Below are positions 1 to 64,000 of a stretch of DNA of 64,000 nucleotides, piece after piece; the stretch's first letter is position 1, and every line of letters starts with the position of its first letter. The notes below the pieces were generated by a model. It did no database searches, had not been told where the DNA came from, and was given only the letters and a program-made list of their open reading frames with translations. The position numbers and the translations under genes were made by a program. This DNA is from Chloroflexota bacterium (GTDB taxonomy: Bacteria; Chloroflexota; Anaerolineae; JAAEKA01): contig JAYELL010000097.1 in NCBI GenBank assembly GCA_034717495.1, positions 1 through 64,000 on the forward strand, read 5' to 3'.

Positions 1-468
1 GAGAGTCGAGATCGTAGCCTGGGCCACCTCGGAAGCCGTCTGAACCTGGATCGTATAACGGTGCAAAGTCTGCTGCAAAGCAAACCTGATACGTTCCTGT
101 TCTTCGAGGATGATATCGCGCTGGGCAATCAAGTATCCCTGCAGAAGCGCCCGGTGGTAGGTTTCCGCCATCCGAAGATCGGGCATAGCGATCAGATCTT
201 GATCGTATGAAACGTGTTGTCGTAAAACCTCTCCCAACTGCAGAATGGCCTCGTCCCCTACACCGGACCGGCAGAGCTCCCCGCCGTGTTCAGCCACGGC
301 TTCACGGTTTCCATCGGCGAAAAAGGCAAGGTATGACTCTGTCTCGGAATCGGCAAGCCGTTTCAGGTCGCTCGGCCGAATGAAGGCGCGGCCTGAAAAC
401 AGGGTCGAACGCAAGACCCCAAGTATAAGATCAGCAAGCTCAGGCTGTCGATCAACGCTATCCTGCAT
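1..468 (-). CDS. Sensor protein, N-terminal helical domain (partial, runs off window)
   Basis: An open minus-strand frame of 156 codons runs from an ATG at 468 off the left edge. It encodes a mostly helical region ending in a long amphipathic stretch (YLIAQRDIILEEQERIR near residue 120) of the kind that leads into GAF/PAS and kinase modules. It is clearly related to the protein encoded just upstream (498-950): both share an LR-x-TLFS start, an E-x3-x-FF-DG segment and a GY-x-A-x-R...EQER end. The reading frame stays open upstream past the ATG (ending EPRIGERLTRLGSVSETF), so this may be the second half of one protein broken by a frameshift. The C-terminal domains lie outside the window, so kinase or phosphatase activity cannot be judged. 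An RsbRD-N-like domain is possible. Confidence 0.6.
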   Translation of the reverse strand, partial: MQDSVDRQPELADLILGVLRSTLFSGRAFIRPSDLKRLADSETESYLAFFADGNREAVAEHGGELCRSGVGDEAILQLGEVLRQHVSYDQDLIAMPDLRMAETYHRALLQGYLIAQRDIILEEQERIRFALQQTLHRYTIQVQTASEVAQATISTL

Positions 469-497
469 GAAGGTTTCGCTTACGGAGCCAAGTCGTG

Positions 498-950
498 TCA
501 GCCGCTCCCCAATGCGCGGCTCTCTTTGGCTCTTAGAAACGCTTGGTAGGTGCGTTCCTGTTCCTTTAGTAAATTCTCTTCGCGGGCTTCAATATAACCC
601 TCTGTTACAGCATTACAATATTGGCCAGCAGTGTTGGGAAGGTCCGAAAGAGGATTCGATTTCTCGCGGCAGGTTCGACGCAATGCCTCAGTCATGGCCA
701 ACAATGACGCCGAACCAAGCCCATCGTTTGCCAGTTGCGCCCCGATGTTGCGGGTCTCTACATCTTGTCGCCCATCAAAAAACGAAAAAAAGGAAGTGGC
801 CATCTCAGCACTGATCTGTCTCACCCGGGCAGGTGAGATCATCAATCCGCTGGAAAAAAGGGTATCGCGAAGCGCATGTTGAAGCTCCAACTCTAAAACA
901 CCGATATCAACATGTTCCTCAGGAACTGCAGGGTCGCGACGATCGTCCAC
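498..950 (-). CDS. Helical sensor-type protein, tandem relative of the next gene; possibly a frameshifted N-terminal half
   Basis: This 150-residue ORF starts at GTG 950, with a good ribosome site (AGGAG, 7 nt before the start) overlapping the end of the methyltransferase gene, so the two are co-transcribed. The protein is helical without membrane segments. Residues about 20-140 align by eye with the next gene product (TLFSSG, SFFSFFDG, GYIEAREENLLKEQER). It then ends abruptly (AKESRALGSG) after the helix where the homologous copy continues. Adding one base in the GAGAG run near 520 would carry the frame straight into the next ORF, giving one protein with two sensor repeats. I cannot tell a true mutation from a sequencing error. 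The fold resembles N-terminal domains of Chloroflexota GAF-histidine kinases or RsbR-type regulators, which is an inference. Confidence 0.6.
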   Translation of the reverse strand: MDDRRDPAVPEEHVDIGVLELELQHALRDTLFSSGLMISPARVRQISAEMATSFFSFFDGRQDVETRNIGAQLANDGLGSASLLAMTEALRRTCREKSNPLSDLPNTAGQYCNAVTEGYIEAREENLLKEQERTYQAFLRAKESRALGSG

Positions 951-960
951 AGAAAAACTC

Positions 961-1764
961 CTATTTTATCAGATAGGCACCAAATCCTGTGCCCGCTTCA
1001 CCGAAAACACCCACATCCTCATCGCCAATAACAGACTCATCAAAGCTGTGCCAATCCAAAAAATTCACGAAACCCTGATCATCAGGACGCCACGGTTGTA
1101 CAAGTTCCTTATAGCGGCTTAAGGATCGAAGATAAAACGGCGTCCCCATCTGCCGATAGATCTGGAGCACTTCGTCGGCACGGACCTGATCCGACTTGCC
1201 TTCCGCACCCTGGGCGTTGAATGCCCAGGTACTGGTGGGACCTGCCCAATCGAAGAACACGTCCGCGGCATAAGAAATCTCCTCGTCGGTCAGGAAACCA
1301 CCCACACCCCAGTACACAATGGCCACATCACGCTTTCCGTTCAGTATGTCCGTTATCTCAGGATTGTTGAGCAATTCTTCCGGTCGCCTTGCATCGGCCT
1401 CGAAGAAGTACGTTCCGGGCGTGTCGCCAAGAATCTCCCGGGCATACTCCACAACGACAGGATCATAATCCGAATAAATGACCGTAGTCCCCGATGGAAC
1501 TACGGTGTGAAGATGGTCCTGGGTAGGAAGACCTGAGGCAAAATCAATGATCGTGTCGAATCCGCGGACTGCTGTTAACTCTTGGCCGATATCCTGCAGA
1601 CACCAACGCTGCAAGCGAGATAGCTTGCTAAGAAACGGAAGGCGAATCAGGATTTCTTCCGCCGCTCGGCGATCGACCTCAAAGTTATGGTGACCGCCCA
1701 GAAAATAATCATAGATTCGACCTGCACTGGGTATGCTGGCGTCGACAATGCTCTCTTTAGTCAT
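961..1764 (-). CDS. SAM-dependent methyltransferase, DUF574 / Methyltransf_19 family
   Basis: 267 residues. The segment SAGRIYDYFLGGHHNF near the N-terminus is the hallmark of the actinobacterial/Chloroflexota DUF574 methyltransferases. It is followed by a Rossmann-type core (TIIDFASGLPTQDHLH, VIYSDYDPVVVEYA) that replaces the usual GxGxG loop. The ATG at 1764 is preferred because GGAG lies 8 nt before it; a GTG at 1794 would add ten residues. The substrates of this family are unknown. It is followed at once by the sensor gene(s), with overlapping stop and ribosome site, so it may act in signalling or secondary metabolism. Length is normal for the family (about 260-280 residues). Confidence 0.85.
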   Translation of the reverse strand: MTKESIVDASIPSAGRIYDYFLGGHHNFEVDRRAAEEILIRLPFLSKLSRLQRWCLQDIGQELTAVRGFDTIIDFASGLPTQDHLHTVVPSGTTVIYSDYDPVVVEYAREILGDTPGTYFFEADARRPEELLNNPEITDILNGKRDVAIVYWGVGGFLTDEEISYAADVFFDWAGPTSTWAFNAQGAEGKSDQVRADEVLQIYRQMGTPFYLRSLSRYKELVQPWRPDDQGFVNFLDWHSFDESVIGDEDVGVFGEAGTGFGAYLIK

Positions 1765-1794
1765 TTTCCTTACTCCATCTGAGGATGTTGACAC

Positions 1795-2055
1795 TTACTT
1801 CGGCAGAGACTGAGCAAATGCTGCATCAGACTGAGATATGGGAGAACCTGTACAACAGCAACGACAAACAACCCGCGTCAATAAGCAGGGATCATCATGT
1901 GGGACACAGGGACAACGATTCTCAGACATACAAGGGCAGCAACCTGCTCCAAACCACAGGCAATGGCTGATTTTATCACACTCCCTACAAGGGCGCAAAC
2001 AGATCGTATCCGTTTTAAGACTCACGCTCCCTGTTGGGACTGACGCGGCCGGCAT
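1795..2055 (-). CDS. Possible Cys-rich small protein
   Basis: An 86-codon ORF stops one base before the alternative GTG of the methyltransferase gene, the spacing expected of an operon leader gene. It has a dense cysteine block (CLRPCRECDKISHC, CCPC, CPC, VCRCCC) suited to zinc or iron-sulfur binding. Against it: no good ribosome site at ATG 2055, weak codon bias, and no family I recognise. It fills most of the 416-bp gap before lepA, in which I otherwise see only the lepA promoter. Confidence 0.3.
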   Translation of the reverse strand: MPAASVPTGSVSLKTDTICLRPCRECDKISHCLWFGAGCCPCMSENRCPCVPHDDPCLLTRVVCRCCCTGSPISQSDAAFAQSLPK

Positions 2056-2150
2056 GCGCCTGTCCCCAAAAGTCTGGTCGAAAAGCGACGCGGGGCGCCG
2101 CGCTTTTGGGCCGCAGGGTTTGCCGGGTTCCCATCCTTCCCCTTTGTATC

Positions 2151-2179
2151 TTTTAGATTGCAGCGCTCTGGGGTATAAT
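2151..2179 (+). promoter_or_regulatory. Likely lepA promoter
   Basis: TATAAT at 2174-2179 lies 31 bp before the lepA start. The matching -35 region (TTTTAG at 2151-2156 with 17-bp spacing) is poor, so recognition would depend on the -10 element. Confidence 0.5.
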
Positions 2180-2210
2180 CGCCGTCAGTTGATGGAAAGG
2201 AAGAAACAGA

Positions 2211-4013
2211 GTGGACCTGAACAACATTCGTAATTTCTGCATAATCGCCCACATCGATCACGGCAAGAGCACGCTGGCCGATCGCCTTCTTCAGATTACC
2301 GGTACCGTTTCCGAACGGGAAATGAAGGAGCAAGTGCTCGATGATATGGACCTGGAACGGGAAAAAGGGGTCACCATCAAGGCCTCCGCGGTCCGCATGG
2401 CGTTCCAGGCACAGGATGGGCAGTCATACGAAATCAATCTTATCGACACCCCTGGGCACGTCGATTTTTCCTACGAAGTCAATCGGGCGCTGCAGGCCTG
2501 CGAGGGCGCTGTGTTGGTGGTAGATGCCAGCCAGGGGATCGAGGCCCAGACCCTTGCCAATCTCTACCTGGCCATGGAATCCGATCTGGAAATCATCCCT
2601 GTTATCAACAAGATCGACCTGCCCGCGGCCCGCCCGGATGAGGTCGCCCAGGAGATCGAAGACCTGATCGGCACGCCGGCCGAGTATATTGTCCGGGTAT
2701 CGGCAAAAGAGGGCACCAACGCCAAACAGGTTCTGGAATCGGTTGTCCAGGAGGTGCCCCCACCCCAGGGAGAGCCCGATCAACCCCTGCGCGCCCTGAT
2801 CTTCGACAGCCACTACGACGCCTTCAAGGGAGTGATCGCCTATGTCCGTGTCGTCGATGGCACTGTCGAGCACGCCGCCCCATTGCAGTTGATGTCGACA
2901 GGGATCGGGCTGGAACCGCTGGAGATAGGTGTCTTCTCGCCGCGCATGACGCCGGTCGACCGGCTGAGCGCCGGTGAGGTAGGCTATGTCGCCACCGGCC
3001 TGAAGACGGTCCGGGATCTGGCGGTAGGGGACACCCTCACCCAGACCGATTCACCGGCCGACAAGGCTCTGCCCGGATATCAAGCCATGAAGCCAATGGT
3101 TTTCGCTGGCCTTTACCCCAGCGAGAGCGAGGATTTTGTCTTGCTCCGGGATGCACTGGAAAAACTGCATCTCAATGACGCCTCTCTTGTCTACGAGCCA
3201 GAGACCAGCCAGGCCCTGGGATTCGGTTTCCGCTGTGGCTTCCTCGGACTCTTTCACATGGAGATCATCCAGGAACGCCTGGAGCGCGAGTATGGGCTTG
3301 ACATCATTTTCACGGCGCCGAGCGTCGAATACCAGGTGACGAGAACGGATGGCACGGAGATGGTCATCGACAGCCCGGCCGATCTGCCTGAGCCCAACGA
3401 AATCCTTGAGATTCGGGAACCCTGGGTTGAAATCGAGATATTCACCCCCAGCGAGTTCATCGGCACGGTGATGGAGTTGGTGGTACGCAAGCGAGGCGAG
3501 TTTATCTCACAGGAGTACTTTGATCAGCGGCGGGTCCTGTTGAGCTACAAGATACCGCTGAGCGAGATTCTGACTGAGTTTTTCAACGATCTGAAGGCTC
3601 GCACTCGCGGCTATGCCAGCCTCGATTACCATTTTGATGAATACCGGCCGGCCGACATGGTAAAGCTCGAAGTCCTGGTCAACCACCACCCTGTCGATGC
3701 CCTGAGCATCATCGTCCACCGTGGCGACACCTATCGCAAGGGACAGAAGCTGGTCAGCAAAATGAAGGATGCCATTCCGCGGCAGATGTTCCTGGTTCCC
3801 ATTCAGGCAGCCGTCGGCAACAAGGTCATCAGCCGGGCCAACATCAAGCCGCTGCGCAAGGATGTGCTCGCCAAATGTTATGGCGGCGATGTCAGCCGCA
3901 AGCGCAAACTACTGGAACGGCAGAAAAAGGGCAAAAAACGCATGAAGATGGTTGGTAGCGTAGAGATTCCCCAGGATGCCTTCATGACGGTGCTGAGCCT
4001 GGAGGATGACTAA
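2211..4013 (+). CDS. lepA: Elongation factor 4 (LepA), ribosome-associated GTPase
   Basis: 600 residues, the usual LepA length. LepA is a translational GTPase that binds the ribosome and affects elongation and assembly. The G-domain motifs are intact: AHIDHGKST at residues 13-21, [14 protein letters not shown]. The LepA-specific C-terminal domain is present ([18 protein letters not shown], then a Lys/Arg-rich tail). The start is GTG 2211, preceded by GGAAAGGAAG. rsmA follows 48 bp downstream on the same strand. Confidence 0.98.
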
Positions 4014-4061
4014 CAGCGTGTTTCTGTTGCTGCCGCGGTCGCGGGATCCGTTGACTTCGGC

Positions 4062-4931
4062 ATGACTACCCCTTCCACCCGTCTGGGCGATCTGCTGCGG
4101 CGCCATGGTCTTAAGCCGCGCAAAGGCCTGGGGCAGAATTTCCTGGCCGATCCCGTGCACCTGGATCGAATCGTCGAGGCGGCCGAACTGTCAAGCGACG
4201 ATCTCGTGCTGGAAGTGGGTCCGGGCGTTGGCACATTGACGGTCCGTCTGGCTGCCCGGGCAGGGCACGTGGTTGCGATCGAACTGGACCAAAAGCTCTT
4301 CCCAGCCCTCGAAGAGGTCTTGAGTCAGTCTCCCAATGTCACCGTGATCCATGGAGACATTCTCCAGCTCACCCCAACTCAATTGACCATCGACCATCGA
4401 CAATTCACCATTGACGATTATAAGGTCGTCGCCAACCTGCCCTACTACATCACCTCGGCGGCAATCCGCCACCTGCTGACAACAGACCGGCCCCCTACAC
4501 TGCTTGTCCTGACGGTTCAAAGGGAAGTTGCCCAACGGATCGTGGCACAGCCCCCGGACATGAGCCTGCTGGCCATCAGCGTGCAGTTCTACGCGAAGCC
4601 CGAGATCGTGGCCAGGATTCCGGCGGGCGCCTTTTATCCCGCACCTAAGGTCGACTCTACCATTCTGCGCTTGCGCGTGGGCATGAACCCGGCCGTTCAG
4701 GTAGCCTCCGAGGACGATTTCTTCCGGGTCGTGCGGGCAGGGTTCAGCCAGCGACGAAAACAGCTGCGCAACGCGTTAAAGGGGGGACTTGGCCTCACCC
4801 CCTTGCAGGCCACTGCACTGCTCGAAGCCGCTGAGGTAGCCCCGCAGCGGCGAGCCGAAACCCTCAGTCTTGGGGAGTGGGCAAAATTGGCCAACAACTG
4901 GCACTATTCATCCGCTTCAGGCAAGGCGTAA
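4062..4931 (+). CDS. rsmA: 16S rRNA dimethyladenosine transferase (RsmA/KsgA)
   Basis: 289 residues. RsmA dimethylates two adjacent adenosines near the 3' end of 16S rRNA using SAM. Seen: GQNFLAD near residue 24, SAM motif I EVGPGVGTLT (51-60), and the catalytic NLPYYI motif (125-130). Residues 104-119 (TPTQLTIDHRQFTIDD) are an in-frame insertion just before the catalytic strand. They are encoded by a tandem-like DNA phrase (CAATTGACCATCGACCATCG...) typical of an intergenic repeat. The 3' end overlaps the convergent plsC gene by 28 bp. Confidence 0.97.
   Translation: MTTPSTRLGDLLRRHGLKPRKGLGQNFLADPVHLDRIVEAAELSSDDLVLEVGPGVGTLTVRLAARAGHVVAIELDQKLFPALEEVLSQSPNVTVIHGDILQLTPTQLTIDHRQFTIDDYKVVANLPYYITSAAIRHLLTTDRPPTLLVLTVQREVAQRIVAQPPDMSLLAISVQFYAKPEIVARIPAGAFYPAPKVDSTILRLRVGMNPAVQVASEDDFFRVVRAGFSQRRKQLRNALKGGLGLTPLQATALLEAAEVAPQRRAETLSLGEWAKLANNWHYSSASGKA
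4379..4419 (+). repeat. Short tandem phrase repeat inside rsmA
   Basis: About 40 bp built from variants of a 7-8 nt word (AATTGACC, ATCGACC, ATCGACA, ATTCACC, ATTGACG). It reads in frame as LTIDHRQFTIDD. It looks like a degenerate intergenic repeat that ended up in coding sequence without breaking the frame. Confidence 0.6.
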
Positions 4932-5572
4932 ACACCACGGTATTGGGGGGGCAAGAGCTCGGCAATTCGATACATGATCTGATCGGTGTACGCCTCCAGT
5001 TGCTCACCCTTGGCGCGGTTGGGACTGCCCGGCAATACGAAGGGTTCACCCACCTCCACGATTATTCTAGGACGCCTCAATCGCCTCAGAGTCGCGAATG
5101 CCTTCTCCTGGCCACTTATCCCGACAGGCACGATAGGTACGCCCGTTCGGGAAGCCAGGTAGGCCACGCCGGGATGTCCTTGCTGAAGCCCGCCCGTCTT
5201 GCTCCGGGTACCCTCGGGAGCGATTGCCAGTGCGCCGCCCCCCTTGAGTACTTTGACCGCAGCGCCCATCGCCTTGCGATCCGCCCCGCCTCGATCGACA
5301 GGGATGGCCGATTCTGTCCAGCGTAGAAAGTGCCCAAGACCAAAAGTACTTTCCCAGGTGCTGGCGACAAGAAAGGTAATCGGCCGGTCGAGCAGCAAGA
5401 ATCCGATGGGGGGATCTAATACATGCAGGTGATTCGACACGAAGAGAAATGGACCCGAGGTGGGTATTTTTTCTCCGCCGCGGACTTCAAGTCGGCTAAG
5501 AAGGCGAAACAACAGGCGATCTATCTCCCGAAGAATCCGCATTCGCAACGGCCATTGATTGGGCGAATCCAT
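4904..5572 (-). CDS. plsC: 1-acyl-sn-glycerol-3-phosphate acyltransferase (PlsC-type)
   Basis: 222 residues. It should transfer an acyl chain to lysophosphatidic acid at the membrane in phospholipid synthesis. The acyltransferase block I motif NHLHVLD (N47, H48, D53) is of the H-x4-D type, and block III APEGTRSKTG (118-127) is intact, followed by VPIVPVGISG. There is no clear membrane helix, so it is probably peripheral. Its last codons overlap the end of convergent rsmA. A related lysolipid or ornithine-lipid acyltransferase role cannot be excluded. Confidence 0.88.
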   Translation of the reverse strand: MDSPNQWPLRMRILREIDRLLFRLLSRLEVRGGEKIPTSGPFLFVSNHLHVLDPPIGFLLLDRPITFLVASTWESTFGLGHFLRWTESAIPVDRGGADRKAMGAAVKVLKGGGALAIAPEGTRSKTGGLQQGHPGVAYLASRTGVPIVPVGISGQEKAFATLRRLRRPRIIVEVGEPFVLPGSPNRAKGEQLEAYTDQIMYRIAELLPPQYRGVYALPEADE

Positions 5573-5581
5573 TAGGTTCCT

Positions 5582-6595
5582 CTACTCATCGGATACGGAA
5601 AGCGGTGTGGGAATCAGCCGGCGTCCCTGAGCCTGGACCGTGTAGCTAAACACGGGACCTGCCGGCACCAACTCCACATCAAACAGAGTCTCGCCGCCCC
5701 GGGCCACCACATTATGCACCGGCTCGACGATTCGGGCACCCACAACCCGGCCCAGAGGATCATATAGGGTGGCAACAGCAATCACAGCAACCGCCTCATG
5801 AGAGCCTACGTTGGCAATCCGCCCATGAAGGCGTAGCGGTTGGCGTGGAGGTTGATCCAGCGTGACGCCTCTTGGCTGCAAATCCATGTGGATGGGGTCG
5901 ATATACGCGGGCACAGCCGACAGAACCTCGGTCTGGAAAGTGGCGAAGCTTGCAGGCACGTCTGAAAATCTGATGACGAAAGGGGCCCGTTGCCCCGGAG
6001 CCACAACGTCCAGCATGGTGTAGGAATCTCCGGCGATCAATGGGCGGTCCTGGTTATCGAACAGCCTCATCTGAACCAGAACTTGCTCCAACTCAACCGT
6101 GCTTGTGTTGATAACCTCGCCCAGAGCCGACAGGCCTCCCACCGGATTGGGGTGAAAGTATACGTTTTTCACCTTCATGGGAAGGGGCGTGGGGGTCGGG
6201 GTCTCCGTGGGTTCAATGGGACCGCTAATCCCTCCCAGGGGAATGATCAATTCCTGTCCCACCTGCAAGGCTCGCTCGTCGACAATGCCATTGACATCCC
6301 GCAGCAGATCATGGGGAACGCCAAACCTGCTGGCGATAATATGCAGATTCTCGCCAGCCTGGATTTTGTAGATCACCGGCGTGGGCGTGATCGTCGGCGT
6401 CGCCGTTGGCGGCGCCGTATAGGGCGCCGGGGTGCTGCTGGGCAGCTCGATTGGAACCAGGGTGGCTGTGACTGTTGCCGTAGGCGTCGGCGCCGGCATT
6501 TCAGTCGCCCGGGTCACAACCTGGCCACAGGAGCAAAGCAACATCAGAACGATGGCAAGCAAACCTGGCCACCAAAGAAATTTTCCACTAAACAC
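5582..6595 (-). CDS. LysM-domain lipoprotein
   Basis: 337 residues if translation starts at GTG 6595. A TTG at 6613 would place the -10 element TATAAT inside the gene, so I reject it. The N-terminus is a lipoprotein signal (GLLAIVLMLLCSC, lipidated Cys at 23), followed by a Thr/Pro linker (APTPTATVTA) and one LysM peptidoglycan-binding domain at about residues 75-119 (IYKIQAGENLHIIASRFGVP). After another TPTPTPLP linker comes a 200-residue beta-rich domain (NVYFHPNPVGG...) resembling FxLYD-type extracellular modules. It probably sits on the outer face of the cell membrane and touches the wall. Confidence 0.85.
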   Translation of the reverse strand: MFSGKFLWWPGLLAIVLMLLCSCGQVVTRATEMPAPTPTATVTATLVPIELPSSTPAPYTAPPTATPTITPTPVIYKIQAGENLHIIASRFGVPHDLLRDVNGIVDERALQVGQELIIPLGGISGPIEPTETPTPTPLPMKVKNVYFHPNPVGGLSALGEVINTSTVELEQVLVQMRLFDNQDRPLIAGDSYTMLDVVAPGQRAPFVIRFSDVPASFATFQTEVLSAVPAYIDPIHMDLQPRGVTLDQPPRQPLRLHGRIANVGSHEAVAVIAVATLYDPLGRVVGARIVEPVHNVVARGGETLFDVELVPAGPVFSYTVQAQGRRLIPTPLSVSDE

Positions 6596-6601
6596 GCGGA
6601 C

Positions 6602-6650
6602 ATTATACCACAACCCTCACTTCACCGAGAATGAAAAACTGTGTTAGAAT
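6602..6650. promoter_or_regulatory. Divergent promoters between the LysM lipoprotein and glnS
   Basis: Minus strand: extended -10 TGGTATAAT (TATAAT at 6602-6607) lies only 6 bp before GTG 6595, so the lipoprotein mRNA is probably leaderless. Plus strand: TTCACC (6621-6626), an 18-bp spacer and TAGAAT (6645-6650), suited to glnS. Confidence 0.5.
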
Positions 6651-6689
6651 GTTCGGTACTTATCCTGAGACACCAGAGGGAAAACTATC

Positions 6690-8399
6690 ATGAGTACAGC
6701 GGACACCAGAACTTCAACTGACTTCATTCGCAAGCGCATCATCGAAGATAACGAAAGCGGGCGCTTTGACGGGCAGGTACATACGCGCTTTCCTCCAGAG
6801 CCCAATGGCTATCTTCACATTGGTCATGCCAAATCGATCCTGCTGAACTACAGCATTGCCCAGGATTTCGCAGGCAAGTTCAACCTGCGTTTTGACGACA
6901 CCAATCCGACCAGGGAGGAGATGGAATTTGTCGAGTCCATCACCGAGGATATTGTCTGGCTCGGTGTCGACTGGCAAGATCGCCTTCTTTTCGCTTCCGA
7001 TTACTTCCAGCAACTCTACGAATGGGCCGTCGACCTGATCGTAAAAGGCAGTGCTTACGTTGACGATCTTAGCGCCGAAGAGATCCGGCAATACCGCGGC
7101 ACCCTCACCGAGCCGGGCAAAGATAGCCCTTTCCGAAATCGCTCGGTAGCGGAGAATCTTGAGCTCTTTGAACGCATGAAAAAGGGCGAGTTTCCCAACG
7201 GTGCCCGCGTTCTGCGCGCCAGGATCGATATGTCATCCCCTAACCTCAACCTGCGCGATCCGGTGCTTTACCGCATCTTGCATGCCACCCACCACCGCAC
7301 CGGCGACCAGTGGTGCATCTATCCCATGTATGACTGGGCCCATGGCCAGTCGGACTCCATCGAAGGGATCACCCACTCCATATGCACCCTGGAATTCGAG
7401 GACCATCGCCCGCTCTACGATTGGTTTCTTGATGAATTGGGGATTTATCATCCCCAGCAGATCGAGTTTGCCCGCCTCAATCTCACCTATACGGTGATGA
7501 GCAAACGGAAACTGCGGCGCCTGGTCGAAGAAGGACACGTCGACGGTTGGGACGACCCCCGAATGCCCACCATCTCCGGCCATCGACGGCGCGGGTATAC
7601 GCCGGAATCCATCCAGGATTTCAACCATCGTATCGGTGTCGCGAAAAACGATAGCATCGTGGATATTGCCCTTCTCGAGCATTGTCTGCGTCAGGACCTG
7701 AACGTGCGCTCCCCGCGCGCCATGGCTGTGCTCCGGCCTCTCAAAGTCGTGATCACCAATTATCCGGAAGGGCAAACCGAACATCTGGATGCCATCAATA
7801 ATCCTGAAGACCAGTCCATGGGAATCCGCCAGGTACCCTTCTCGCGGGAGCTTTATATCGAACGGGCCGACTTCATGGAAGACCCGCCGCGCAAATTCTA
7901 CCGCCTGGCGCCCGGGCGCGAGGTACGGTTGCGATACGCCTACTTCATCACCTGCGTCGACGTGATCAAGGATACTGATACCGGCGAGGTCATTGAACTC
8001 CATTGCACTTACGATCCTGCGACTCGAGGGGGCGATGCACCCGATGGCAGAAAGGTGAAGGCAACCCTCCACTGGGTATCCGCCCAACATGCGCTGGATG
8101 CAGAAGTTCGCCTGTACAATCATCTCTTCACTGAGGCCAATCCCGACGACGCGCCAAAGGGAGAGGATTTCCTGGCCAACCTGAATCCCGATTCCCTGGA
8201 GGTGTTAGGGAACTGCAAGATCGAGCCCAGCCTGGCCGGCGCACAGCCTGGTGATCGCTACCAATTCGAGCGCCAGGGTTACTTCTGCTTTGATCCCGAC
8301 TCCACCGCCGAGCGGCTGGTGATCAACCGCACCGTTACGTTGCGGGACACATGGGCCCGGGTTCAGAAACAGATGGCGAAGAAGCAGGGAAAGAAGTAG
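6690..8399 (+). CDS. glnS: Glutaminyl-tRNA synthetase
   Basis: 569 residues. It charges tRNA-Gln with glutamine. The class I signature HIGH is in [16 protein letters not shown] near residue 35, and the KMSKS-type loop is VMSKRKLRR. The GlnRS catalytic core ([10 protein letters not shown]) and the C-terminal anticodon-binding beta-barrels ([22 protein letters not shown]) are complete. Start ATG 6690 follows GAGGGA. GlnRS is scattered among bacteria, most of which use the GatCAB route, so it may have been acquired. The glutamyl-tRNA synthetase lies 1 kb downstream. Confidence 0.98.
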
Positions 8400-8420
8400 G
8401 AAAGTGACGATGATTTTACG

Positions 8421-9254
8421 ATGAGCGAAGCTGGCAAACAGGTCTTCGCTACCGATATTGGCCCCGACGATGACGTGGAGGAGCTGTTCCGTGTCGTCCA
8501 AATGCGGCTTCTACCCTATCGCGATGAGCACAAGGGTGATTATCTGCTGCTGATATTGGCTGATCAGACCGGTCAGATCGAGGCTCGAATCTGGGAAAAT
8601 GCCTCGGAACCTGCCCAATGGCTCTCTGCCAACGACATCGTGCACGTCCGTGGGCGCGCCGAGCTTTATCAAGAGCGGATCAGGTTGCGGGTCGACGAGA
8701 TAATCCCGGCCAAAGAGGGAACTTTCGCCATTGCCGAATTCCTGCCCCCCGTTGGGATCGATGACCAGCAAGCCCTGGCAGACATTCATGGGACAATCGA
8801 CCGGATATCGAATCAGCCATTGCGGCTCCTCCTGCAGACCATTTTTGGCGATACGGAGTTCGTTTCAAACTTCTGTCTGGCCCCGCGGGAAAAGCCTGGC
8901 GGCCTCCTGGAGCAAACTATGGCCCTGTTGGAGTTGGCGGCCCCTCTGGAGCGGGTCAACCCAAAGCTGGACCTGGATCTATTGACGGCCGGTATCCTGC
9001 TGCATGAAGCTGGCACCAGTTACGCCATAGGTAGCGAAACCGGCCGGGAGGCCCTGGATCTGTTGGGGATTGCTGCCGTGAGTGATCAGCTGCTGTGCCA
9101 GAACCTGACCCACCTGCCCGAGTTTCCGAATGGCCTGGCCTTGAAACTGCGCCACATCATCCTGGCAGCCGCTTCTCCCAGCATCGCCCGCAGTCCGGAG
9201 GCGCTGGTGTTAGCCAGACTCAAACAGTTGCAGGAATCAGCGCGTAATATCTGA
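8421..9254 (+). CDS. OB-fold protein with degenerate HD domain, YhaM-like
   Basis: 277 residues. Residues about 10-95 form an OB-type nucleic-acid-binding fold (GDYLLLILADQTGQIEARIW, VHVRGRAELYQERIRLRVDEI). This matches the N-terminal domain of the YhaM/CBF1 3'-5' exoribonucleases. The C-terminal half follows the HD-domain layout (GGLLEQTMALLELA, DLDLLTAGILLHEAG), but the metal-binding His of GLLEHT is Gln and the HD pair is His-Glu. A catalytically dead or altered nuclease-like protein, perhaps an RNA-binding factor, is more likely than an active exonuclease. It lies 21 bp after glnS. Confidence 0.7.
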   Translation: MSEAGKQVFATDIGPDDDVEELFRVVQMRLLPYRDEHKGDYLLLILADQTGQIEARIWENASEPAQWLSANDIVHVRGRAELYQERIRLRVDEIIPAKEGTFAIAEFLPPVGIDDQQALADIHGTIDRISNQPLRLLLQTIFGDTEFVSNFCLAPREKPGGLLEQTMALLELAAPLERVNPKLDLDLLTAGILLHEAGTSYAIGSETGREALDLLGIAAVSDQLLCQNLTHLPEFPNGLALKLRHIILAAASPSIARSPEALVLARLKQLQESARNI

Positions 9255-9346
9255 ACACCGCCCGCCGATTCGCCAATTGACTGCTTGCCATCTGCTACTT
9301 ACCTATCCGAAATCTGTGACGTACCACTTCTGGAGACCCTGGTTTT

Positions 9347-10864
9347 ATGACTGAAAAACCCGCTCGCGTACGCTTTGCACCCAGTCCGACCGGTTACCTG
9401 CACATCGGTTCAGCGCGGTCGGCATTGTTTAACTGGCTCTATGCCCGTCATACCGGCGGTCAATTCATCGTGCGAATCGAAGATACCGATCGCAAACGTT
9501 ACGTGGAAGATGCCCTGGATGATTTCCTTACCCAGTTGAGATGGTTGGGCCTTGATTGGGACGAAGGCCCCGAAGTCGGTGGTGACTACGGGCCCTACTT
9601 CCAAAGCCAGCGTCTTGATCTTTACCGCAAGTGGGCGGATTGGCTGGTCGACAATGGCTTCGCCTATCGCTGTTACTGCACCCCCGAGCGGTTGCAGGCC
9701 GTGCGGGAAGAACAACGTCAGCGCAAAGAGAAGACCGGCTATGACCGGCACTGTCGTTACCTGACCGGGCAGCAGCGCGCCCAATATGAAGCCGAAGGCA
9801 GGTCCTACGTGATCCGCCTGGCCGTGCCATTGGAGGGCACGACCACCTTCCAGGATGCGATCCGGGGAGAGATATCCTTCAATCATGCTGAATTTCAGGA
9901 CACCGTTCTGCTCAAATCAGATGGCTGGCCGACCTATCATCTGGCAGCTGTGGTCGATGATCACCTCATGGACATTACCCATATCATGCGTAGTGATGAG
10001 TGGCTCAACAGCGTGCCCATTGGGGTTCTGCTCTACCAGGCATTCGGTTGGCAGCCCCCCGTCTGGGCTCACCTGCCGGTCATTCTCAACCCCAATGGCA
10101 AAGGCAAGATGAGCAAACGCCAGGTAATTGGCAAGGATGGCACCGTTGTGCCCGTGCATATGCGCGATTATCAGGCTGCGGGCTATCTGCCAGATGCCAT
10201 GTTTAACTTCCTGGCCCATGTGGGATGGAGCCTGGACGACAGCACCGAGGTTTTCTCCAGGGAAGATGCCATCGATGCGTTCGCTATCGACGGCATCAAA
10301 CCATCACCGGCTGCCTTTCCCGCCGACAAACTGGCCTGGATCGATGGCGTGTATATCCGCGAACGAGACGACGATGATCTATATCTGGAATTACTGCCCT
10401 TCGTGGCACAAGGGTTGGACATGAGCGAGCAAGAAGTTGACTCCCGCCCGGAACTGCGTCAGGCCGTGCCCCTGATCAAGGAACGAATGCGTACCCTCGT
10501 CGAAGCAGCTCCCATGGTGGCATTCCTCTTCGAGGATGGAGAACCGGACTACCCCGACCCACAACTTCTGGTGCCCAAGAAAACATCCCGTTCCGAGACA
10601 ATTGATATCCTGGAAAAAACTTCCGCTTCGTTGGCTGCCCTGCCAGAGTTCGACAGCGACAGCGTCGAGGCCGCCCTGCGAGAATTGCCCGGCGAGTTGG
10701 AACTCAAGCCGCGCCAGGTATTCTCGGCGATCCGGGTCGCTGTAACCGGCACCAACGTATCGCCGCCCCTCTTCGAGTCGATCACTATCCTGGGACGCGA
10801 ACGGACACTGCTGCGCCTTGCCGCAGCAAAACAGGCGGTGACAGCATTGACGGAGGACGGGTGA
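9347..10864 (+). CDS. gltX: Glutamyl-tRNA synthetase
   Basis: 505 residues. Class I aminoacyl-tRNA synthetase with HIGH-type motif PSPTGYLHIGSARSALFNW near residue 12, KMSKR loop in NGKGKMSKRQVIG near residue 255, and a helical C-terminal anticodon-binding domain. CYCTPE near residue 110 is in the usual zinc-knuckle position. It is likely discriminating if GlnRS handles tRNA-Gln. The stop codon overlaps the start of the next gene (TGATG), indicating translational coupling. Confidence 0.98.
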   Translation: MTEKPARVRFAPSPTGYLHIGSARSALFNWLYARHTGGQFIVRIEDTDRKRYVEDALDDFLTQLRWLGLDWDEGPEVGGDYGPYFQSQRLDLYRKWADWLVDNGFAYRCYCTPERLQAVREEQRQRKEKTGYDRHCRYLTGQQRAQYEAEGRSYVIRLAVPLEGTTTFQDAIRGEISFNHAEFQDTVLLKSDGWPTYHLAAVVDDHLMDITHIMRSDEWLNSVPIGVLLYQAFGWQPPVWAHLPVILNPNGKGKMSKRQVIGKDGTVVPVHMRDYQAAGYLPDAMFNFLAHVGWSLDDSTEVFSREDAIDAFAIDGIKPSPAAFPADKLAWIDGVYIRERDDDDLYLELLPFVAQGLDMSEQEVDSRPELRQAVPLIKERMRTLVEAAPMVAFLFEDGEPDYPDPQLLVPKKTSRSETIDILEKTSASLAALPEFDSDSVEAALRELPGELELKPRQVFSAIRVAVTGTNVSPPLFESITILGRERTLLRLAAAKQAVTALTEDG

Positions 10865-12225
10865 TGGATCAATTGGTAGTCGGCTGTGTACAACTCAACA
10901 TGAGACTCCCAGAGGATGTCCTGGAGGTAGAGGAGAGTCTGGCGCGCTTCCTTCGTCTGGCGCAAACCAAGCGCGTCAGACTGCTGGTATTCCCTCAATA
11001 CAGCGGATTGATGGCCGCTGCCATGGTCACCAGGGGACGGCGGACCAGTTTGCTGAAAGCGGCCGACAAGGCGCGCCGCCACCGAACCTCGTTTTGGACC
11101 CGCACCCGGGCCAGGTTGGCCGGCAGCGCGGCCCAGATGCTGCGGGCAGATTTTGGACAGGCTCTGGAAAGTGCCCTGCTTCAGTCTCCCGAGAAACTGT
11201 GGGATGCCTATGTCTCACTTTTCAGCGAGCTTGCCCGCCGATATGCCATCACGGTCGTAGCAGGGTCGAGCTATCTGGTTGATCCGGCCGACGGTGCAAT
11301 ACGCCACATGGCTTTGGTGTTTGGGCCCAACGGCGAACAATTGGGCAGCCAGAGCGCGGTGAGTTTGCCGGACGAAGAACACCCCATGGTCGAGCCAGGC
11401 CGGCTGTGGCAGGCCATCCAGACTCCGGTTGGACGGCTCGGTATCCTGATCGGTCATGATACCCTTTACCCTGAAGCAGGGCGCCTTCTGGCCTACGCGG
11501 GCAGCGAAATTCTGATAGCCGTTGGCGCCAGTAGTCACCCCGAATCCTACCACCGTATGAGACAGGGACTTCTGGCCCGGGTTGAGGAGAATCAGGTATA
11601 CGGAACGATGAGCTTCTCCGTCGGCTACAACCCCTTTACGGCCGGTGACGAACATCCCTATCTGGGTCGTTCTCTGCTGGCTGCGCCTATCAGCATGACC
11701 CCCCGCCTCAATGGGATTCTGGTAGAGATGGGAACCGAAAGCACCGAAGGGCTCATCACAGCCGAGTGGGACTTCACAGCCCTGCACGAGCGATGGGAAA
11801 AAGATGAGATTCCCCTCCGGGCGTCCATGCCTGTCGACGTTGCAGGTCCAACCCTTTCAGCAATCTACCTGAGTGGTCTCACCATCGAACAGGCTACCCG
11901 TCTTGGGCAACTGGAAGAGACGCCATTGGCCCTGGCGGAACCGCAGGAGATCATCGTCGCAACGCAGGATCAAAAGGTAGCTGAACCTGTTCCCCAGGAG
12001 ACACCCGTCGACACCGTTCCGGACAGCGAAAGCGAGATTGTGCCACCCCTCGACGATGAAGGAGACAACCTGGCAAGCGACCCGGCTGAAATCGATAGTG
12101 CGCCCGCCACTGAGTCTCCGCCGGAAGAGGTTTCTGGCGCCGAAGAAACCGTCGCCGGGATCGAAAACGAAACCGACCAGGAGGAGGCCCAATCTGATCC
12201 CGAATCCCGTTGGCCCTGGTCCTGA
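10864..12225 (+). CDS. Nitrilase-fold protein lacking the catalytic triad, with acidic tail
   Basis: 453 residues. Residues 1-320 follow the carbon-nitrogen hydrolase fold (LLVFPQYSGL, TPVGRLGILIGHDTLYPEAGRLLAYAGSEILIAVG). The three catalytic residues are gone: the Glu of FPE is Gln, the Lys region (SAVSLPDEEHPM) has no Lys, and the Cys of the usual ICYDxxFPE is Gly in LIGHDTLYPE. It is therefore a pseudoenzyme or uses other chemistry. Residues about 360-453 are a low-complexity Asp/Glu/Pro/Ser tail ending SRWPWS. The start ATG 10864 overlaps the gltX stop. A rho-independent terminator follows, so this gene ends the transcription unit. Confidence 0.75.
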   Translation: MDQLVVGCVQLNMRLPEDVLEVEESLARFLRLAQTKRVRLLVFPQYSGLMAAAMVTRGRRTSLLKAADKARRHRTSFWTRTRARLAGSAAQMLRADFGQALESALLQSPEKLWDAYVSLFSELARRYAITVVAGSSYLVDPADGAIRHMALVFGPNGEQLGSQSAVSLPDEEHPMVEPGRLWQAIQTPVGRLGILIGHDTLYPEAGRLLAYAGSEILIAVGASSHPESYHRMRQGLLARVEENQVYGTMSFSVGYNPFTAGDEHPYLGRSLLAAPISMTPRLNGILVEMGTESTEGLITAEWDFTALHERWEKDEIPLRASMPVDVAGPTLSAIYLSGLTIEQATRLGQLEETPLALAEPQEIIVATQDQKVAEPVPQETPVDTVPDSESEIVPPLDDEGDNLASDPAEIDSAPATESPPEEVSGAEETVAGIENETDQEEAQSDPESRWPWS

Positions 12226-12248
12226 TAAAACCTTATTGCAGAAAAATG

Positions 12249-12277
12249 CGCCGGGTGCCCGCAGGCCCGGCGTTTTT
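12249..12277 (+). terminator. Rho-independent terminator
   Basis: Perfect 7-bp stem CGCCGGG (12249-12255) with CCCGGCG (12266-12272), then TTTTT. It ends the glnS-gltX-nitrilase-fold unit. Confidence 0.9.
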
Positions 12278-12311
12278 GTTTCCCCACCGGTTTGTCACGG
12301 CAAGGATTCCC

Positions 12312-13277
12312 TCAGGCTATGCCCGAGGCCTCCTGAAGCTGCCGCAGATCTGGCTTGTGAACATCGTCGTGGACGGCCCATTCGTGGAAGAAGCTGATCA
12401 GGGCCATTTGATCGCCCCAGGGCGCCGGCGCCATCAAGATCAAGTCGGAATCATCCACAGCGTTGAATAGCATGACCATTTTGCGAAGCGATGTAGCCAG
12501 GCCATCGGCCAGTGCGATGACATCCAGGTTGGACCGCTTTTCTACTTCCGCTTCGTTCCATTCGTCATCATAGCGCACTTGCCTCTGTCCGGATCGTCCT
12601 CCCTGCCAATGTTCGGCACTGTGCAACATCAGCTCATCCCAGCTAAGCACGTGGGCCATCACGTCGCGGGTGGTCCAGTGGCCGCAAACCGTTTCGCCGA
12701 GCATGATCTCCTCTGTCAATCCACCGAGGGAGTCCAGTAAGTCGGTTCGGGCGATGATTATCGATTCGCGAAAGTCATCTCGTCGCAAGAGATCATGGTC
12801 GAGTCGCCAATGCCACAGACCTTCCGCATGCTCCAGGTCGTGGCTGCCCAGACTCTGCAACACAACGGCAACGCTCTGCTCTTGCGATGTCCGGCCAATG
12901 GGAAACGTACGATAGAGATCAGCGTCCGGCAACTCCTCCAGATAGCCAAGCAGTTGCCTTCGGATGCCGTCGAGCTCGTCCAGGACGGAATCTGCGGGAA
13001 AATCCTGACGCCGCCGCACGGCACTTCGATTGAACTCGATTTCGTCCACCGGGTCACGAAAGCACGGGTCACCATCCTCAACGAGATGTCTCACAGCTAC
13101 CAGCGCTGTGCATTCGCGCGCAGTGATGTGGCTGAAGACATCGCGCACGTTCCAATCCTGATGCAACGTGATCTCAGTTGTCTCCTGTTCGGTGAGGAAC
13201 AGCAGCGTTCGCATCAGTTCCCGCCGCGCACTATTGATCGCGGCCGACATTTGCCCTCGGTCGGGGAAATCACTCAT
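12312..13277 (-). CDS. Tandem DinB-fold protein
   Basis: 321 residues made of two DinB/YfiT four-helix-bundle domains. Each carries the family's helix motif: WNVRDVFSHITARE near residue 43 and WTTRDVMAHVLSWDE near residue 200. DinB-fold proteins bind a metal with three His and include thiol-dependent S-transferases and maleylpyruvate isomerases. Histidines are present (SHI, HDLEHAEG, AHV, FFHEWAVHDDVH), but I cannot pair them with certainty. The exact reaction is unknown. It converges with the gltX unit across the terminator at 12249. Confidence 0.75.
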   Translation of the reverse strand: MSDFPDRGQMSAAINSARRELMRTLLFLTEQETTEITLHQDWNVRDVFSHITARECTALVAVRHLVEDGDPCFRDPVDEIEFNRSAVRRRQDFPADSVLDELDGIRRQLLGYLEELPDADLYRTFPIGRTSQEQSVAVVLQSLGSHDLEHAEGLWHWRLDHDLLRRDDFRESIIIARTDLLDSLGGLTEEIMLGETVCGHWTTRDVMAHVLSWDELMLHSAEHWQGGRSGQRQVRYDDEWNEAEVEKRSNLDVIALADGLATSLRKMVMLFNAVDDSDLILMAPAPWGDQMALISFFHEWAVHDDVHKPDLRQLQEASGIA

Positions 13278-13300
13278 CGATGGTCTTGATCCTTTGATTT

Positions 13301-13392
13301 CACCGCTGAATTCACAGGCCTCCGGCGCAGAGATCGCAGGTCTTTTCTGATATCTGATCTGCGGTTATCAGCGGATATCTGCGATCCATCAT
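13301..13392. repeat. Intergenic repeat, family A (GCAGA/ATCAGCGG phrases)
   Basis: Contains CCTCCGGCGCAGA (13319-13331), the reverse complement of the phrase at 63782-63794, then iterations of ATATCTGATCTGCGG and ATCAGCGGATATCTGCG. It fills the gap between the DinB-type gene and fdhD. Confidence 0.65.
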
Positions 13393-13439
13393 GCATTCCA
13401 TCACAACTCGGACAGAGAAAAGGCAATCATCGTGGGCAG

Positions 13440-14267
13440 TCAGATCAGTCGAAAATCGCCAGCGTATACGTTGAAACCGGTAGATCGTACATAACCAACC
13501 AAGAGCATCTGCCAGTGTTGAGCCAACTGCACGCTCAGGCTGGTCGGTGAAGTCAGACTGACGACTGCCGGAACCCGCATCTTGGCTGCCTTGTTCAACA
13601 TTTCCGAACTAATACGTCCCGTAGCGAAGAGGGTCAGACCCGCCGGGTTAATGCCCTTTTTCAGACAGGTTCCCCAAAGCTTATCGATCGTATTGTGCCT
13701 GCCCACATCCTCGCAGATCACCCTAACCCGGTTGCCATTGTCCAGGCTCGATGTGTGCACACCGCGGGTTACACGGTATAGCCTGGCGCCATCCAGAAGC
13801 CGGCGCATCCCGGACAAGATATCCTCACGAGATACCACCCGGGACCTATCGAGCGGAGCCACCAGTTGGCTCATATCATCAAAGGTCACACCACCGCCGC
13901 ATCCGGAGGTCAGAATTGCCTCCCGGGGCAGGGTCGCGTCGGCTTCCCTCAACCATACATCAATGCAGGTAGCGCCGGGGCATAGGTGCAGTATCTGAAT
14001 GTCCGCCATGCCCTGGATGATGCCTTCCGACCTTAGGAAGCCCAACGTCAACGCTTCAAGCTCAACGGGCGTGCACATGATGGTCGCCAGATTGCGACCA
14101 TTGACATGGATACGGAACTGCTGCTCCTCGATGACAGCACCCTCGACGGAATGTTTTGACTCACCGTCCCAACGGGTGATCTGCCACTCAAAGGAACCGT
14201 CCATTGTTCCACTCATCGGTAAGGACACAGGCAATCTCGCCTTTTCGCGGTCATTTACGGGTGACAT
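13440..14267 (-). CDS. fdhD: Formate dehydrogenase accessory sulfurtransferase FdhD
   Basis: 275 residues. FdhD passes sulfur from a cysteine desulfurase to the molybdenum/tungsten cofactor of formate dehydrogenase. Seen: ELEALTLGFLRSEGII, TSGCGGGV (one Cys, where E. coli has a CxxC-type loop), CEDVGRHNTIDKLWG and the final FATGRISSEM...SLTSPTSL. The start ATG 14267 overlaps the end of the upstream membrane-protein gene by 17 bp, so it belongs to the corrinoid operon. A longer in-frame start at 14459 would run through that gene and is rejected. No formate dehydrogenase is in the window. Confidence 0.93.
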   Translation of the reverse strand: MSPVNDREKARLPVSLPMSGTMDGSFEWQITRWDGESKHSVEGAVIEEQQFRIHVNGRNLATIMCTPVELEALTLGFLRSEGIIQGMADIQILHLCPGATCIDVWLREADATLPREAILTSGCGGGVTFDDMSQLVAPLDRSRVVSREDILSGMRRLLDGARLYRVTRGVHTSSLDNGNRVRVICEDVGRHNTIDKLWGTCLKKGINPAGLTLFATGRISSEMLNKAAKMRVPAVVSLTSPTSLSVQLAQHWQMLLVGYVRSTGFNVYAGDFRLI

Positions 14268-14580
14268 CCTGCAAAAAGCGCCAGCCAGCCTTGAAAACCC
14301 GTTCGAGAAAAAAGACCAGGCAGGAAAGGCTGGCACCGCCCAAAAATGCCACACCCAGGAGTGCCAGCAAGTCGCTGCCCCGGGTGACTTGATCGGAGCC
14401 AAGCAGCGCGCCCCACGGGCCGTCGATAGGCACACCCGCGGGCATCTTGTAAACCCCAAAAAGGGACGCCGCCATGTTGGCGAAAATCAGGGCGAGAAAG
14501 AGTGCGGTCAACAACAACAGGACCCGCAAAATGAAGTCTCGGCGCTGCACTCTGGCAAGCACATTGTCCATGGATGACAT
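14251..14580 (-). CDS. Small two-helix membrane protein
   Basis: 109 residues from ATG 14580 (ATG 14571 also possible). Two membrane helices: residues about 18-42 (FILRVLLLLTALFLALIFANMA) and about 72-95 (LLALLGVAFLGGASLSCLVF). The short link carries KMPAGVPIDGPWG. It lies between the methyltransferase gene (4 bp upstream) and fdhD (overlapping). Function unknown; it may anchor or regulate a redox partner. Confidence 0.75.
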   Translation of the reverse strand: MSSMDNVLARVQRRDFILRVLLLLTALFLALIFANMAASLFGVYKMPAGVPIDGPWGALLGSDQVTRGSDLLALLGVAFLGGASLSCLVFFLERVFKAGWRFLQDVTRK

Positions 14581-14584
14581 CCCG

Positions 14585-15577
14585 TTACACCCGGCTCCGG
14601 TTCCGCCTGGATCGCCGCGCGCCGCGCTGTTTGGCACTCTCGGGACCGGCGCCGGTCCCGGCAACCGCATCGACAGGGGGCTGGTAGTCCTCCAGCGGCG
14701 GGCCATCCAGGGCAGCACGAATGGCCTGCAGGTGTTCCGGTGTGCTTCCACAGCACGCGCCTACCACATCGACGCCCAGCGCCCGCATTCGAAGTGCGTA
14801 GGTTGCCATCACCTCTGGCGTTCCGTCGTAGGAGATGGCACCATCCTGCCAGAAAGGCAGACCCGCGTTGCTTTGCGCCATCAACACCACACCCTCCGGT
14901 CGGGCCTGGCTCATCTCAAAAATGATGCGTTCGATTTCGTCAGGTCCGTTGCCACAGTTGGCGCCTATCACCGTAATGCCCCACTCGTGCAGGGTTGCGA
15001 CAGCCTGCGCAGGGCTGACACCCATCATGGTGCGGTAGTTGGTATCGAAGGTCATCGTTACTGCGATTGGCAGGTCGCACGCCTGGCGTGCTCCCTCGAT
15101 GGCGGCGCGCACCTCGTCCAGGGAACTCATGGTTTCGATCAAAATGAAATCGGCGCCGCCAGCTGCCAACCCGGCCACTTGCCCGGCGAACGCCTCACGC
15201 GCCTCGTCGAAAGTCATCGTGCCCAGTGGTTCGAGCATTTCGCCCGTCGGGCCCACCGAACCGGCGACCAGCCGCGACTCGCCCGCAACCTCACGGGCCA
15301 GCGCTGCTGCCGCCTCGTTCAATTCGAAAACCCGATCCTGCAGATTGTGTAGCTTCAGGCGATAGCGTGTGCCACCGAAGCTATTGGATGTAATAAAATC
15401 ACTGCCTGCGTCGGCATAACCCTGATAGACATCCCGAACAACAGCAGGATGGGTCACATTCCAAAGCTCGGGAGCACTGCCATCGACGTGCCCGGCAAGC
15501 TGAAGCATGGTTCCCATTGCACCATCGCCCATGACAACTGGCTTCATGCTGAGATATTCCAACAGACGATCACTCAT
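14585..15577 (-). CDS. Homocysteine S-methyltransferase domain protein (MetH N-terminal type)
   Basis: 330 residues, the size of the isolated homocysteine-methyltransferase barrel of MetH. Zinc ligands are present: C208 (GANCGNG) and C275-C276 (GACCGSTP). It should move a methyl group from a methylcob(III)alamin protein to homocysteine or a related thiol. Start ATG 15577 has AGGAGAG upstream. The corrinoid protein and RACo-like activator genes precede it, so this is a split system. The last 15 residues (RGARRSRRNRSRV) are a basic tail like that of the activator. No pterin-binding domain is encoded nearby, so the methyl donor is unclear. Confidence 0.85.
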   Translation of the reverse strand: MSDRLLEYLSMKPVVMGDGAMGTMLQLAGHVDGSAPELWNVTHPAVVRDVYQGYADAGSDFITSNSFGGTRYRLKLHNLQDRVFELNEAAAALAREVAGESRLVAGSVGPTGEMLEPLGTMTFDEAREAFAGQVAGLAAGGADFILIETMSSLDEVRAAIEGARQACDLPIAVTMTFDTNYRTMMGVSPAQAVATLHEWGITVIGANCGNGPDEIERIIFEMSQARPEGVVLMAQSNAGLPFWQDGAISYDGTPEVMATYALRMRALGVDVVGACCGSTPEHLQAIRAALDGPPLEDYQPPVDAVAGTGAGPESAKQRGARRSRRNRSRV

Positions 15578-15606
15578 GATACTCTCCTCGTCTACCCCTT
15601 ATCGTC

Positions 15607-16308
15607 TCAGTCCCGTGTTCTCGGCTGCACTTTGATTCCCATCAGGGCTTTGGCAGTCTCCACAGCAACACCGGCATCCGCGCAGTAGGCATCAGCACCG
15701 ATATCTTCCGCAAAGGCACCGGTCAGAGGCGCCCCACCAACCAATACCTTGACTTCATCCCGCAGTCCTTCAGTCTTTAGCCGCTCGATGACGACACGCA
15801 TGTAGGGCATGGTTGTGGTCAACAGTGCCGACATACCAAGAAGGTCGGCCTTGTGTTCGCGCAAGGCTGCCAGGAACTGGTCGACATCCACGTTGATTCC
15901 AAGATTGAAGACCTCGAATCCAGCCCCCTCCAGCATCATCGCCACCAGGTTCTTGCCAATGTCATGGATATCTCCCTTGACGGTACCGATAACCACCGTG
16001 CCCGGAGGCTCCGTCTCCTTAGACTCCGTTAGCAATGGGCGCAGGATCTCCATGGCACCCTTCATAGCCTTGGCCGCCATCAGCACCTCAGGCACAAATA
16101 GAATGCCATCCCGGAAATCCTCGCCGACCAGTTCCATGCCGCCGATCAGACCATATTCGAGAACCTGTCCCGGTGTCTGACCTCGCTCGTCCAACGCGTC
16201 GTTGGTAGCCGCCACAACCTCGTCGCGCAGGCCGTCGTAAAGATCATCCTGCATCCGCTCGTAGAACTCCTGAAGGTCTTCGGGAAGGGAGTCAAAAGTA
16301 TCGGTCAT
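15607..16308 (-). CDS. Corrinoid (methyl-carrier) protein
   Basis: 233 residues. The N-terminal helical cap (about 1-90) is followed by a B12-binding Rossmann domain with DIHDIGKN, whose His is the lower cobalt ligand, SALLTTTM, and VLVGGAPLTGAFAEDIGAD. It resembles MtbC/MttC-type carriers and the B12 module of MetH. Start ATG 16308 is preferred over TTG 16317, which touches the activator stop. It carries the methyl group between a donor enzyme and the downstream methyltransferase. Confidence 0.92.
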   Translation of the reverse strand: MTDTFDSLPEDLQEFYERMQDDLYDGLRDEVVAATNDALDERGQTPGQVLEYGLIGGMELVGEDFRDGILFVPEVLMAAKAMKGAMEILRPLLTESKETEPPGTVVIGTVKGDIHDIGKNLVAMMLEGAGFEVFNLGINVDVDQFLAALREHKADLLGMSALLTTTMPYMRVVIERLKTEGLRDEVKVLVGGAPLTGAFAEDIGADAYCADAGVAVETAKALMGIKVQPRTRD

Positions 16309-16313
16309 ATCAA

Positions 16314-18488
16314 TCAATCTTTCTCAGTGCGTTGCTGGCGCCTGCGCCGGCTGGCCCGCCGCGAACGCGCGCCAATCTGGTTTTTCGCTTCGCTGCCATT
16401 TGACGATGGCACGATGACCCGTTGGGCCATTGCCTCGTTCAGGATCGGATCGAGATGTGGGTGTGAATCTTTTACATGGGGCAGGTAGAGAGCAGCTACA
16501 AACTCATCCTGAAATGCAGGATCGGTCGCAGTTTGAATATGCTCGATAGTCTCAGCCAGCTGAGCTGCTTCAAGCCGCGCTGCCCTGTCCAGCAACAGGA
16601 TCAAGGCACCGTCGCCGGCAGCATTTCCCACCGCTGTCACCTGTTGGAGATCGCAATCGGGTATCAAGCCCAGGACCATCGCGTGCTCTGGGCTGATGTA
16701 GGAGCCAAAGGCCCCTGCCAGCACAATACGGTCCACCTCCCGGACGCCGTAATGTTGCATGAGCAGTTTGGCACCGGCATACAGGGCTGCCTTGGCCAGT
16801 TGAATAGCCCGAACATCGTCGGCATGGATGACGATCTCACGCCCTGTGCTGGTCTCGTGAGCCCAGGCCAGCACAAAATAGGATTTCAGACCATCCTTTT
16901 TCAGCCGGGAGGTGGGCGCCTCTGCGACGAATCGCCCCGAGGGATCGATCAGTCCCGCCAGGAAAAGCTCGGCAACCCCTTCGATGGTCCCGCTGCCGCA
17001 GATTCCCGCCGGCAGGATCACCCCCTGCAGGGACGCGCCCTGCCGCCTGGCCGATAGATCAATCGCTTCAGGCCTTTGTCCGTCACCGGCTGGATTATCA
17101 CCCGATTCGATCCAGTCCTCCCGGCCAATAACCTTGAAGCGCACCCCCAACGTTGCAGGGTCGATCCGCACGCGTTCGATGGCACCTGGTGCAGCCCGCA
17201 TACCATGGCGAATCTGGGCGCCTTCAAAGGCGGGGCCCGTCGGCGACGAGGCCGACAGCATGCGGTCCCGGTTACCCAGGACGATCTCGCCATTGGTTCC
17301 CACATCGATCAACAGGGTAATATCCCGGCGCTCGTAGGGCTTCTCTGCAATGATTGCCGCCACATTGTCTGCACCCACATAGCCTGCTTCGATGGGAGGC
17401 ACGTGAACATAGGCGCCCCGATTCACCACCAGTCCCAAGTCCCGGGCCTTGATATCCAGCGCTACCTTGATCGCAGGCGCAAAGGGAGACCCGCCCAACT
17501 CCTCGGGGCTGATGCCGAGAAAGATGTGGTGCATGACGGTATTGCCCACGACCACCATGTCGACCACGTCGGCCGCAACGATGTCGGCGGAAGCCGTCGC
17601 GTCTGCCACAAGACCGCTGAGAGCATCCACCACGGCCCGATTCAGCCGATCCAATCCATCGCCATGCTCCATGACGAAGGAAATCCGTGACATCAGGTCC
17701 TCGCCGAAGCTGATCTGGGGATTCATGGCGCTTTCGGTGGCCAGGACCTGACCCGAGCGCAGTTCGGTCAGATGGGCGACCAGCGTGGTCGTGCCCACAT
17801 CGACAGCGACACCATAAGCCTGTTCATGATAACCGGATTGAACCCGGATCACCTCTTTTTCCTGCCAGACCGTGGCGGTTACCTTGCCCCTCCCTTTGCG
17901 AAGGGCAGGCTGGATCGTGGCAAGAACCACGGAATCGAACCTCAGCCCCTCCAGATCAAAGCGCTCTTCCAGTTCATCCCGCAAGCGCGCCCAGTCACTT
18001 CGTTCATCCTCCAGGCTGGCCGGGGGCAGTTCGACATAGCACAGCCGGATGGTCGGATTGACCTCAATAGCGCGCTCGGTGACATCCTTACGCACAACCT
18101 GTTTGTGGGCCCGGCTGGATTCGGGCACGGTCACGACAAGATCACCCTCAACCAGCGCTGCGCAACTGAGACGGCATCCGGGTTTGAGACCCTTGCGTTC
18201 GTGGTAATCCCGTTCCCGTTCCGATTCAGCACTCACATGATCGGGGGAAGAACGAATGTCGTAGCGGGCAAAACTGCCCTCTTCGATCTGCACCTGGCAT
18301 TTACCACAGGTCTGGCGTCCACCACAGATAGACTCGATCTCGACGCCTGCCTGGCGCGCGGCAACCAGCAACGACGTACCGGCGGTCACTTCCTCCCGCC
18401 GGCCGGCAGGCTGGAACACCACTCGAAATGTTTTTTGCTCAAGGTTTTTTTGTGACACCTGAATACCTTCGGCAGAATGACTTCCCAT
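16314..18488 (-). CDS. RACo/RamA-like corrinoid reductive activator (2Fe-2S ferredoxin + ASKHA ATPase)
   Basis: 724 residues. The N-terminal ferredoxin domain has C55, C61, C64 (SICGGRQTCGKC) and C105/C109 as [2Fe-2S] ligands. A linker is followed by an ASKHA-type domain (GVAVDVGTTTLVAHL near 225, LIDVGTNGEIVLG, LAGAFGSYI) of the DUF4445/RACo family. These proteins use ATP to return inactive Co(II) corrinoids to Co(I). Here it would serve the corrinoid protein encoded 6 bp downstream and replace the reactivation domain missing from the split MetH. The C-terminus (GARSRRASRRRRQQR) is strongly basic. Confidence 0.93.
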   Translation of the reverse strand: MGSHSAEGIQVSQKNLEQKTFRVVFQPAGRREEVTAGTSLLVAARQAGVEIESICGGRQTCGKCQVQIEEGSFARYDIRSSPDHVSAESERERDYHERKGLKPGCRLSCAALVEGDLVVTVPESSRAHKQVVRKDVTERAIEVNPTIRLCYVELPPASLEDERSDWARLRDELEERFDLEGLRFDSVVLATIQPALRKGRGKVTATVWQEKEVIRVQSGYHEQAYGVAVDVGTTTLVAHLTELRSGQVLATESAMNPQISFGEDLMSRISFVMEHGDGLDRLNRAVVDALSGLVADATASADIVAADVVDMVVVGNTVMHHIFLGISPEELGGSPFAPAIKVALDIKARDLGLVVNRGAYVHVPPIEAGYVGADNVAAIIAEKPYERRDITLLIDVGTNGEIVLGNRDRMLSASSPTGPAFEGAQIRHGMRAAPGAIERVRIDPATLGVRFKVIGREDWIESGDNPAGDGQRPEAIDLSARRQGASLQGVILPAGICGSGTIEGVAELFLAGLIDPSGRFVAEAPTSRLKKDGLKSYFVLAWAHETSTGREIVIHADDVRAIQLAKAALYAGAKLLMQHYGVREVDRIVLAGAFGSYISPEHAMVLGLIPDCDLQQVTAVGNAAGDGALILLLDRAARLEAAQLAETIEHIQTATDPAFQDEFVAALYLPHVKDSHPHLDPILNEAMAQRVIVPSSNGSEAKNQIGARSRRASRRRRQQRTEKD

Positions 18489-18820
18489 GATTTACTCACC
18501 GGAGTTACGCACTTAAGCGGAAAATACGGGTCAAATGCCGCCCTTCGACAAGCTCAGGATGTCATTTGACCCGTTCGCGCAGTTCAACACACATGCTGAT
18601 CCGGCACAACCAAAACATTGTATCAGCCGCTCCAGGGGCTGTCAAATCTCTCTGCGAATTGCAACGGCGCTGCGACTGCTCGAAACATATGCCACAAACG
18701 GCCCCGGAATCCGTTTAACCAAGAGGGGAGTTACACCGTTTCCTGCTGTCGAAGTACAGGCTTAATCCCCGAACCGTTCCCTCGGCATGAAACCCTGGAC
18801 ATCACCTGCTGGAGGTTGCC
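18489..18820. other. 332-bp intergenic region with a long hairpin
   Basis: Lies between the divergent corrinoid operon and the RHS gene. GGGTCAAATG (18528-18537) and CATTTGACCC (18563-18572) are perfect 10-bp inverted repeats around a loop with CCTTCGACAAGCTCAGG, a phrase I recognise as common in intergenic repeats of environmental genomes. The rest (18573-18805) shows no gene. A GGAGG ribosome site precedes the RHS ATG. Confidence 0.6.
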
Positions 18821-21800
18821 ATGATCGTTCGAAAACACCGGCTCAACCTGATCCTTACGTTGCTCATCATCGCATCACTGCTCAGTACATCCCTCAGTCT
18901 GGCCGCCCCCGCAGGTGAAACAGCGTCCGCACCGCTGCCGGAACCTGTTTCCAGTCCCCCACCAGGAAGAAATGGGCTCGGGCTGGGCCGCGCAGAAAAT
19001 GGCAACCCGGCCGATATCCCGGTCCAGATGGTGGACGGTGTCAACGTCACCAACGGCAATCTCCTGATCGGCGACATTCACTTCCAGTTCAACGGTCAGG
19101 GACCCACCTTTGCGCTGCAGCCGGTTTACAACAGCCAGGCCGATCCCGACCTCTCGCTCTACACGCCATTGGGGCGCAAGTGGACCCACAATCTCAACGA
19201 TTATATTACTTTTGGTCCGGAAGGCGACCTGGCGCTGCACAAGGGCGACGGTGAGGTAATCAGCTATCCCCTCACCTGCCGGCAGGATGTGAATCGCTCT
19301 CGTGGCCAGATCGATGTGATCGATATTCAGTTGACAGCCGAACACTGGAATACCGCCCTCGGCGATCCTGGCTTCGAGGCCATCTACGATGTCGAGCCTC
19401 CGCCCGCCGGCGATGGCCAGGTGAACATCCGGGATATCCAGGTGGTGGCTGCGGCTTTCAACAGCTACTGCTACCAGGTTGATCCAGCCTACTGGCTGTG
19501 GGAGGGACCGCCGGCCGATGCCATCTACAGCGAGATCGTTGCGCTGCCCAGCGGCGATTTTGAACTTCACACCCGCGAGGGCCTGGTCAAGACCTTCTTC
19601 TCCCCGTTGATCCCAGATCCGATTGCAGGCAAACTGCAGAGCGTTCTCGACCGCAACGGCAGCGGTTATGTGCTCAATTACGCTCCAGACGGCCTTCTGA
19701 TGGACGCCGGTGATACCAGCGGCAACACGTTGCAATTCTCCTACGATATGACCGTCTGCCCCATGCCGGTGATCGAGCAAGTCTCCGACCACACCGGACG
19801 CGAGGTAAACTATCTCTATGACAACAGCTCCTGCGACCTTATTTCCGTGAGCCGATACGGCGTACCCTGGCGAGACTATGCCTACCAATTTGGTACCAGC
19901 CTGTTGATGCAACAAGCCGACGCGATGGGTGCGACGACCGAATACGACTACGACGCGGACTCCCGTCTGATGACTCTGCGTCTTCCCGACACATCTCACC
20001 CCCAGGCCTACGGCTATCCGGGGCCGGGAATCACCCATGTCATGGATGCCATCGGCAGGCTGACGGAGTACCACTACAGCCCCATGAGCAAGATCCAGCA
20101 GATCGTCCAGGCTGCCACCGGTCACACTATCGCCTATGTCTACGATGGCCGCGGCAACCTGGCCCACCTGGGTGGTCCCGACGGCAACGACTACGGCTAC
20201 GACGAACGAGGCAACCTGCTGCGCATCGAATCGGCCCACCCCGATCCGGCTGATCCAACCCGGCTGGAGACGCTTTTCACCTACGACGCCTGCAACCAGG
20301 TGCGAACTACCACCGATGCCATGGGCCGCACCACTGAGAATGTCTACGATCCGGCAACCTGTCACCTGGAAACCATGATCGATCCCATGGGCCACGCTAC
20401 CCAGTTCGTCAACAACAGCCAGGGCCAGCCCGTGGAGATCACTGACGCCGCAGGTCGCGTGACCACCAACGTCTACGATCCTAACGGCAACCTGATCCAG
20501 ACCGAGGATAATGCTGGCAACATCACCCACATGGGCTACGATCTCCTGAACCGCAGGATCGAGGAGACGGATGCCGCCGGACACCTGACCACTTTCCAAT
20601 ATGACGACTTCGACCGCCAGACCAGGATCATTGCGCCTCCCGGCCCGGGTCCCCGGGAGACGGTGATGGTCTATGACAACGTCGGCAACCTGGTGACTTC
20701 CGTCAATCCGGATGGAAATGCAACCGGCTACGGCTACGATGGCCGCGGCAACAAGCTCTCGGTTACCGACAGCCTGGGCAACGTCACCCGTTACGAATAC
20801 GACGATCCCGACCGGCTGATGCAAGTCACAGATCCAATGGGTCGCATCACCCGCATCGACTACGATGCCCTCAACCGTCCCATCACGGTGACCGCCAACA
20901 CGACGGCCCTCTTCCCACAGATTACCGAGCTGAGCTACGATGATCCAGGCCTGACCCGCCGCGTCACCAATGCCAACGGACACACGACGACCTTTGAACT
21001 CGACCGCGCCGGCCGCGTCCTGCGAGTCACCAACCCGGATGGCACAATTGCAACCCAGTACGAATACAACCTTGCAGGGGAAATGCTGTCCGTGGTGGAT
21101 GCCCTGGGCCGCATCGAATCTTCCGAGTACGACGATGCCGGACGCAAAATCACTGACACCGATGCGCGCAGCTTCACCACTGGCTACGAATACGACGCCG
21201 TGGGCAATGTCATCAGCGTGAGCAACGCCCGGGGCTACATTACCCAGGTCGAATACGATCACGGCAATCGAATCACCGCCGTGCACGACCCGCTGGGTGG
21301 CGTCACCCAGATGGACTACGATGAGTTGGGTAACCTGCTCGTCGTCACCGATCCCGACAGCAACGCTACCAACTTTGGCTACGACGAGACGAGCAACCTG
21401 ATCACCGTCACCAATCCATTGAACGAGATCACCCTGCTGGAGTACAGTGCTGCCGGCCAGCGGACAGCGCTTGAGTCCCCCGAGGGCCTGCGCATCGAGT
21501 TCGACCTGGATTCTCTCGGTCGCGTCCTCACAGAACGCAAACTGGGCAGCGATGGATTGCTGGCTGAGGTCAGTTTCCAATATGACGCGATGGGCAACCG
21601 TTTTGAGATGATCGACGCCAACGGATTCAACTGGAACTATGACTACGACGACTATGATCGGCTAATAGGCAGCACCGATCCCCTGGGCAACACCACCGGC
21701 TACGAGTATGACCCGCTGGGCAACCTGATGCACAAGAGTTTGCCCGACGGCACAGGTATCGCCTACAGCTACGACGACCTGAACCGCCTGGGACGCACCG

Positions 21801-24169
21801 ACTATGCTGATGGCAGCTACGTATCTCAGCTCTACGACGCCATGGGCAACGTGGAAAAGGTCGAGTCCTTTGCAGCAGGTGGCCTGCTGGAAGCCAGCAC
21901 AGACTTCGACTACAACGAACGCAACCAGGTAATCCAGGTTTCGGGTCTCATCTCTCCGACCCTCAGCTACGGTATCGATTACCACTACGACGAAGTTGGC
22001 AATCCCCACCACAAAGAGTATATCCTGCCCGACACCTCCGGGCCCATCATGGTCGAACAACTGTGGGATGAAAACAACCGCCTGGTGACCATCACCCGCA
22101 CAGAGGGACTTGCCACAGCGGTAGCGGAAAAGGACTACAGCCCGGCAGGCCAACTCGTCGGGTCCAAGTTCAGCAGCGAAGCCTCCCTCTCCGCCTTTTC
22201 CTCCTACGGTCGCGACCCCGCCGGCCGGCTCCAGTCCATTCAACACTGCTGGGACCTGGCCTGCAGCACCCTGTTTTCCCAATATGACTACAGCTACGAC
22301 CAGGATGGCAACCGCACGTCCGAATTGGTGACCAAAGACGGTCTCCAACACCAGATCGAATATGAATTCGATGGCCTGAACCGGCTGAGCGGCGAGAGGC
22401 GACTAGAGGCCCATCCGCCGGGATTGGTTTTTTACGACACGACTTACTCCTACGATCCGGTTGGCAACCGGATCAGCGAGACGGACGGCAACGACCTGAT
22501 CACCTATGTCCACAACGCGGCCGGCCAGATAGAATTGAAGGAGATTGCCGGCGCCCTGGATGACACCATCCTCTACATACATGACGACAACGGCAACCTG
22601 GTGCACCGGGAAAGCCTGATCTTGCCTCCTCCCGCGGGTGTCCTAGAGGATCTCGAATATGACGCGGAAGGGCGCCTGGTCTCCTATTGGGAACCGGCGG
22701 TCAGTACGCCGACGGTCTACACCTACGATGGCCTGGGCAACAAGATCTATGCGCGGGATGCTATCCTGGGAGATGGCAAGGCCTATCTCTACGACGGTCC
22801 CAACGTGGTCGCCGAGTACGCGGTCGATTCGCTGGGCATCCCTTCCCTGGAGAGCACCTACCTGTTTGGCCAGGAGATCGATGAAGCGCTGGCCCGCTTC
22901 GATCCGTCGATGTTGGAACCCAGTTTCTACCTTCGGGACGCGCTGGGCTCGACACGGCAGATCATCGATCCCTTCGGGGGTGTCTGGAACGACTACGAGT
23001 ACACCGCCTTTGGCGAACTTTTCGCTGAATCGGGCACGCTGCCCAACGACATCCTCTTCACAGGGCGATGGCGCGACCCGGCCAGCGACCTCTACGACTT
23101 CCGCACCCGCGTCTACGATCCCGACGACGGCCGTTTCCTGCAGAAGGATCCCATCTACGAAGGGCTCATCCTAGCCCCATGCGTTGCCTGCTGGCAGAAC
23201 CCACTGGAACTGTTTGAGGTGATGCCGCTCTACGGCTACGTCGGCAACAACCCGGCCACCTACACCGATCCCACCGGCGAGCAGTGGTGGTTCTGGCGTC
23301 CCTGGTGGTGGCTCAGCGGACCGGTCGACTACGTGCCCTATGCCTGGTGGGGCTGGTGGTACAGTCCCTGGGGCTGGGCTGGCCTGCGTTGGTGGTGGTG
23401 GCGCTGGTGGTGGCCCGCCAATCCCTTCTGGGGAGGTTGGTGGTGGTGGCAGTGGCGCTGGTGGTGGGGAGGTTGGTGGCTTCCCTACTGGGGCAACGCC
23501 TGGTGGCCATGGTGGTGGGGCGGCAACTGGTGGTGGTGGCCATGGTCGATCGGATGGGGCTGGTGGTGGTACCCATGGTGGTGGGGCGGCTGGTGGTGGC
23601 CCTGGTGGTGGTTCAACTGGCGCGGCTGGTGGCACTGGCACTGGTGGTGGCCGCTCAAGTGGGCCTGGTGGTGCGGTTGGTGGTGGCGCTGGTGGTGGCC
23701 CTGGTGGTGGGGCGGCCGGTGGTGGCCCTGGTTCTGGTCCAACTGGACCGGCTGGCGACTGGGCTTCTGGCTGGGGATGGTGGCCCTGGTGGGGCGGCCG
23801 TTGCGGGTGGCCATGGTGGCGTCCCTGGCGCCCCGGGTGGTGGGGCACATGGTGGTGGGGTCCCTGGTACGGCTGGACCGGTTGGTACCGTTGGCCCAGG
23901 TGGTGGGGTGGCTTCTGGTGGCCCTGGTGGCGACACTGTCGCTGGAGTCTTTGGCCCTGGTGGTGGGGCAACTGGTGGCTCTGGCGCCCCTGGTGGCGAC
24001 CCTGGCTGTGGCGTCTGTGGTGGCAGCCATGGTTCTTCCGATGGCCCAGCTGGCGCTGGTGGTGGGTGAACGGTGGTCGGAAAACAGCGGACCACGGACG
24101 GCTGACGGCGGTCAACGCTCGGCAGTCAGCGGTCCTCGGTCGGTAGAACTGCGTAACATCGATGACTAA
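18821..24169 (+). CDS. Secreted RHS/YD-repeat protein with dockerin-like segment and Trp-rich tail
   Basis: 1782 residues in the open frame. Signal peptide 1-29 (ILTLLIIASLLSTSLSLAAP). Residues about 153-218 hold two dockerin-like calcium loops (DVNRSRGQIDVIDIQLTAEHW; DGQVNIRDIQVVAAAF). Long YD-repeat arrays (GYDxxGN, YEYDxxGR) run from about 250 to 1340. The RHS core (YLRDALGSTRQI near 1370, ending YVGNNPATYTDPTGE near 1474-1487) would form the closed shell. Residues 1489-1650 contain 80 Trp. After that the open frame is Val/Leu-rich, because the Trp-coding phase moves by one frame near 23760. The real tail may therefore continue in the other frame to a stop at 24144. ATG follows GGAGG at 5 nt. 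No immunity-type gene follows; menC converges and overlaps by 4 bp. Confidence 0.88.
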   Translation: MIVRKHRLNLILTLLIIASLLSTSLSLAAPAGETASAPLPEPVSSPPPGRNGLGLGRAENGNPADIPVQMVDGVNVTNGNLLIGDIHFQFNGQGPTFALQPVYNSQADPDLSLYTPLGRKWTHNLNDYITFGPEGDLALHKGDGEVISYPLTCRQDVNRSRGQIDVIDIQLTAEHWNTALGDPGFEAIYDVEPPPAGDGQVNIRDIQVVAAAFNSYCYQVDPAYWLWEGPPADAIYSEIVALPSGDFELHTREGLVKTFFSPLIPDPIAGKLQSVLDRNGSGYVLNYAPDGLLMDAGDTSGNTLQFSYDMTVCPMPVIEQVSDHTGREVNYLYDNSSCDLISVSRYGVPWRDYAYQFGTSLLMQQADAMGATTEYDYDADSRLMTLRLPDTSHPQAYGYPGPGITHVMDAIGRLTEYHYSPMSKIQQIVQAATGHTIAYVYDGRGNLAHLGGPDGNDYGYDERGNLLRIESAHPDPADPTRLETLFTYDACNQVRTTTDAMGRTTENVYDPATCHLETMIDPMGHATQFVNNSQGQPVEITDAAGRVTTNVYDPNGNLIQTEDNAGNITHMGYDLLNRRIEETDAAGHLTTFQYDDFDRQTRIIAPPGPGPRETVMVYDNVGNLVTSVNPDGNATGYGYDGRGNKLSVTDSLGNVTRYEYDDPDRLMQVTDPMGRITRIDYDALNRPITVTANTTALFPQITELSYDDPGLTRRVTNANGHTTTFELDRAGRVLRVTNPDGTIATQYEYNLAGEMLSVVDALGRIESSEYDDAGRKITDTDARSFTTGYEYDAVGNVISVSNARGYITQVEYDHGNRITAVHDPLGGVTQMDYDELGNLLVVTDPDSNATNFGYDETSNLITVTNPLNEITLLEYSAAGQRTALESPEGLRIEFDLDSLGRVLTERKLGSDGLLAEVSFQYDAMGNRFEMIDANGFNWNYDYDDYDRLIGSTDPLGNTTGYEYDPLGNLMHKSLPDGTGIAYSYDDLNRLGRTDYADGSYVSQLYDAMGNVEKVESFAAGGLLEASTDFDYNERNQVIQVSGLISPTLSYGIDYHYDEVGNPHHKEYILPDTSGPIMVEQLWDENNRLVTITRTEGLATAVAEKDYSPAGQLVGSKFSSEASLSAFSSYGRDPAGRLQSIQHCWDLACSTLFSQYDYSYDQDGNRTSELVTKDGLQHQIEYEFDGLNRLSGERRLEAHPPGLVFYDTTYSYDPVGNRISETDGNDLITYVHNAAGQIELKEIAGALDDTILYIHDDNGNLVHRESLILPPPAGVLEDLEYDAEGRLVSYWEPAVSTPTVYTYDGLGNKIYARDAILGDGKAYLYDGPNVVAEYAVDSLGIPSLESTYLFGQEIDEALARFDPSMLEPSFYLRDALGSTRQIIDPFGGVWNDYEYTAFGELFAESGTLPNDILFTGRWRDPASDLYDFRTRVYDPDDGRFLQKDPIYEGLILAPCVACWQNPLELFEVMPLYGYVGNNPATYTDPTGEQWWFWRPWWWLSGPVDYVPYAWWGWWYSPWGWAGLRWWWWRWWWPANPFWGGWWWWQWRWWWGGWWLPYWGNAWWPWWWGGNWWWWPWSIGWGWWWYPWWWGGWWWPWWWFNWRGWWHWHWWWPLKWAWWCGWWWRWWWPWWWGGRWWPWFWSNWTGWRLGFWLGMVALVGRPLRVAMVASLAPRVVGHMVVGSLVRLDRLVPLAQVVGWLLVALVATLSLESLALVVGQLVALAPLVATLAVASVVAAMVLPMAQLALVVGERWSENSGPRTADGGQRSAVSGPRSVELRNIDD
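23285..24060 (+). repeat. TGG-rich low-complexity tract
   Basis: About 775 bp built from TGG-rich units such as TGGTGGCCCTGGTGGTGG. The three frames read Trp-rich, Gly-rich and Val/Leu-rich. From 23285 to about 23770 the Trp frame is the RHS frame; from 23760 on it is the next frame. In the Trp frame most other codons end in C (CCC, GGC, AAC, TAC, TTC, CAC), like the upstream RHS gene. In the Gly frame they end mostly in T. Confidence 0.9.
24083..24145. repeat. Short phrase repeat (GGACCACGGACGGCTGACGGCGGTC type)
   Basis: Degenerate repeats of CGGACC/CGGTC/GTCAGCGGTC words at the 3' end of the RHS ORF. They look like an intergenic repeat, implying that the true coding end may lie near 24069 or in another frame. 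Similar words occur near 25455-25470 and 52600-52630. Confidence 0.5.
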
Positions 24170-25275
24170 CATAATTCCAGGTGCCGCAGACGCAGCGCCT
24201 CAAGCCGCCTGACATCCACCGTGACCCCCAGTCCGGGCCCATCGGGCAGCGAGATGGTTGAGTCTCCGTTCAGTTCGAAGTTGGGTTCGGCAATATCCTC
24301 TTTGTAGTAGCGAGCCGAGGCAGAGATATCGCCCGGCAAGGTGAACGTGGGCAGGGTGGCCAGCGCAACGTTGGCCGCCCTGCCCACGTTTGTCTCCAGC
24401 ATTCCCCCGCACCAGACGGGCACGCCTCGCGCCAGGCACAGGTCGTGGATCTCGATGGCTGCGCTCAGGCCGCCAACCCTTCCCACCTTGATGTTGACGT
24501 TCCGGCAGGCGCCGAGATCCAACGCCCAGCGGGCGTGCATCGGTGAATGGATGCTTTCATCGAGACAGATGGCTGTCTCGATCTGCTGCTGGAGTAGGGC
24601 ATGATCGACGATATCATCGTGATGCAAAGGCTGCTCGATAAGCAGCAACTCGAACTCATCCAGAGCCCGCAGGGTTTCGATATCGTCGAGGGAGTAGGCA
24701 GAGTTGGCATCCACCTGAAGCAAGTAATCGGGCCAGCGCTCGCGCACAGCCCGCACCGGAACGATGTCCCACCCAGGTTTGATCTTCAGCTTTAGTCGCC
24801 GGTACCCCTCAGAAACAAACCCTGAAACCACCTCCAGAAGCTCCGGCACCGTTTCTTCGATACCCACGCTGACTCCCACCGGCACCCGATCGCGAACACT
24901 GCCGGGCAGCATCGTAACCAGAGGAAGGGAGTCGGCCGTTGCCAGCAGATCCCACGCGGCGTTCTCCATGGCCGAACGTGCCATGGGATGGCCTCGAACA
25001 GGCCTGAACCTGGCCACAACATCGCCAGGCGAGCGGATATCCTCGCCCAGGAGCATGGGCGCCAGGTAGTCCTCCATGACATGCCAGTTGGTATCGATGG
25101 TCTCGTAGGAGTACCAGGGGCCGCCAAAGGCCGCGCTTTCGCCCCAGCCGGTTGCTCCCTGGCTCTGCATGGAAACCAGGATACACAAGCGGGTCAGTTC
25201 CCTGCCGAAACTGGTTTCGAAGGGATGGGCCAGGGGTAGTTCAATGAGATGTAGCTGAATGCGTTCGATGATCAT
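24166..25275 (-). CDS. menC: o-Succinylbenzoate synthase / N-acylamino acid racemase family (enolase superfamily)
   Basis: 369 residues. The MLE-subgroup catalytic set is visible: KLKIKPG (KxK acid/base), metal ligands VDANSAYS, LIEQPL and LDESI, and the second Lys in NIKVGRVGG. The capping domain is at the N-terminus (SFGRELTRLCILVSM). The product is most like OSBS/NSAAR enzymes of the MenC2 type, which make o-succinylbenzoate for menaquinone or racemise N-acyl amino acids. The window has no other men genes, so the racemase role stays open. Confidence 0.85.
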   Translation of the reverse strand: MIIERIQLHLIELPLAHPFETSFGRELTRLCILVSMQSQGATGWGESAAFGGPWYSYETIDTNWHVMEDYLAPMLLGEDIRSPGDVVARFRPVRGHPMARSAMENAAWDLLATADSLPLVTMLPGSVRDRVPVGVSVGIEETVPELLEVVSGFVSEGYRRLKLKIKPGWDIVPVRAVRERWPDYLLQVDANSAYSLDDIETLRALDEFELLLIEQPLHHDDIVDHALLQQQIETAICLDESIHSPMHARWALDLGACRNVNIKVGRVGGLSAAIEIHDLCLARGVPVWCGGMLETNVGRAANVALATLPTFTLPGDISASARYYKEDIAEPNFELNGDSTISLPDGPGLGVTVDVRRLEALRLRHLELC

Positions 25276-25485
25276 GGAGCGATTGAATCCTTTTCAGGTG
25301 ACAGCAATTCCGCTTTGGAATCGGGATAAACCAACTGTCTCATTTGGCATTATCTCTCTGCAGGCACCTACCTTACCACATTTCAGCCCGTTTTGAGTAC
25401 TCCGTGATCCTCGTTGTTCGGGATCATTCTTACTGCAAGGAACCTGGGGATGCTGCGGTCCGCGGTCAATTGCTGCGCAGCGCAC

Positions 25486-25514
25486 TAGACAATCCGCCGG
25501 AAAAATGATAGAAT
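25486..25514 (+). promoter_or_regulatory. Promoter of the metallopeptidase gene
   Basis: TAGACA (25486-25491), 17-bp spacer, TAGAAT (25509-25514) preceded by TGA. The start GTG 25552 lies 38 bp downstream with AAGGAG at 25537-25542. Confidence 0.6.
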
Positions 25515-25551
25515 CGGATTGATGGGATGGCCCGTCAAGGAGACGCAAGAC

Positions 25552-27987
25552 GTGAGTAGCAAGCGCAAAGAACCGCAGAAATTCCTGCGTGGTATTGCCG
25601 CGGTTTCCGTGGCAATATCATTGCTCGCGCTTGTTATGCTTCTTCCAGCTTCCACGTTGGCAGCGCCGGCCACGGAACCCACCCTGAACTGCGCAGAAAT
25701 CCTTTGGCACTCGCTCACCGGCACGCCGAAAACCTTGCGGAACTGCATTACCCCCAACTTATTCGAGGCCGATGCTGCCGAAACTGCAACCACCTTCTTG
25801 AAGCGCCATCGATCCCTCTTTGGCCTCCCGGTGGGGCTTCCCGACCTGGCCCTGGTGTCAGTGAAACACGGCCTCGATAGCAGCCACGTTCTCTTCCAGC
25901 AGACATACAACGATCTTCCCGTATATGGCGCCTATGTGTCCGTGCACCTCGATAAAGATGATCAGGTTCAGGTCCTGCACAATGGCTATCTCGCAGAGAT
26001 TCAGGTGCCCGACGACCAGGCCTCAGTATCAGCCGTAGAAGCGGTTCAGATCGCCCGGGACGCTATCGGCTTCAACGCGCCTCGCAACGACAGCCCGGCG
26101 CCGGTGAAGGAGATTTTGCCCCGGGGACACGATCACGGCCGCCAGATATGGCGAGTGATGGTCATTGCAGCCGATCCCCAGGGGGATTGGGAAGTGCTGG
26201 TGGATGCCCTCTCGGGTGACGTCATAAAACGCTACAACCGACTCGTGTTTGCTCGCGGTCGCGTTTTCCAGTCCAGCCCTGCCCAACAGTCGGAGGCGGG
26301 TGAGCCCGATCTGCAAACGCTCCCGTTGCAGGGCCTGGACGACAGCGGCTGGCTACGCGGCGAGCATGTCGATGTCACCCAACCAGAGGGGTATATCCCG
26401 GCCCAGGCCTTCTCGGTCGACGGCGAGTTCATCTACAATCCCGATGATCCCCGCTTCGAGGAAGTGATGGTTTACTATCACATCGACTCCACGCAGCGCT
26501 ATATCGAAAGCCTGGGGTACAGCGACGAACACGATCCGCCCAATGGCATTCGTGATCGTGTGACCAACGCCAGTGCCCACTGGTTCGATCTGGACCAATC
26601 CTTCTACAGCGTCAGCGACGATGCACTGCACTTTGGCGATGGCGGCGTACAGGACGCCGAGGATGCCGACCTCATCGTCCATGAATACGCCCATGCCCTT
26701 CAGCATGATCAGCTGGCTTGCTGGGGGGGCGGCGACATGGAGATCATCGGCGAGGGTTTTGGCGATTACCTGGCTGCCAGCCGCTTCGCCAGCCAGAGCG
26801 AGGACCCTGCCTGTATCGCCGAATGGGACAGTACCAGCTATGCTTCGGGCCCACCTTACTGCCTCAGGCGAGTCGATCGAAACCGCCAATACCCTGAAGG
26901 ACTGTCGGGAGACACCCACACCGACGGGGAACTGTGGAGCCGGATTCTCTGGGATCTGCGCAGCCATCTGGGGTCACAGGCGGCGGACACCCTGGCGCTG
27001 GAAAGTAACTATTACCTGCCCTGCCAGGCATCGTTGGCAGATGCCGGGCGGGCGCTGCTGGATGCCGGCGTCAATCTCTTTGACGGCGCCCACCAGCTTG
27101 TCATCGAAGAGGTACTGATGTCCCGTGGTCTCCTGGCATTGCCGGCACCAACAATTGCATTGGCAACCAACGGGGACCTGATCGCCCCGCACAACCTGGT
27201 TCCCATCGCGGAAGAACCCAATCACAGCCTGCCGGCGTCTTATGAGGTCCAGTACACGCTGGAGGGCAATGCTTCCGACGACCGGCTTGACACGTTCAAT
27301 GGCGGGCTCCCCGTCGATTACGACACCTTTGGCAACGAGGAATGGCTGGCCGAAAACAACTCGATCCGGCCGGGCGCCATCGGCCACAACCAGAGCAGCA
27401 ACCTGACTCTTGACGTGAGCCTGACCAGGCCGGGCGAACTCAAGTTCCGCTACAGGGTGAGTTCCGAGCAGGGATGGGATAAGCTGGCATTTTTCGTTGA
27501 CGATACGCTGTTGCTGGAAACCAGCGACAACGCCGTATGGAAGCGTTTCAGCACGACCCTCTCCCCCGGATCGCACCGGCTCTGGTGGCGCTATAGCAAG
27601 GATAGCACCCTGAGCAGCGGCCAGGATACCGCCTGGATTGACGATCTGAGCATCGAGAACGTACAATCGGCTGTCTGGCAGGACGCCACTTTGGTCGAAA
27701 CTGCCCCGGTCGACGGCATATTGACCTGGCGGGTTCCGGAAGAAAATACCTTGGAGGGGGCGATCCGCATGCGCACCGTGGTAGACGGCTTGACCAGTCC
27801 ATGGGCCACGGCCAGCGAACGGGTGTGGATCGACGAACCGACAGCGGTCGAGGTCAGCGATTTCGAAAGCCAGCCGATGCAGGCTGACTATTCCGGCTGG
27901 GGAACCACGGGGGCTCTGATTCTGCTGACTGCTCTGAGCCTGGCAGCACTGATTCTACTGACGCGGCGAGGCCATTTCACCTCTTAA
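25552..27987 (+). CDS. Membrane-anchored thermolysin/fungalysin-type zinc metallopeptidase
   Basis: 811 residues from GTG 25552, chosen because AAGGAG lies 9 nt before it. An ATG at 25522 has no such site. Signal peptide about 14-40 ([20 protein letters not shown]). An FTP-type propeptide follows ([32 protein letters not shown]). The catalytic domain has HEYAH (H377, E378, H381) and the downstream Glu helix [11 protein letters not shown], as in gluzincins. The C-terminal part has beta-sandwich regions, then one membrane helix ([16 protein letters not shown]) and a short basic end. The peptidase faces outward on the membrane. The stop overlaps the convergent mutase gene by 4 bp. Confidence 0.88.
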
Positions 27988-28394
27988 CCCGCCGCGGCCA
28001 CGCCACAGCTTTCCTGAATGAAGGCAACAATGTCCTGGGTGCTGGTACCCGGGCCAAACACGCCGTCCACCCCCGCCTGCCGCAGTGCTTCGATATCGTC
28101 ATCGGGGATGATACCCCCCACAAGAACGAGCACATCATCCATGTCATGATCGTGCAGCAGTTCGATGACGCGAGGACAGAGGGCCATGTGGGCACCCGAC
28201 AGAATGCTCAGGCCCACCACATTCACATCTTCCTGAAGTGCGGCCTCTGCGATCATCTCCGGTGTTTGCCGGATTCCGGTATAGATGACCTCGAATCCGG
28301 CATCGCGAAGCGCCCGGGCAACCACTTTGGCGCCCCGGTCGTGGCCGTCCAGGCCAGGCTTGGCCACAAGCACACGGATTTTACTTTCAGCCAT
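27984..28394 (-). CDS. mcmA2: Methylmalonyl-CoA mutase, B12-binding subunit
   Basis: 136 residues. A stand-alone cobalamin-binding domain: [22 protein letters not shown] (the His of DGHDRG binds cobalt), [19 protein letters not shown]. Together with the catalytic subunit encoded 118 bp upstream it forms a split methylmalonyl-CoA mutase, which interconverts succinyl-CoA and methylmalonyl-CoA. GGAGG precedes the ATG. Confidence 0.95.
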
Positions 28395-28418
28395 CGAAAA
28401 ATTCCTCCATTATCCCAA

Positions 28419-28500
28419 CCTGGACAAGCCAAGAGGAACGCTGATTACGCAGACCTCTGGCACTCTGGCAGTCCGATACTCCGATACTCTGCCATCCGCC
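28419..28500. repeat. Dispersed 36-bp repeat (family A) joined to a family B phrase repeat
   Basis: 28419-28455 matches 40501-40536 in inverted orientation with one substitution and one extra base. 28456-28500 is a run of CTCTGGCA, CTCCGATA words related to the repeat at 50816-50890. The two lie end to end in the gap between the two mutase subunit genes. Confidence 0.75.
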
Positions 28501-28511
28501 CGCTGTTTGCC

Positions 28512-30191
28512 CTAAAAGTACACCGGTTCGTGGTATTCGCCAAAAGCGACGCGCAGAACGTCGCAGACCTCGCCCAGAGTAGCATAGGCCTCGACACACT
28601 CCAGGATCGGCGGCATCAGGTTGACTTCGTCCCGGGCAGCGTCGGCCAACCGGCCCAGAACCTGCTCCACCTGGTGGTTGTCCCGTTCAGCCCTGACCCG
28701 CCCAAGACGAGCCAGCTGTCGATCATAGCCATCGGGATCCATCTCCAGAAGCGGGATGGTAAAAGGTTCGTCCGTCTGGAACCGGTTTACCCCCACGATG
28801 GTACGGGCGTTCTCTTCGATCTCGCGCTGCGCGACATAGGCCGCCTGGGCAATTTCCCGCTGGAAGAACCCGGTCTCGATGGCCGGAATGACCCCCCCAA
28901 ACCGGTCGATTCGCTCGAAGTAGTCGCCGGCCTCCCGCTCCAAACGATCGGTCATCGATTCGACGAAGTAGGAGCCAGCCAAGGGATCGATTGTATTCGC
29001 CACACCACTTTCGTGGGCAATGATCTGCTGGGTACGCAGCGCAATCGTCGCAGCCTGCTCCGACGGCAACGCCAGCGCTTCGTCCTTCGAATTGGTGTGT
29101 AACGACTGGGTGCCGCCCAGCACTGCGGCCAGCGCCTGGATCGCCACCCGTACGATGTTGTTTTCCGGTTGCTGGGCGGTCAGGCTCACACCGGCTGTCT
29201 GGGTATGAAAGCGCAGACGCCAACTCCGGGGATCCTTGGCGCCATATTGCACCCGCATGGCCCTCGCCCAGATCCGTCGCGCAGCCCTGTATTTGGCGAT
29301 CTCCTCAAAAAAGTCGTTATGCGCGTTGAAGAAGAAGCTGAGCCGCGGAGCGAAGTCGTCCACATCCAGGCCCCGTTCAAGAGCCGCCTCCACATAGGCA
29401 AAGCCATCAGCCAGAGTAAACGCCAATTCCTGAACGGCAGTGCTGCCTGCCTCCCGGATGTGATATCCGCTGATGCTCACCGTGTTCCATAGAGGCAACT
29501 GCTCCGTACCGAATTCGATGGTGTCCACCACCAATCGCATGGACGGCTGAACCGGGAAGATATACTCCTTCTGCGCGATGTATTCCTTCAGAATATCATT
29601 CTGAATCGTGCCCCGCAGGCTGCGGCGCTCATAGCCCTGTTTCTCGGCCGCAGCGATATACATGGCCCAGATGATGGCCGCCGGCGAGTTGATGGTCATC
29701 GACGTAGTGAGCTCCTCCACAGGAATCTGGTCGAAGAGGATCTCCATATCAGCCAATGAACTGACAGCCACGCCACAGCGGCCAAACTCGCCCAATGCCT
29801 GCGGTGCGTCGCTGTCATAACCGTAAAGGGTCGGCATGTCAAAGGCAACACTCAAGCCGGTTTGGCCCTGGTCCAGCAGGTAACGAAACCGCTGATTGGT
29901 CTCCCCGGCGGTTCCAAAACCCGCGAACATGCGCTGGGTCCACAACCGTCCCCGGTACATGGAGGCATGGATGCCGCGCGTGAAGGGATATTCCCCGGGA
30001 AACCCCAGGTCCTCCAGGTAATCAAATCCGCCCAGATCGGCCGGCGTGTAGAGCCGTTCCACCGGCACCGAGGAACTGGTCTGAAACGCAGGCTGGCGCT
30101 CTGGGAATCGCTCAAGAACCGCAGCCAGTGTCGTCTTCTGCCAGCGTTGTTTTTTTTGATCGATCCTGGCCACGTCGTCGTGATCGCCCAT
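28512..30191 (-). CDS. mcmA1: Methylmalonyl-CoA mutase, catalytic subunit
   Basis: 559 residues from ATG 30191, which has GGAGG 8 nt upstream; an ATG at 30215 does not. It contains the acyl-CoA mutase TIM barrel: [85 protein letters not shown]. The C-terminal B12 domain is missing and supplied by the next gene, as in archaeal-type split mutases. It functions in propionate or methylmalonate metabolism. No epimerase or MeaB chaperone gene is in view. Confidence 0.95.
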
Positions 30192-30236
30192 GATCTGTGC
30201 CTCCGGAAAACCCACCAGATCAGAAACCGCTTGAGT

Positions 30237-30794
30237 TCACCTACGGTCTACCAACCGCCCGCTAATAAACTTGTGTAAAACACTGGCAATCAATGTTTGA
30301 TACGGCAGCCCTTCCTCCAAGGCGCGCTTCTGCAGCGCCTCCAAGTCTTTGCTTGAAATCCTGATGTTCACCCGTCTATCTTTCCTAAAGGTGGCCGTGG
30401 CATATTCACTATAGGCTTTAACCTCTTCTACTACATTGCCGACTGATTGCCACTCATCCGCTTCATAGGATGCCAGCAATTCTTTTTCTTCCGCGTCCAG
30501 CTTTATTTCACTCATCTTTAGTCTGCCCTTTAAATACTTCCTCGTTGCTCTCCGGCTGGGTACGGTGGTTATCAAGAAAATTACCCGCTCACCTTCAACA
30601 AAGGGAACAAGACAGGCGTAATCATCGATATTGATGACAAAGATTTTCTGGTCTTTGTACTTTTCCTGGTTGGGATGCTCGACGATATCCAAAACGCGCC
30701 TTTTTCCAATATGAAATACGACTTCCTCAAAAGAAATATTGCGTTCAGCCTTCAACAATCGATTCTTTTCATTGTTCCAGGAAAAGTATCTCAT
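30237..30794 (-). CDS. Fused BrnT-like toxin and CopG/BrnA-like antitoxin in one ORF
   Basis: 185 residues with no stop between two modules. Residues 1-93 (MRYFSWNNEKNRLLKAERN, ISFEEVVFHI, LDIVEHPNQEKY, TTVPSRRATRKYL) are a BrnT-type ribonuclease toxin. Residues 94-185, from the internal ATG at 30515, are its usual antitoxin partner, ending in a ribbon-helix-helix DNA-binding domain (RVNIRISSKDLEALQKRAL). In known loci these are two genes. The antitoxin could also be made alone from the internal ATG. The segment is distinctly AT-rich, suggesting transfer. The in-frame extension upstream of 30794 lies in the antisense/shifted frame of aconitase X and is rejected. Confidence 0.82.
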   Translation of the reverse strand: MRYFSWNNEKNRLLKAERNISFEEVVFHIGKRRVLDIVEHPNQEKYKDQKIFVINIDDYACLVPFVEGERVIFLITTVPSRRATRKYLKGRLKMSEIKLDAEEKELLASYEADEWQSVGNVVEEVKAYSEYATATFRKDRRVNIRISSKDLEALQKRALEEGLPYQTLIASVLHKFISGRLVDRR

Positions 30795-30871
30795 GAACGG
30801 AATATAGCACGATGTGTGCTTTTTGGCAACAACTGTTTTGGTTTGGAGAAGATGGGCTGTGACTTGTTTTA

Positions 30872-32173
30872 TTACGACTGCCCCTGGAACCCGTCTCCCG
30901 TCTCCGGCGCCTCGGGCCATTCGCCAGTCAGTGCTGCTTCCAGGCACTGAACCATGCTGCCAAAACGCATCTGCACCCCGCTGTGGGCAGGGGCGTAACA
31001 GGCCATCTTGCCAGCGTTGGTTGCCATGCGTTTGATACCCAAACTGCGAAGGGGGGCCACCACGCCGCAGGTATCGGCGATCACCTGTCCGCCGGCAGCC
31101 TCGATGGTGTTGACCCAGCCCGCCTCCCGCGCCCGGTCCCTGGTGATCCTGGCTGTCGTAACCCACAGCCGGGTTGACAGGGCCTGCCCATCTACCATCC
31201 CGGCAATGTGCTCGATCTCACTCAAACTGGCGTGAGGACATCCAAGTGTCACCAGGTCGATCTGGCGCAGATCAGGGTCGGCATCCATGATCCGAAATCC
31301 TGACTCAAGGCTGTTGACCACCAGCCGGCGGGCGTTTGGCCGCACCAGCGAGTCGCCCGGATCGAGGGCTTCCGGCGTGTAGCCGGCGATGTGATACAAA
31401 GCCACAGCACCATAGGCCGCCAGACCCGCACCCAGGGTCTTCAATCGATCCCCTGCTTCTCCGCCATCGGTGAGATTCCCGGGCAAGGCAGGGAGCCACT
31501 CGGCAAGATCAGCGAACCAGAGACAGCTGTTGCCCACCTGATTGCCCACAACATAGCTGAGCGCGCCGAAATCGGCGATACTCTTTACCGGAACCCTCAG
31601 CTCGACGACAACATCCGCCCGGCGCCGCTCGTCAAGGTGATAGCCATAGCGGGGCGTACGTCCGACAATGGCAGCTGCCAGCGCGGAAGGGCCGCCCTCC
31701 CGGTTGGTGCGTGCTCCAATCACCGAGTTGGCAAAGATGACCGCTGAGCTCTCCGCCCAGGCCAGATGATCGCCACGGGCCGGTGTATACTCGGGAAACA
31801 GATAAGGGGTACAGCTCAGTGTGGGTATGATGCCCATCTTCGTGAAGGCGTCGATTGCGCTGAGCTGGGGCAGTGCAAACTTGGGGTCGATCCCCATCTC
31901 CTGCCAGCGATCATACTCCATGCCCGCGGGGTTCAGGGTGGTCGCCACCCGAACGGTCGCGCCCTGGTCGGCCCACTCATTGAGAAATTCCACGCCGGCA
32001 TCCCCCAGATTCTTGTAGCTTACCCCGGCGATTTGGGCATGTGTGACCGGCACCAGGTCGGGGGCATCGTAGATGCGCCCCAACGTTGCAACGATCTCCA
32101 TGGCTCGTTGCACACCTGGTCCCGCCTCGCCATCCAGAAGAGCCTGTTCCTCGGCCGAAAGTACTAATGCCAT
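30872..32173 (-). CDS. Aconitase X catalytic subunit (DUF521)
   Basis: 433 residues, the size of the AcnX catalytic subunit. AcnX enzymes are iron-sulfur hydro-lyases; known members include mevalonate 5-phosphate dehydratase in archaea and hydroxyproline dehydratases in bacteria. Candidate ligands and active-site segments: SCTPYLFPEYTP, NSVIGARTNREGG, GNSCLWFADLAEW, LGCPHASLSEIE, DTCGVV, TNAGKMACYAPAHSG. The small DUF126 subunit normally fused or adjacent is not encoded next to it. The ATG follows AGGACAGG. Confidence 0.88.
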   Translation of the reverse strand: MALVLSAEEQALLDGEAGPGVQRAMEIVATLGRIYDAPDLVPVTHAQIAGVSYKNLGDAGVEFLNEWADQGATVRVATTLNPAGMEYDRWQEMGIDPKFALPQLSAIDAFTKMGIIPTLSCTPYLFPEYTPARGDHLAWAESSAVIFANSVIGARTNREGGPSALAAAIVGRTPRYGYHLDERRRADVVVELRVPVKSIADFGALSYVVGNQVGNSCLWFADLAEWLPALPGNLTDGGEAGDRLKTLGAGLAAYGAVALYHIAGYTPEALDPGDSLVRPNARRLVVNSLESGFRIMDADPDLRQIDLVTLGCPHASLSEIEHIAGMVDGQALSTRLWVTTARITRDRAREAGWVNTIEAAGGQVIADTCGVVAPLRSLGIKRMATNAGKMACYAPAHSGVQMRFGSMVQCLEAALTGEWPEAPETGDGFQGQS

Positions 32174-32304
32174 ATCCTGTCCTCAGTCGGTCTCAACTGT
32201 TTCGTTCGACAGTAGAAATCCTGCTGTCAGCTTTGATCCGATTCTATGGTAGAATAGATAGGCTGGCAAATCGCCACGTCTGACCTGAAACAGCGAGGTT
32301 TCAC

Positions 32305-33609
32305 ATGCACGATGCAGTGATTATTGATGCAGTTCGTACGCCGGTAGGCCGCCATGGCGGCGCGCTGGCCTCCGTTCGCCCCGACGATCTTGCCGCCATT
32401 GTCGTCGCGGCATTGGTCGAGCGTACCGGCATTGACCCCGGTCTGGTGGAAGAGGTTTACCTGGGATGCGCCAACCAGGGTGGGGAGGATAACCGCGACA
32501 TTGCGCGTATGGCCCTTCTCCTGGCCGGTTTTCCCCAACATGTTGCCGGTGTGACCTTCAACCGTCTCTGTGCCAGCGGACTGACCGCCGTCAATCAGGC
32601 CGCTCGTGCCATCAAGGTGGGCGAGGGAGAGGCCTTTATCGCCGGAGGTGTCGAGTCGATGAGCAGGGCGCCCTTCGCGGTGGCGAAGGCCGAGCGTGCC
32701 TATCCCTGGGGCCACCAGACCATGTGGGACACGACCCTGGGATGGCGTTTTCCCAATCCCCGTATGGAAGCCCTCTTTCCCCTGGAACCGTTGGGCGAAA
32801 CTGCCGAAAACATCTACGATTTGAGCTGCCAACCCAGGCAGGATACTTCCCAGGACTCCGGTAAAACCGGTGCCGGCGGGTCTATCAGCCGCGAGGAGCA
32901 GGATGCCTTCGCCCTGGAGAGCCACCGGCGCGCCGTGGAAGCGATTCGAACCGGTCGATTCCGGGAAGAAATCGTACCGGTCGAGGTGCCTCGACGTAAG
33001 AAACCCCCGATCATGGTCGATACCGATGAACATCCCCGCTACAAGCGCAACGAAGAGGGCGACCTGCTGCTGGATTCCAGCATGGACAAGCTTGCCCGCC
33101 TGCGGCCTGCTTTCCGCCAGGGCGGCACGGTAACCGCGGGCAACGCCAGTGGGATCAACGATGGCGCGGCGGCCCTGCTTCTGATGTCGGCCCATTCGGC
33201 TGAGGTCCAGGGCCTTCAGCCGTTGGCTCGTATCGTGGCATCGGCCGCGGCGGGGGTCGATCCCCGTACCATGGGGCTGGGGCCGGTGCCGGCTACCAGA
33301 AAGGTTCTCGAACGAGCGGGCCTGAACATGGCTGACATCGGGTTGATCGAGATCAATGAGGCCTTTGCGGTGCAGTCGCTGGCCTGCATGCGCGAACTGA
33401 GCATGGACCCGGCGATTACCAATGTCAACGGCGGGGCAGTGGCCCTGGGCCATCCGCTGGGCTGCTCCGGCGCACGTATCATGACCACGCTGCTGCACGA
33501 GATGAAACGGCGCAACGCTGAAGGAGCCGCTATTCGCTACGGCCTGGTAACCCTGTGTGTGGGCGTTGGCCAGGGTGAATCAACCATTGTAGAGTGGGTC
33601 GGTCGCTAA
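32305..33609 (+). CDS. Thiolase (acetyl-CoA acyltransferase)
   Basis: 434 residues. Catalytic C89 ([14 protein letters not shown]), the NEAF loop, [11 protein letters not shown] and LCVGVGQG are intact. It cleaves or forms 3-ketoacyl-CoA in beta-oxidation or ketone metabolism. An inserted segment near residue 175 ([20 protein letters not shown]) replaces the short turn usually found before [10 protein letters not shown], making the protein about 20-30 residues longer than most. It converges with the phosphoesterase gene (4-bp overlap). Confidence 0.92.
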
Positions 33610-34358
33610 TAGCGCGCGGCCAGCAGCCGTTTGGCGAAATGTTCACCTCGCGGCAGACCGCTCTTGCGCATGTCCTCGGCCACCATCCCGACTTCATAGT
33701 TTACGCGGTATTGGGCCACGTGCCAGCGGCCGTTTGACCAAGTCAAAACGCTGTAGGCGGCCCGGGTGTCACCGTCGCGCGGCAGTCCTACACTGGCGAT
33801 GTTGACCAATAACCGGCCGCGCCATTGCCATACCGCCGGCACGTGGATGTGCCCGAAGGCCAGCACCCGAAATTCCTCGTCGCCGATCACACTGGCTAAT
33901 TCCTCGTCGGTCATATCGACCGAAACCGGATCATCCAGGTTGTGGGGATTGGCGTGCACGACGAGCAAATCCTGCCCAGGCGCCGGGCCAACCCGATGCT
34001 GGAAAGGTAACCGCCGCAGAAAACCGAGGTCGGCTGAGGTAAGATGATCCAACATCCACTTGCGCTGGTGCCAAAAACGTTTGGCTCTCTTCCCGGGAGG
34101 CAAAACCTGTTCGAAGTCATCCAGAAGAAAGCGATCGCAGTTCCCCATTAAGCAGATGGCGCCTCCCGCTGTGCCGGTGGGATCCTCCCGGCACAGGTCT
34201 CGAACATGCTGCAGTACCAGCCGGGGGCGCGGTCCGGCCCAGGCCAGATCCCCCGCACAGATCGTCAGGTCGTATGGGCCGTGGCGCGCGCTGTCCCCAA
34301 CCACCGCCTCCAGAGCCTGTGCGTTGCCATGAATATCTGCAAATAGCAGAATCCGCAT
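33606..34358 (-). CDS. Calcineurin-like metallophosphoesterase
   Basis: 250 residues from ATG 34358; the in-frame extension to 34430 runs through intergenic repeat sequence and is rejected. Dinuclear metal motifs: [15 protein letters not shown] (DxH), CAGDLAW (GD), MGNCDRF (GNxD), VHANPHN and [11 protein letters not shown] (GHxH). It resembles YfcE/MJ0936-type phosphodiesterases with a short C-terminal extension. The substrate is unknown. Confidence 0.88.
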
Positions 34359-34391
34359 TTCAGCCTCGTTCCTGACCTGGTATTCCGTGAC

Positions 34392-34455
34392 CGGTAATCG
34401 GTGATCCGACCCAGAACCGCGTCGAATCACATCCGATTACCGATTGCCGACCAGC
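34392..34455. repeat. Phrase repeat (GTAATCGGTGATCCG type)
   Basis: Words GTAATCGG, GTGATCCG, GAATCACATCCG, CGATTACCGATTGCCG form a loose inverted pattern and reach into the stop codon of the oxidoreductase gene. Confidence 0.5.
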
Positions 34456-35447
34456 GAAGCGGGCGCCACCCAGGTACCGCTCCTGTCACTCTCAACGATC
34501 GCTTCGATCACCCTCATGTTGGCGACAGCATCCTCGATGGCGGTGGGTACATCGGTGTCATCCAGGATGGCCTGAGACATGAGGTCACCCTGAATCGTGT
34601 ATTGGTTCACAACATCGAAGAGGACCTCCTCGACATCATCACCCCTCTGCACCCAAATCCGGCACGGTTTGTCCCGCGGGGCATTGAAGGGTATCTCGAT
34701 TTCTACCCGGCCTTCAGTCCCGAAGATATTGACCCGCTGGTAGGGCACCAACTGAGTCGAGGTGGTGAACGTGGCGGTTCCATCTCCGAAATCCATCAGG
34801 GCTGATGCCAGACGATCGGTTTCGAACTCAGGATCGTACTCGACGACTCCGCAGACCCGCTCTGGCTCTTTGCCGAAGATGAATCGAGCAAGGGAAATAG
34901 CGTAGCAGCCGATGTCCATCAAGCCACCCCCTCCGATATCAGCCATGTTGCGTACGTTATCCGGATCATCGTTGAAGTAGGAGAAGAAGGTCTGGATCGT
35001 GCGCAGTTCACCCAGGCTTCCATCCGCCACCAGCGCCTTGGCCGCCAGCCACTGGGGATGGTGGCGATACATAAACGCCTCCATGACCTTTTGATCTGAA
35101 TGAGCTTTGGCCGCGTCAACCAACAGCTGGCCCTCGTCGGCCGTCAGCGCGATGGGCTTTTCGCACAACACATGTTTGCCCGCTTCCAGCGCCTTGATTG
35201 ACCATGGCACGTGCAGATGGTTGGGTAATGGGTTGTAGACCGCGTCGATGTCGGGGTCGGCCAGCATGGCCGCGTAGGAACCGTAGGCCCTGGGTACCCC
35301 TAATCTGGTCGCGGCTGCCTGGGCTTTTTCCAAATCCCGCGAAGCAATGCCCAGGACCTCGACATTTTCTGCCTGCATCATTGCGGGAATCACCTTTTCG
35401 GTGCCGATGTTGGCTGTACTCAGGATTCCCCAGCGAACCTTTGTCAT
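34437..35447 (-). CDS. Gfo/Idh/MocA-family oxidoreductase
   Basis: 336 residues from ATG 35447, with GGAG 7-8 nt before it. N-terminal NAD(P)-binding Rossmann fold (WGILSTANIGTEKVIPAM), the family motif CEKPIALT near residue 95, and the C-terminal sheet domain starting AFMYRHHPQW. It is closest in look to dimeric dihydrodiol/D-xylose-type dehydrogenases (VCGVVEYDPEFETDRLAS). It probably oxidises a sugar or cyclic diol. The neighbours give no further clue. Confidence 0.9.
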   Translation of the reverse strand: MTKVRWGILSTANIGTEKVIPAMMQAENVEVLGIASRDLEKAQAAATRLGVPRAYGSYAAMLADPDIDAVYNPLPNHLHVPWSIKALEAGKHVLCEKPIALTADEGQLLVDAAKAHSDQKVMEAFMYRHHPQWLAAKALVADGSLGELRTIQTFFSYFNDDPDNVRNMADIGGGGLMDIGCYAISLARFIFGKEPERVCGVVEYDPEFETDRLASALMDFGDGTATFTTSTQLVPYQRVNIFGTEGRVEIEIPFNAPRDKPCRIWVQRGDDVEEVLFDVVNQYTIQGDLMSQAILDDTDVPTAIEDAVANMRVIEAIVESDRSGTWVAPASLVGNR

Positions 35448-35620
35448 TTTTTTCTCCTTATCGAACCTACCAATGCTGTATCTGCTACCCTGAATTATAT
35501 GTTGCGCCTCGTTACGTGGCAAACGTCAGCCCGCAGGCCCCTCTCCCGAACTTCCAGGAAGCTCACAGGTTCCCTCAACGTAGCAATTGTGACCAACTTC
35601 AGCCCATGCCCGGGCTATGC

Positions 35621-35626
35621 TATAAT
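35621..35626 (+). promoter_or_regulatory. Extended -10 element giving a probable leaderless mRNA
   Basis: TGCTATAAT (TATAAT at 35621-35626) lies 6 bp before ATG 35633. No ribosome site fits between them. Confidence 0.55.
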
Positions 35627-35632
35627 CCGATC

Positions 35633-36352
35633 ATGAGCAAAGAGATGAGACCAGACTCCAACACGGCTGCCTTTGAAGACTCCCAACCGGAGGCGATACT
35701 GATTGTATTTCTTGAAAGCGGGGGAAGAGTCGAGGGCGTCTCCCTTCCTCCCTGGGCAAGCCAACTGGTGGACAGCGCGACCGAAGCCTATGCCAGGCTT
35801 GCCGTCCGACTGCAGGCGCGCCGCCACTATGACCGAATCATTGTCCTGCAGCACCAACAGGCCACCGAAACCAATCTGTGGATCAATCTGCTCGATGTGG
35901 GAAATGCAATCGTTGACATCCTGATGCTGGTCCATGGGCAGACGGGGTACGCCTGTGGCTACGCAAACCGCGAGGTCGGGGCCGACTTCTTCCAGGGAAT
36001 GCGTAAGCTCAAAAAAACAGGAATCGCCGGTTTTCAACTGCGCGCAGTATACCAGATGAATTGTTATGGGGAATCGCTGGCCAGGGACTGGCTATCGCTG
36101 GGTGCGCAGGCTGTCAACGGTTCGGAGGGAGTTAACTGGCTGCCCGAACCCAGCCTGAGCATCTTTCTACTCAATTGGCTCGGGGGCGAACCGTTTCAAC
36201 TGGCCGTGGATCGAAGCTACGATGTGGCGCAGCGGACGCTGAGCTCTGTCTGGCGTCCAAAACGAAACAACTCGGGCCAGCGACAGGTCCATCCCAAGAT
36301 CGCATCAAGCCGCATGCATGTGTTGGGAGACGGCGACTTGACAATCAGCTGA
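35633..36352 (+). CDS. Unknown protein, possible caspase-fold (clan CD) protein
   Basis: 239 residues. I do not recognise a named family. Two features suggest a clan CD/CHAT-like fold: a hydrophobic strand ending in His-Gly (NAIVDILMLVHGQTGY near residues 97-113) and, about 45 residues later, a strand ending in Cys (LRAVYQMNCYGESLARDWL). A GAQAVNGSEGVNWLP segment resembles the post-Cys loop of such proteins. No signal peptide or membrane helix. The ATG 35633 is used because the promoter is just before it; the long upstream frame overlaps the opposite gene. Function unknown. Confidence 0.65.
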   Translation: MSKEMRPDSNTAAFEDSQPEAILIVFLESGGRVEGVSLPPWASQLVDSATEAYARLAVRLQARRHYDRIIVLQHQQATETNLWINLLDVGNAIVDILMLVHGQTGYACGYANREVGADFFQGMRKLKKTGIAGFQLRAVYQMNCYGESLARDWLSLGAQAVNGSEGVNWLPEPSLSIFLLNWLGGEPFQLAVDRSYDVAQRTLSSVWRPKRNNSGQRQVHPKIASSRMHVLGDGDLTIS

Positions 36353-36461
36353 CATTCGCATCTGCCCCTTGCAGGATGCTCACTGCGCATGGGGAACGAC
36401 AACGACCGCGACGGGAAACCTCAGCAGGCACGTCGACGCGGTCGGTAGCTTCTTAGTTTTT

Positions 36462-38984
36462 CTAACCGGATTTTTCGTTATTCGCCCGAACGGGTAGCTC
36501 TACAGCAATCGGCTCTGCGGGCCGTTTTTCGAACGCCAGGCGCTGTTCCCCTTCGTTCTCTTCATCGTCCACGACCGTCACCTCGACCGTGTCACCGGTC
36601 TGGAATTCACCCTTAAGCAGTTGTTTGCTCAAGGGCGACTCCACGTAACGCTGCAGAGCCCTGCGCAGCGGTCGGGCACCGAACTGGGAATCATAGCCCT
36701 TTTCGGCCAACCAGTCCCGAGCTTCATCGGTCAACTCAATGGTCAACCCCTGATCTTCCAGACGCTGGCCGATCTCCACCATCTGCAGGTCGACGATCTC
36801 CCGTACATCACTCTGGCTCAACGTATGGAAGATGATGATCTCGTCGATACGGTTCAGGAATTCCGGACGGAAGGTCTCCTTGAGACCACGTTCGATCTGC
36901 TGGTGAAGCTTGCGATCGTCCGCGTCCAGACCATCATCAGCGCTGCTGCTGAAGCCGAGCGCGCCGCCCTGTTTGGCATAGACCGTACCGATGTTGCTGG
37001 TCATGATAATGACTGTATTGCGAAAATCGACCACATGGCCCTGCCCATCGGTGAGACGTCCATCCTCCATGATCTGGAGCAACGTGTTCCACACCTCTGG
37101 ATGGGCTTTTTCGATCTCGTCGAACAGGATTACCCGGAAAGGTCGACGCCTGACGGCCTCGCTCAACTGCCCCCCCTCCTCGTAGCCCACATAACCAGGA
37201 GGTGCGCCCATCAGACGGCTTGCGGTGTGGCGTTCCCGGTATTCACTCATATCGATACGCAACAGGGCGTCCTCGTCGTCGAACAGGAATTCCGCCAGCG
37301 CTTTGGCAAGTTCCGTCTTTCCAACGCCACTGGTGCCCAGAAAGACAAAGGAGCCAATGGGACGCTTCGGATCCTTCAGACCCGAACGGGCACGTCGCAA
37401 GGCATCAGCCAGAACAGCGATAGCCTCTTTCTGGCCAACGATGCGGTTCGCCAGCTCCTCCTCCATCCGAAGCAGCTTCTGAGCCTCCTCCTCCATCAAG
37501 CTGGTGACGGGAATACCAGTCCACGAGGCTACCACCTCGGCGATATCATCTTCGTCGACAACCTCGTCCAGGCCTGTCTCGCCATGCCAGGCCGTGCGAG
37601 CCATCTCATAATCCTGCTCCAACTTGATCCTGTCTACTTTGAAAGAGGCCGCTCGTTCGTAATCACGGGCAGCCCAGGCTGCCTCCTCCTCAAAAGAAAG
37701 TTTGGCAACCTTGCCCTTCAGTTCCTTCAGGCTATCGGGCATGGTGTATAGTGCCACCCGAAGCTTGGCAGCCGCTTCGTCGATCAAATCGATGGCCTTG
37801 TCAGGCAGTTTTCGCCCGGTAACGTAACGTTGCGACAATCGCGCCGCCGCAACCAACGCCAGATCGGTGTAGGTAACCTTGTGGTGCGCCTCGTAGCGGT
37901 CCCGAACGCCCACAAGAATTTCAATCGTCTCGTCGACGGTAGGTTCCTCCACGAAAATTGGCGCGAACCGGCGTTCCAGCGCAGAATCCTTTTCGATGAA
38001 GCGCCGGTATTCATCCAGCGTCGTCGCGCCGACGCAACGCAACTCACCGCGAGCGAGGGCAGGCTTGAGCATATTGCTGGCGTCGATCGCGCCTGACGCT
38101 GCACCGGCACCGACGACCGTATGCAGCTCGTCGATAAACAGGATGATCTCTCCCTCCGATTGCTGAATCTCTTCCAGGGTGGTCTTTAGCCGTTCCTCGA
38201 ATTCGCCCCGGAATCGAGTACCGGCAACCATGGCGCCGAGATCCAGACTGACCACCGTTTTGCCCATGAGGGTTTCCGGAACATCGTCGTCGGCCACCTT
38301 CTGGGCCAGGCCTTCCACGATGGCTGTCTTGCCCACGCCAGCCTCGCCGATCAGCACTGGATTGTTTTTGGTGCGCCGGCTAAGCACCTGAATGACACGG
38401 AGAATCTCGGCATCCCGCCCGATCACCGGATCGAGTTTAGCCTCCCGGGCAAGCTGGGTAAGATCCCGGCTATATTTCTCCAACGTTCGGAACTTAGTCT
38501 CGGCTGCCGGATCGGTTACCCGTTGACCGCCCCGCATTTCCTCGATAGCGTGTTGGATGCGCTCTTTGGTCACGCCGGCATCCCGCAGAAAATTGGCAGC
38601 GGGCGTATTGCGCTCACTGGCAACACCCAGAAACAGGTGTTCCGTGGAGATATAGTCATCCTTGAGTTTACTGGCCTCCTCGTTTGCCACATCGATAACC
38701 CGCTTCAGGCGCGGTGTGATAAACACCTGGGATACCTGACCCGCGGGGGAGCCCGGGGCAGTCTTGGGCGCATTCTGCAGATGTTCATCCAGTTTGCCGC
38801 GGATCACGGGAGCCGGCGCGTTGAGCTGTTCAAGAATCTGGGTCGTCAAGCCATCCGGCTGCTCCAGCATTGCCAGGAACAGATGTTCCGTGTCGACCTG
38901 GCTATGTTGATAGCGTTGCAGGATCTCATAGGCTCGCATGGCCACATCCTGCGCCCGCTCTGTAAATCTATCAAAACGCATCAT
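36462..38984 (-). CDS. clpC: ClpC-type AAA+ unfoldase
   Basis: 840 residues. Two N-terminal Clp repeats (about 1-145), AAA-1 with GEAGVGKT and ILFIDELH, a short coiled middle domain (about 410-470) of ClpC rather than ClpB length, AAA-2 with GTSGVGKTE and [13 protein letters not shown], and a C-terminal D2 domain ([13 protein letters not shown]). It feeds damaged or tagged proteins to ClpP; a ClpP-docking loop may lie near [10 protein letters not shown] region with palindromes and repeats lies upstream (39079-39210), suggesting regulation. Confidence 0.95.
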
Positions 38985-39078
38985 ACTAAAATACCTCGTC
39001 CTTCTTGCTGCGATCGGTTTTTATCATTTTATCATGTTTTTTCTGAGACCGCGTGCCCCCGATTACGAAAACCGCGTG

Positions 39079-39210
39079 ATCTAACACAAGTCTAACACAA
39101 GGTCCCCACCTGATCAGGTGCAACGCACTTGGTCCACAGAACCGAGCCGACTCGGTTTGAAACCCAACCGGATGATCCCCTGGATCCTGCTGAGAACGTG
39201 CGTTGCACCT
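39079..39210. promoter_or_regulatory. Structured region upstream of clpC
   Basis: Contains the direct repeat TCTAACACAAG twice (about 39080-39101) and a perfect 14-bp palindrome CACCTGATCAGGTG (39107-39120). It also has a perfect 13-bp inverted repeat AGGTGCAACGCAC/GTGCGTTGCACCT (39116-39128 and 39198-39210) and an inner hairpin ACCGAG/CTCGGT (39141-39156). It could be an operator, a terminator-like structure for baeRF, or a mobile repeat. Confidence 0.55.
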
Positions 39211-39219
39211 CATTGCAAC

Positions 39220-40314
39220 TCAGTAGCGCAACAGCGCTCCAACCGAGCCAATCTCTTTCAACCGTTCATTGTCATTGATAACCGTCAAGTCGATGCCCTG
39301 GGCGATGGCCCAACGGACCAGACTGTCCGCGGCATCGGGCAACACCCGCAGGTCTTTACCACACAGCGGGCAGCTGGGCATATCTTCAGCGCCCACGTAA
39401 CCACAGTTGTCGCAACGATAGGCCGGCGCCGTAAATTCGTCATCCAGCAGCAAATGATGGGCGCGTCCGGCATAAACAGCCAACAGTGTATTGGTCAAAC
39501 CGAGGGCCGCCGGGCCTCCTTTTGCTGCCGTTGTAATCAACTCATCTACCAATTCGTCCTTACGGGCCTCAGCCACTTCCCTGATCAAACCCATCGACTT
39601 TTCGCCGATCTCAGCAGCGTTTTCCGTCATGTCGGCGCTGATGGTACCCACCACAACCTGCTGGACGGCCTTCGGCAGCAGCGCGGCAAACTGGGCCACG
39701 TTGCTTTCGGTGCCTGCCAGAACAAGTCGCTTCACCTGACCATTCCTTACAAAGCCGGCGGTCATTTCGGCAGCTTCCTTCCAGTTGCGATAGGCAGCAG
39801 CATCCTCGTGTCGTTGGTAACGTGCAGCTGCCCAGCCGCCCTGTTTGTGGCGTTTTATGTCCTCGCCGGTAATGCCGCTGACCCCTTCCAACTCACCCAT
39901 GAAGAACAGAAACATGTGCGCCCCCTCCTGTTCCACCAGCAATACACCATAACGGGCAAATGTATCCAGTGCGTCGCTGAGTGGTTTCAGATAGGGGCGG
40001 TACCCAGCAAAGGCGGTATCCTGCACAGGCACCATCAACGGATAGGCCTGCCAAAGCTCTTCCGAGACACAGCTAAAACAAGCCAGGCCACGGCTCTGCC
40101 GATCATATTCCTGCTCGACGAACTGCTCCAGGCGATTCACATCCTCCCGGGTCGCCTGTCCATTCACTGAGTTGAGAAGATGGCGAAGTGCCAACCTGTA
40201 TTCATCCGTGGTCCGCGTGCGCGGATCCACATCCAGGTAAAGGCTGACAACGGGCGCTTCCCGGCGCTTGGCCTGAAACCCCACCAATTCCTGCAATGCT
40301 GCCTGATCGATCAT
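39220..40314 (-). CDS. baeRF-type (bacterial archaeo-eukaryotic release factor-like) protein
   Basis: 364 residues. The middle segment GGWAAARYQRHEDAAAYRNW near 180 is typical of the bacterial relatives of eRF1/Vms1, where a catalytic loop near this point hydrolyses peptidyl-tRNA. The N-terminal domain starts VVSLYLDVDPRTR. The C-terminal eRF1-like domain holds a zinc ribbon (CDNCGYVGAEDMPSCPLC) and ends VINDNERLKEIGSVGALLRY. Such proteins are proposed to rescue ribosomes or to act in conflict systems. It is followed by clpC on the same strand, which would fit a protein quality-control context. Confidence 0.8.
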   Translation of the reverse strand: MIDQAALQELVGFQAKRREAPVVSLYLDVDPRTRTTDEYRLALRHLLNSVNGQATREDVNRLEQFVEQEYDRQSRGLACFSCVSEELWQAYPLMVPVQDTAFAGYRPYLKPLSDALDTFARYGVLLVEQEGAHMFLFFMGELEGVSGITGEDIKRHKQGGWAAARYQRHEDAAAYRNWKEAAEMTAGFVRNGQVKRLVLAGTESNVAQFAALLPKAVQQVVVGTISADMTENAAEIGEKSMGLIREVAEARKDELVDELITTAAKGGPAALGLTNTLLAVYAGRAHHLLLDDEFTAPAYRCDNCGYVGAEDMPSCPLCGKDLRVLPDAADSLVRWAIAQGIDLTVINDNERLKEIGSVGALLRY

Positions 40315-40500
40315 GGTGAAACCTCCTGAATTGACCAGCAGGCTCTCGCCTGCTGGCTGGGGAAAATGGATACAGGTCCTGTCGGTCCGCGCCGGACAAA
40401 GTCTGACCTGCTCCGGTTTCGATAGGCGGAGAAACCAAATCTATTTACGCTCGTCACTGTGCTGCAACTTCTGGCACCGATCAGCGACCCTTGCGCCGAA

Positions 40501-40536
40501 GGTCTGCGTAATCAGCATTCCTCTGGCTTGTCCAGG
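40501..40536. repeat. Dispersed 36-bp repeat (family A), inverted copy
   Basis: Reverse complement of 28419-28455 with one substitution and one missing base. The left flank TTGCGCCGAA (40491-40500) continues into the family A phrase also seen at 63783-63808. Confidence 0.8.
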
Positions 40537-40592
40537 TCATGAATCGGGATAAAACAGGGGAATCATTTCGCTTGCTGCCGTCGCAATGGCAT

Positions 40593-41549
40593 TTAGCAAG
40601 TTGATTGATCCTCATTCCTTAGCTGCGCCAGTTCCTGAAAGAGTCTTTCTTCCCGATCGGACAAGGTTTTCGGTAGTTGCACCCGAACCCTGGCAAGCAG
40701 GTTGCCCCGTTGATCGGGGTTTCGCAGAACCGGCATTCCCTGGCCGCGCAACCGAAATACCCGGCCTGATTGCGTGCCAGCCGGAATCTGTAATGTCGCC
40801 TGGCCCGTCAGGGTCGGCACCTGGACCTCACCACCTAACACCGCCGTATACAGGTCCACGGGGACGTCACAGTGCAGAATGCTGTGTTCTCGTTTGAAAA
40901 CAGTATGGGGCCGCACCTGGACGACCAGATAAAGGTCCCCCGCAGAGGCCCCGCCGCTACCCCGGTTGCCTTCACCTGCCACTCGAACCCGCGAACCTGA
41001 ACGCACACCGCGCGGAATCTTGACCTCGAGGCGCCTGTTATCCACCGCGATCAGGCGTTGGGTACCGTTGAACGCCTCCTCCAGGGTAATTTCCACCGGG
41101 TGCTCCACATCGCGGCCCCGCTGGGCACGCGTCTGATACTGGGCGCCCGGTGGGAACGGACTGCTGCCTGCCCCGCCAAAAATCGACTGGAAAAAATCAG
41201 AAAAACCACCGTCTCCAAACAGGTCATTCAGGTCGACATCGCCATAGCCGACGCCCGATCCTGGTTGTCCGGTTGTCCACTGGCTCCAATCGAAGCCCGA
41301 CGGATTCCGTCCGCTGCGTTGATACGCCTGCCAATTGGCACCCAACCGGTCGTACTTGCTGCGCTTGCCGGAATCGCTCAACACCTCATAGGCCTCGTTG
41401 ACCTCCTTGAAGCGTTCTTCAGCCTGCTGGTTCCCCGGGTTCACATCCGGGTGGTATCGACGCGCCAGCCTGCGGTAAGCTCTTTTTATCTCCTTCTCAT
41501 CAGCCTTTTTGTTGACGCCCAAAATCCTGTAATAATCTCTATAATCCAT
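40593..41549 (-). CDS. cbpA: DnaJ-like co-chaperone without zinc finger (CbpA type)
   Basis: 318 residues. J-domain with the HPD motif ([10 protein letters not shown] near 34) that stimulates DnaK, a Gly/Phe-rich linker, and the two C-terminal substrate-binding beta domains ([16 protein letters not shown] onwards, [13 protein letters not shown]). The Cys-rich zinc finger of DnaJ is absent. A strong promoter TTGACA-N17-TAGAAT lies upstream. A full DnaJ with zinc finger is encoded at 57917-59062, so the cell has both. Confidence 0.92.
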
Positions 41550-41623
41550 TCCCGGTCCTTTGTCCTTTTTCTCCTCCGCTCTTTTTACTTATCCCCATTG
41601 CAAACTGTGCGCATAGTACTTCG

Positions 41624-41652
41624 ATTCTATCACTTGAGTCGATCCATGTCAA
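41624..41652 (-). promoter_or_regulatory. Strong sigma-70 promoter of the cbpA-like gene
   Basis: Minus strand TTGACA (41652-41647), 17-bp spacer, TAGAAT (41629-41624). This is the best -35/-10 match seen in the window. Confidence 0.8.
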
Positions 41653-41691
41653 TAGACTTTTGCAATTCCCGCGCAAGTCTAGCAGAACGCT

Positions 41692-41711
41692 AACACTCCA
41701 TGAAGAGTGTT
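41692..41711. promoter_or_regulatory. Inverted repeat between cbpA-like and DagK-like genes
   Basis: AACACTC (41692-41698), 6 bp, GAGTGTT (41705-41711). It sits 40 bp upstream of the minus-strand promoter and just before an extended -10 (TGGTAAAAT near 41733) for the plus-strand gene. It resembles the arms of a CIRCE operator, but the arms are shorter and the spacer is 6 bp rather than 9. Confidence 0.4.
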
Positions 41712-41821
41712 TGCCCCCAGGTTGGCGCCTATGGTAAAATGCACACCGCTCAAATCAACTATCCGAGCGCTTTCGAACGAATCCCGTGTGACCCGGTGGG
41801 GGTCGCGATCTTCCCTCTCCT

Positions 41822-42799
41822 ATGCACGCATTACTTATCCGCAATCCAGTTGCTGGAAGAAAGTGGTCCCGCCGCCAGTTGCCTGACGCCATCGGCCAAC
41901 TGGAAGCGGGCGGCTGGACGGTCGAGGTAGCTGACACCCAAACCCAGCATGATGCCAGAGATTTCGCCTATCAGGCTGCCATCGATGGCTACGATGTGGT
42001 CGTCGCAGCCGGCGGTGACGGTACTATCAATGAGGTCGCCAACGGGTTGCTGAAGGCAGGGGAAGAGGGAGATCTCAACACCGCCCTGGGTATATTGCCG
42101 GCCGGCACCGCCAACGTGCTTGCCCGCGATCTGGGCCTCAATGTCCCGTTGCCCGGCGGTACAAAAACACTGAGATACACGGCCAGTCAACTGCTTCACG
42201 CCCAGGTGATCGATATCGATGTAGGGTTGGCAACCAGCAACGATCGTCGGCAGATATTTACCTGCTGGGCCGGCATTGGCCTTGATGCTGCCATCACTGC
42301 TCATGTGATGGCCTATCCCGATTTGAAAAAACGACTTGGGCCGCTGTTATTTGGCATTAGCGCCCTTTATCAGGTCCGGCGGATAAACAACGCGCCGCTA
42401 TATACGGTCAAGGTGGACAATGAAACCTGGCAGAACCAGGCGGTTCTCACCGTTGCCAGCAATATCCAGCACTACGCAGTCATCCTGGACATGGCGCCCA
42501 AGGCTTCGCTGGTAGATGGGCTGCTGGACGTCGCCTTTTTCCAGGCCACCGATGCTTTCAGCATGCTGAAAGTCCTCTGGCTCCTGAGATCGGGGCAGCA
42601 CATCGACGAACCTGGTGTCAGGTATGCCCGAGCCGCACGGGTGGAGATTACCTGCGAAACCCCCCAACCAATTCACCTGGACGCAGAACCCTTTGGCACG
42701 AGTCCCGTTACCCTGGAAATCATACCCCAGGCCTTGCCACTGCTCATCCCCACCGGCAGCGCGTCCGGTTCCTTGACCTCACCGGGCCCGAATGGTTAG
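41822..42799 (+). CDS. Diacylglycerol kinase family lipid kinase
   Basis: 325 residues. DAGK catalytic domain with the nucleotide-binding GGDGT motif (VVVAAGGDGTINEVANGLL near residue 60), ILPAGTANVLARDLG, and the C-terminal beta domain (VDGLLDVAFFQATDAFSML). It phosphorylates a lipid alcohol such as diacylglycerol, as DgkB/YegS do. The nearby plsC-like gene fits phospholipid recycling, but the lipid is not determined. xseA follows on the same strand. Confidence 0.92.
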   Translation: MHALLIRNPVAGRKWSRRQLPDAIGQLEAGGWTVEVADTQTQHDARDFAYQAAIDGYDVVVAAGGDGTINEVANGLLKAGEEGDLNTALGILPAGTANVLARDLGLNVPLPGGTKTLRYTASQLLHAQVIDIDVGLATSNDRRQIFTCWAGIGLDAAITAHVMAYPDLKKRLGPLLFGISALYQVRRINNAPLYTVKVDNETWQNQAVLTVASNIQHYAVILDMAPKASLVDGLLDVAFFQATDAFSMLKVLWLLRSGQHIDEPGVRYARAARVEITCETPQPIHLDAEPFGTSPVTLEIIPQALPLLIPTGSASGSLTSPGPNG

Positions 42800-42834
42800 G
42801 TAACCGGTGACATTCGCCTGTACCGACAACACCT

Positions 42835-44034
42835 ATGTTCACAGTCACGGAACTCGTCACCCACATTAAACAATGCCTGGAGAGCGATCCTGTTCTTGGC
42901 CATGTCCGGCTGGAAGGGGAAGTAAGCAACTTCCGTCAGGCGCCGTCGGGACATTGTTACTTCACGCTCAAGGATGACGCGGCTGTGATTCCCTGTGTCA
43001 TGTGGAAAAACGCGGCCATGCGTCTGGTCCGACTTCCACTTGACGGTGAAATGGTATCTACCCGTGGTCGGGTTTCGCTTTACCAGGCCCAGGGGCGTGT
43101 CCAGTTTTACGTGGACCACCTGGAGCCAATGGGGGTGGGACAGCTCTATCAGGAACTCGAAGCGCTGAAAGATCGCCTCGAACAGGAAGGCCTCTTCGAT
43201 GAGGCCCGAAAGCAGCCGCTGCCCTCACTGCCTGGACGCGTGGGCATTGTCACTTCTTCCCGGGCTGCAGCCCTGCAGGATATATTGCGCACCCTGGCCG
43301 TGCGTTTCCCCCTGACAGAGGTCATCTTGTCACCGGCAACCGTGCAAGGCGTTGACGCACCTGCCCAGATCGCTTCTGCCATCGAACTGTTGAACTTCTG
43401 GCATCTTGTGACACCGATCGACGTGATTATCGTTGCCAGAGGTGGTGGTTCCATCGAGGAGCTCTGGGCCTTTAACGATGAAAAGGTCGTTCGGGCAATT
43501 GCCAACAGCGCCATTCCAGTCGTGTCGGGCGTGGGCCACGAAACTGACGTCACCCTGGCGGACTTTTCCGCCGATTTCCGGGCAGCAACTCCCACCGGCG
43601 CTGCCGTACTTGCCGTGCCAGACCGGCAGGAATTATCGGAGCAGGTGCGCGCCATCGAGGCGATTCTGGCCAATACAGCAGGTGAGCTGTTGGGCGAAGA
43701 TCGAAGCCAATTGGGCCAGCTGAAGCAACGCCTTCTGCGCGCGTCGCCACAGGCCCATGTTGCCAGCCGCCGGCAAAGGGTCGACGAATTGACTGGCACC
43801 ATGGCTCACCTCGTTCGTCATCAGCTGGCACTTCGACAAAGTCAGCTAAAGGGCAGGGAATCGCAACTTGCCGGCCTGAATCCGCATGCGGTTCTTGCCA
43901 GAGGATTCGCTATCGTACAGAGGAAGGACAATCTGGAACTGATCACCAGCGTCGATCAAGTCAGGACAGGTGACCGCCTGGATATTACCGTGCAGGATGG
44001 AACCTTCGAGAGCAACGTGGGTAACGAGGAATAG
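42835..44034 (+). CDS. xseA: Exodeoxyribonuclease VII large subunit
   Basis: 399 residues. N-terminal OB fold (LGHVRLEGEVSNFRQAPSGH), then the catalytic domain with VARGGGSIEELWAFNDE and SGVGHETDVTLADFSADFRAATPTGAA, then the coiled-coil that binds XseB and a C-terminal beta segment. It degrades single-stranded DNA in repair. xseB starts 8 bp downstream. Confidence 0.97.
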   Translation: MFTVTELVTHIKQCLESDPVLGHVRLEGEVSNFRQAPSGHCYFTLKDDAAVIPCVMWKNAAMRLVRLPLDGEMVSTRGRVSLYQAQGRVQFYVDHLEPMGVGQLYQELEALKDRLEQEGLFDEARKQPLPSLPGRVGIVTSSRAAALQDILRTLAVRFPLTEVILSPATVQGVDAPAQIASAIELLNFWHLVTPIDVIIVARGGGSIEELWAFNDEKVVRAIANSAIPVVSGVGHETDVTLADFSADFRAATPTGAAVLAVPDRQELSEQVRAIEAILANTAGELLGEDRSQLGQLKQRLLRASPQAHVASRRQRVDELTGTMAHLVRHQLALRQSQLKGRESQLAGLNPHAVLARGFAIVQRKDNLELITSVDQVRTGDRLDITVQDGTFESNVGNEE

Positions 44035-44041
44035 AAAAGAC

Positions 44042-44284
44042 ATGGAAAAATTGACTTTTGAACAGGCCTACGAACAACTGGAACAGACGGTCCATGCCAT
44101 GGAGGCCGGCGACCTTCCGTTGGACGAAACGCTGGCACTCTTCGAGAAAGGTCACAAGCTGGCCAGGTACTGCGACCAACTACTGAACGATGCCGAACTT
44201 CGAGTCCAGCAGATCGTCCCTGACGGATCGGGAGGCTTCGAATCGGCGCCTCTTGAGAATTGGCAAGCAGGTGGAAAATCTTGA
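44042..44284 (+). CDS. xseB: Exodeoxyribonuclease VII small subunit
   Basis: 80 residues. The usual two-helix XseB protein: KLTFEQAYEQLEQTVHAMEAGDLPLDETLALFEKG. Several copies wrap the XseA coiled-coil. Its stop overlaps a TTG start of the next gene. Confidence 0.96.
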   Translation: MEKLTFEQAYEQLEQTVHAMEAGDLPLDETLALFEKGHKLARYCDQLLNDAELRVQQIVPDGSGGFESAPLENWQAGGKS

Positions 44285-44781
44285 CCGTCGAGCAGCATCA
44301 GCTCACAGGACGGCTGGAAGTCCTTGCAATCCGCGAGGGGTTTTTGATCGGCGGTCTGGCGGCAATCGTGATGGCCATCGTTGCCATGATCATTTCGGCG
44401 CTGACAGGGCATGGTTTCTGGACGCCTGTCAACGCCATTGGTGGGTTCTTGTCGACGGCACCAACCTCGCAGGAATTCGATGGCGTGACCACCGTCGTCG
44501 GTGTGGCTGTCCAATTGCTCATGGGTGGTTTACTTGGTACACTCTACGCCTCGGCCCAGGCACGGATCGACAACCCATCGATGTTGATTATCGCTGTCTG
44601 GTACGGCCTTATCATCTGGTTTGTGGCCACATTCCTGGTCTTTAGCTGGCTTAGCCCTGGATTCCAGGAAGTGATGAAAAGCTGGTCCATGTTCCTGGCA
44701 CACCTCAGTTTTGGCCCTTGCCTTGGGCTGTATGCCGTATCGCGGAACCCCTATCCGGCACGCCACTCCAAAACATACTAA
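44281..44781 (+). CDS. Four-helix membrane protein, function unknown
   Basis: 166 residues from TTG 44281, which has AGGTGG upstream and overlaps the xseB stop. Membrane helices at about 20-45, 75-95, 105-130 and 137-155 (GGLAAIVMAIVAMIISAL; VGVAVQLLMGGLLGTLYA; LIIAVWYGLIIWFVATFLVF; FLAHLSFGPCLGLY). No known motif. Confidence 0.75.
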   Translation: MTVEQHQLTGRLEVLAIREGFLIGGLAAIVMAIVAMIISALTGHGFWTPVNAIGGFLSTAPTSQEFDGVTTVVGVAVQLLMGGLLGTLYASAQARIDNPSMLIIAVWYGLIIWFVATFLVFSWLSPGFQEVMKSWSMFLAHLSFGPCLGLYAVSRNPYPARHSKTY

Positions 44782-44782
44782 A

Positions 44783-44816
44783 AAAGAGCGAGGCCTCTAC
44801 CAGGCTTCCGCTCTTT
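44783..44816 (-). terminator. Terminator, minus strand
   Basis: Stem AAAGAGCG/CGCTCTTT with an inner GCCT/AGGC pair, followed on the minus strand by TTTTTT. It ends the zinc-ribbon gene and may also stop plus-strand transcripts from xseAB. Confidence 0.8.
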
Positions 44817-44844
44817 CCGTTTGCTCGGGTATCGAGTTTTGCGA

Positions 44845-45063
44845 TCAACTCTTCGATGCCGCAGTATTGCGTCGCGATCGACGCCGGCGCTTGGGGTCTT
44901 CAGCGTCCATGCTCAGCCGGAAGGGAAAGTCAACCTCCGGCGGCTCCAGCGACACAACTTGCAAGAGACAATCACAATGGGGACAAAAGAGGGTACCCTC
45001 CACATCCAGTTGCCGGTGGATTAACACCGACTTGTTACACAACGGGCAAGTTGTCCAGGGCAT
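44845..45063 (-). CDS. LysW-like zinc-ribbon protein
   Basis: 72 residues. CPLCNK at the start and FCPHCDCLLQVVSLEPP form a zinc ribbon like that of LysW/ArgW amino-carrier proteins. It lacks the Glu at the C-terminus to which substrates are attached; the tail is basic instead (DPKRRRRSRRNTAASKS). It is therefore probably a nucleic-acid- or protein-binding zinc ribbon rather than an amino carrier. Confidence 0.7.
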   Translation of the reverse strand: MPWTTCPLCNKSVLIHRQLDVEGTLFCPHCDCLLQVVSLEPPEVDFPFRLSMDAEDPKRRRRSRRNTAASKS

Positions 45064-45154
45064 TCAATCCTGCCTTTAAACCGGACAGTCCGGCAGCTTT
45101 CACGGTAGCGGACAAGCCGAATCTAACACAAAAATCGCGCCTGCACGCTATGGT

Positions 45155-45433
45155 TTACCACTCATCCCAATCACGGCGCCCACGAATGACACCATGATCG
45201 TCGAAATCGTCATTGTAGTCGTCGGCGAATTCCTCGTCCAGGCTTACCACATTTCGCTGGTCATCCTGTTCGTCCGAATCCGATTCCCAGACCATCTCCT
45301 TGTCGTCGAGAGCCTCTTCAAACGACTCGAAAGTTCGGCAGAGGCCTTCGTCATCAATAGCGACACGTCTGGCGGAACAATAACCGTCGTCCCAGTGGAC
45401 GCAATCTGTCATTAGGCAGCGAACCGTAGGCAT
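45155..45433 (-). CDS. DUF1540-like Cys-motif protein with acidic tail
   Basis: 92 residues. VRCLMTDCVHWDDGYCSARRVAIDDEGLCRTF carries four Cys in the DUF1540 pattern, probably a metal or structural knuckle. The second half is very acidic (FEEALDDKEMVWESDSDEQDD) and ends RGRRDWDEW. Function unknown. A promoter region with palindromes lies upstream. Confidence 0.7.
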   Translation of the reverse strand: MPTVRCLMTDCVHWDDGYCSARRVAIDDEGLCRTFESFEEALDDKEMVWESDSDEQDDQRNVVSLDEEFADDYNDDFDDHGVIRGRRDWDEW

Positions 45434-45485
45434 TCTCCACTCCTAATCAATGCCACAGTCAAGCTGATATCAACGAGGATACTGT

Positions 45486-45539
45486 CTGTGATATCACAGC
45501 GCAGGTAAATGGGACACGTCAAAATTGTATCCCATTTAC
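45486..45539. promoter_or_regulatory. Two palindromes between the DUF1540-like and PA14 genes
   Basis: Perfect 14-bp palindrome CTGTGATATCACAG (45486-45499) and a perfect 10-bp inverted repeat GTAAATGGGA/TCCCATTTAC (45505-45514, 45530-45539). They are probably operators or one operator plus a hairpin. Confidence 0.55.
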
Positions 45540-45580
45540 CCGGTGTGTCAATTTCTGAAGGCGACCATTTCGTTTCCAAA

Positions 45581-45609
45581 CTGACAAACCTACCTTGCTA
45601 TGCTATAAT
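45581..45609 (+). promoter_or_regulatory. Promoter of the PA14 gene
   Basis: CTGACA (45581-45586), 17-bp spacer, TATAAT (45604-45609) preceded by TGC. GAGGAA (45661) precedes ATG 45671. Confidence 0.75.
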
Positions 45610-45670
45610 CGAAGGGAGAGCTGACCGGAGGTCGGCTTCTCTATTTCGGACCGACAAAGCGAGGAACTCA

Positions 45671-47440
45671 ATGGCGTCTCAGGATGCTGAAACAGGGCGT
45701 CCGGGCAGGAGGTGGCAGCCCTTCCTGATGCTCTTTGCGATTGCCTGTGGAGCGGCTGTCATCGGACTGCTGCTGTTCGGTCTTTTTCAAACCTTGCGTC
45801 CAGAACGCCAGCCAGAGCTCCGGCTAATACCTGCTGCAGGCCGGGCGAACGAAGACACCTGGGTTCGCATCGCCGGAGATGGTTGGTCAGGCAATGAGAA
45901 GATCGCGGTTTGCCTGTCGCGGCCGGGGAATCCCTCCTGTACTCCCGAAACCGCCCTGGCGATTGAACACGCAGATCGTGCGGGGACTTTCACAACCGAG
46001 GTGAAGGTAGGCCAACAGCTGAAAGATGGTCAAACGGCCTTCGTGGGCCTGGGATTGGACTCCGGTTTATCCGCAGTCAAAGAGTTTCGCGTGCTAAAAG
46101 ACCCCCATGCCTCCGCGCCTCTCCCGACTCAGGCAAATCGGCCGGCGGTCAGAGATAGTCCCGCCACACCGACGGCGATTGCCGTTGCGACGGAGACACC
46201 CATTCCTGCGTATAGCGGCGGCTGGCAAGCCGAATATTTCGCCAACACCAGCCTTTCCGGGGCTCCGGAATTCGTCCGGGAAGAAAGCGAGTTGTCCTTC
46301 AATTGGGGCGCCAACGCGCCAGATGCCCGACTGCCGGCGGATAGTTTTTCGGCGCGTTGGACCCGGCAGATTTCCCTGCCAGGCCAGCGTTTCAGATTTA
46401 TCGTTCAGGCTGACGGTGGTGCGCGTCTGTACATCGACGATATCCTCTGGATCGACCGGTGGGATGTCCCCCCGGGTGGGTTCGTCTCCTCAACCGATAT
46501 CGATCTTTTGCCAGGCGATCACAAGGTTGTGCTCGAGTACTTCGATACCGATGGTGATGCGTACCTGATCCTTCGCCGGGAAGTTTCTGATGGCTTCCCC
46601 GACTGGCGCGCAGCCTACTACGATAACATGGCCATGGTAGGAACCCCGGTCGTAGTACGGAACGATCCTTCCATTGTCTTCGATTGGGGCAGCGGCAGCC
46701 CGTTGCCCGGAATACTTTCCGAAGATGAATTCTCAGCAGAATGGAAGCGGGATTTGCACTTCGAACCGGGTGATTATTTGTTTTCTCTTGACGCTGACGA
46801 TGGTGCCCGAATGTTTTTTGACGGCCAACTCCTGTTGGATGGCTGGGATACCGAAGGAAGTCAGGTGATCACCGCCACCAGGATGTTAGCTGAAGGTGGC
46901 AATCACAACATTGCGGTACACTATCATGAAATGGTGGGCCAGGCCCATATGAACCTGTCCTGGCAGGCAATGGCCGAGGAGAGTCCGCCACCGGACCCAA
47001 CCACCACGGCGATGCCACCCAGCGAACCGACCAGTGCGCCGACGACCACACCTTCACCGTCGCCAACCCTCACCGAGACGCCCGCCCCAACGGAAACGGC
47101 TACGGTTACCCCGACCACAACCCCAACCCCTGATCTTCGCGTCATTGCCCTTGACCCTGAGGAAGGGTGGGCCGGCACCGTGATCTCGGTTACAAGCGAA
47201 GGCTGGGAGCCGGGCATTACCGTTGGCCTTGCGCTTCTGGAACCAGGCACTGACGCGTCGATGGCTGAAGAACTGGAAGAGGTCACTGCGGCCGTCAGCA
47301 CGGAAGGTGCGATCCAGTTGGCCTTTGCCTTTCCTGATAGCGAGCATTGGCTTGCCAGACCATTGGTGCAGATCGTGCTCCACGATCCGGAATGGCTCAT
47401 ACGAGGTGTTGCCATCTTTACCCTGGTCGAGCCTTCATAA
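45671..47440 (+). CDS. Membrane-anchored protein with two PA14 domains
   Basis: 589 residues from ATG 45671. One membrane helix at about 16-39 (LFAIACGAAVIGLLLFGLF) makes it an anchored outside protein. An Ig-like domain follows (WVRIAGDGWSGNEKIAVCLS), then two PA14 carbohydrate-binding domains from about 184 and 311 (GWQAEYFANTSLSG; DWRAAYYDNMAMVG; GARLYIDDILWIDRW; GARMFFDGQLLLDGW). A Thr/Pro linker (about 440-489) leads to a second Ig-like domain (GWAGTVISVTSEGWEPG) related to the first. Probable role: binding cell-surface glycans. The CdaA-YbbR gene starts 3 bp later. Confidence 0.85.
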   Translation: MASQDAETGRPGRRWQPFLMLFAIACGAAVIGLLLFGLFQTLRPERQPELRLIPAAGRANEDTWVRIAGDGWSGNEKIAVCLSRPGNPSCTPETALAIEHADRAGTFTTEVKVGQQLKDGQTAFVGLGLDSGLSAVKEFRVLKDPHASAPLPTQANRPAVRDSPATPTAIAVATETPIPAYSGGWQAEYFANTSLSGAPEFVREESELSFNWGANAPDARLPADSFSARWTRQISLPGQRFRFIVQADGGARLYIDDILWIDRWDVPPGGFVSSTDIDLLPGDHKVVLEYFDTDGDAYLILRREVSDGFPDWRAAYYDNMAMVGTPVVVRNDPSIVFDWGSGSPLPGILSEDEFSAEWKRDLHFEPGDYLFSLDADDGARMFFDGQLLLDGWDTEGSQVITATRMLAEGGNHNIAVHYHEMVGQAHMNLSWQAMAEESPPPDPTTTAMPPSEPTSAPTTTPSPSPTLTETPAPTETATVTPTTTPTPDLRVIALDPEEGWAGTVISVTSEGWEPGITVGLALLEPGTDASMAEELEEVTAAVSTEGAIQLAFAFPDSEHWLARPLVQIVLHDPEWLIRGVAIFTLVEPS

Positions 47441-47443
47441 GAC

Positions 47444-49591
47444 ATGTTTGATTTTCTCACATTGGAGGGTCTGCCAGAAAACCTGGCATACCTGGTCTAC
47501 AGCCTACAACAGCCACAGGTCGTACTCGACCTTCTGTTGGTCTCCATCACATTCTTTCTGATATTACTGCTGCTTCGTCGCAGTCAAGCGGCGGTGCTGT
47601 TGCGCGGTGTGCTGTTAATCGCATTGGTGGCCGTGGCGGTTTCCGCCCTGCTGCAACTACCCACCTTCACATTCCTGCTTCGAACCGCCTTGATACTCAG
47701 CCTGGTGGCCGTGCCGCTCATTTTTCAACCCGAATTGCGCCGAGCGTTGGAGCGCCTGGGCCGGTCCTTCGGATTCCTCAGAATCCGGCCTACTGAACTT
47801 GGCGTTCAGAATGTTCCCAAGCTGATCAGAGCCACCAGCAATCTTTCCAACCGGCGTATTGGCGCACTCATCGTGCTCGAAGGCGAAACCAGCTTGAGCG
47901 ATGTCGCCGACACCGGTATTCCTCTTCACGCAGCCCTTAGCGCAGATCTATTGGAAACGATTTTCGAGGATCGTACGCCCCTCCACGATGGCGCTGTCAT
48001 CACCAGCGAGGATGAGATTACTGCAGCGGCCTGCGTCCTGCCGTTGAGCGAGCAAGTGCTGCCGGAAGGCATGTCCCAGGGAACGCGCCACCGCGCTGCC
48101 ATGGGAATCAGTGAGCGCGCCGACTGTCTGGCCATTGTCGTTTCTGAGGAAACAGGCCAGATCTCGATTGCCGAGAACGGTCGGCTGTATCGCAACCTGG
48201 ACCCCACAGCTCTCAGAGACCGGCTCTACCGCTTCTATGATCCCTTGCAGGCATCGGCTAATGGGCTCGCCAACGTAACATCGTTGCGCGAGCGCTGGCT
48301 GTCACGGCGCACTTCCAGCAACAAATCCAACCGGGATCGACTCGAGCAGATACTACGCTATCTGGCGACTTTTTTGATCGCGGTCCTGCTGGCGGTTGCT
48401 ACCTGGCTGCTTGTTGCAGATCAGGTAAACCCGCCGCAAGAGGAAACCATTGGTGGCATTCCCTTGCGACTTACCAATCTTCCGGAGGGCATGTCTGTGG
48501 TTACCGATGTACCACTTACGGTGATGGCCGAGATACAGGCGCCTCAGGATATCATGGCCAGTCTATCCGAACAGAGTTTCCGGGCCATAGTCGACCTGAA
48601 AGGTTTAGATGCTGATGTTCACCACGTGCCCGTGGAAGTCCGCGGGGGTGATGAAAAGGTGCGCGTGGTTGAGGTGAAGCCAGAGGTGCTGGACGTAGAG
48701 CTGCAGCCGGTGACATCCCAGCCGATGACTGTGACAGTCATAATTCCCGATCGGGACAGCCTGCCATTCTCCTATGCCATTTCGGGTGAAGCGATTGTAG
48801 AGCCACCATCGGTGCAGGTTTCCGGTCCGGCTACGGCCATGGAGAATCTGGCCCGGGCCCAGGTAACGGTTTCCATCGATGGCTCGCGTACCACTGTGAC
48901 GGACGGGCCAACCGTCGTGCTCAAGGACAGCGACGGGAATGTACTGCCCGGACTGACCGCTGATCCCGACGCTGTGCGAGTGACGGTCCCGATCCGGCAG
49001 CAATTCAATACGCGCGACGCGCCGGTCCATGTCGTGATAACCGGCACGGTTGCTCCCGGCTACTGGATCAGCAATATCACGCCCGATCCCAGTTCTGTAA
49101 CCCTGCTTGGACCCCGGTCGGTCCTGGATGAGATGGGCGGCATTGTGGACACAGTGCCCATTAACGTCGCCGGCGCGGCCGGAGATATTGTGCGCCGTGT
49201 ACCGCTCGCCCCACCACCAGGTATCTCGGCGCTAAATGAAAGTGGTGTTACCGAAGGCAGCGTGGACGTCACCATCACCGTCGTGCCCCAACCGGGTAAT
49301 CTACGACTGACTGTGCCAGTAGAGGTCACAGGTGCCCGGCCCGGAGATGCTGTCAGCACCAGCCCTGCTTCGGTGGACGTGCTTCTGTCGGGCCCCTTGC
49401 CAGTGCTGAATCAGATCAATGCCGATCCAAAACTGGTGCGAGCCATCGTCGATATCAGTGAGTTAGGGCCGGGAACCCACGAATTGATACCCACGCTGAT
49501 CGCGCCCGAGGTTCTGAATACGACTATGATACCAAACACCGTGCAGATAAGAATCGATCGTCCCGAACCCTCGCCCAGCCCTGGCTCTTAA
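47444..49591 (+). CDS. cdaA: Diadenylate cyclase CdaA fused to YbbR (CdaR) domains
   Basis: 715 residues. Residues about 25-95 hold three membrane helices; the DAC domain follows (HDGAVI with DGA at 182-184, GTRHRAAMGISE with RHR at 215-217). This is the CdaA layout that makes c-di-AMP. After a spacer a fourth membrane helix (304-326) leads to about 380 residues of YbbR repeats (LRLTNLPEGMSVVTDVPLTV; VSGPATAMENLARAQVTV; LLGPRSVLDEMGGIVDTV; LLSGPLPVLNQI). In Firmicutes CdaA and its regulator CdaR/YbbR are separate neighbouring genes. No glmM is adjacent. Confidence 0.92.
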   Translation: MFDFLTLEGLPENLAYLVYSLQQPQVVLDLLLVSITFFLILLLLRRSQAAVLLRGVLLIALVAVAVSALLQLPTFTFLLRTALILSLVAVPLIFQPELRRALERLGRSFGFLRIRPTELGVQNVPKLIRATSNLSNRRIGALIVLEGETSLSDVADTGIPLHAALSADLLETIFEDRTPLHDGAVITSEDEITAAACVLPLSEQVLPEGMSQGTRHRAAMGISERADCLAIVVSEETGQISIAENGRLYRNLDPTALRDRLYRFYDPLQASANGLANVTSLRERWLSRRTSSNKSNRDRLEQILRYLATFLIAVLLAVATWLLVADQVNPPQEETIGGIPLRLTNLPEGMSVVTDVPLTVMAEIQAPQDIMASLSEQSFRAIVDLKGLDADVHHVPVEVRGGDEKVRVVEVKPEVLDVELQPVTSQPMTVTVIIPDRDSLPFSYAISGEAIVEPPSVQVSGPATAMENLARAQVTVSIDGSRTTVTDGPTVVLKDSDGNVLPGLTADPDAVRVTVPIRQQFNTRDAPVHVVITGTVAPGYWISNITPDPSSVTLLGPRSVLDEMGGIVDTVPINVAGAAGDIVRRVPLAPPPGISALNESGVTEGSVDVTITVVPQPGNLRLTVPVEVTGARPGDAVSTSPASVDVLLSGPLPVLNQINADPKLVRAIVDISELGPGTHELIPTLIAPEVLNTTMIPNTVQIRIDRPEPSPSPGS

Positions 49592-49608
49592 GACAATCGT
49601 CGCGAGCT

Positions 49609-50781
49609 ATGCGTATTCTATTCGATGCAACACCCTTGCAGACCGGCCATCGCCACCGAGGTGTCGGTACATATACGCGCAATCTCCTGCGCGCCCTGAT
49701 TGCCCTGGACAGCAAAAACGAATACCGGTTGATCGTTCACCTCAACGGTGGGTCATCCGGAGCTGAGAGCCCCGGCCTTGATCCGGTATTTCAATCGCTG
49801 CCAGCAAATGTGACCTTGCTCCATTTGCCCCGACCGCTGCTTGGCCGGCTCACCGCCCTTGCCAGCCACCAGGGTCACCTGCCGGGACTTCTGGCTCGCG
49901 AAAAAGGTGACCTGTTTCACTCTCCAGGATTCGTGGCGGCCCTCAGTGTGCCCGGTGTTCCCCGGCATTCTGCCATGCCCATGGTCGTGACCCTGCACGA
50001 TTTCATTCCACTGCACGTTCCTGCCCTGTTCAACAACAAAGCCATTAATCGGTGGTGGTACGACCAGCAGATACGTATGGCCAGACGGGCCACAACGTTG
50101 ATCTGTGTAAGCGAAGCAACCCGGCAGGATGCGATCAGTTTCATGGACGTGTCTCCGGAACGCTGCATCGTGGTGCCGGAAGGAGTCGATCGGACTGTCT
50201 TCCATCCCCCTGCTGCCGAAGAGCCAGCCCAGGAACCCCCATATATCCTTTTCGTCGGCGGCGATTACCGCAACAAAAACCGCTGCGCTGCACTGGCCGC
50301 CTTTTCCCGATTCTGCCAGGCGACAACCTTGCCCCATCACATGATCATGGTTGGCAAGGATAGTCGAACTGACAGGCAAGTTCAGGCTAAACACCCTGAA
50401 CTTGATCTGGCGCGGATTCGACGAAAAGAGCAGGTCTCGCAGGAATCCCTGGCTCGCCTATATCGGCAGGCCGATGTGCTGCTCTTTCCATCGACCTGTG
50501 AAGGGTTTGGGCTTCCAGTGCTCGAAGCGATGGCCAGCGGCACACCTGTCATTACCAGTAAGCTCTCCTCATTGCCTGAGGTGGCCGGTGATGCTGCACT
50601 CCTGGTCGATCCCTACGATGTCGACGCCCTGACAACCGCTCTCGTGCGCGTGCTCGGCGAAACCGAACTGGCCAATAGGCTGCGGACCAGAGGCCTCCGG
50701 CGCGCGGCTGCCTTCAGCTGGCAGGAGACGGCACGACAGACACTGGACGTCTACAGGCGAGCGTTATTCGTGCATTCGTGA
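49609..50781 (+). CDS. Glycosyltransferase family 4
   Basis: 390 residues, GT-B fold. N-terminal [30 protein letters not shown], and a C-terminal GT1-type site [20 protein letters not shown] near residue 300. It transfers a sugar, probably mannose or similar, to a lipid or glycan. It follows cdaA-ybbR by 17 bp and precedes a GT2 gene, fitting envelope polysaccharide synthesis. Confidence 0.9.
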
Positions 50782-50815
50782 CGCCGATAACGTTCGTCGG
50801 CGGGCGGGCGCAGAA

Positions 50816-50890
50816 AGTCGGAGGTCAGAGTATCAGAGTGCCAGAGTGCCAGAGTTTCAGGGTCGCAGGATCGCGAGGTGTCAAAAGACA
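50816..50890. repeat. Phrase repeat, family B (CAGAGTGC)
   Basis: Runs of AGAGTATC, AGAGTGCC, AGAGTGCC, AGAGTTTC, then AGGGTCGC, AGGATCGC. The same words appear inverted at 28456-28500. Confidence 0.65.
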
Positions 50891-50956
50891 GGAGTCCGCG
50901 CTACCCGGCCATTCCTGTCAAATATCGGCATCGATGTGTTTCGATCAGACCAACTT

Positions 50957-50985
50957 TTGGCTGTTCGTCTCCGCAGTGCTATACT
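50957..50985 (+). promoter_or_regulatory. Promoter of the GT2 gene
   Basis: TTGGCT (50957-50962), 17-bp spacer, TGCTATACT (TATACT at 50980-50985). Confidence 0.6.
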
Positions 50986-51044
50986 TTCTCGTCCAGGCCC
51001 GTTTCACCGGCCAATAGAAAAAATCAGAACCTTGGAGAGAGCTC

Positions 51045-52568
51045 GTGCTGGTTGTTTCCCTGATCCATGCCACAATTGCCATTCTTTTGGCAGTCTACGG
51101 CGCCAACACACTGTTTTTGACCCTCACTTACGCGTACGCGCGGCAACAACGCGGTCAGGAACCGGAGCTATGTCGACCGGAAAACTGGCCGGTCGTAACT
51201 GTCCAGCTGCCCATTTTCAACGAATTGCACGTCGTGGAGCGCCTGATCAGTTCAGTGGCAGCCCTCGACTATCCTCGCGATCGCCTGCAGATTCAGATCC
51301 TCGACGACTCAATCGATGAGACCACGGCGCTGGCGGCTGCCTGTGTCGACAAATACAGACTTCAAGGGCTTGACATTCAACTCCTGCATCGCAGCGAGCG
51401 CCCCGGCTTCAAAGCAGGCGCGCTTGACGATGCCCTCAACCACGTCAAGGGTGAACTGATTGCCATATTCGATGCGGATTTTGTGCCCTCTCCTGATTTC
51501 CTCAGACGAACGGTTCCTCAATTAATCGCAGATCCGATTGCCGGTTTCCTGCAAACCCGGTGGGGCCATCTCAACGACACCTACTCAATGCTCACAGGCG
51601 CGCAGGCCATCGCCCTCGACGGCCATTTCGTAGTCGAACAGGTCGCCCGCTGCCAGAATGGCTGGTTTTTCGGTTTTAACGGCACCGGCGGCGTCTGGCG
51701 AAAGTCGTGCATTGAGACTGCAGGAGGCTGGCAACCAGATACTCTCTGCGAGGATCTGGACCTGAGCTATCGCGCCCAACTGGCCGGATGGCGGGGTATT
51801 TACCTTCCTGATGTGGTCTCACCGGCCGAGATTCCTCCCCAGCTGGCAGCCTTTAAGCAACAACAGGCGCGTTGGGCAACCGGTTCGATCCAAACCTTCA
51901 GAAAACTTGGTGCTCAAGTTGCGACCTCGGAGCGGCCCTTATTGCACCGCTTCGAAGGCCTGATCCACCTGGGTGCCTATTTCTGCCACCCGCTGATGCT
52001 GTTACTTCTATTGCTGACACTGCCCTTGCTCTGGTTTGACGCAATGGAAATAGGACCGTTGCGCTGGCTGATGGCCTACCTGGGTCTGGCAAGCATCGGG
52101 CCTCCCCTGCTCTACGTGGTCTCGCAGCAGAAACTGTATTACAATGAGACAGGTGACCGCAACTGGCTATTTCGGCTGACAAGGCTGCCGTTGCTGGTAT
52201 TCCTTGGCACGGGTATCGCCCTTAGCAATACGATCGCCGTCGCGAGAGGGCTGACCGATCGCTCACCTGGCTTTCGGCGCACGCCGAAATTTCACCTGGA
52301 AAGTCGACAGGATCAGTGGCAGAACAAGCGCTACGCCTTGCCAGTAACCGGCGTTGTGGTTGGCGAGTTGTTCCTGTCGGCCTACGGGTTGTTGACCGTG
52401 GCCGTTGCCATGGCACGCGGCCACAGCTATGCCGTGCCCTTCCTGTTGCTTTACGTATTGGGATTCGCTTTCGTGGCAATTCTTGGTTTAGTACAGGGCA
52501 GGCGAAGCTGGCGTCCAGGGCGGGCCTATGAAAGCAAGCAACGACCACGCCGGGCGTACGCCGACTGA
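51045..52568 (+). CDS. Glycosyltransferase family 2, cellulose/mannan-synthase-like
   Basis: 507 residues from GTG 51045 (GGAGAGAG upstream). One N-terminal and several C-terminal membrane helices surround a GT-A domain with the processive motifs D,D,D,QxxRW: ILDDSIDE, FDADFVPSPDF, CEDLDLSYRAQ, QQQARWATGS. It resembles CslA-like beta-mannan synthases or glucan synthases and probably exports a polymer as it makes it. Confidence 0.88.
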   Translation: MLVVSLIHATIAILLAVYGANTLFLTLTYAYARQQRGQEPELCRPENWPVVTVQLPIFNELHVVERLISSVAALDYPRDRLQIQILDDSIDETTALAAACVDKYRLQGLDIQLLHRSERPGFKAGALDDALNHVKGELIAIFDADFVPSPDFLRRTVPQLIADPIAGFLQTRWGHLNDTYSMLTGAQAIALDGHFVVEQVARCQNGWFFGFNGTGGVWRKSCIETAGGWQPDTLCEDLDLSYRAQLAGWRGIYLPDVVSPAEIPPQLAAFKQQQARWATGSIQTFRKLGAQVATSERPLLHRFEGLIHLGAYFCHPLMLLLLLLTLPLLWFDAMEIGPLRWLMAYLGLASIGPPLLYVVSQQKLYYNETGDRNWLFRLTRLPLLVFLGTGIALSNTIAVARGLTDRSPGFRRTPKFHLESRQDQWQNKRYALPVTGVVVGELFLSAYGLLTVAVAMARGHSYAVPFLLLYVLGFAFVAILGLVQGRRSWRPGRAYESKQRPRRAYAD

Positions 52569-52599
52569 CCAGGACAGAACAGCCTGCCTTTGCGACACG

Positions 52600-52712
52600 G
52601 CCTTCGGAAGACGGCAGACCGCGGACAGCGACACGGAGATATGGAGACACGGGGATGGGAAGACGCGGGGATGGGGAGACACGGGGACGCGGGGAGAGAG
52701 GACACGGAGACT
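52600..52712. repeat. Phrase repeat, family C (GGAGACACGGGG)
   Basis: Repeats of GGAGA, CACGGGGA and CGCGGGGA words (for example GGAGACACGGGGACGCGGGG). One copy in this window, in the gap before the bactofilin gene. Confidence 0.6.
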
Positions 52713-52762
52713 TTACGACGCTGCGACCCTGAAACTCTGAGACTCCGAGGAAGAACCGGCGA

Positions 52763-53191
52763 CTATCGACCTGCCTGCTCGGCGGTCTCCTGAACAGGAA
52801 TAGTTGTCTCTCCCCGTGGCAGAGCGAAGGGCTCAACAGGGGTTTCTTCCTGCATGACCAACTCCCCGCGAAGATAGGCGCCGTCATCCAAAAGGAAGGA
52901 GACGACCTTGATCGTTCCCCAGGCCCGACCACCCTCCAGCAGCTCGACCCGCTTCGCATCTATCACGCCCTTGTAAGCTCCTGAAATGGACACAGTCCGG
53001 GCCTTGATATCGCCCACCACTTTGGCGCTATTGGCAATAATGACGTTGCCCAATGTCTCGATCTCACCACTTTCCATCACGCCCTCGATGCGCACACTGC
53101 CGTCACAGCGCAGGTTGCCGCTGAAGGTAGCTCTTGGGCCAATCGTTACATCGATTACGTCCGGATCAGGTCTGCGTTCCTTGCTGAACAT
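52763..53191 (-). CDS. Bactofilin
   Basis: 142 residues. Central beta-helix of the bactofilin family (TFSGNLRCDGSVRIEGVMESG, IANSAKVVGDIKARTVSISG, GVIDAKRVELLEGGRAWGTI) flanked by disordered ends. Bactofilins polymerise without nucleotide into membrane-associated scaffolds that place wall enzymes and polar complexes. AAGGA lies upstream of the ATG. Confidence 0.93.
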   Translation of the reverse strand: MFSKERRPDPDVIDVTIGPRATFSGNLRCDGSVRIEGVMESGEIETLGNVIIANSAKVVGDIKARTVSISGAYKGVIDAKRVELLEGGRAWGTIKVVSFLLDDGAYLRGELVMQEETPVEPFALPRGETTIPVQETAEQAGR

Positions 53192-53270
53192 CTCAAGGTC
53201 CTTTCAATACAGCAGGCTTTCAATCAACTTCCCGCTTGAAACAGGTTTCATGCTGTCTTCGATCCCGGTT

Positions 53271-53774
53271 TTAACCCCGCGCTCTGGCAATAGCATCGCG
53301 TTCCTCGTCGGTAAGCATGTAGGTAGAATCCCAATCCACCAGCGGTTTCGCGTAGATTCGGGTACCATCCCGGGCATGCAGACTGTTGACGACCGCTCCG
53401 TTGCCATCCTCGTCGATCATAGCCAGCACAAATGACTGGTCTCCTCCGGTGCGATCAAATGGATTATAACGCACAACGGCCACATGTTGCACGTGGCCTC
53501 GCCCGGCTCGTTCGACCCTGGTAGCTGTCTCCCAGGCGTTGGAGGATCGTTCAACTGCCGCCCGCACATTGTCAAGATGGGCATTCAGCACCTGCTCCAG
53601 ATTGCCACCCTCAGTACCCTGCACCAGTGAGTCATAGCTCTGCTCCAGGGTGCGGAGTCGCCGGGAAAGGGTGAATGACCAGATCAGTGCCAGTAGCGCG
53701 GCAACACCGGCCGCGATGGCGATCACAGGGGCATATAAATCAAGCCATGGATTCAAGAGAGTTTTCTCCTTCAA
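53271..53774 (-). CDS. DUF4446 membrane protein
   Basis: 167 residues. One membrane helix near the N-terminus ([22 protein letters not shown]), a coiled segment, then the DUF4446 domain ([38 protein letters not shown]). The ATG lies inside the end of prs (35-bp overlap). Because AAGGAG is within the first codons, a TTG at 53756 may be the true start. Function unknown; linked to prs by overlap. Confidence 0.8.
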
Positions 53775-54801
53775 ACCGCTCCATCATCTCATGGTCCTCA
53801 AGGGACTCCTGAGCAATCCTCAAGAGCGGGGGAACTCGCTCATCCTGGGGTCGCTGGAGCAAAGGGCTAATGGACCGCCGTGACCAGATCCGGTAGATCG
53901 TCTCGGCCAACAGTGGCGCGACCGACTTCACTACCACCTTGGCATGGCGCTTATTCGGCGGCACATGGATAGTATTGGTAACAACGAGTTGCTTGATATA
54001 ATCCAGCCGGTCCAGATGCTCAAGGGCACTGGGAAGAAGCACCGGATGGGTGATCGCCAGGTACATCTCCGGCCTGGCACCGGCATCCAGCAAACCTTCC
54101 AGTTGGGTCAGCACACTGCCGCCTGCAATCACATCGTCGAGGACAATCGGAATCTTATCCTTGATATCGCCAACCACGTGGGTGGTGCGCACCTGATCGA
54201 ATCCCTGCCGCCGCTTGTGCATCAGGGCCAGGGGCAGGCGGAGCAACTCAGCAAAACGACCGGCCAGCTTGGCACGGCCAACATCAGGCGATACAACAAC
54301 CGCATTCTCGAACCTGGGATCATCGCGGAAATGGGACGCCAGCACTTTGCGAGCTGACAGGGGATCCACCGGGATGTCAAAGAAACCCTGGATCGCCTCG
54401 GCATGGATGTCTACATACACCACCCGGCCTGCCCCAAGTTCCTGCATCATTCTTGCCACCACACGCGCGCTGATCGCCTCGCGGCCCATTGCCATGCGTT
54501 CCTGCCTGGCGTAAGGAAAGTAGGGAACGACCACGGTCACACTGTGGACCGAAGCCCGGCGGAACGCATCCAGATAGAGCAGTAACTCCATCAAATGATC
54601 GTTAACCGGCTCCGGGCAGGGTTGGATCAGAAACACATCATCACCACGAACCAGTTCGTCGAGTTTGACGTGGATTTCGCTGTCCGGCAGGTGAGTGGTC
54701 GTGCAATTGCCAAGCGAATCCTGCTTGAGAATCCGTGCAATCTCCTCAGCAAGCGCTCGGTTTGCCGTCCCACTGAAGATGCGAAGAGGATAGTCGGGCA
54801 T
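53740..54801 (-). CDS. prs: Ribose-phosphate pyrophosphokinase
   Basis: 353 residues. It makes PRPP from ribose 5-phosphate and ATP. Seen: [17 protein letters not shown], the dimer region [38 protein letters not shown], and the PRPP loop [12 protein letters not shown]. That loop differs from the usual DDxxDTGGT. The C-terminus is about 35 residues longer than normal ([20 protein letters not shown]). DUF4446 overlaps its end. Confidence 0.93.
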
Positions 54802-54855
54802 CCGTGGACCTCCTACGCGCCTCGATGTTCAGTGCCACAACTTCTGGCGTAGCCG

Positions 54856-54884
54856 ATTATATGTTATCATCGGAAGCAGGTCAA
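54856..54884 (-). promoter_or_regulatory. Promoter of prs
   Basis: Minus strand TTGACC (54884-54879), 17-bp spacer, TATAAT (54861-54856). Confidence 0.75.
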
Positions 54885-54993
54885 TTCTCTCTCCCAGAAG
54901 AAGAGCGTTTCGGATCAGTAGGCGTGCGCGCATGATGGGTCTGTCATCGGCCGTCCGCGGCCAGCGTTCCCTCCGACACAGGAAAGTAAAAGG

Positions 54994-55629
54994 ATGCCTG
55001 ACACAAAGCTTTTGATCGCAACCCATAACCAGGGCAAGGTACGTGAGTATCGTTCACTGCTTGCCGATCTTCAACTGGAAGTCACCTACCTGGATGCCGA
55101 GGGAATCACGCTTGATGTCAAGGAAACCGGTGAGACCTTCGAGGAAAACGCAGTGATGAAGGCACAGGTGTACGCCGAAGCCAGCGGGCTGCTCACCTGG
55201 GCAGACGACTCAGGCCTGGAGGTCGACGCGCTGGCCGGCGCTCCGGGTGTTCGATCGGCGCGCTACGGAGCGCCGGCCGCCCGCAGTGACAAGGATCGCT
55301 GGCAACTGCTGTTGAAGCGAATGGCGCCTGTACCCGACGACGCCAGAGCCGCTCGTTTTCAGTGCGTGGTCGCGCTGGCGACTCCCCAGGGTGCTGTTCG
55401 CACCACCAGTGGCGTCTGCGAAGGACGTATCGGCCGCGCGCCAAGAGGGGACCATGGCTTCGGTTATGATCCGGTATTTCTGGTTGCCGATACCGATTTC
55501 CAGCTGACAATGGCGGAGCTACAGCCAGACCATAAAAACCGCATCAGCCACCGGGGGCACGCCGCGCAGGCAGCCAAACAGGTGTTGGTGGAGTTGATTG
55601 ACAGTGAAAAGGCATCGTCCGGCTGGTAG
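54994..55629 (+). CDS. rdgB: Non-canonical purine NTP pyrophosphatase (RdgB/HAM1)
   Basis: 211 residues. It hydrolyses ITP, XTP and their deoxy forms to keep them out of DNA and RNA. Motifs: LLIATHNQGKVREYRSL, ETFEENAVMKAQ, WADDSGLEVDAL, DHGFGYDPVF, NRISHRGHAAQAAKQVL. The stop codon lies inside an inverted-repeat element (55622-55693). Confidence 0.95.
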   Translation: MPDTKLLIATHNQGKVREYRSLLADLQLEVTYLDAEGITLDVKETGETFEENAVMKAQVYAEASGLLTWADDSGLEVDALAGAPGVRSARYGAPAARSDKDRWQLLLKRMAPVPDDARAARFQCVVALATPQGAVRTTSGVCEGRIGRAPRGDHGFGYDPVFLVADTDFQLTMAELQPDHKNRISHRGHAAQAAKQVLVELIDSEKASSGW

Positions 55630-55693
55630 CCGGACCTACGCCGTCCTCGCATGCCAGAACCGCGTGTCACCAACCGTAGGTCACGCTACCAGC
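55622..55693. repeat. Inverted-repeat element after rdgB
   Basis: GCTGGTAGC-N3-ACCTACG (55622-55640) and its inverted partner CGTAGGT-N3-GCTACCAGC (55675-55693), 34 bp apart. The arms differ only in the 3-bp centre. It resembles a REP-type palindrome and overlaps the rdgB stop codon. Confidence 0.7.
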
Positions 55694-55722
55694 GTGACAG
55701 AACCCACCATTCAATAGAAAAA

Positions 55723-55747
55723 GCCCCGAAGGTTGATCCCTCGGGGC
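55723..55747 (-). terminator. Terminator of trxB
   Basis: Stem GCCCCGA/TCGGGGC (55723-55729 and 55741-55747), then TTTTT on the minus strand. Confidence 0.9.
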
Positions 55748-55773
55748 ACTGTGTTTGTCAATGAAAGTGGAAA

Positions 55774-56784
55774 TCAGGCCGGGACAAGCTCTGACTGTTT
55801 CTCCTGTTCGGCCAGCTCGTCGTAGGAGGTATCCTCCAGTTCAGCCAGGAAACGCTCGGCTTGCATGGCTGCGCCGGCACCTTGGCCTGCAGAGGTCACC
55901 ACCTGGCGGAAGACACTGTCCTGGACTTCGCCGGCAGCAAACACGCCCGGGACGCTGGTGTGGTATTTTTTGTCGGTGATGATATAGCCAGCTTCATCCA
56001 CTGCCAGCTTGCCCTCAACGATCTGCGAATTGGGTGTGTGACCGATGAAGATGAACACCCCTTCGACCGGATAATCGTACAACTCGCCCGTTTTCAGATT
56101 CTTGACGGTCACCGATGACACCTTGGACGGCATGCCCTCCTCACCGGCAGTGGCGTTGACACTTTCCACTACATGGCTCCACAGCCAATCCATCTTGGGG
56201 TTATTGAAAGCCCGGTTCTGCATGATCTTGCCGGCCCGTAATTCGTCCCGGCGGTGAACAACCGTCACTTTGTCGGCGAACTTGGTCAGGAACAGGCCTT
56301 CTTCCATGGCGCTATCGCCACCACCAACCACGACGATATCCTTATTCCGGAAGAAGAATCCATCACAGGTGCCACAATAGCTGACGCCCAACCCGGTGTA
56401 CTCTTCTTCACCAGGCACACCCAGGCGGCGGTGCGTAGCACCGGTGGAAACGATCACGGTCTCAGCTCGATACTCCTTATCGGTTGCCGTTCGAACAACA
56501 AAGGGGTGTTGGGAAAGATCGACCTCGCTCACCCAGTCGTACTCAATGCGAGCGCCGAACTTCTCCGCCTGCTTCTGAAAGCGTTCCACCAATTCGGGGC
56601 CAGAAAGGCCATCCGGAAAGCCGGGGTAATTCTCAACCTCCGTGGTGATGGCCACCTGTCCACCGATCTCGTTGCCGGTAAACACGATCGGATTCAGGTC
56701 CGCCCGCGCGGCATACAACGCAGCACTATACCCTGCCGGGCCACTGCCTATGATAATGACTTTCTCAACATTGTTATCGCCCAT
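55774..56784 (-). CDS. trxB: Thioredoxin reductase
   Basis: 336 residues. FAD motif IIGSGPAGYSAALYAAR (11-27), active-site CGTC (C137, C140), NADPH motif VVGGGDSAMEE, and the second FAD motif GVFAAGEV. It reduces thioredoxin using NADPH. A 20-residue tail (EDTSYDELAEQEKQSE) is an extra at the C-terminus. The terminator at 55723-55747 follows. Confidence 0.95.
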   Translation of the reverse strand: MGDNNVEKVIIIGSGPAGYSAALYAARADLNPIVFTGNEIGGQVAITTEVENYPGFPDGLSGPELVERFQKQAEKFGARIEYDWVSEVDLSQHPFVVRTATDKEYRAETVIVSTGATHRRLGVPGEEEYTGLGVSYCGTCDGFFFRNKDIVVVGGGDSAMEEGLFLTKFADKVTVVHRRDELRAGKIMQNRAFNNPKMDWLWSHVVESVNATAGEEGMPSKVSSVTVKNLKTGELYDYPVEGVFIFIGHTPNSQIVEGKLAVDEAGYIITDKKYHTSVPGVFAAGEVQDSVFRQVVTSAGQGAGAAMQAERFLAELEDTSYDELAEQEKQSELVPA

Positions 56785-56920
56785 AAAATTGCTCTCCTTG
56801 TATTAGGACCTCCATGATCCTGCCGTCTTTCAGACGCGCCCACTGTGAATTCTCTTACCCTGTTCACGACGTTGGCACCTTGATTTTACCATATAGAATA
56901 GAATTGGAGTCGGAAGACAC

Positions 56921-56955
56921 TAACCGCTGATTACGCAGATTTTCGCTGATTTCTT
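56921..56955. repeat. Family A phrase repeat
   Basis: AACCGCTGATTACGCAGATTTTCGCTGATT: the GCTGATTACGCAGA core matches the dispersed repeat at 28441-28455, and the flanking half-unit repeats it. It lies in the trxB-prmA gap. Confidence 0.7.
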
Positions 56956-56964
56956 TTCGATGCG

Positions 56965-57915
56965 TTATCCCGCCTCCGGGTTACAGGCTGTTCTGCCTGC
57001 CACAAAAGCCATCCAGTCACCCTCCTGCTGGCGCTCGCATACGCTTAGCCCATGGTGTACCAGAGCGGAAACGACCGTATCCGACTGGTCTTCGATGATC
57101 CCGCTCAAAATCAGCTTTCCGTTCTCAGCCAGCAACTGCGCCAGGCCAGCGTCCAACAGCCCGACAATCACGCCAGCCAGGATGTTCACCACAATCACGG
57201 GCCATCCATCCACCCGCTCCAGCGGATCGGGCAACGACCCAACCCGCGCTGTGACCAGGTGGTCGACGCCATTGCGCCGGCAGTTTTCGAAAGTGGCGGT
57301 CACGGCGATCGGGTCAGTGTCCGTCGCCAGGATGCTGCTCGCGCCCAGGCGGGCAGCGCCGATTGACAGGATTCCCGAGCCACAGCCTACGTCTAACAGA
57401 GCGTCGCCCGGTTCAAGAGTACGTTCAAGGGCCGCCAAACAGAGCCGACTGCTGGGGTGCAGGCCCGTGCCGAAGGCCATGCCCGGATCGAGAATGATGG
57501 GCAGCAAGGGCTCCTGATCAGCGTCTGACTCAGGCAAGGGGTCGGCCTGCCAGGCGGGCAGGATCAGCAGTCTCTCGCCGACCCGCAGAGGTTTGTAGTG
57601 CTTCTGCCAGGCAGTCGCCCAATCCGCCTCCAGCAGTTTCCGTACCAGCGGCTCCTGCACAGGATAGATTCGGCCCAGAAAATAAACACCTCGCTCGATC
57701 TCGTGACACGTCGCCCAGCCGCTGTCGTCATCAGGCAGATAGGTCTTGACGGTCACCCGGGGATCGGTCAGTTGGCCGACCGAGTCGAATCCACCGATTT
57801 CCACGACCGTTTGGTTGTCATCGCCGCCTTGCGTTTTATTGTAACGATTGAAGAGCTCACTGACCGCTTCGGCCGCCTCTCCGTCACAGACCACGCTGAT
57901 TTCGATCCAGTTCAA
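56965..57915 (-). CDS. prmA: Ribosomal protein L11 methyltransferase
   Basis: 316 residues from TTG 57915, chosen because the family begins near (M)NWIEISVxCDGEAAEAVSE and GGGG lies 7 nt upstream. ATG starts at 57945 or 57960 would overlap dnaJ. SAM motif DVGCGSGILSIGAARLG near residue 170, then DTDPIAVTATFENCRRNG and VVNILAGVIVGL. It trimethylates L11. It is the last gene of the coaE-dnaJ operon. Confidence 0.9.
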   Translation of the reverse strand: MNWIEISVVCDGEAAEAVSELFNRYNKTQGGDDNQTVVEIGGFDSVGQLTDPRVTVKTYLPDDDSGWATCHEIERGVYFLGRIYPVQEPLVRKLLEADWATAWQKHYKPLRVGERLLILPAWQADPLPESDADQEPLLPIILDPGMAFGTGLHPSSRLCLAALERTLEPGDALLDVGCGSGILSIGAARLGASSILATDTDPIAVTATFENCRRNGVDHLVTARVGSLPDPLERVDGWPVIVVNILAGVIVGLLDAGLAQLLAENGKLILSGIIEDQSDTVVSALVHHGLSVCERQQEGDWMAFVAGRTACNPEAG

Positions 57916-57916
57916 A

Positions 57917-59062
57917 TCAAGTCCCCAGCGCGTCGCCAATGGCATCGGCAAGTTTGTCAAAGAAACCGCGATCGTCGCCCAGTTGCTCCGTTCCCAGGGA
58001 GTCGCCCAGCTTGTTGAGCAACTTCTTCTGATCCGAAGTCAGTTTAGTTGGAACAACGACCCGCAGCTTTATGAGCTGATCGCCGCGACGGTCCTTGCGC
58101 CGCAGATTGGGCACACCTTTCCCCTTCAAACGCAAAGTGCGTCCGAACTGAGACCCGGCCGGGATCGAAACCGTCTCCTTGCCCTCCAACGTCGGCACTT
58201 CCACCTCCGCACCCAGGGCAGCCTGGGCCATATTGATAGGTAACTCCATCAATATGTCGTTATCTCGTCTCTTGAAGATATCGTGTGGTTCGACGGTCAA
58301 AACTACATAGAGATTCCCGGGTGGTCCGTTGCTGACCCCTTGGTTTCCCTCGCCTGCCAGCCTTATTTGGGTACCATCGTCAACCCCTGGTGGAATGTTC
58401 ACCGATAACGTCCGGGCCTTCTGGGCCTGCTTTTGGCCCTGGCATTCAGTGCAGGGCGTCGTAATGACCTCTCCTGTGCCATTGCAACGGGGACAGGTAC
58501 TGGAAGTCAACACCGTGCCAAATATACTCTGTTGGCGTCGCTGAATCTCACCAGTGCCGCTGCATTGCGGACAGCGCAATGGACTGGTACCCGGTTCCGC
58601 CCCACTTCCGAAGCATCGATCACACGTCTCCGCCCGGGTGATTTCAACCTGTTTTTCGCAGCCAAACACCGCTTCCTCGAAGGTCAGGCTGATTCCGAGG
58701 CGCAAATCGGCGCCGCGCCGCGGGCCCCGTTGAGAAGCACGACCACCCATGCCTCCCATGCCCATCCCGGCAAAAAGATCCTCGAAAATGGAGCCGAAGT
58801 CGCCAAATCCACCGCCACCAAACCCTCCAAAACCTCCTTGAGTACCTGCATGCCCGAAACGGTCGTAGGCGGCCCGTTTGTCGGTGTTGCTCAACACCTC
58901 ATAGGCTTCATTGATTTCCTTGAAGCGCGCCTCCGCGCCGGCGTCTCTGTTAACGTCCGGGTGAGATTCGCGCGCCAATCGGCGAAAAGATCGTTTAATT
59001 TCGTCGGCACTGGCACTGCGGGGCACGCCCAGCACCTCATAATAGTCTCTCTTTGCACTCAT
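57917..59062 (-). CDS. dnaJ: Chaperone DnaJ
   Basis: 381 residues. J-domain with HPD (ESHPDVNRD), Gly/Phe region ([15 protein letters not shown]), four CxxC zinc units ([31 protein letters not shown]; the last lacks the final Gly), and C-terminal substrate domains. It starts one base after the stop of the small membrane-protein gene. A stress-type operon with dnaK/grpE is not present here. Confidence 0.97.
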
Positions 59063-59290
59063 CTAGTCGTTTTCGCTTTCCTTGATCTTCAAATCGTTGT
59101 CTTCCCAGCCAATGATCCACGCGCACAGTCCTGCCAGCAGCACGGTCGCTGTTATCACCGCCAGCCACTGAGTCATAGAAAAGCCCACGTTCCAGGCGGC
59201 AATGATCAGGATGATCACCATGCCCAGCGCAAGCAACGCCCACAACGATATGGCCGGATGTTCCTGATAGAAACTTTCGATCGTGTTCAT
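59063..59290 (-). CDS. Small two-helix membrane protein between coaE and dnaJ
   Basis: 75 residues. Two membrane helices (LWALLALGMVIILIIAAWNV; WLAVITATVLLAGLCAWIIG) and an acidic end (EDNDLKIKESEND). The ATG overlaps the coaE stop by 4 bp and the stop is next to the dnaJ ATG, so it is clearly a real gene of this operon. No known function. Confidence 0.82.
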   Translation of the reverse strand: MNTIESFYQEHPAISLWALLALGMVIILIIAAWNVGFSMTQWLAVITATVLLAGLCAWIIGWEDNDLKIKESEND

Positions 59291-59937
59291 CTGTTCTCCA
59301 CCGGGCCCTCAATATCGATGCGCAGCGCCGGGCCAGCGGTTGCCAGCAGGTTGTTCCAGGCCTGGTTAACCTGAGCGCGCACATTGGCAAAACTGCCGTT
59401 GTTTTCGATTACCACGTCGGCCAGAGCGATCTTTTCGGCCTGCGGTGCCTGGGCATCGATTCGTTGCAGCGCCTCTGCCTCGTGCAATCCGCGCCTTGTT
59501 ACAAGGCGGCGGAGTTGGTTTTCCCTGGAAGCAGTCACAACCCAAATCGTGTCGCTAAGCCGAACACTCATGCCGGCCTCGAGCAACTTTATGGCCTCGA
59601 TGACGACCACAGGCGACGGAGACGCGGCAACCAGCTGCTGCGTTCGCTCAAAGACGGCCGGATGCATGATCGCCTCCAGTCGCTGCAACGCGCCGGGATC
59701 AGAGAAAACGATCTGGCCCAGTGCCTGCCGGTCGATGGGCCCACCCTGGGGCGCCATCTCCTGGCCAAATTCCTCGACGACCTTGTGATAGGCAGGCTGT
59801 CCCGGTGCCATGGCAAGATGGGCCTCGCGATCCGCGTCGATCACGAACGCTCCCAGGTCGGCAAGCATTGCGGCAACAGTGCTCTTGCCTGTACCGATGT
59901 TGCCAGTGAGTCCAATCACCAGAGGCGCTTTTGTCAT
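59287..59937 (-). CDS. coaE: Dephospho-CoA kinase
   Basis: 216 residues. P-loop GLTGNIGTGKSTVA near residue 9, DADREAHLAM, and the LID/CoA region. It catalyses the last step of CoA synthesis. It is the first gene of coaE-membrane protein-dnaJ-prmA and starts 6 bp after the stop of the ABC-F gene. Confidence 0.96.
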   Translation of the reverse strand: MTKAPLVIGLTGNIGTGKSTVAAMLADLGAFVIDADREAHLAMAPGQPAYHKVVEEFGQEMAPQGGPIDRQALGQIVFSDPGALQRLEAIMHPAVFERTQQLVAASPSPVVVIEAIKLLEAGMSVRLSDTIWVVTASRENQLRRLVTRRGLHEAEALQRIDAQAPQAEKIALADVVIENNGSFANVRAQVNQAWNNLLATAGPALRIDIEGPVENR

Positions 59938-59943
59938 ATCACA

Positions 59944-61938
59944 CTAACCACCAAGCCCACTCCACTCTTCCAGGAGTTGCTGGAGGCGTTGATCCACCGC
60001 TTGATACTCCAGGCCCAGCTGTTGAACACGCGCTGTGTCTTGCTTCTCGCCTGCCCGATCAATCTCTGCACCCAGGGACTGCAGCCGCTCTTCCAGGGCC
60101 TCGATCAGATCTTCAAGCCGTTTTGCTTCGACCACCTGGCTTTCAGCCGCCTTGCGCTGGCGCCGAGTCTCGCGAGCCTGTTTTCGATATAGCTGGGAGT
60201 CGGTGAGCCTGGCACTTTGCGCGTCAGCCCCTTCTTCCAGTTGCTCATCTTCAGCCGCCTTTGCCGCCAGGTAGTCGCTATAATTGCCTTTGTAGACCCT
60301 CAGTGCCCCATCCTGGATCATCCACACCTGCGTGGCAACAGCATCGACCAAATAACGGTCGTGGGTTACCAAAAGCACGGTGCCTGGAAAATGATTCAAC
60401 ACCGCTTCAAGGATTTCCTGAGAGGTGATATCCAGGTGATTGGTTGGCTCATCCAGCAACAGGAGATTGGCACCCTCGAGCGTAAGCCGAGCCAACGCTA
60501 CCCGGCTGCGCTGTCCGCCGCTCAACGTATCGATGGTCTGGAACACATCGTCGCCGCGAAACAGAAAGCGTCCCAGAAGGCCGCGGGCCTCACCATCCTT
60601 CAGGCGCGGGGCTTTCTCCAGAATGGCATCCAGCACCGTCATATCCGGCCTCAGACCGGCATGGGCCTGCGCCAGGTAGCCGGGCCGTACGCTGGATCCA
60701 ACCCGAAGCTTGCCCGAAAAAGGTGACAACTGCCCCGTAATCGTCTTCAGGAAGGTGCTTTTGCCAGCGCCGTTGGGACCAAGCAAGGCTGCGCGCTCAC
60801 CCCGCCGCAGTTCGATGTCCTCACTGCGAAACAAAAGGGTGTCCGCCGGCGCCGGCGGATCTTGAACGCCTATATACTCAAAACCACCCGAGACATCTTC
60901 GCGTTTCGGTGGCTGGCCGTCGAGATGGCGATAGCCGACGGCCAGGTCCTGCGAACGCAACACCAGATTGGCACTGCGCAGCCGCGACTCCATATGGATC
61001 CGAATCGATCGCTCATGCCGGGGGCGTTCCACCAATCCCCCCTCGCGAACCATACGCTCCAGGCGCGTGCGGCGCCCCTGGGCCTGCCGCGTCTTCTGTC
61101 CCGCGATATTGCGGCGAATAAAGTCTTCCTCTTTGGCAATGTGGGCCTGCTGCTGCTTCCATTCCCTGGACAGCCGTTCCCGTCGATCGGCGCGCTGTCG
61201 TACATAGTGGCTATAGTTGCCTCGATAGATCTCCATGCGCTGGTTGGCAAGGTCCCAGATACGGGTGGCCACCCGATCCAGGAAGTAACGATCATGGGAG
61301 ACAACCACCATGCTGCCCTGCCACTGCAAAAGCACCCCTTCCAGCCATTCTGTTGCGGACAGATCCAGGTGGTTTGTCGGCTCATCCATCAGCAGTAGAT
61401 CGGGTTGATTCAAGAGCAGCCTGGCCAGCAGCCCTCGGGTCCGTTGACCACCGCTCAGATGCGCCAACGGCATGTGGTGTTCGTCCGGACGAAAGCCCAA
61501 GCCGGTCAAAACCTGGCGCACTCGCAATTCCCATTGATAGCCACCGGCAGCCTCGAAACGTGCCTGGAGCGGCTCGTAAGTTGCCAACGCTTCCAGGTAG
61601 GTCTCGGGATCAGCCATCTGTTCCTCGAGCCCGTGCAGCCGGTCAGCCTGCCGTTTCAGGTGGTCGAATTCCTGGGACACATCTTGCCACAGAGTTCGCT
61701 CGCCGGGCAGAGGAGGGTCTTGTGGCAAGTAACCGATGGTCAGCCCTCTTATCCGGTGGACCTGTCCCTCGTCAGGCATATCGAGGCCGGCCAGGAGGCG
61801 CAACAGGGTTGTCTTTCCTTCACCGTTGGGGCCAACCAAGCCGATTCGATCCCCCTTCTCCACGCGCAAATCGACCCCCTGGAATACATCCAGCGGGCCG
61901 AAGCGTCTGCCCAAATTCCTGCCTGTAAGCACCGACAT
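59944..61938 (-). CDS. ABC-F family ATPase (Uup/EttA-like)
   Basis: 664 residues from ATG 61938; the long upstream frame runs through the promoter and is rejected. Two ABC domains: Walker A GPNGEGKTT and GPNGAGKST; signatures LSGGQRTRG and LSGGQRSRV; Walker B LLMDEPTNHLD and LLLDEPTNHLD. The domains are joined by the ABC-F linker (about 240-320). The C-terminal coiled coil (RKQARETRRQRKAAESQ, LEDLIEALEERLQSLG) is of the Uup type. These proteins act on ribosomes, not in transport. The 5' leader of about 120 nt could hold a regulatory attenuator. Confidence 0.95.
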   Translation of the reverse strand: MSVLTGRNLGRRFGPLDVFQGVDLRVEKGDRIGLVGPNGEGKTTLLRLLAGLDMPDEGQVHRIRGLTIGYLPQDPPLPGERTLWQDVSQEFDHLKRQADRLHGLEEQMADPETYLEALATYEPLQARFEAAGGYQWELRVRQVLTGLGFRPDEHHMPLAHLSGGQRTRGLLARLLLNQPDLLLMDEPTNHLDLSATEWLEGVLLQWQGSMVVVSHDRYFLDRVATRIWDLANQRMEIYRGNYSHYVRQRADRRERLSREWKQQQAHIAKEEDFIRRNIAGQKTRQAQGRRTRLERMVREGGLVERPRHERSIRIHMESRLRSANLVLRSQDLAVGYRHLDGQPPKREDVSGGFEYIGVQDPPAPADTLLFRSEDIELRRGERAALLGPNGAGKSTFLKTITGQLSPFSGKLRVGSSVRPGYLAQAHAGLRPDMTVLDAILEKAPRLKDGEARGLLGRFLFRGDDVFQTIDTLSGGQRSRVALARLTLEGANLLLLDEPTNHLDITSQEILEAVLNHFPGTVLLVTHDRYLVDAVATQVWMIQDGALRVYKGNYSDYLAAKAAEDEQLEEGADAQSARLTDSQLYRKQARETRRQRKAAESQVVEAKRLEDLIEALEERLQSLGAEIDRAGEKQDTARVQQLGLEYQAVDQRLQQLLEEWSGLGG

Positions 61939-62067
61939 CGTCTTCTCACTGTCACCAATCGCCCGAATCCCTGGCCGACTCAAAGACGCACAATTTCCGA
62001 TCATGCGCGACAAGCGCCAATGCACCGGAACCATGATCCCGTTTTGGGGTTGCTGCGTGACCGTGCA

Positions 62068-62149
62068 ATTATACCACATGCCAGGACCGTGACCAACCTG
62101 AACAGGCGAATGACACCGCTTTGGACGATAGCCCCTCATCGTGTAAAAT
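62068..62149. promoter_or_regulatory. Back-to-back promoters of the ABC-F and membrane-protein genes
   Basis: Minus: TTGGTC (62096-62091), 17-bp spacer, TATAAT (62073-62068). Plus: TTGGAC (62121-62126), 17-bp spacer, TAAAAT (62144-62149). The plus promoter's -10 ends 8 bp before ATG 62158, so a leaderless mRNA is likely. Confidence 0.75.
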
Positions 62150-62157
62150 CTATTGCA

Positions 62158-62526
62158 ATGCGTAGCTTTCTTCTCAATATCACATTATTGCTGATGGGTA
62201 TCGCTGCCGTGGCTGCCATGGTCTGGCTGGTAGTGGGGCCGGAACCACCGACTCCCCAGAATCTTGCCCTTCTTCTGGTACTCATAATCCCGGCCGCGAC
62301 CGGTCTATTGGCACCGTTTTTGGGTTGGCTCCATCGACGGATGCCGATCGGCGGAAGCCCTCCAACGACGACGGCAGCAATTCGCCAGGGTTTCCTGGTT
62401 GGCGTCGGCATGGCGCTGATGGGAGGTCTGCAGCTTGCCGGACTCCTGGATCCCACCCTGATCCTGGGTATCATGGCCTTGATTGTCCTGACAGAAGCCC
62501 TTCTCCAGAGCCGTAGCCGTTCATGA
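62158..62526 (+). CDS. Small four-helix membrane protein
   Basis: 122 residues from ATG 62158. Helices at about 4-26, 37-58, 77-95 and 100-118 (ITLLLMGIAAVAAMVWLVV; LALLLVLIIPAATGLLAPFLG; GFLVGVGMALMGGLQLAG; LILGIMALIVLTEALL). It overlaps the radical SAM gene by 4 bp (ATGA). Unknown function; the overlap suggests a partner of the radical SAM protein. Confidence 0.78.
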   Translation: MRSFLLNITLLLMGIAAVAAMVWLVVGPEPPTPQNLALLLVLIIPAATGLLAPFLGWLHRRMPIGGSPPTTTAAIRQGFLVGVGMALMGGLQLAGLLDPTLILGIMALIVLTEALLQSRSRS

Positions 62527-63761
62527 CGACTCATGCGCCAAGCGATGATTTCCCCGTCCGCTGGCAGCATGATCTGGCCAACGGCCACCAGATTCGTGTC
62601 ATGGTCCGCCCCAACGCCATCAATCTTCTGATCGACGAGGAACATCCCTCCTACACCTTTGACCCCCTGGGACGATTGCATGGCGCCTTTCAGGGTGGGT
62701 TCAACTATCGCCGCAGCCTGGACAATCGCACCCTGTGCAAGTGGCGCATACGAGTGGATAACCGCTGGATCCGGCAGCGACGATGGCTGGCGGAGCCGGA
62801 GAGTCGCGCACTGCTGAATTCCGCCCGCCAATGGGCCATACTGGCATCAGAGCAGTCTTCGAAGGCACCACCGGCAATCCAGGAGTCGCTGGAAAGGATT
62901 GCCGGCTGGAGTTGGGATCGCCTGCAGGAAAATCGGCAGAAATTTCAGCAGATATACACACCGATCGGCATCCTGCCACCTGACCAGTACCTGGCTCTCG
63001 TGGTTCAGGCAACCCATGGATGCACCCATAATGCCTGCACCTTCTGCACCTTCTATCAGGACATCCATTTCCGCACAAAGACGCCAGAGCAGTTTCGCCA
63101 ACATGTCGCGGCGGTGATGGGCTTTTTCGGGCCTGCTGTGGCCATGCGACGGTCCATCTTCCTGGGCGACGCCAATGCGCTGGTACTGCCCATGGGCCGT
63201 CTGCTGGCTCTGTTGCAGGTCCTGGAGGAATCGCTCAAGGTTGAAGGCAGGGCGTCCCTCCCCATCTTCGCCTTCATGGATGCCTTCAACGTGCACCGAA
63301 AATCAAGGGCTGATTGGCAGGAATTGAAGGCGCGTGGACTCCGGCGGGTGACCATCGGCGTGGAAAGCGGCCATGATCCCCTGCTGCGCTGGCTGAACAA
63401 ACCTGGCAGCGCAGCACAGATGCTGGATGCGGTGACCATGCTCAAGTCGGCAGGGCTGCAAGCCAGTGTCATCCTGATGCTCGGGGTTGGCGGTACCCGC
63501 TATGCTGATGCGCATGTGAAAGAGACGCTGGCCCTTCTCAATGCCATGCCACTGGCAGAACAAGACCTGATATACCTCTCCGATTTCGTGGAGATGCCAG
63601 GCTCCGCCTACGGTGATCTGGCTCGCCAGGTTGGCATTGTTCCGGCGACCTATGAAGAGCTACGCCGGCAGGAAGAGGCAATCAAATCGGGCTTCCTGCC
63701 AAGATGGTCCGACAGGGCGCCGCGCTTCGCACGGTACAGCGTTCAGGAATTCATTTATTGA
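62523..63761 (+). CDS. Radical SAM protein
   Basis: 412 residues. Cluster motif C167-x4-C172-x2-C175 (HGCTHNACTFC), a known variant spacing in Elp3/YgiQ-like families rather than the usual Cx3Cx2C. A 160-residue N-terminal domain precedes the barrel (VRVDNRWIRQRRWLAEPES). Later barrel motifs: FAFMDAFNVHRKSRADW, VTIGVESGHDPLLRWLNKPG, ILMLGVGGTRY. Substrate unknown. It is co-transcribed with the small membrane protein. Confidence 0.88.
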   Translation: MTTHAPSDDFPVRWQHDLANGHQIRVMVRPNAINLLIDEEHPSYTFDPLGRLHGAFQGGFNYRRSLDNRTLCKWRIRVDNRWIRQRRWLAEPESRALLNSARQWAILASEQSSKAPPAIQESLERIAGWSWDRLQENRQKFQQIYTPIGILPPDQYLALVVQATHGCTHNACTFCTFYQDIHFRTKTPEQFRQHVAAVMGFFGPAVAMRRSIFLGDANALVLPMGRLLALLQVLEESLKVEGRASLPIFAFMDAFNVHRKSRADWQELKARGLRRVTIGVESGHDPLLRWLNKPGSAAQMLDAVTMLKSAGLQASVILMLGVGGTRYADAHVKETLALLNAMPLAEQDLIYLSDFVEMPGSAYGDLARQVGIVPATYEELRRQEEAIKSGFLPRWSDRAPRFARYSVQEFIY

Positions 63762-63768
63762 GCAAAAA

Positions 63769-63880
63769 GGATCAGCGGAAATCTGCGCCGGAGGTCTGCG
63801 TTAATCAGCGGTTAAAAGAACAAAAACATGACCGCTGATAAACGCCGATAAACGCTGATCAATCCAAGAAAAGATCAGCA
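63769..63880. repeat. Family A phrase repeat cluster
   Basis: ATCAGCGGAAATCTGCGCCGGAGG, TCTGCGTTAATCAGCGG and ACCGCTGATAAACGCCGATAAACGCTGATC words follow each other. The TCTGCGCCGGAGG core is the reverse complement of 13319-13331. Confidence 0.7.
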
Positions 63881-63907
63881 CGCTAGGGCGTGTTGACATT
63901 TCATTTT

Positions 63908-64000
63908 TCAGGCGGATCCAGTGTGATTTCGTCTCAAGATGTCGAAAATTTGCACTAAATGGTCGACCAATGTTTCCAATTCAGCCGTTTCGGCTTCAAT
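63908..64000 (-). CDS. Possible 3' end of an insertion-sequence transposase (partial)
   Basis: Thirty open codons end in TGA at 63908-63910 (...ETLVDHLVQIFDILRR). Just beyond the stop is CTAGGGCGTGTTGACATT (63882-63899), which resembles the tip of an insertion sequence. The start lies outside the window, so this is a weak call. Confidence 0.3.
   Translation of the reverse strand: MEAETAELETLVDHLVQIFDILRRNHTGSA

Follow-up and report, generated by a model that had tools for sequence, protein, structure and literature searches.

The window analysed here, a stretch of 64,000 nucleotides, carries on its forward strand an open reading frame (18821-24169) that encodes an RHS protein of 1782 residues. 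This gene is flanked by the gene of a RACo-type corrinoid activator (16314-18488, reverse strand), recognised by its RACo domains, and by a convergent menC-like gene of the enolase superfamily (24166-25275, reverse strand), assigned on the basis of its MR_MLE domains and of synteny. The same position between these two genes, on the strand opposite to both, is found in the genome of Anaerolineae clx_CAG2 (G005). In two other genomes of the same family (G002 and G003), the RACo and menC-like genes are directly adjacent, which indicates a fixed site that the RHS gene may or may not occupy. The occupied site of the window (16314-25275) can be set beside the empty site of two relatives (L049 and L050). 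In Anaerolineae SSC4 (G034), the RHS gene is located elsewhere, and the menC-like gene lies at a different position of the genome. A search for terminal repeats of the kind that bound mobile elements yielded, around the RHS gene, only an imperfect inverted pair of 14 nt, taken as a chance occurrence. A 19-nt inverted repeat with a CTTCGACAAGCTCAGG-like centre is present between the RACo gene and the RHS start (18526-18574).

The RHS protein belongs to a known kind, the RHS/YD-repeat proteins. Its main part (18821-23275, forward strand), delimited by means of Pfam, TIGR01643 and TIGR03696, comprises a signal peptide, a YD-repeat shell and an Rhs-associated core. The signal peptide, covering approximately residues 1-30 (RKHR...LILTLLIIASLL...SLAAP), was recognised by reading the sequence. 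Tandem YD/RHS repeats are evident from the match of Pfam RHS_repeat to 10 stretches (E = 2.3e-94) and are accompanied by a match to YD_repeat_2x (E = 1.2e-78); the match to the YD-shell profile falls below the Pfam cut-off. The shell ends in Rhs_assc_core (TIGR03696, residues 1394-1486), with 63.5 bits for a cut-off of 32.5, and the core terminates in NPATYTDPTG. In the N-terminal part, a dockerin-I-like pair of EF-hands (19277-19476, forward strand, residues 153-219) matches PF00404 weakly, at E = 4.5e-4 and 20.8 bits, slightly below the Pfam cut-off of 22.9. The end of the core (23147-23275) contains two DP elements 36 residues apart and two cysteines (PCVACWQNPLEL), and is near-identical in clx_CAG2. 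Tryptophan is scarce in the core, with 12 of 1482 residues.

Directly behind Rhs_assc_core, and in frame with it, begins a domain of a very different composition. The original prediction had placed there a tail with 80 Trp among the 162 residues 1489-1650, in which Arg, Gly and Pro are the main partners of Trp, and position, count and partners all proved exact. This first part of the Trp-rich domain occupies 23276-23770 on the forward strand (80 Trp in 165 codons). The tract had been given the limits 23285-23770; it is indeed Trp-rich over this length, but position 23770 is not its end. Past approximately 23770, the density of Trp in the RHS frame falls to about zero and rises immediately in the +1 phase, where a second part, with 99 codons of which 44 are Trp, occupies 23772-24068 on the forward strand. 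The whole domain thus amounts to about 264 codons and 124 Trp with one frame break, situated in a zone (23750-23785, forward strand) where a repeat-rich difference in length from the relatives is observed. Owing to this change of phase, the annotated C-terminus past approximately residue 1650 represents the same domain read in the wrong frame. About 130 residues at the end of the listed frame correspond to the second half of the domain read out of frame and then to an interspersed genomic repeat, so that the last segment (24069-24169, forward strand) lies outside the conserved domain. Over 20 related copies of this G/C-rich repeat (24075-24160), which the end of the RHS frame enters, are scattered through the genome.

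The tail is built of runs of one to four Trp interrupted by Pro, Gly and Arg, and its net charge is positive, with 9-15 Arg or Lys against 0-2 Asp or Glu per segment. A regular short repeat unit was considered and rejected, the autocorrelation of Trp being weak, with a faint signal at 16-17 residues only.

A search of 100 related genomes returned two RHS proteins matching through the tail, those of clx_CAG2 and SSC4, in which the same tail is present behind the same RHS core. These genomes were obtained by different sequencing approaches. Anaerolineae clx_CAG2 is a single-cell co-assembly, made from four sorted cells of a winery wastewater plant, and its tail of 196 residues (83 Trp, 42%) is an unbroken open frame from the core. 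Anaerolineae SSC4 stems from activated-sludge enrichments and was assembled from MinION long reads; Trp accounts for 152 of the 284 residues of its tail (54%). Its RHS gene contains several frame breaks, one of them directly after DPTGEQWWFWHP, so that the core is continued in the Gly frame; according to the paper describing this genome, the MinION data required frame-shift correction. At least one frame break is found somewhere in each of the three copies, and the one of clx_CAG2 falls in a C-run shortly after the signal peptide (L034, 3758-3960). Programmed frameshifting at the break of the window was rejected, the Trp frame being continuous in clx_CAG2 and SSC4 remaining in a single Trp frame across the corresponding region. 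In SSC4, a segment that resembles GEVED, presumably a domain of extracellular type, follows the tail one frame off (L035, 9075-9750; 41% identical to a protein of G002 in a stretch of 64 residues). Its fusion to the tail is probable but unproven, and the tail may accordingly be an internal linker in this organism.

The distribution of the tail is narrow. A loose first-pass search, from which diverged copies may escape, found three carriers among 396 Anaerolineae genomes and no additional one in a 400-genome sample of the phylum. The three carriers belong to two GTDB-level families and differ in the length of their tail. Most relatives lack the RHS gene, among them two congeners of clx_CAG2 whose locus is intact. 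A strict 39-base pattern of the Trp tract had no match in the 396 genomes of the class, this pattern being too strict, as it is absent from the window too. The tail pattern had no match in plasmids, and a scan of viral contigs gave 600 pattern matches without a confirmed relative. Comparison of the tail with Pfam, PADLOC and the sequences of the PDB returned no match, although the score filters may penalise a sequence so biased, and the literature searched makes no mention of an RHS tail rich in Trp.

The choice of the Trp frame as the coding frame had been argued from codon use, and the figures agree: 53 of the 79 codons other than Trp end in C, as upstream, while 90 of 157 codons end in T in the Gly frame. 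The pattern of substitutions reveals purifying selection in the Trp frame only. In a codon-by-codon alignment of the window with SSC4 (NG86 method), dN/dS is 0.18 for part 1 and 0.24 for part 2 in the Trp frame, against 1.33 and 1.02 (part 1) and 0.88 and 2.93 (part 2) in the other two frames. For the window and clx_CAG2, dN/dS is 0.20 and 0.24 in the tail, compared with 0.34 in the RHS core, and over all window pairs the values range from 0.18 to 0.24 in the Trp frame as opposed to 0.75-2.9 in the others. At the tail end of SSC4 and clx_CAG2, the corresponding figures are 0.35 versus 0.67 and 1.55. These values are rough, the sequences being few and dS being near saturation in the clx_CAG2 pairs, but the frames differ widely. 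The substitutions between the window and SSC4 alter 56 codons, whereas random redistribution of the same substitutions alters 87 (sd 4), creates a mean of 5.4 stops and leaves the frame free of stops in 0.1% of trials. The two tails are 78% identical, whereas shuffling at the same composition would give 30%; identity extends to 45 of the 79 columns other than Trp-Trp, so that the residues between the tryptophans are also kept. Identity with clx_CAG2 is 74% at the start of the tail, 57% in the core and 60% at the tail end.

These comparisons show that the tail is preserved by natural selection in the Trp frame. The original prediction had named, as evidence to the contrary, homologous RHS proteins continuing in the Gly frame under purifying selection. 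Such a continuation is literally present in SSC4, but in a MinION record with frame breaks elsewhere in the gene, and no selection is seen in the Gly frame. As the Trp reading is selected on both sides of the break in the window, this break is either recent or an assembly error.

Clues to a function come from the physical properties of the tail. The interfacial hydropathy of part 1 is strongly favourable, at about -136. Helix insertion has its minimum at +7 to +13 for 19-residue stretches of the tail, versus -1.6 for the signal peptide, and no transmembrane-helix-like stretch was detected by this scoring. Binding to headgroups, adhesion to surfaces or self-association is consequently likelier than pores built of helices. 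Two AlphaFold2 runs, with mean pLDDT of 43 and 35, did not yield a model that could be used.

From the sequence evidence, a mode of action can be proposed in which the RHS protein would leave the cell by Sec and the YD-repeat shell would hold or present the tail. Its many Trp, together with Arg, would then adsorb to the headgroup regions of lipids; aromatic or glycan surfaces may be the targets instead, and neither enzymatic activity nor transmembrane helices would be involved. Such a tail could plausibly be chaperoned by the shell, because that of Tse5 carries a membrane-inserting domain (PMC10684867). Membrane or surface binding by the tail, as originally suggested, is a reasonable expectation, and our best guess is that the tail may serve as a secreted, shell-borne, cationic aromatic module for membrane interfaces or other surfaces. 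The odds are about even that the locus encodes a secreted RHS/YD-repeat protein whose conserved, low-complexity Trp-rich C-terminal domain would act by interfacial binding. The broader proposition, a new class of domains of 200-280 residues, about half Trp, selected as an extracellular interfacial or self-assembling aromatic module on a YD shell and lacking any known counterpart, is likewise about as likely as not.

The tail might alternatively be a module of surface adhesion or matrix formation, which would attach the protein to polysaccharide, to flocs of sludge or to neighbouring cells by stacking of aromatic residues, the RHS shell serving as a scaffold in the manner of teneurins or surface-anchored YD-repeat proteins. 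Trp is known to stack on sugars in carbohydrate-binding modules, and the signal peptide, the dockerin-like segment, the wastewater origin of two of the three hosts, the absence of an immunity gene and the further segment behind the tail in SSC4 all agree with such a role. The tail nevertheless bears no similarity to any binding module in Pfam or the PDB, and a content of 42-54% Trp is far above the use of this residue in sugar-binding sites, which leaves adhesion at roughly one chance in four. Slightly less probable is a polymorphic toxin, in which the tail would be a C-terminal effector enclosed in the RHS shell and released against the membranes of competitors in the manner of Tse5-CT. The position directly behind the Rhs core, the cationic and Trp-rich make-up and the optional insertion of the gene between two conserved genes are in keeping with a toxin, and Tse5 exemplifies a membrane-inserting toxin carried by such a shell (PMC10684867). 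The idea of a variable toxin cassette was not supported, however. The same tail occurs in all three members (only three were seen), without variation of the C-terminal domain, and it is conserved, at least as strongly as the core, rather than exchanged. No immunity gene lies downstream, the convergent menC-like gene coming next in both the window and clx_CAG2, and PADLOC is silent. The aspartyl autoprotease motif of RHS toxins, DPxGx18DPxG (PMC10684867), is replaced by DPIY-x36-DPTG. The boundary motif PxxxxDPxGL is represented by PATYTDPTG, followed by E where L is expected. Conservation of the tail and the lack of an immunity gene and of the canonical motif make the toxin reading weak, even if the absence of DPxGx18DPxG is no peculiarity of the present protein, as DP spacings are likewise long, at about 33, in several other RHS proteins of Anaerolineae.

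A quite different view is that the tail is a neutral, non-functional extension, formed by slippage of TGG-rich DNA that happened to be open after the core. Its internal repeats, its change of length among relatives and the frame break of the window copy are features expected of such DNA, yet perfect tandem repeats are few, the aligned residues other than Trp are conserved and dN/dS is about 0.2 in the Trp frame only, so that this origin is very improbable. A recent pseudogene in the window strain, with the break at 23750-23785 removing the second half of the tail, is compatible with the preferred interfacial module and is a real though minority possibility. Past selection is visible on either side of the break, each in its own Trp frame, and the break falls in repeat-rich DNA; misassembly or a consensus error in a GC-rich repeat would explain it equally, however, and the tail of clx_CAG2 is unbroken.

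The sequence comparisons indicate that the tail is real, conserved, very unusual and without a catalogued relative in the databases searched. No amino acid is rarer or costlier than tryptophan; we know of no other natural domain of such length that is half Trp, and none was found in the literature searched. Selection on the tail implies that a half-Trp polymer can be made, exported and used. The tail offers a testable case of how extreme aromatic sequences pass Sec, stay soluble and act at interfaces, and adds a kind of C-terminal domain unlike toxins to the RHS proteins.

Among known systems, teneurins and bacterial surface YD-repeat proteins share the extracellular YD-repeat shell, but are not known to contain a Trp-rich domain. 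The Trp-rich antimicrobial peptides indolicidin and tritrpticin, which are processed host peptides of 13 residues, resemble the tail in being cationic and in having Trp, Arg and Pro as main residues; the tail, in contrast, is 196-284 residues long and part of a large bacterial RHS protein. Rhs1, RhsA and Tse5 have in common with the present protein a YD-repeat shell, an Rhs-associated core and an unrelated domain right after the DPxG element. They differ by a T6SS N-terminus in place of the Sec signal peptide, and the tail described here is conserved, half Trp and accompanied neither by an immunity gene nor by DPxGx18DPxG. Tse5-CT is described as an integral-membrane, pore-forming fragment of an RHS toxin (PMC10684867). 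Like Tse5-CT, the Trp tail would be a hydrophobic, membrane-seeking cargo behind an RHS shell, but it is dominated by interfacial Trp with Pro and Gly breaks.
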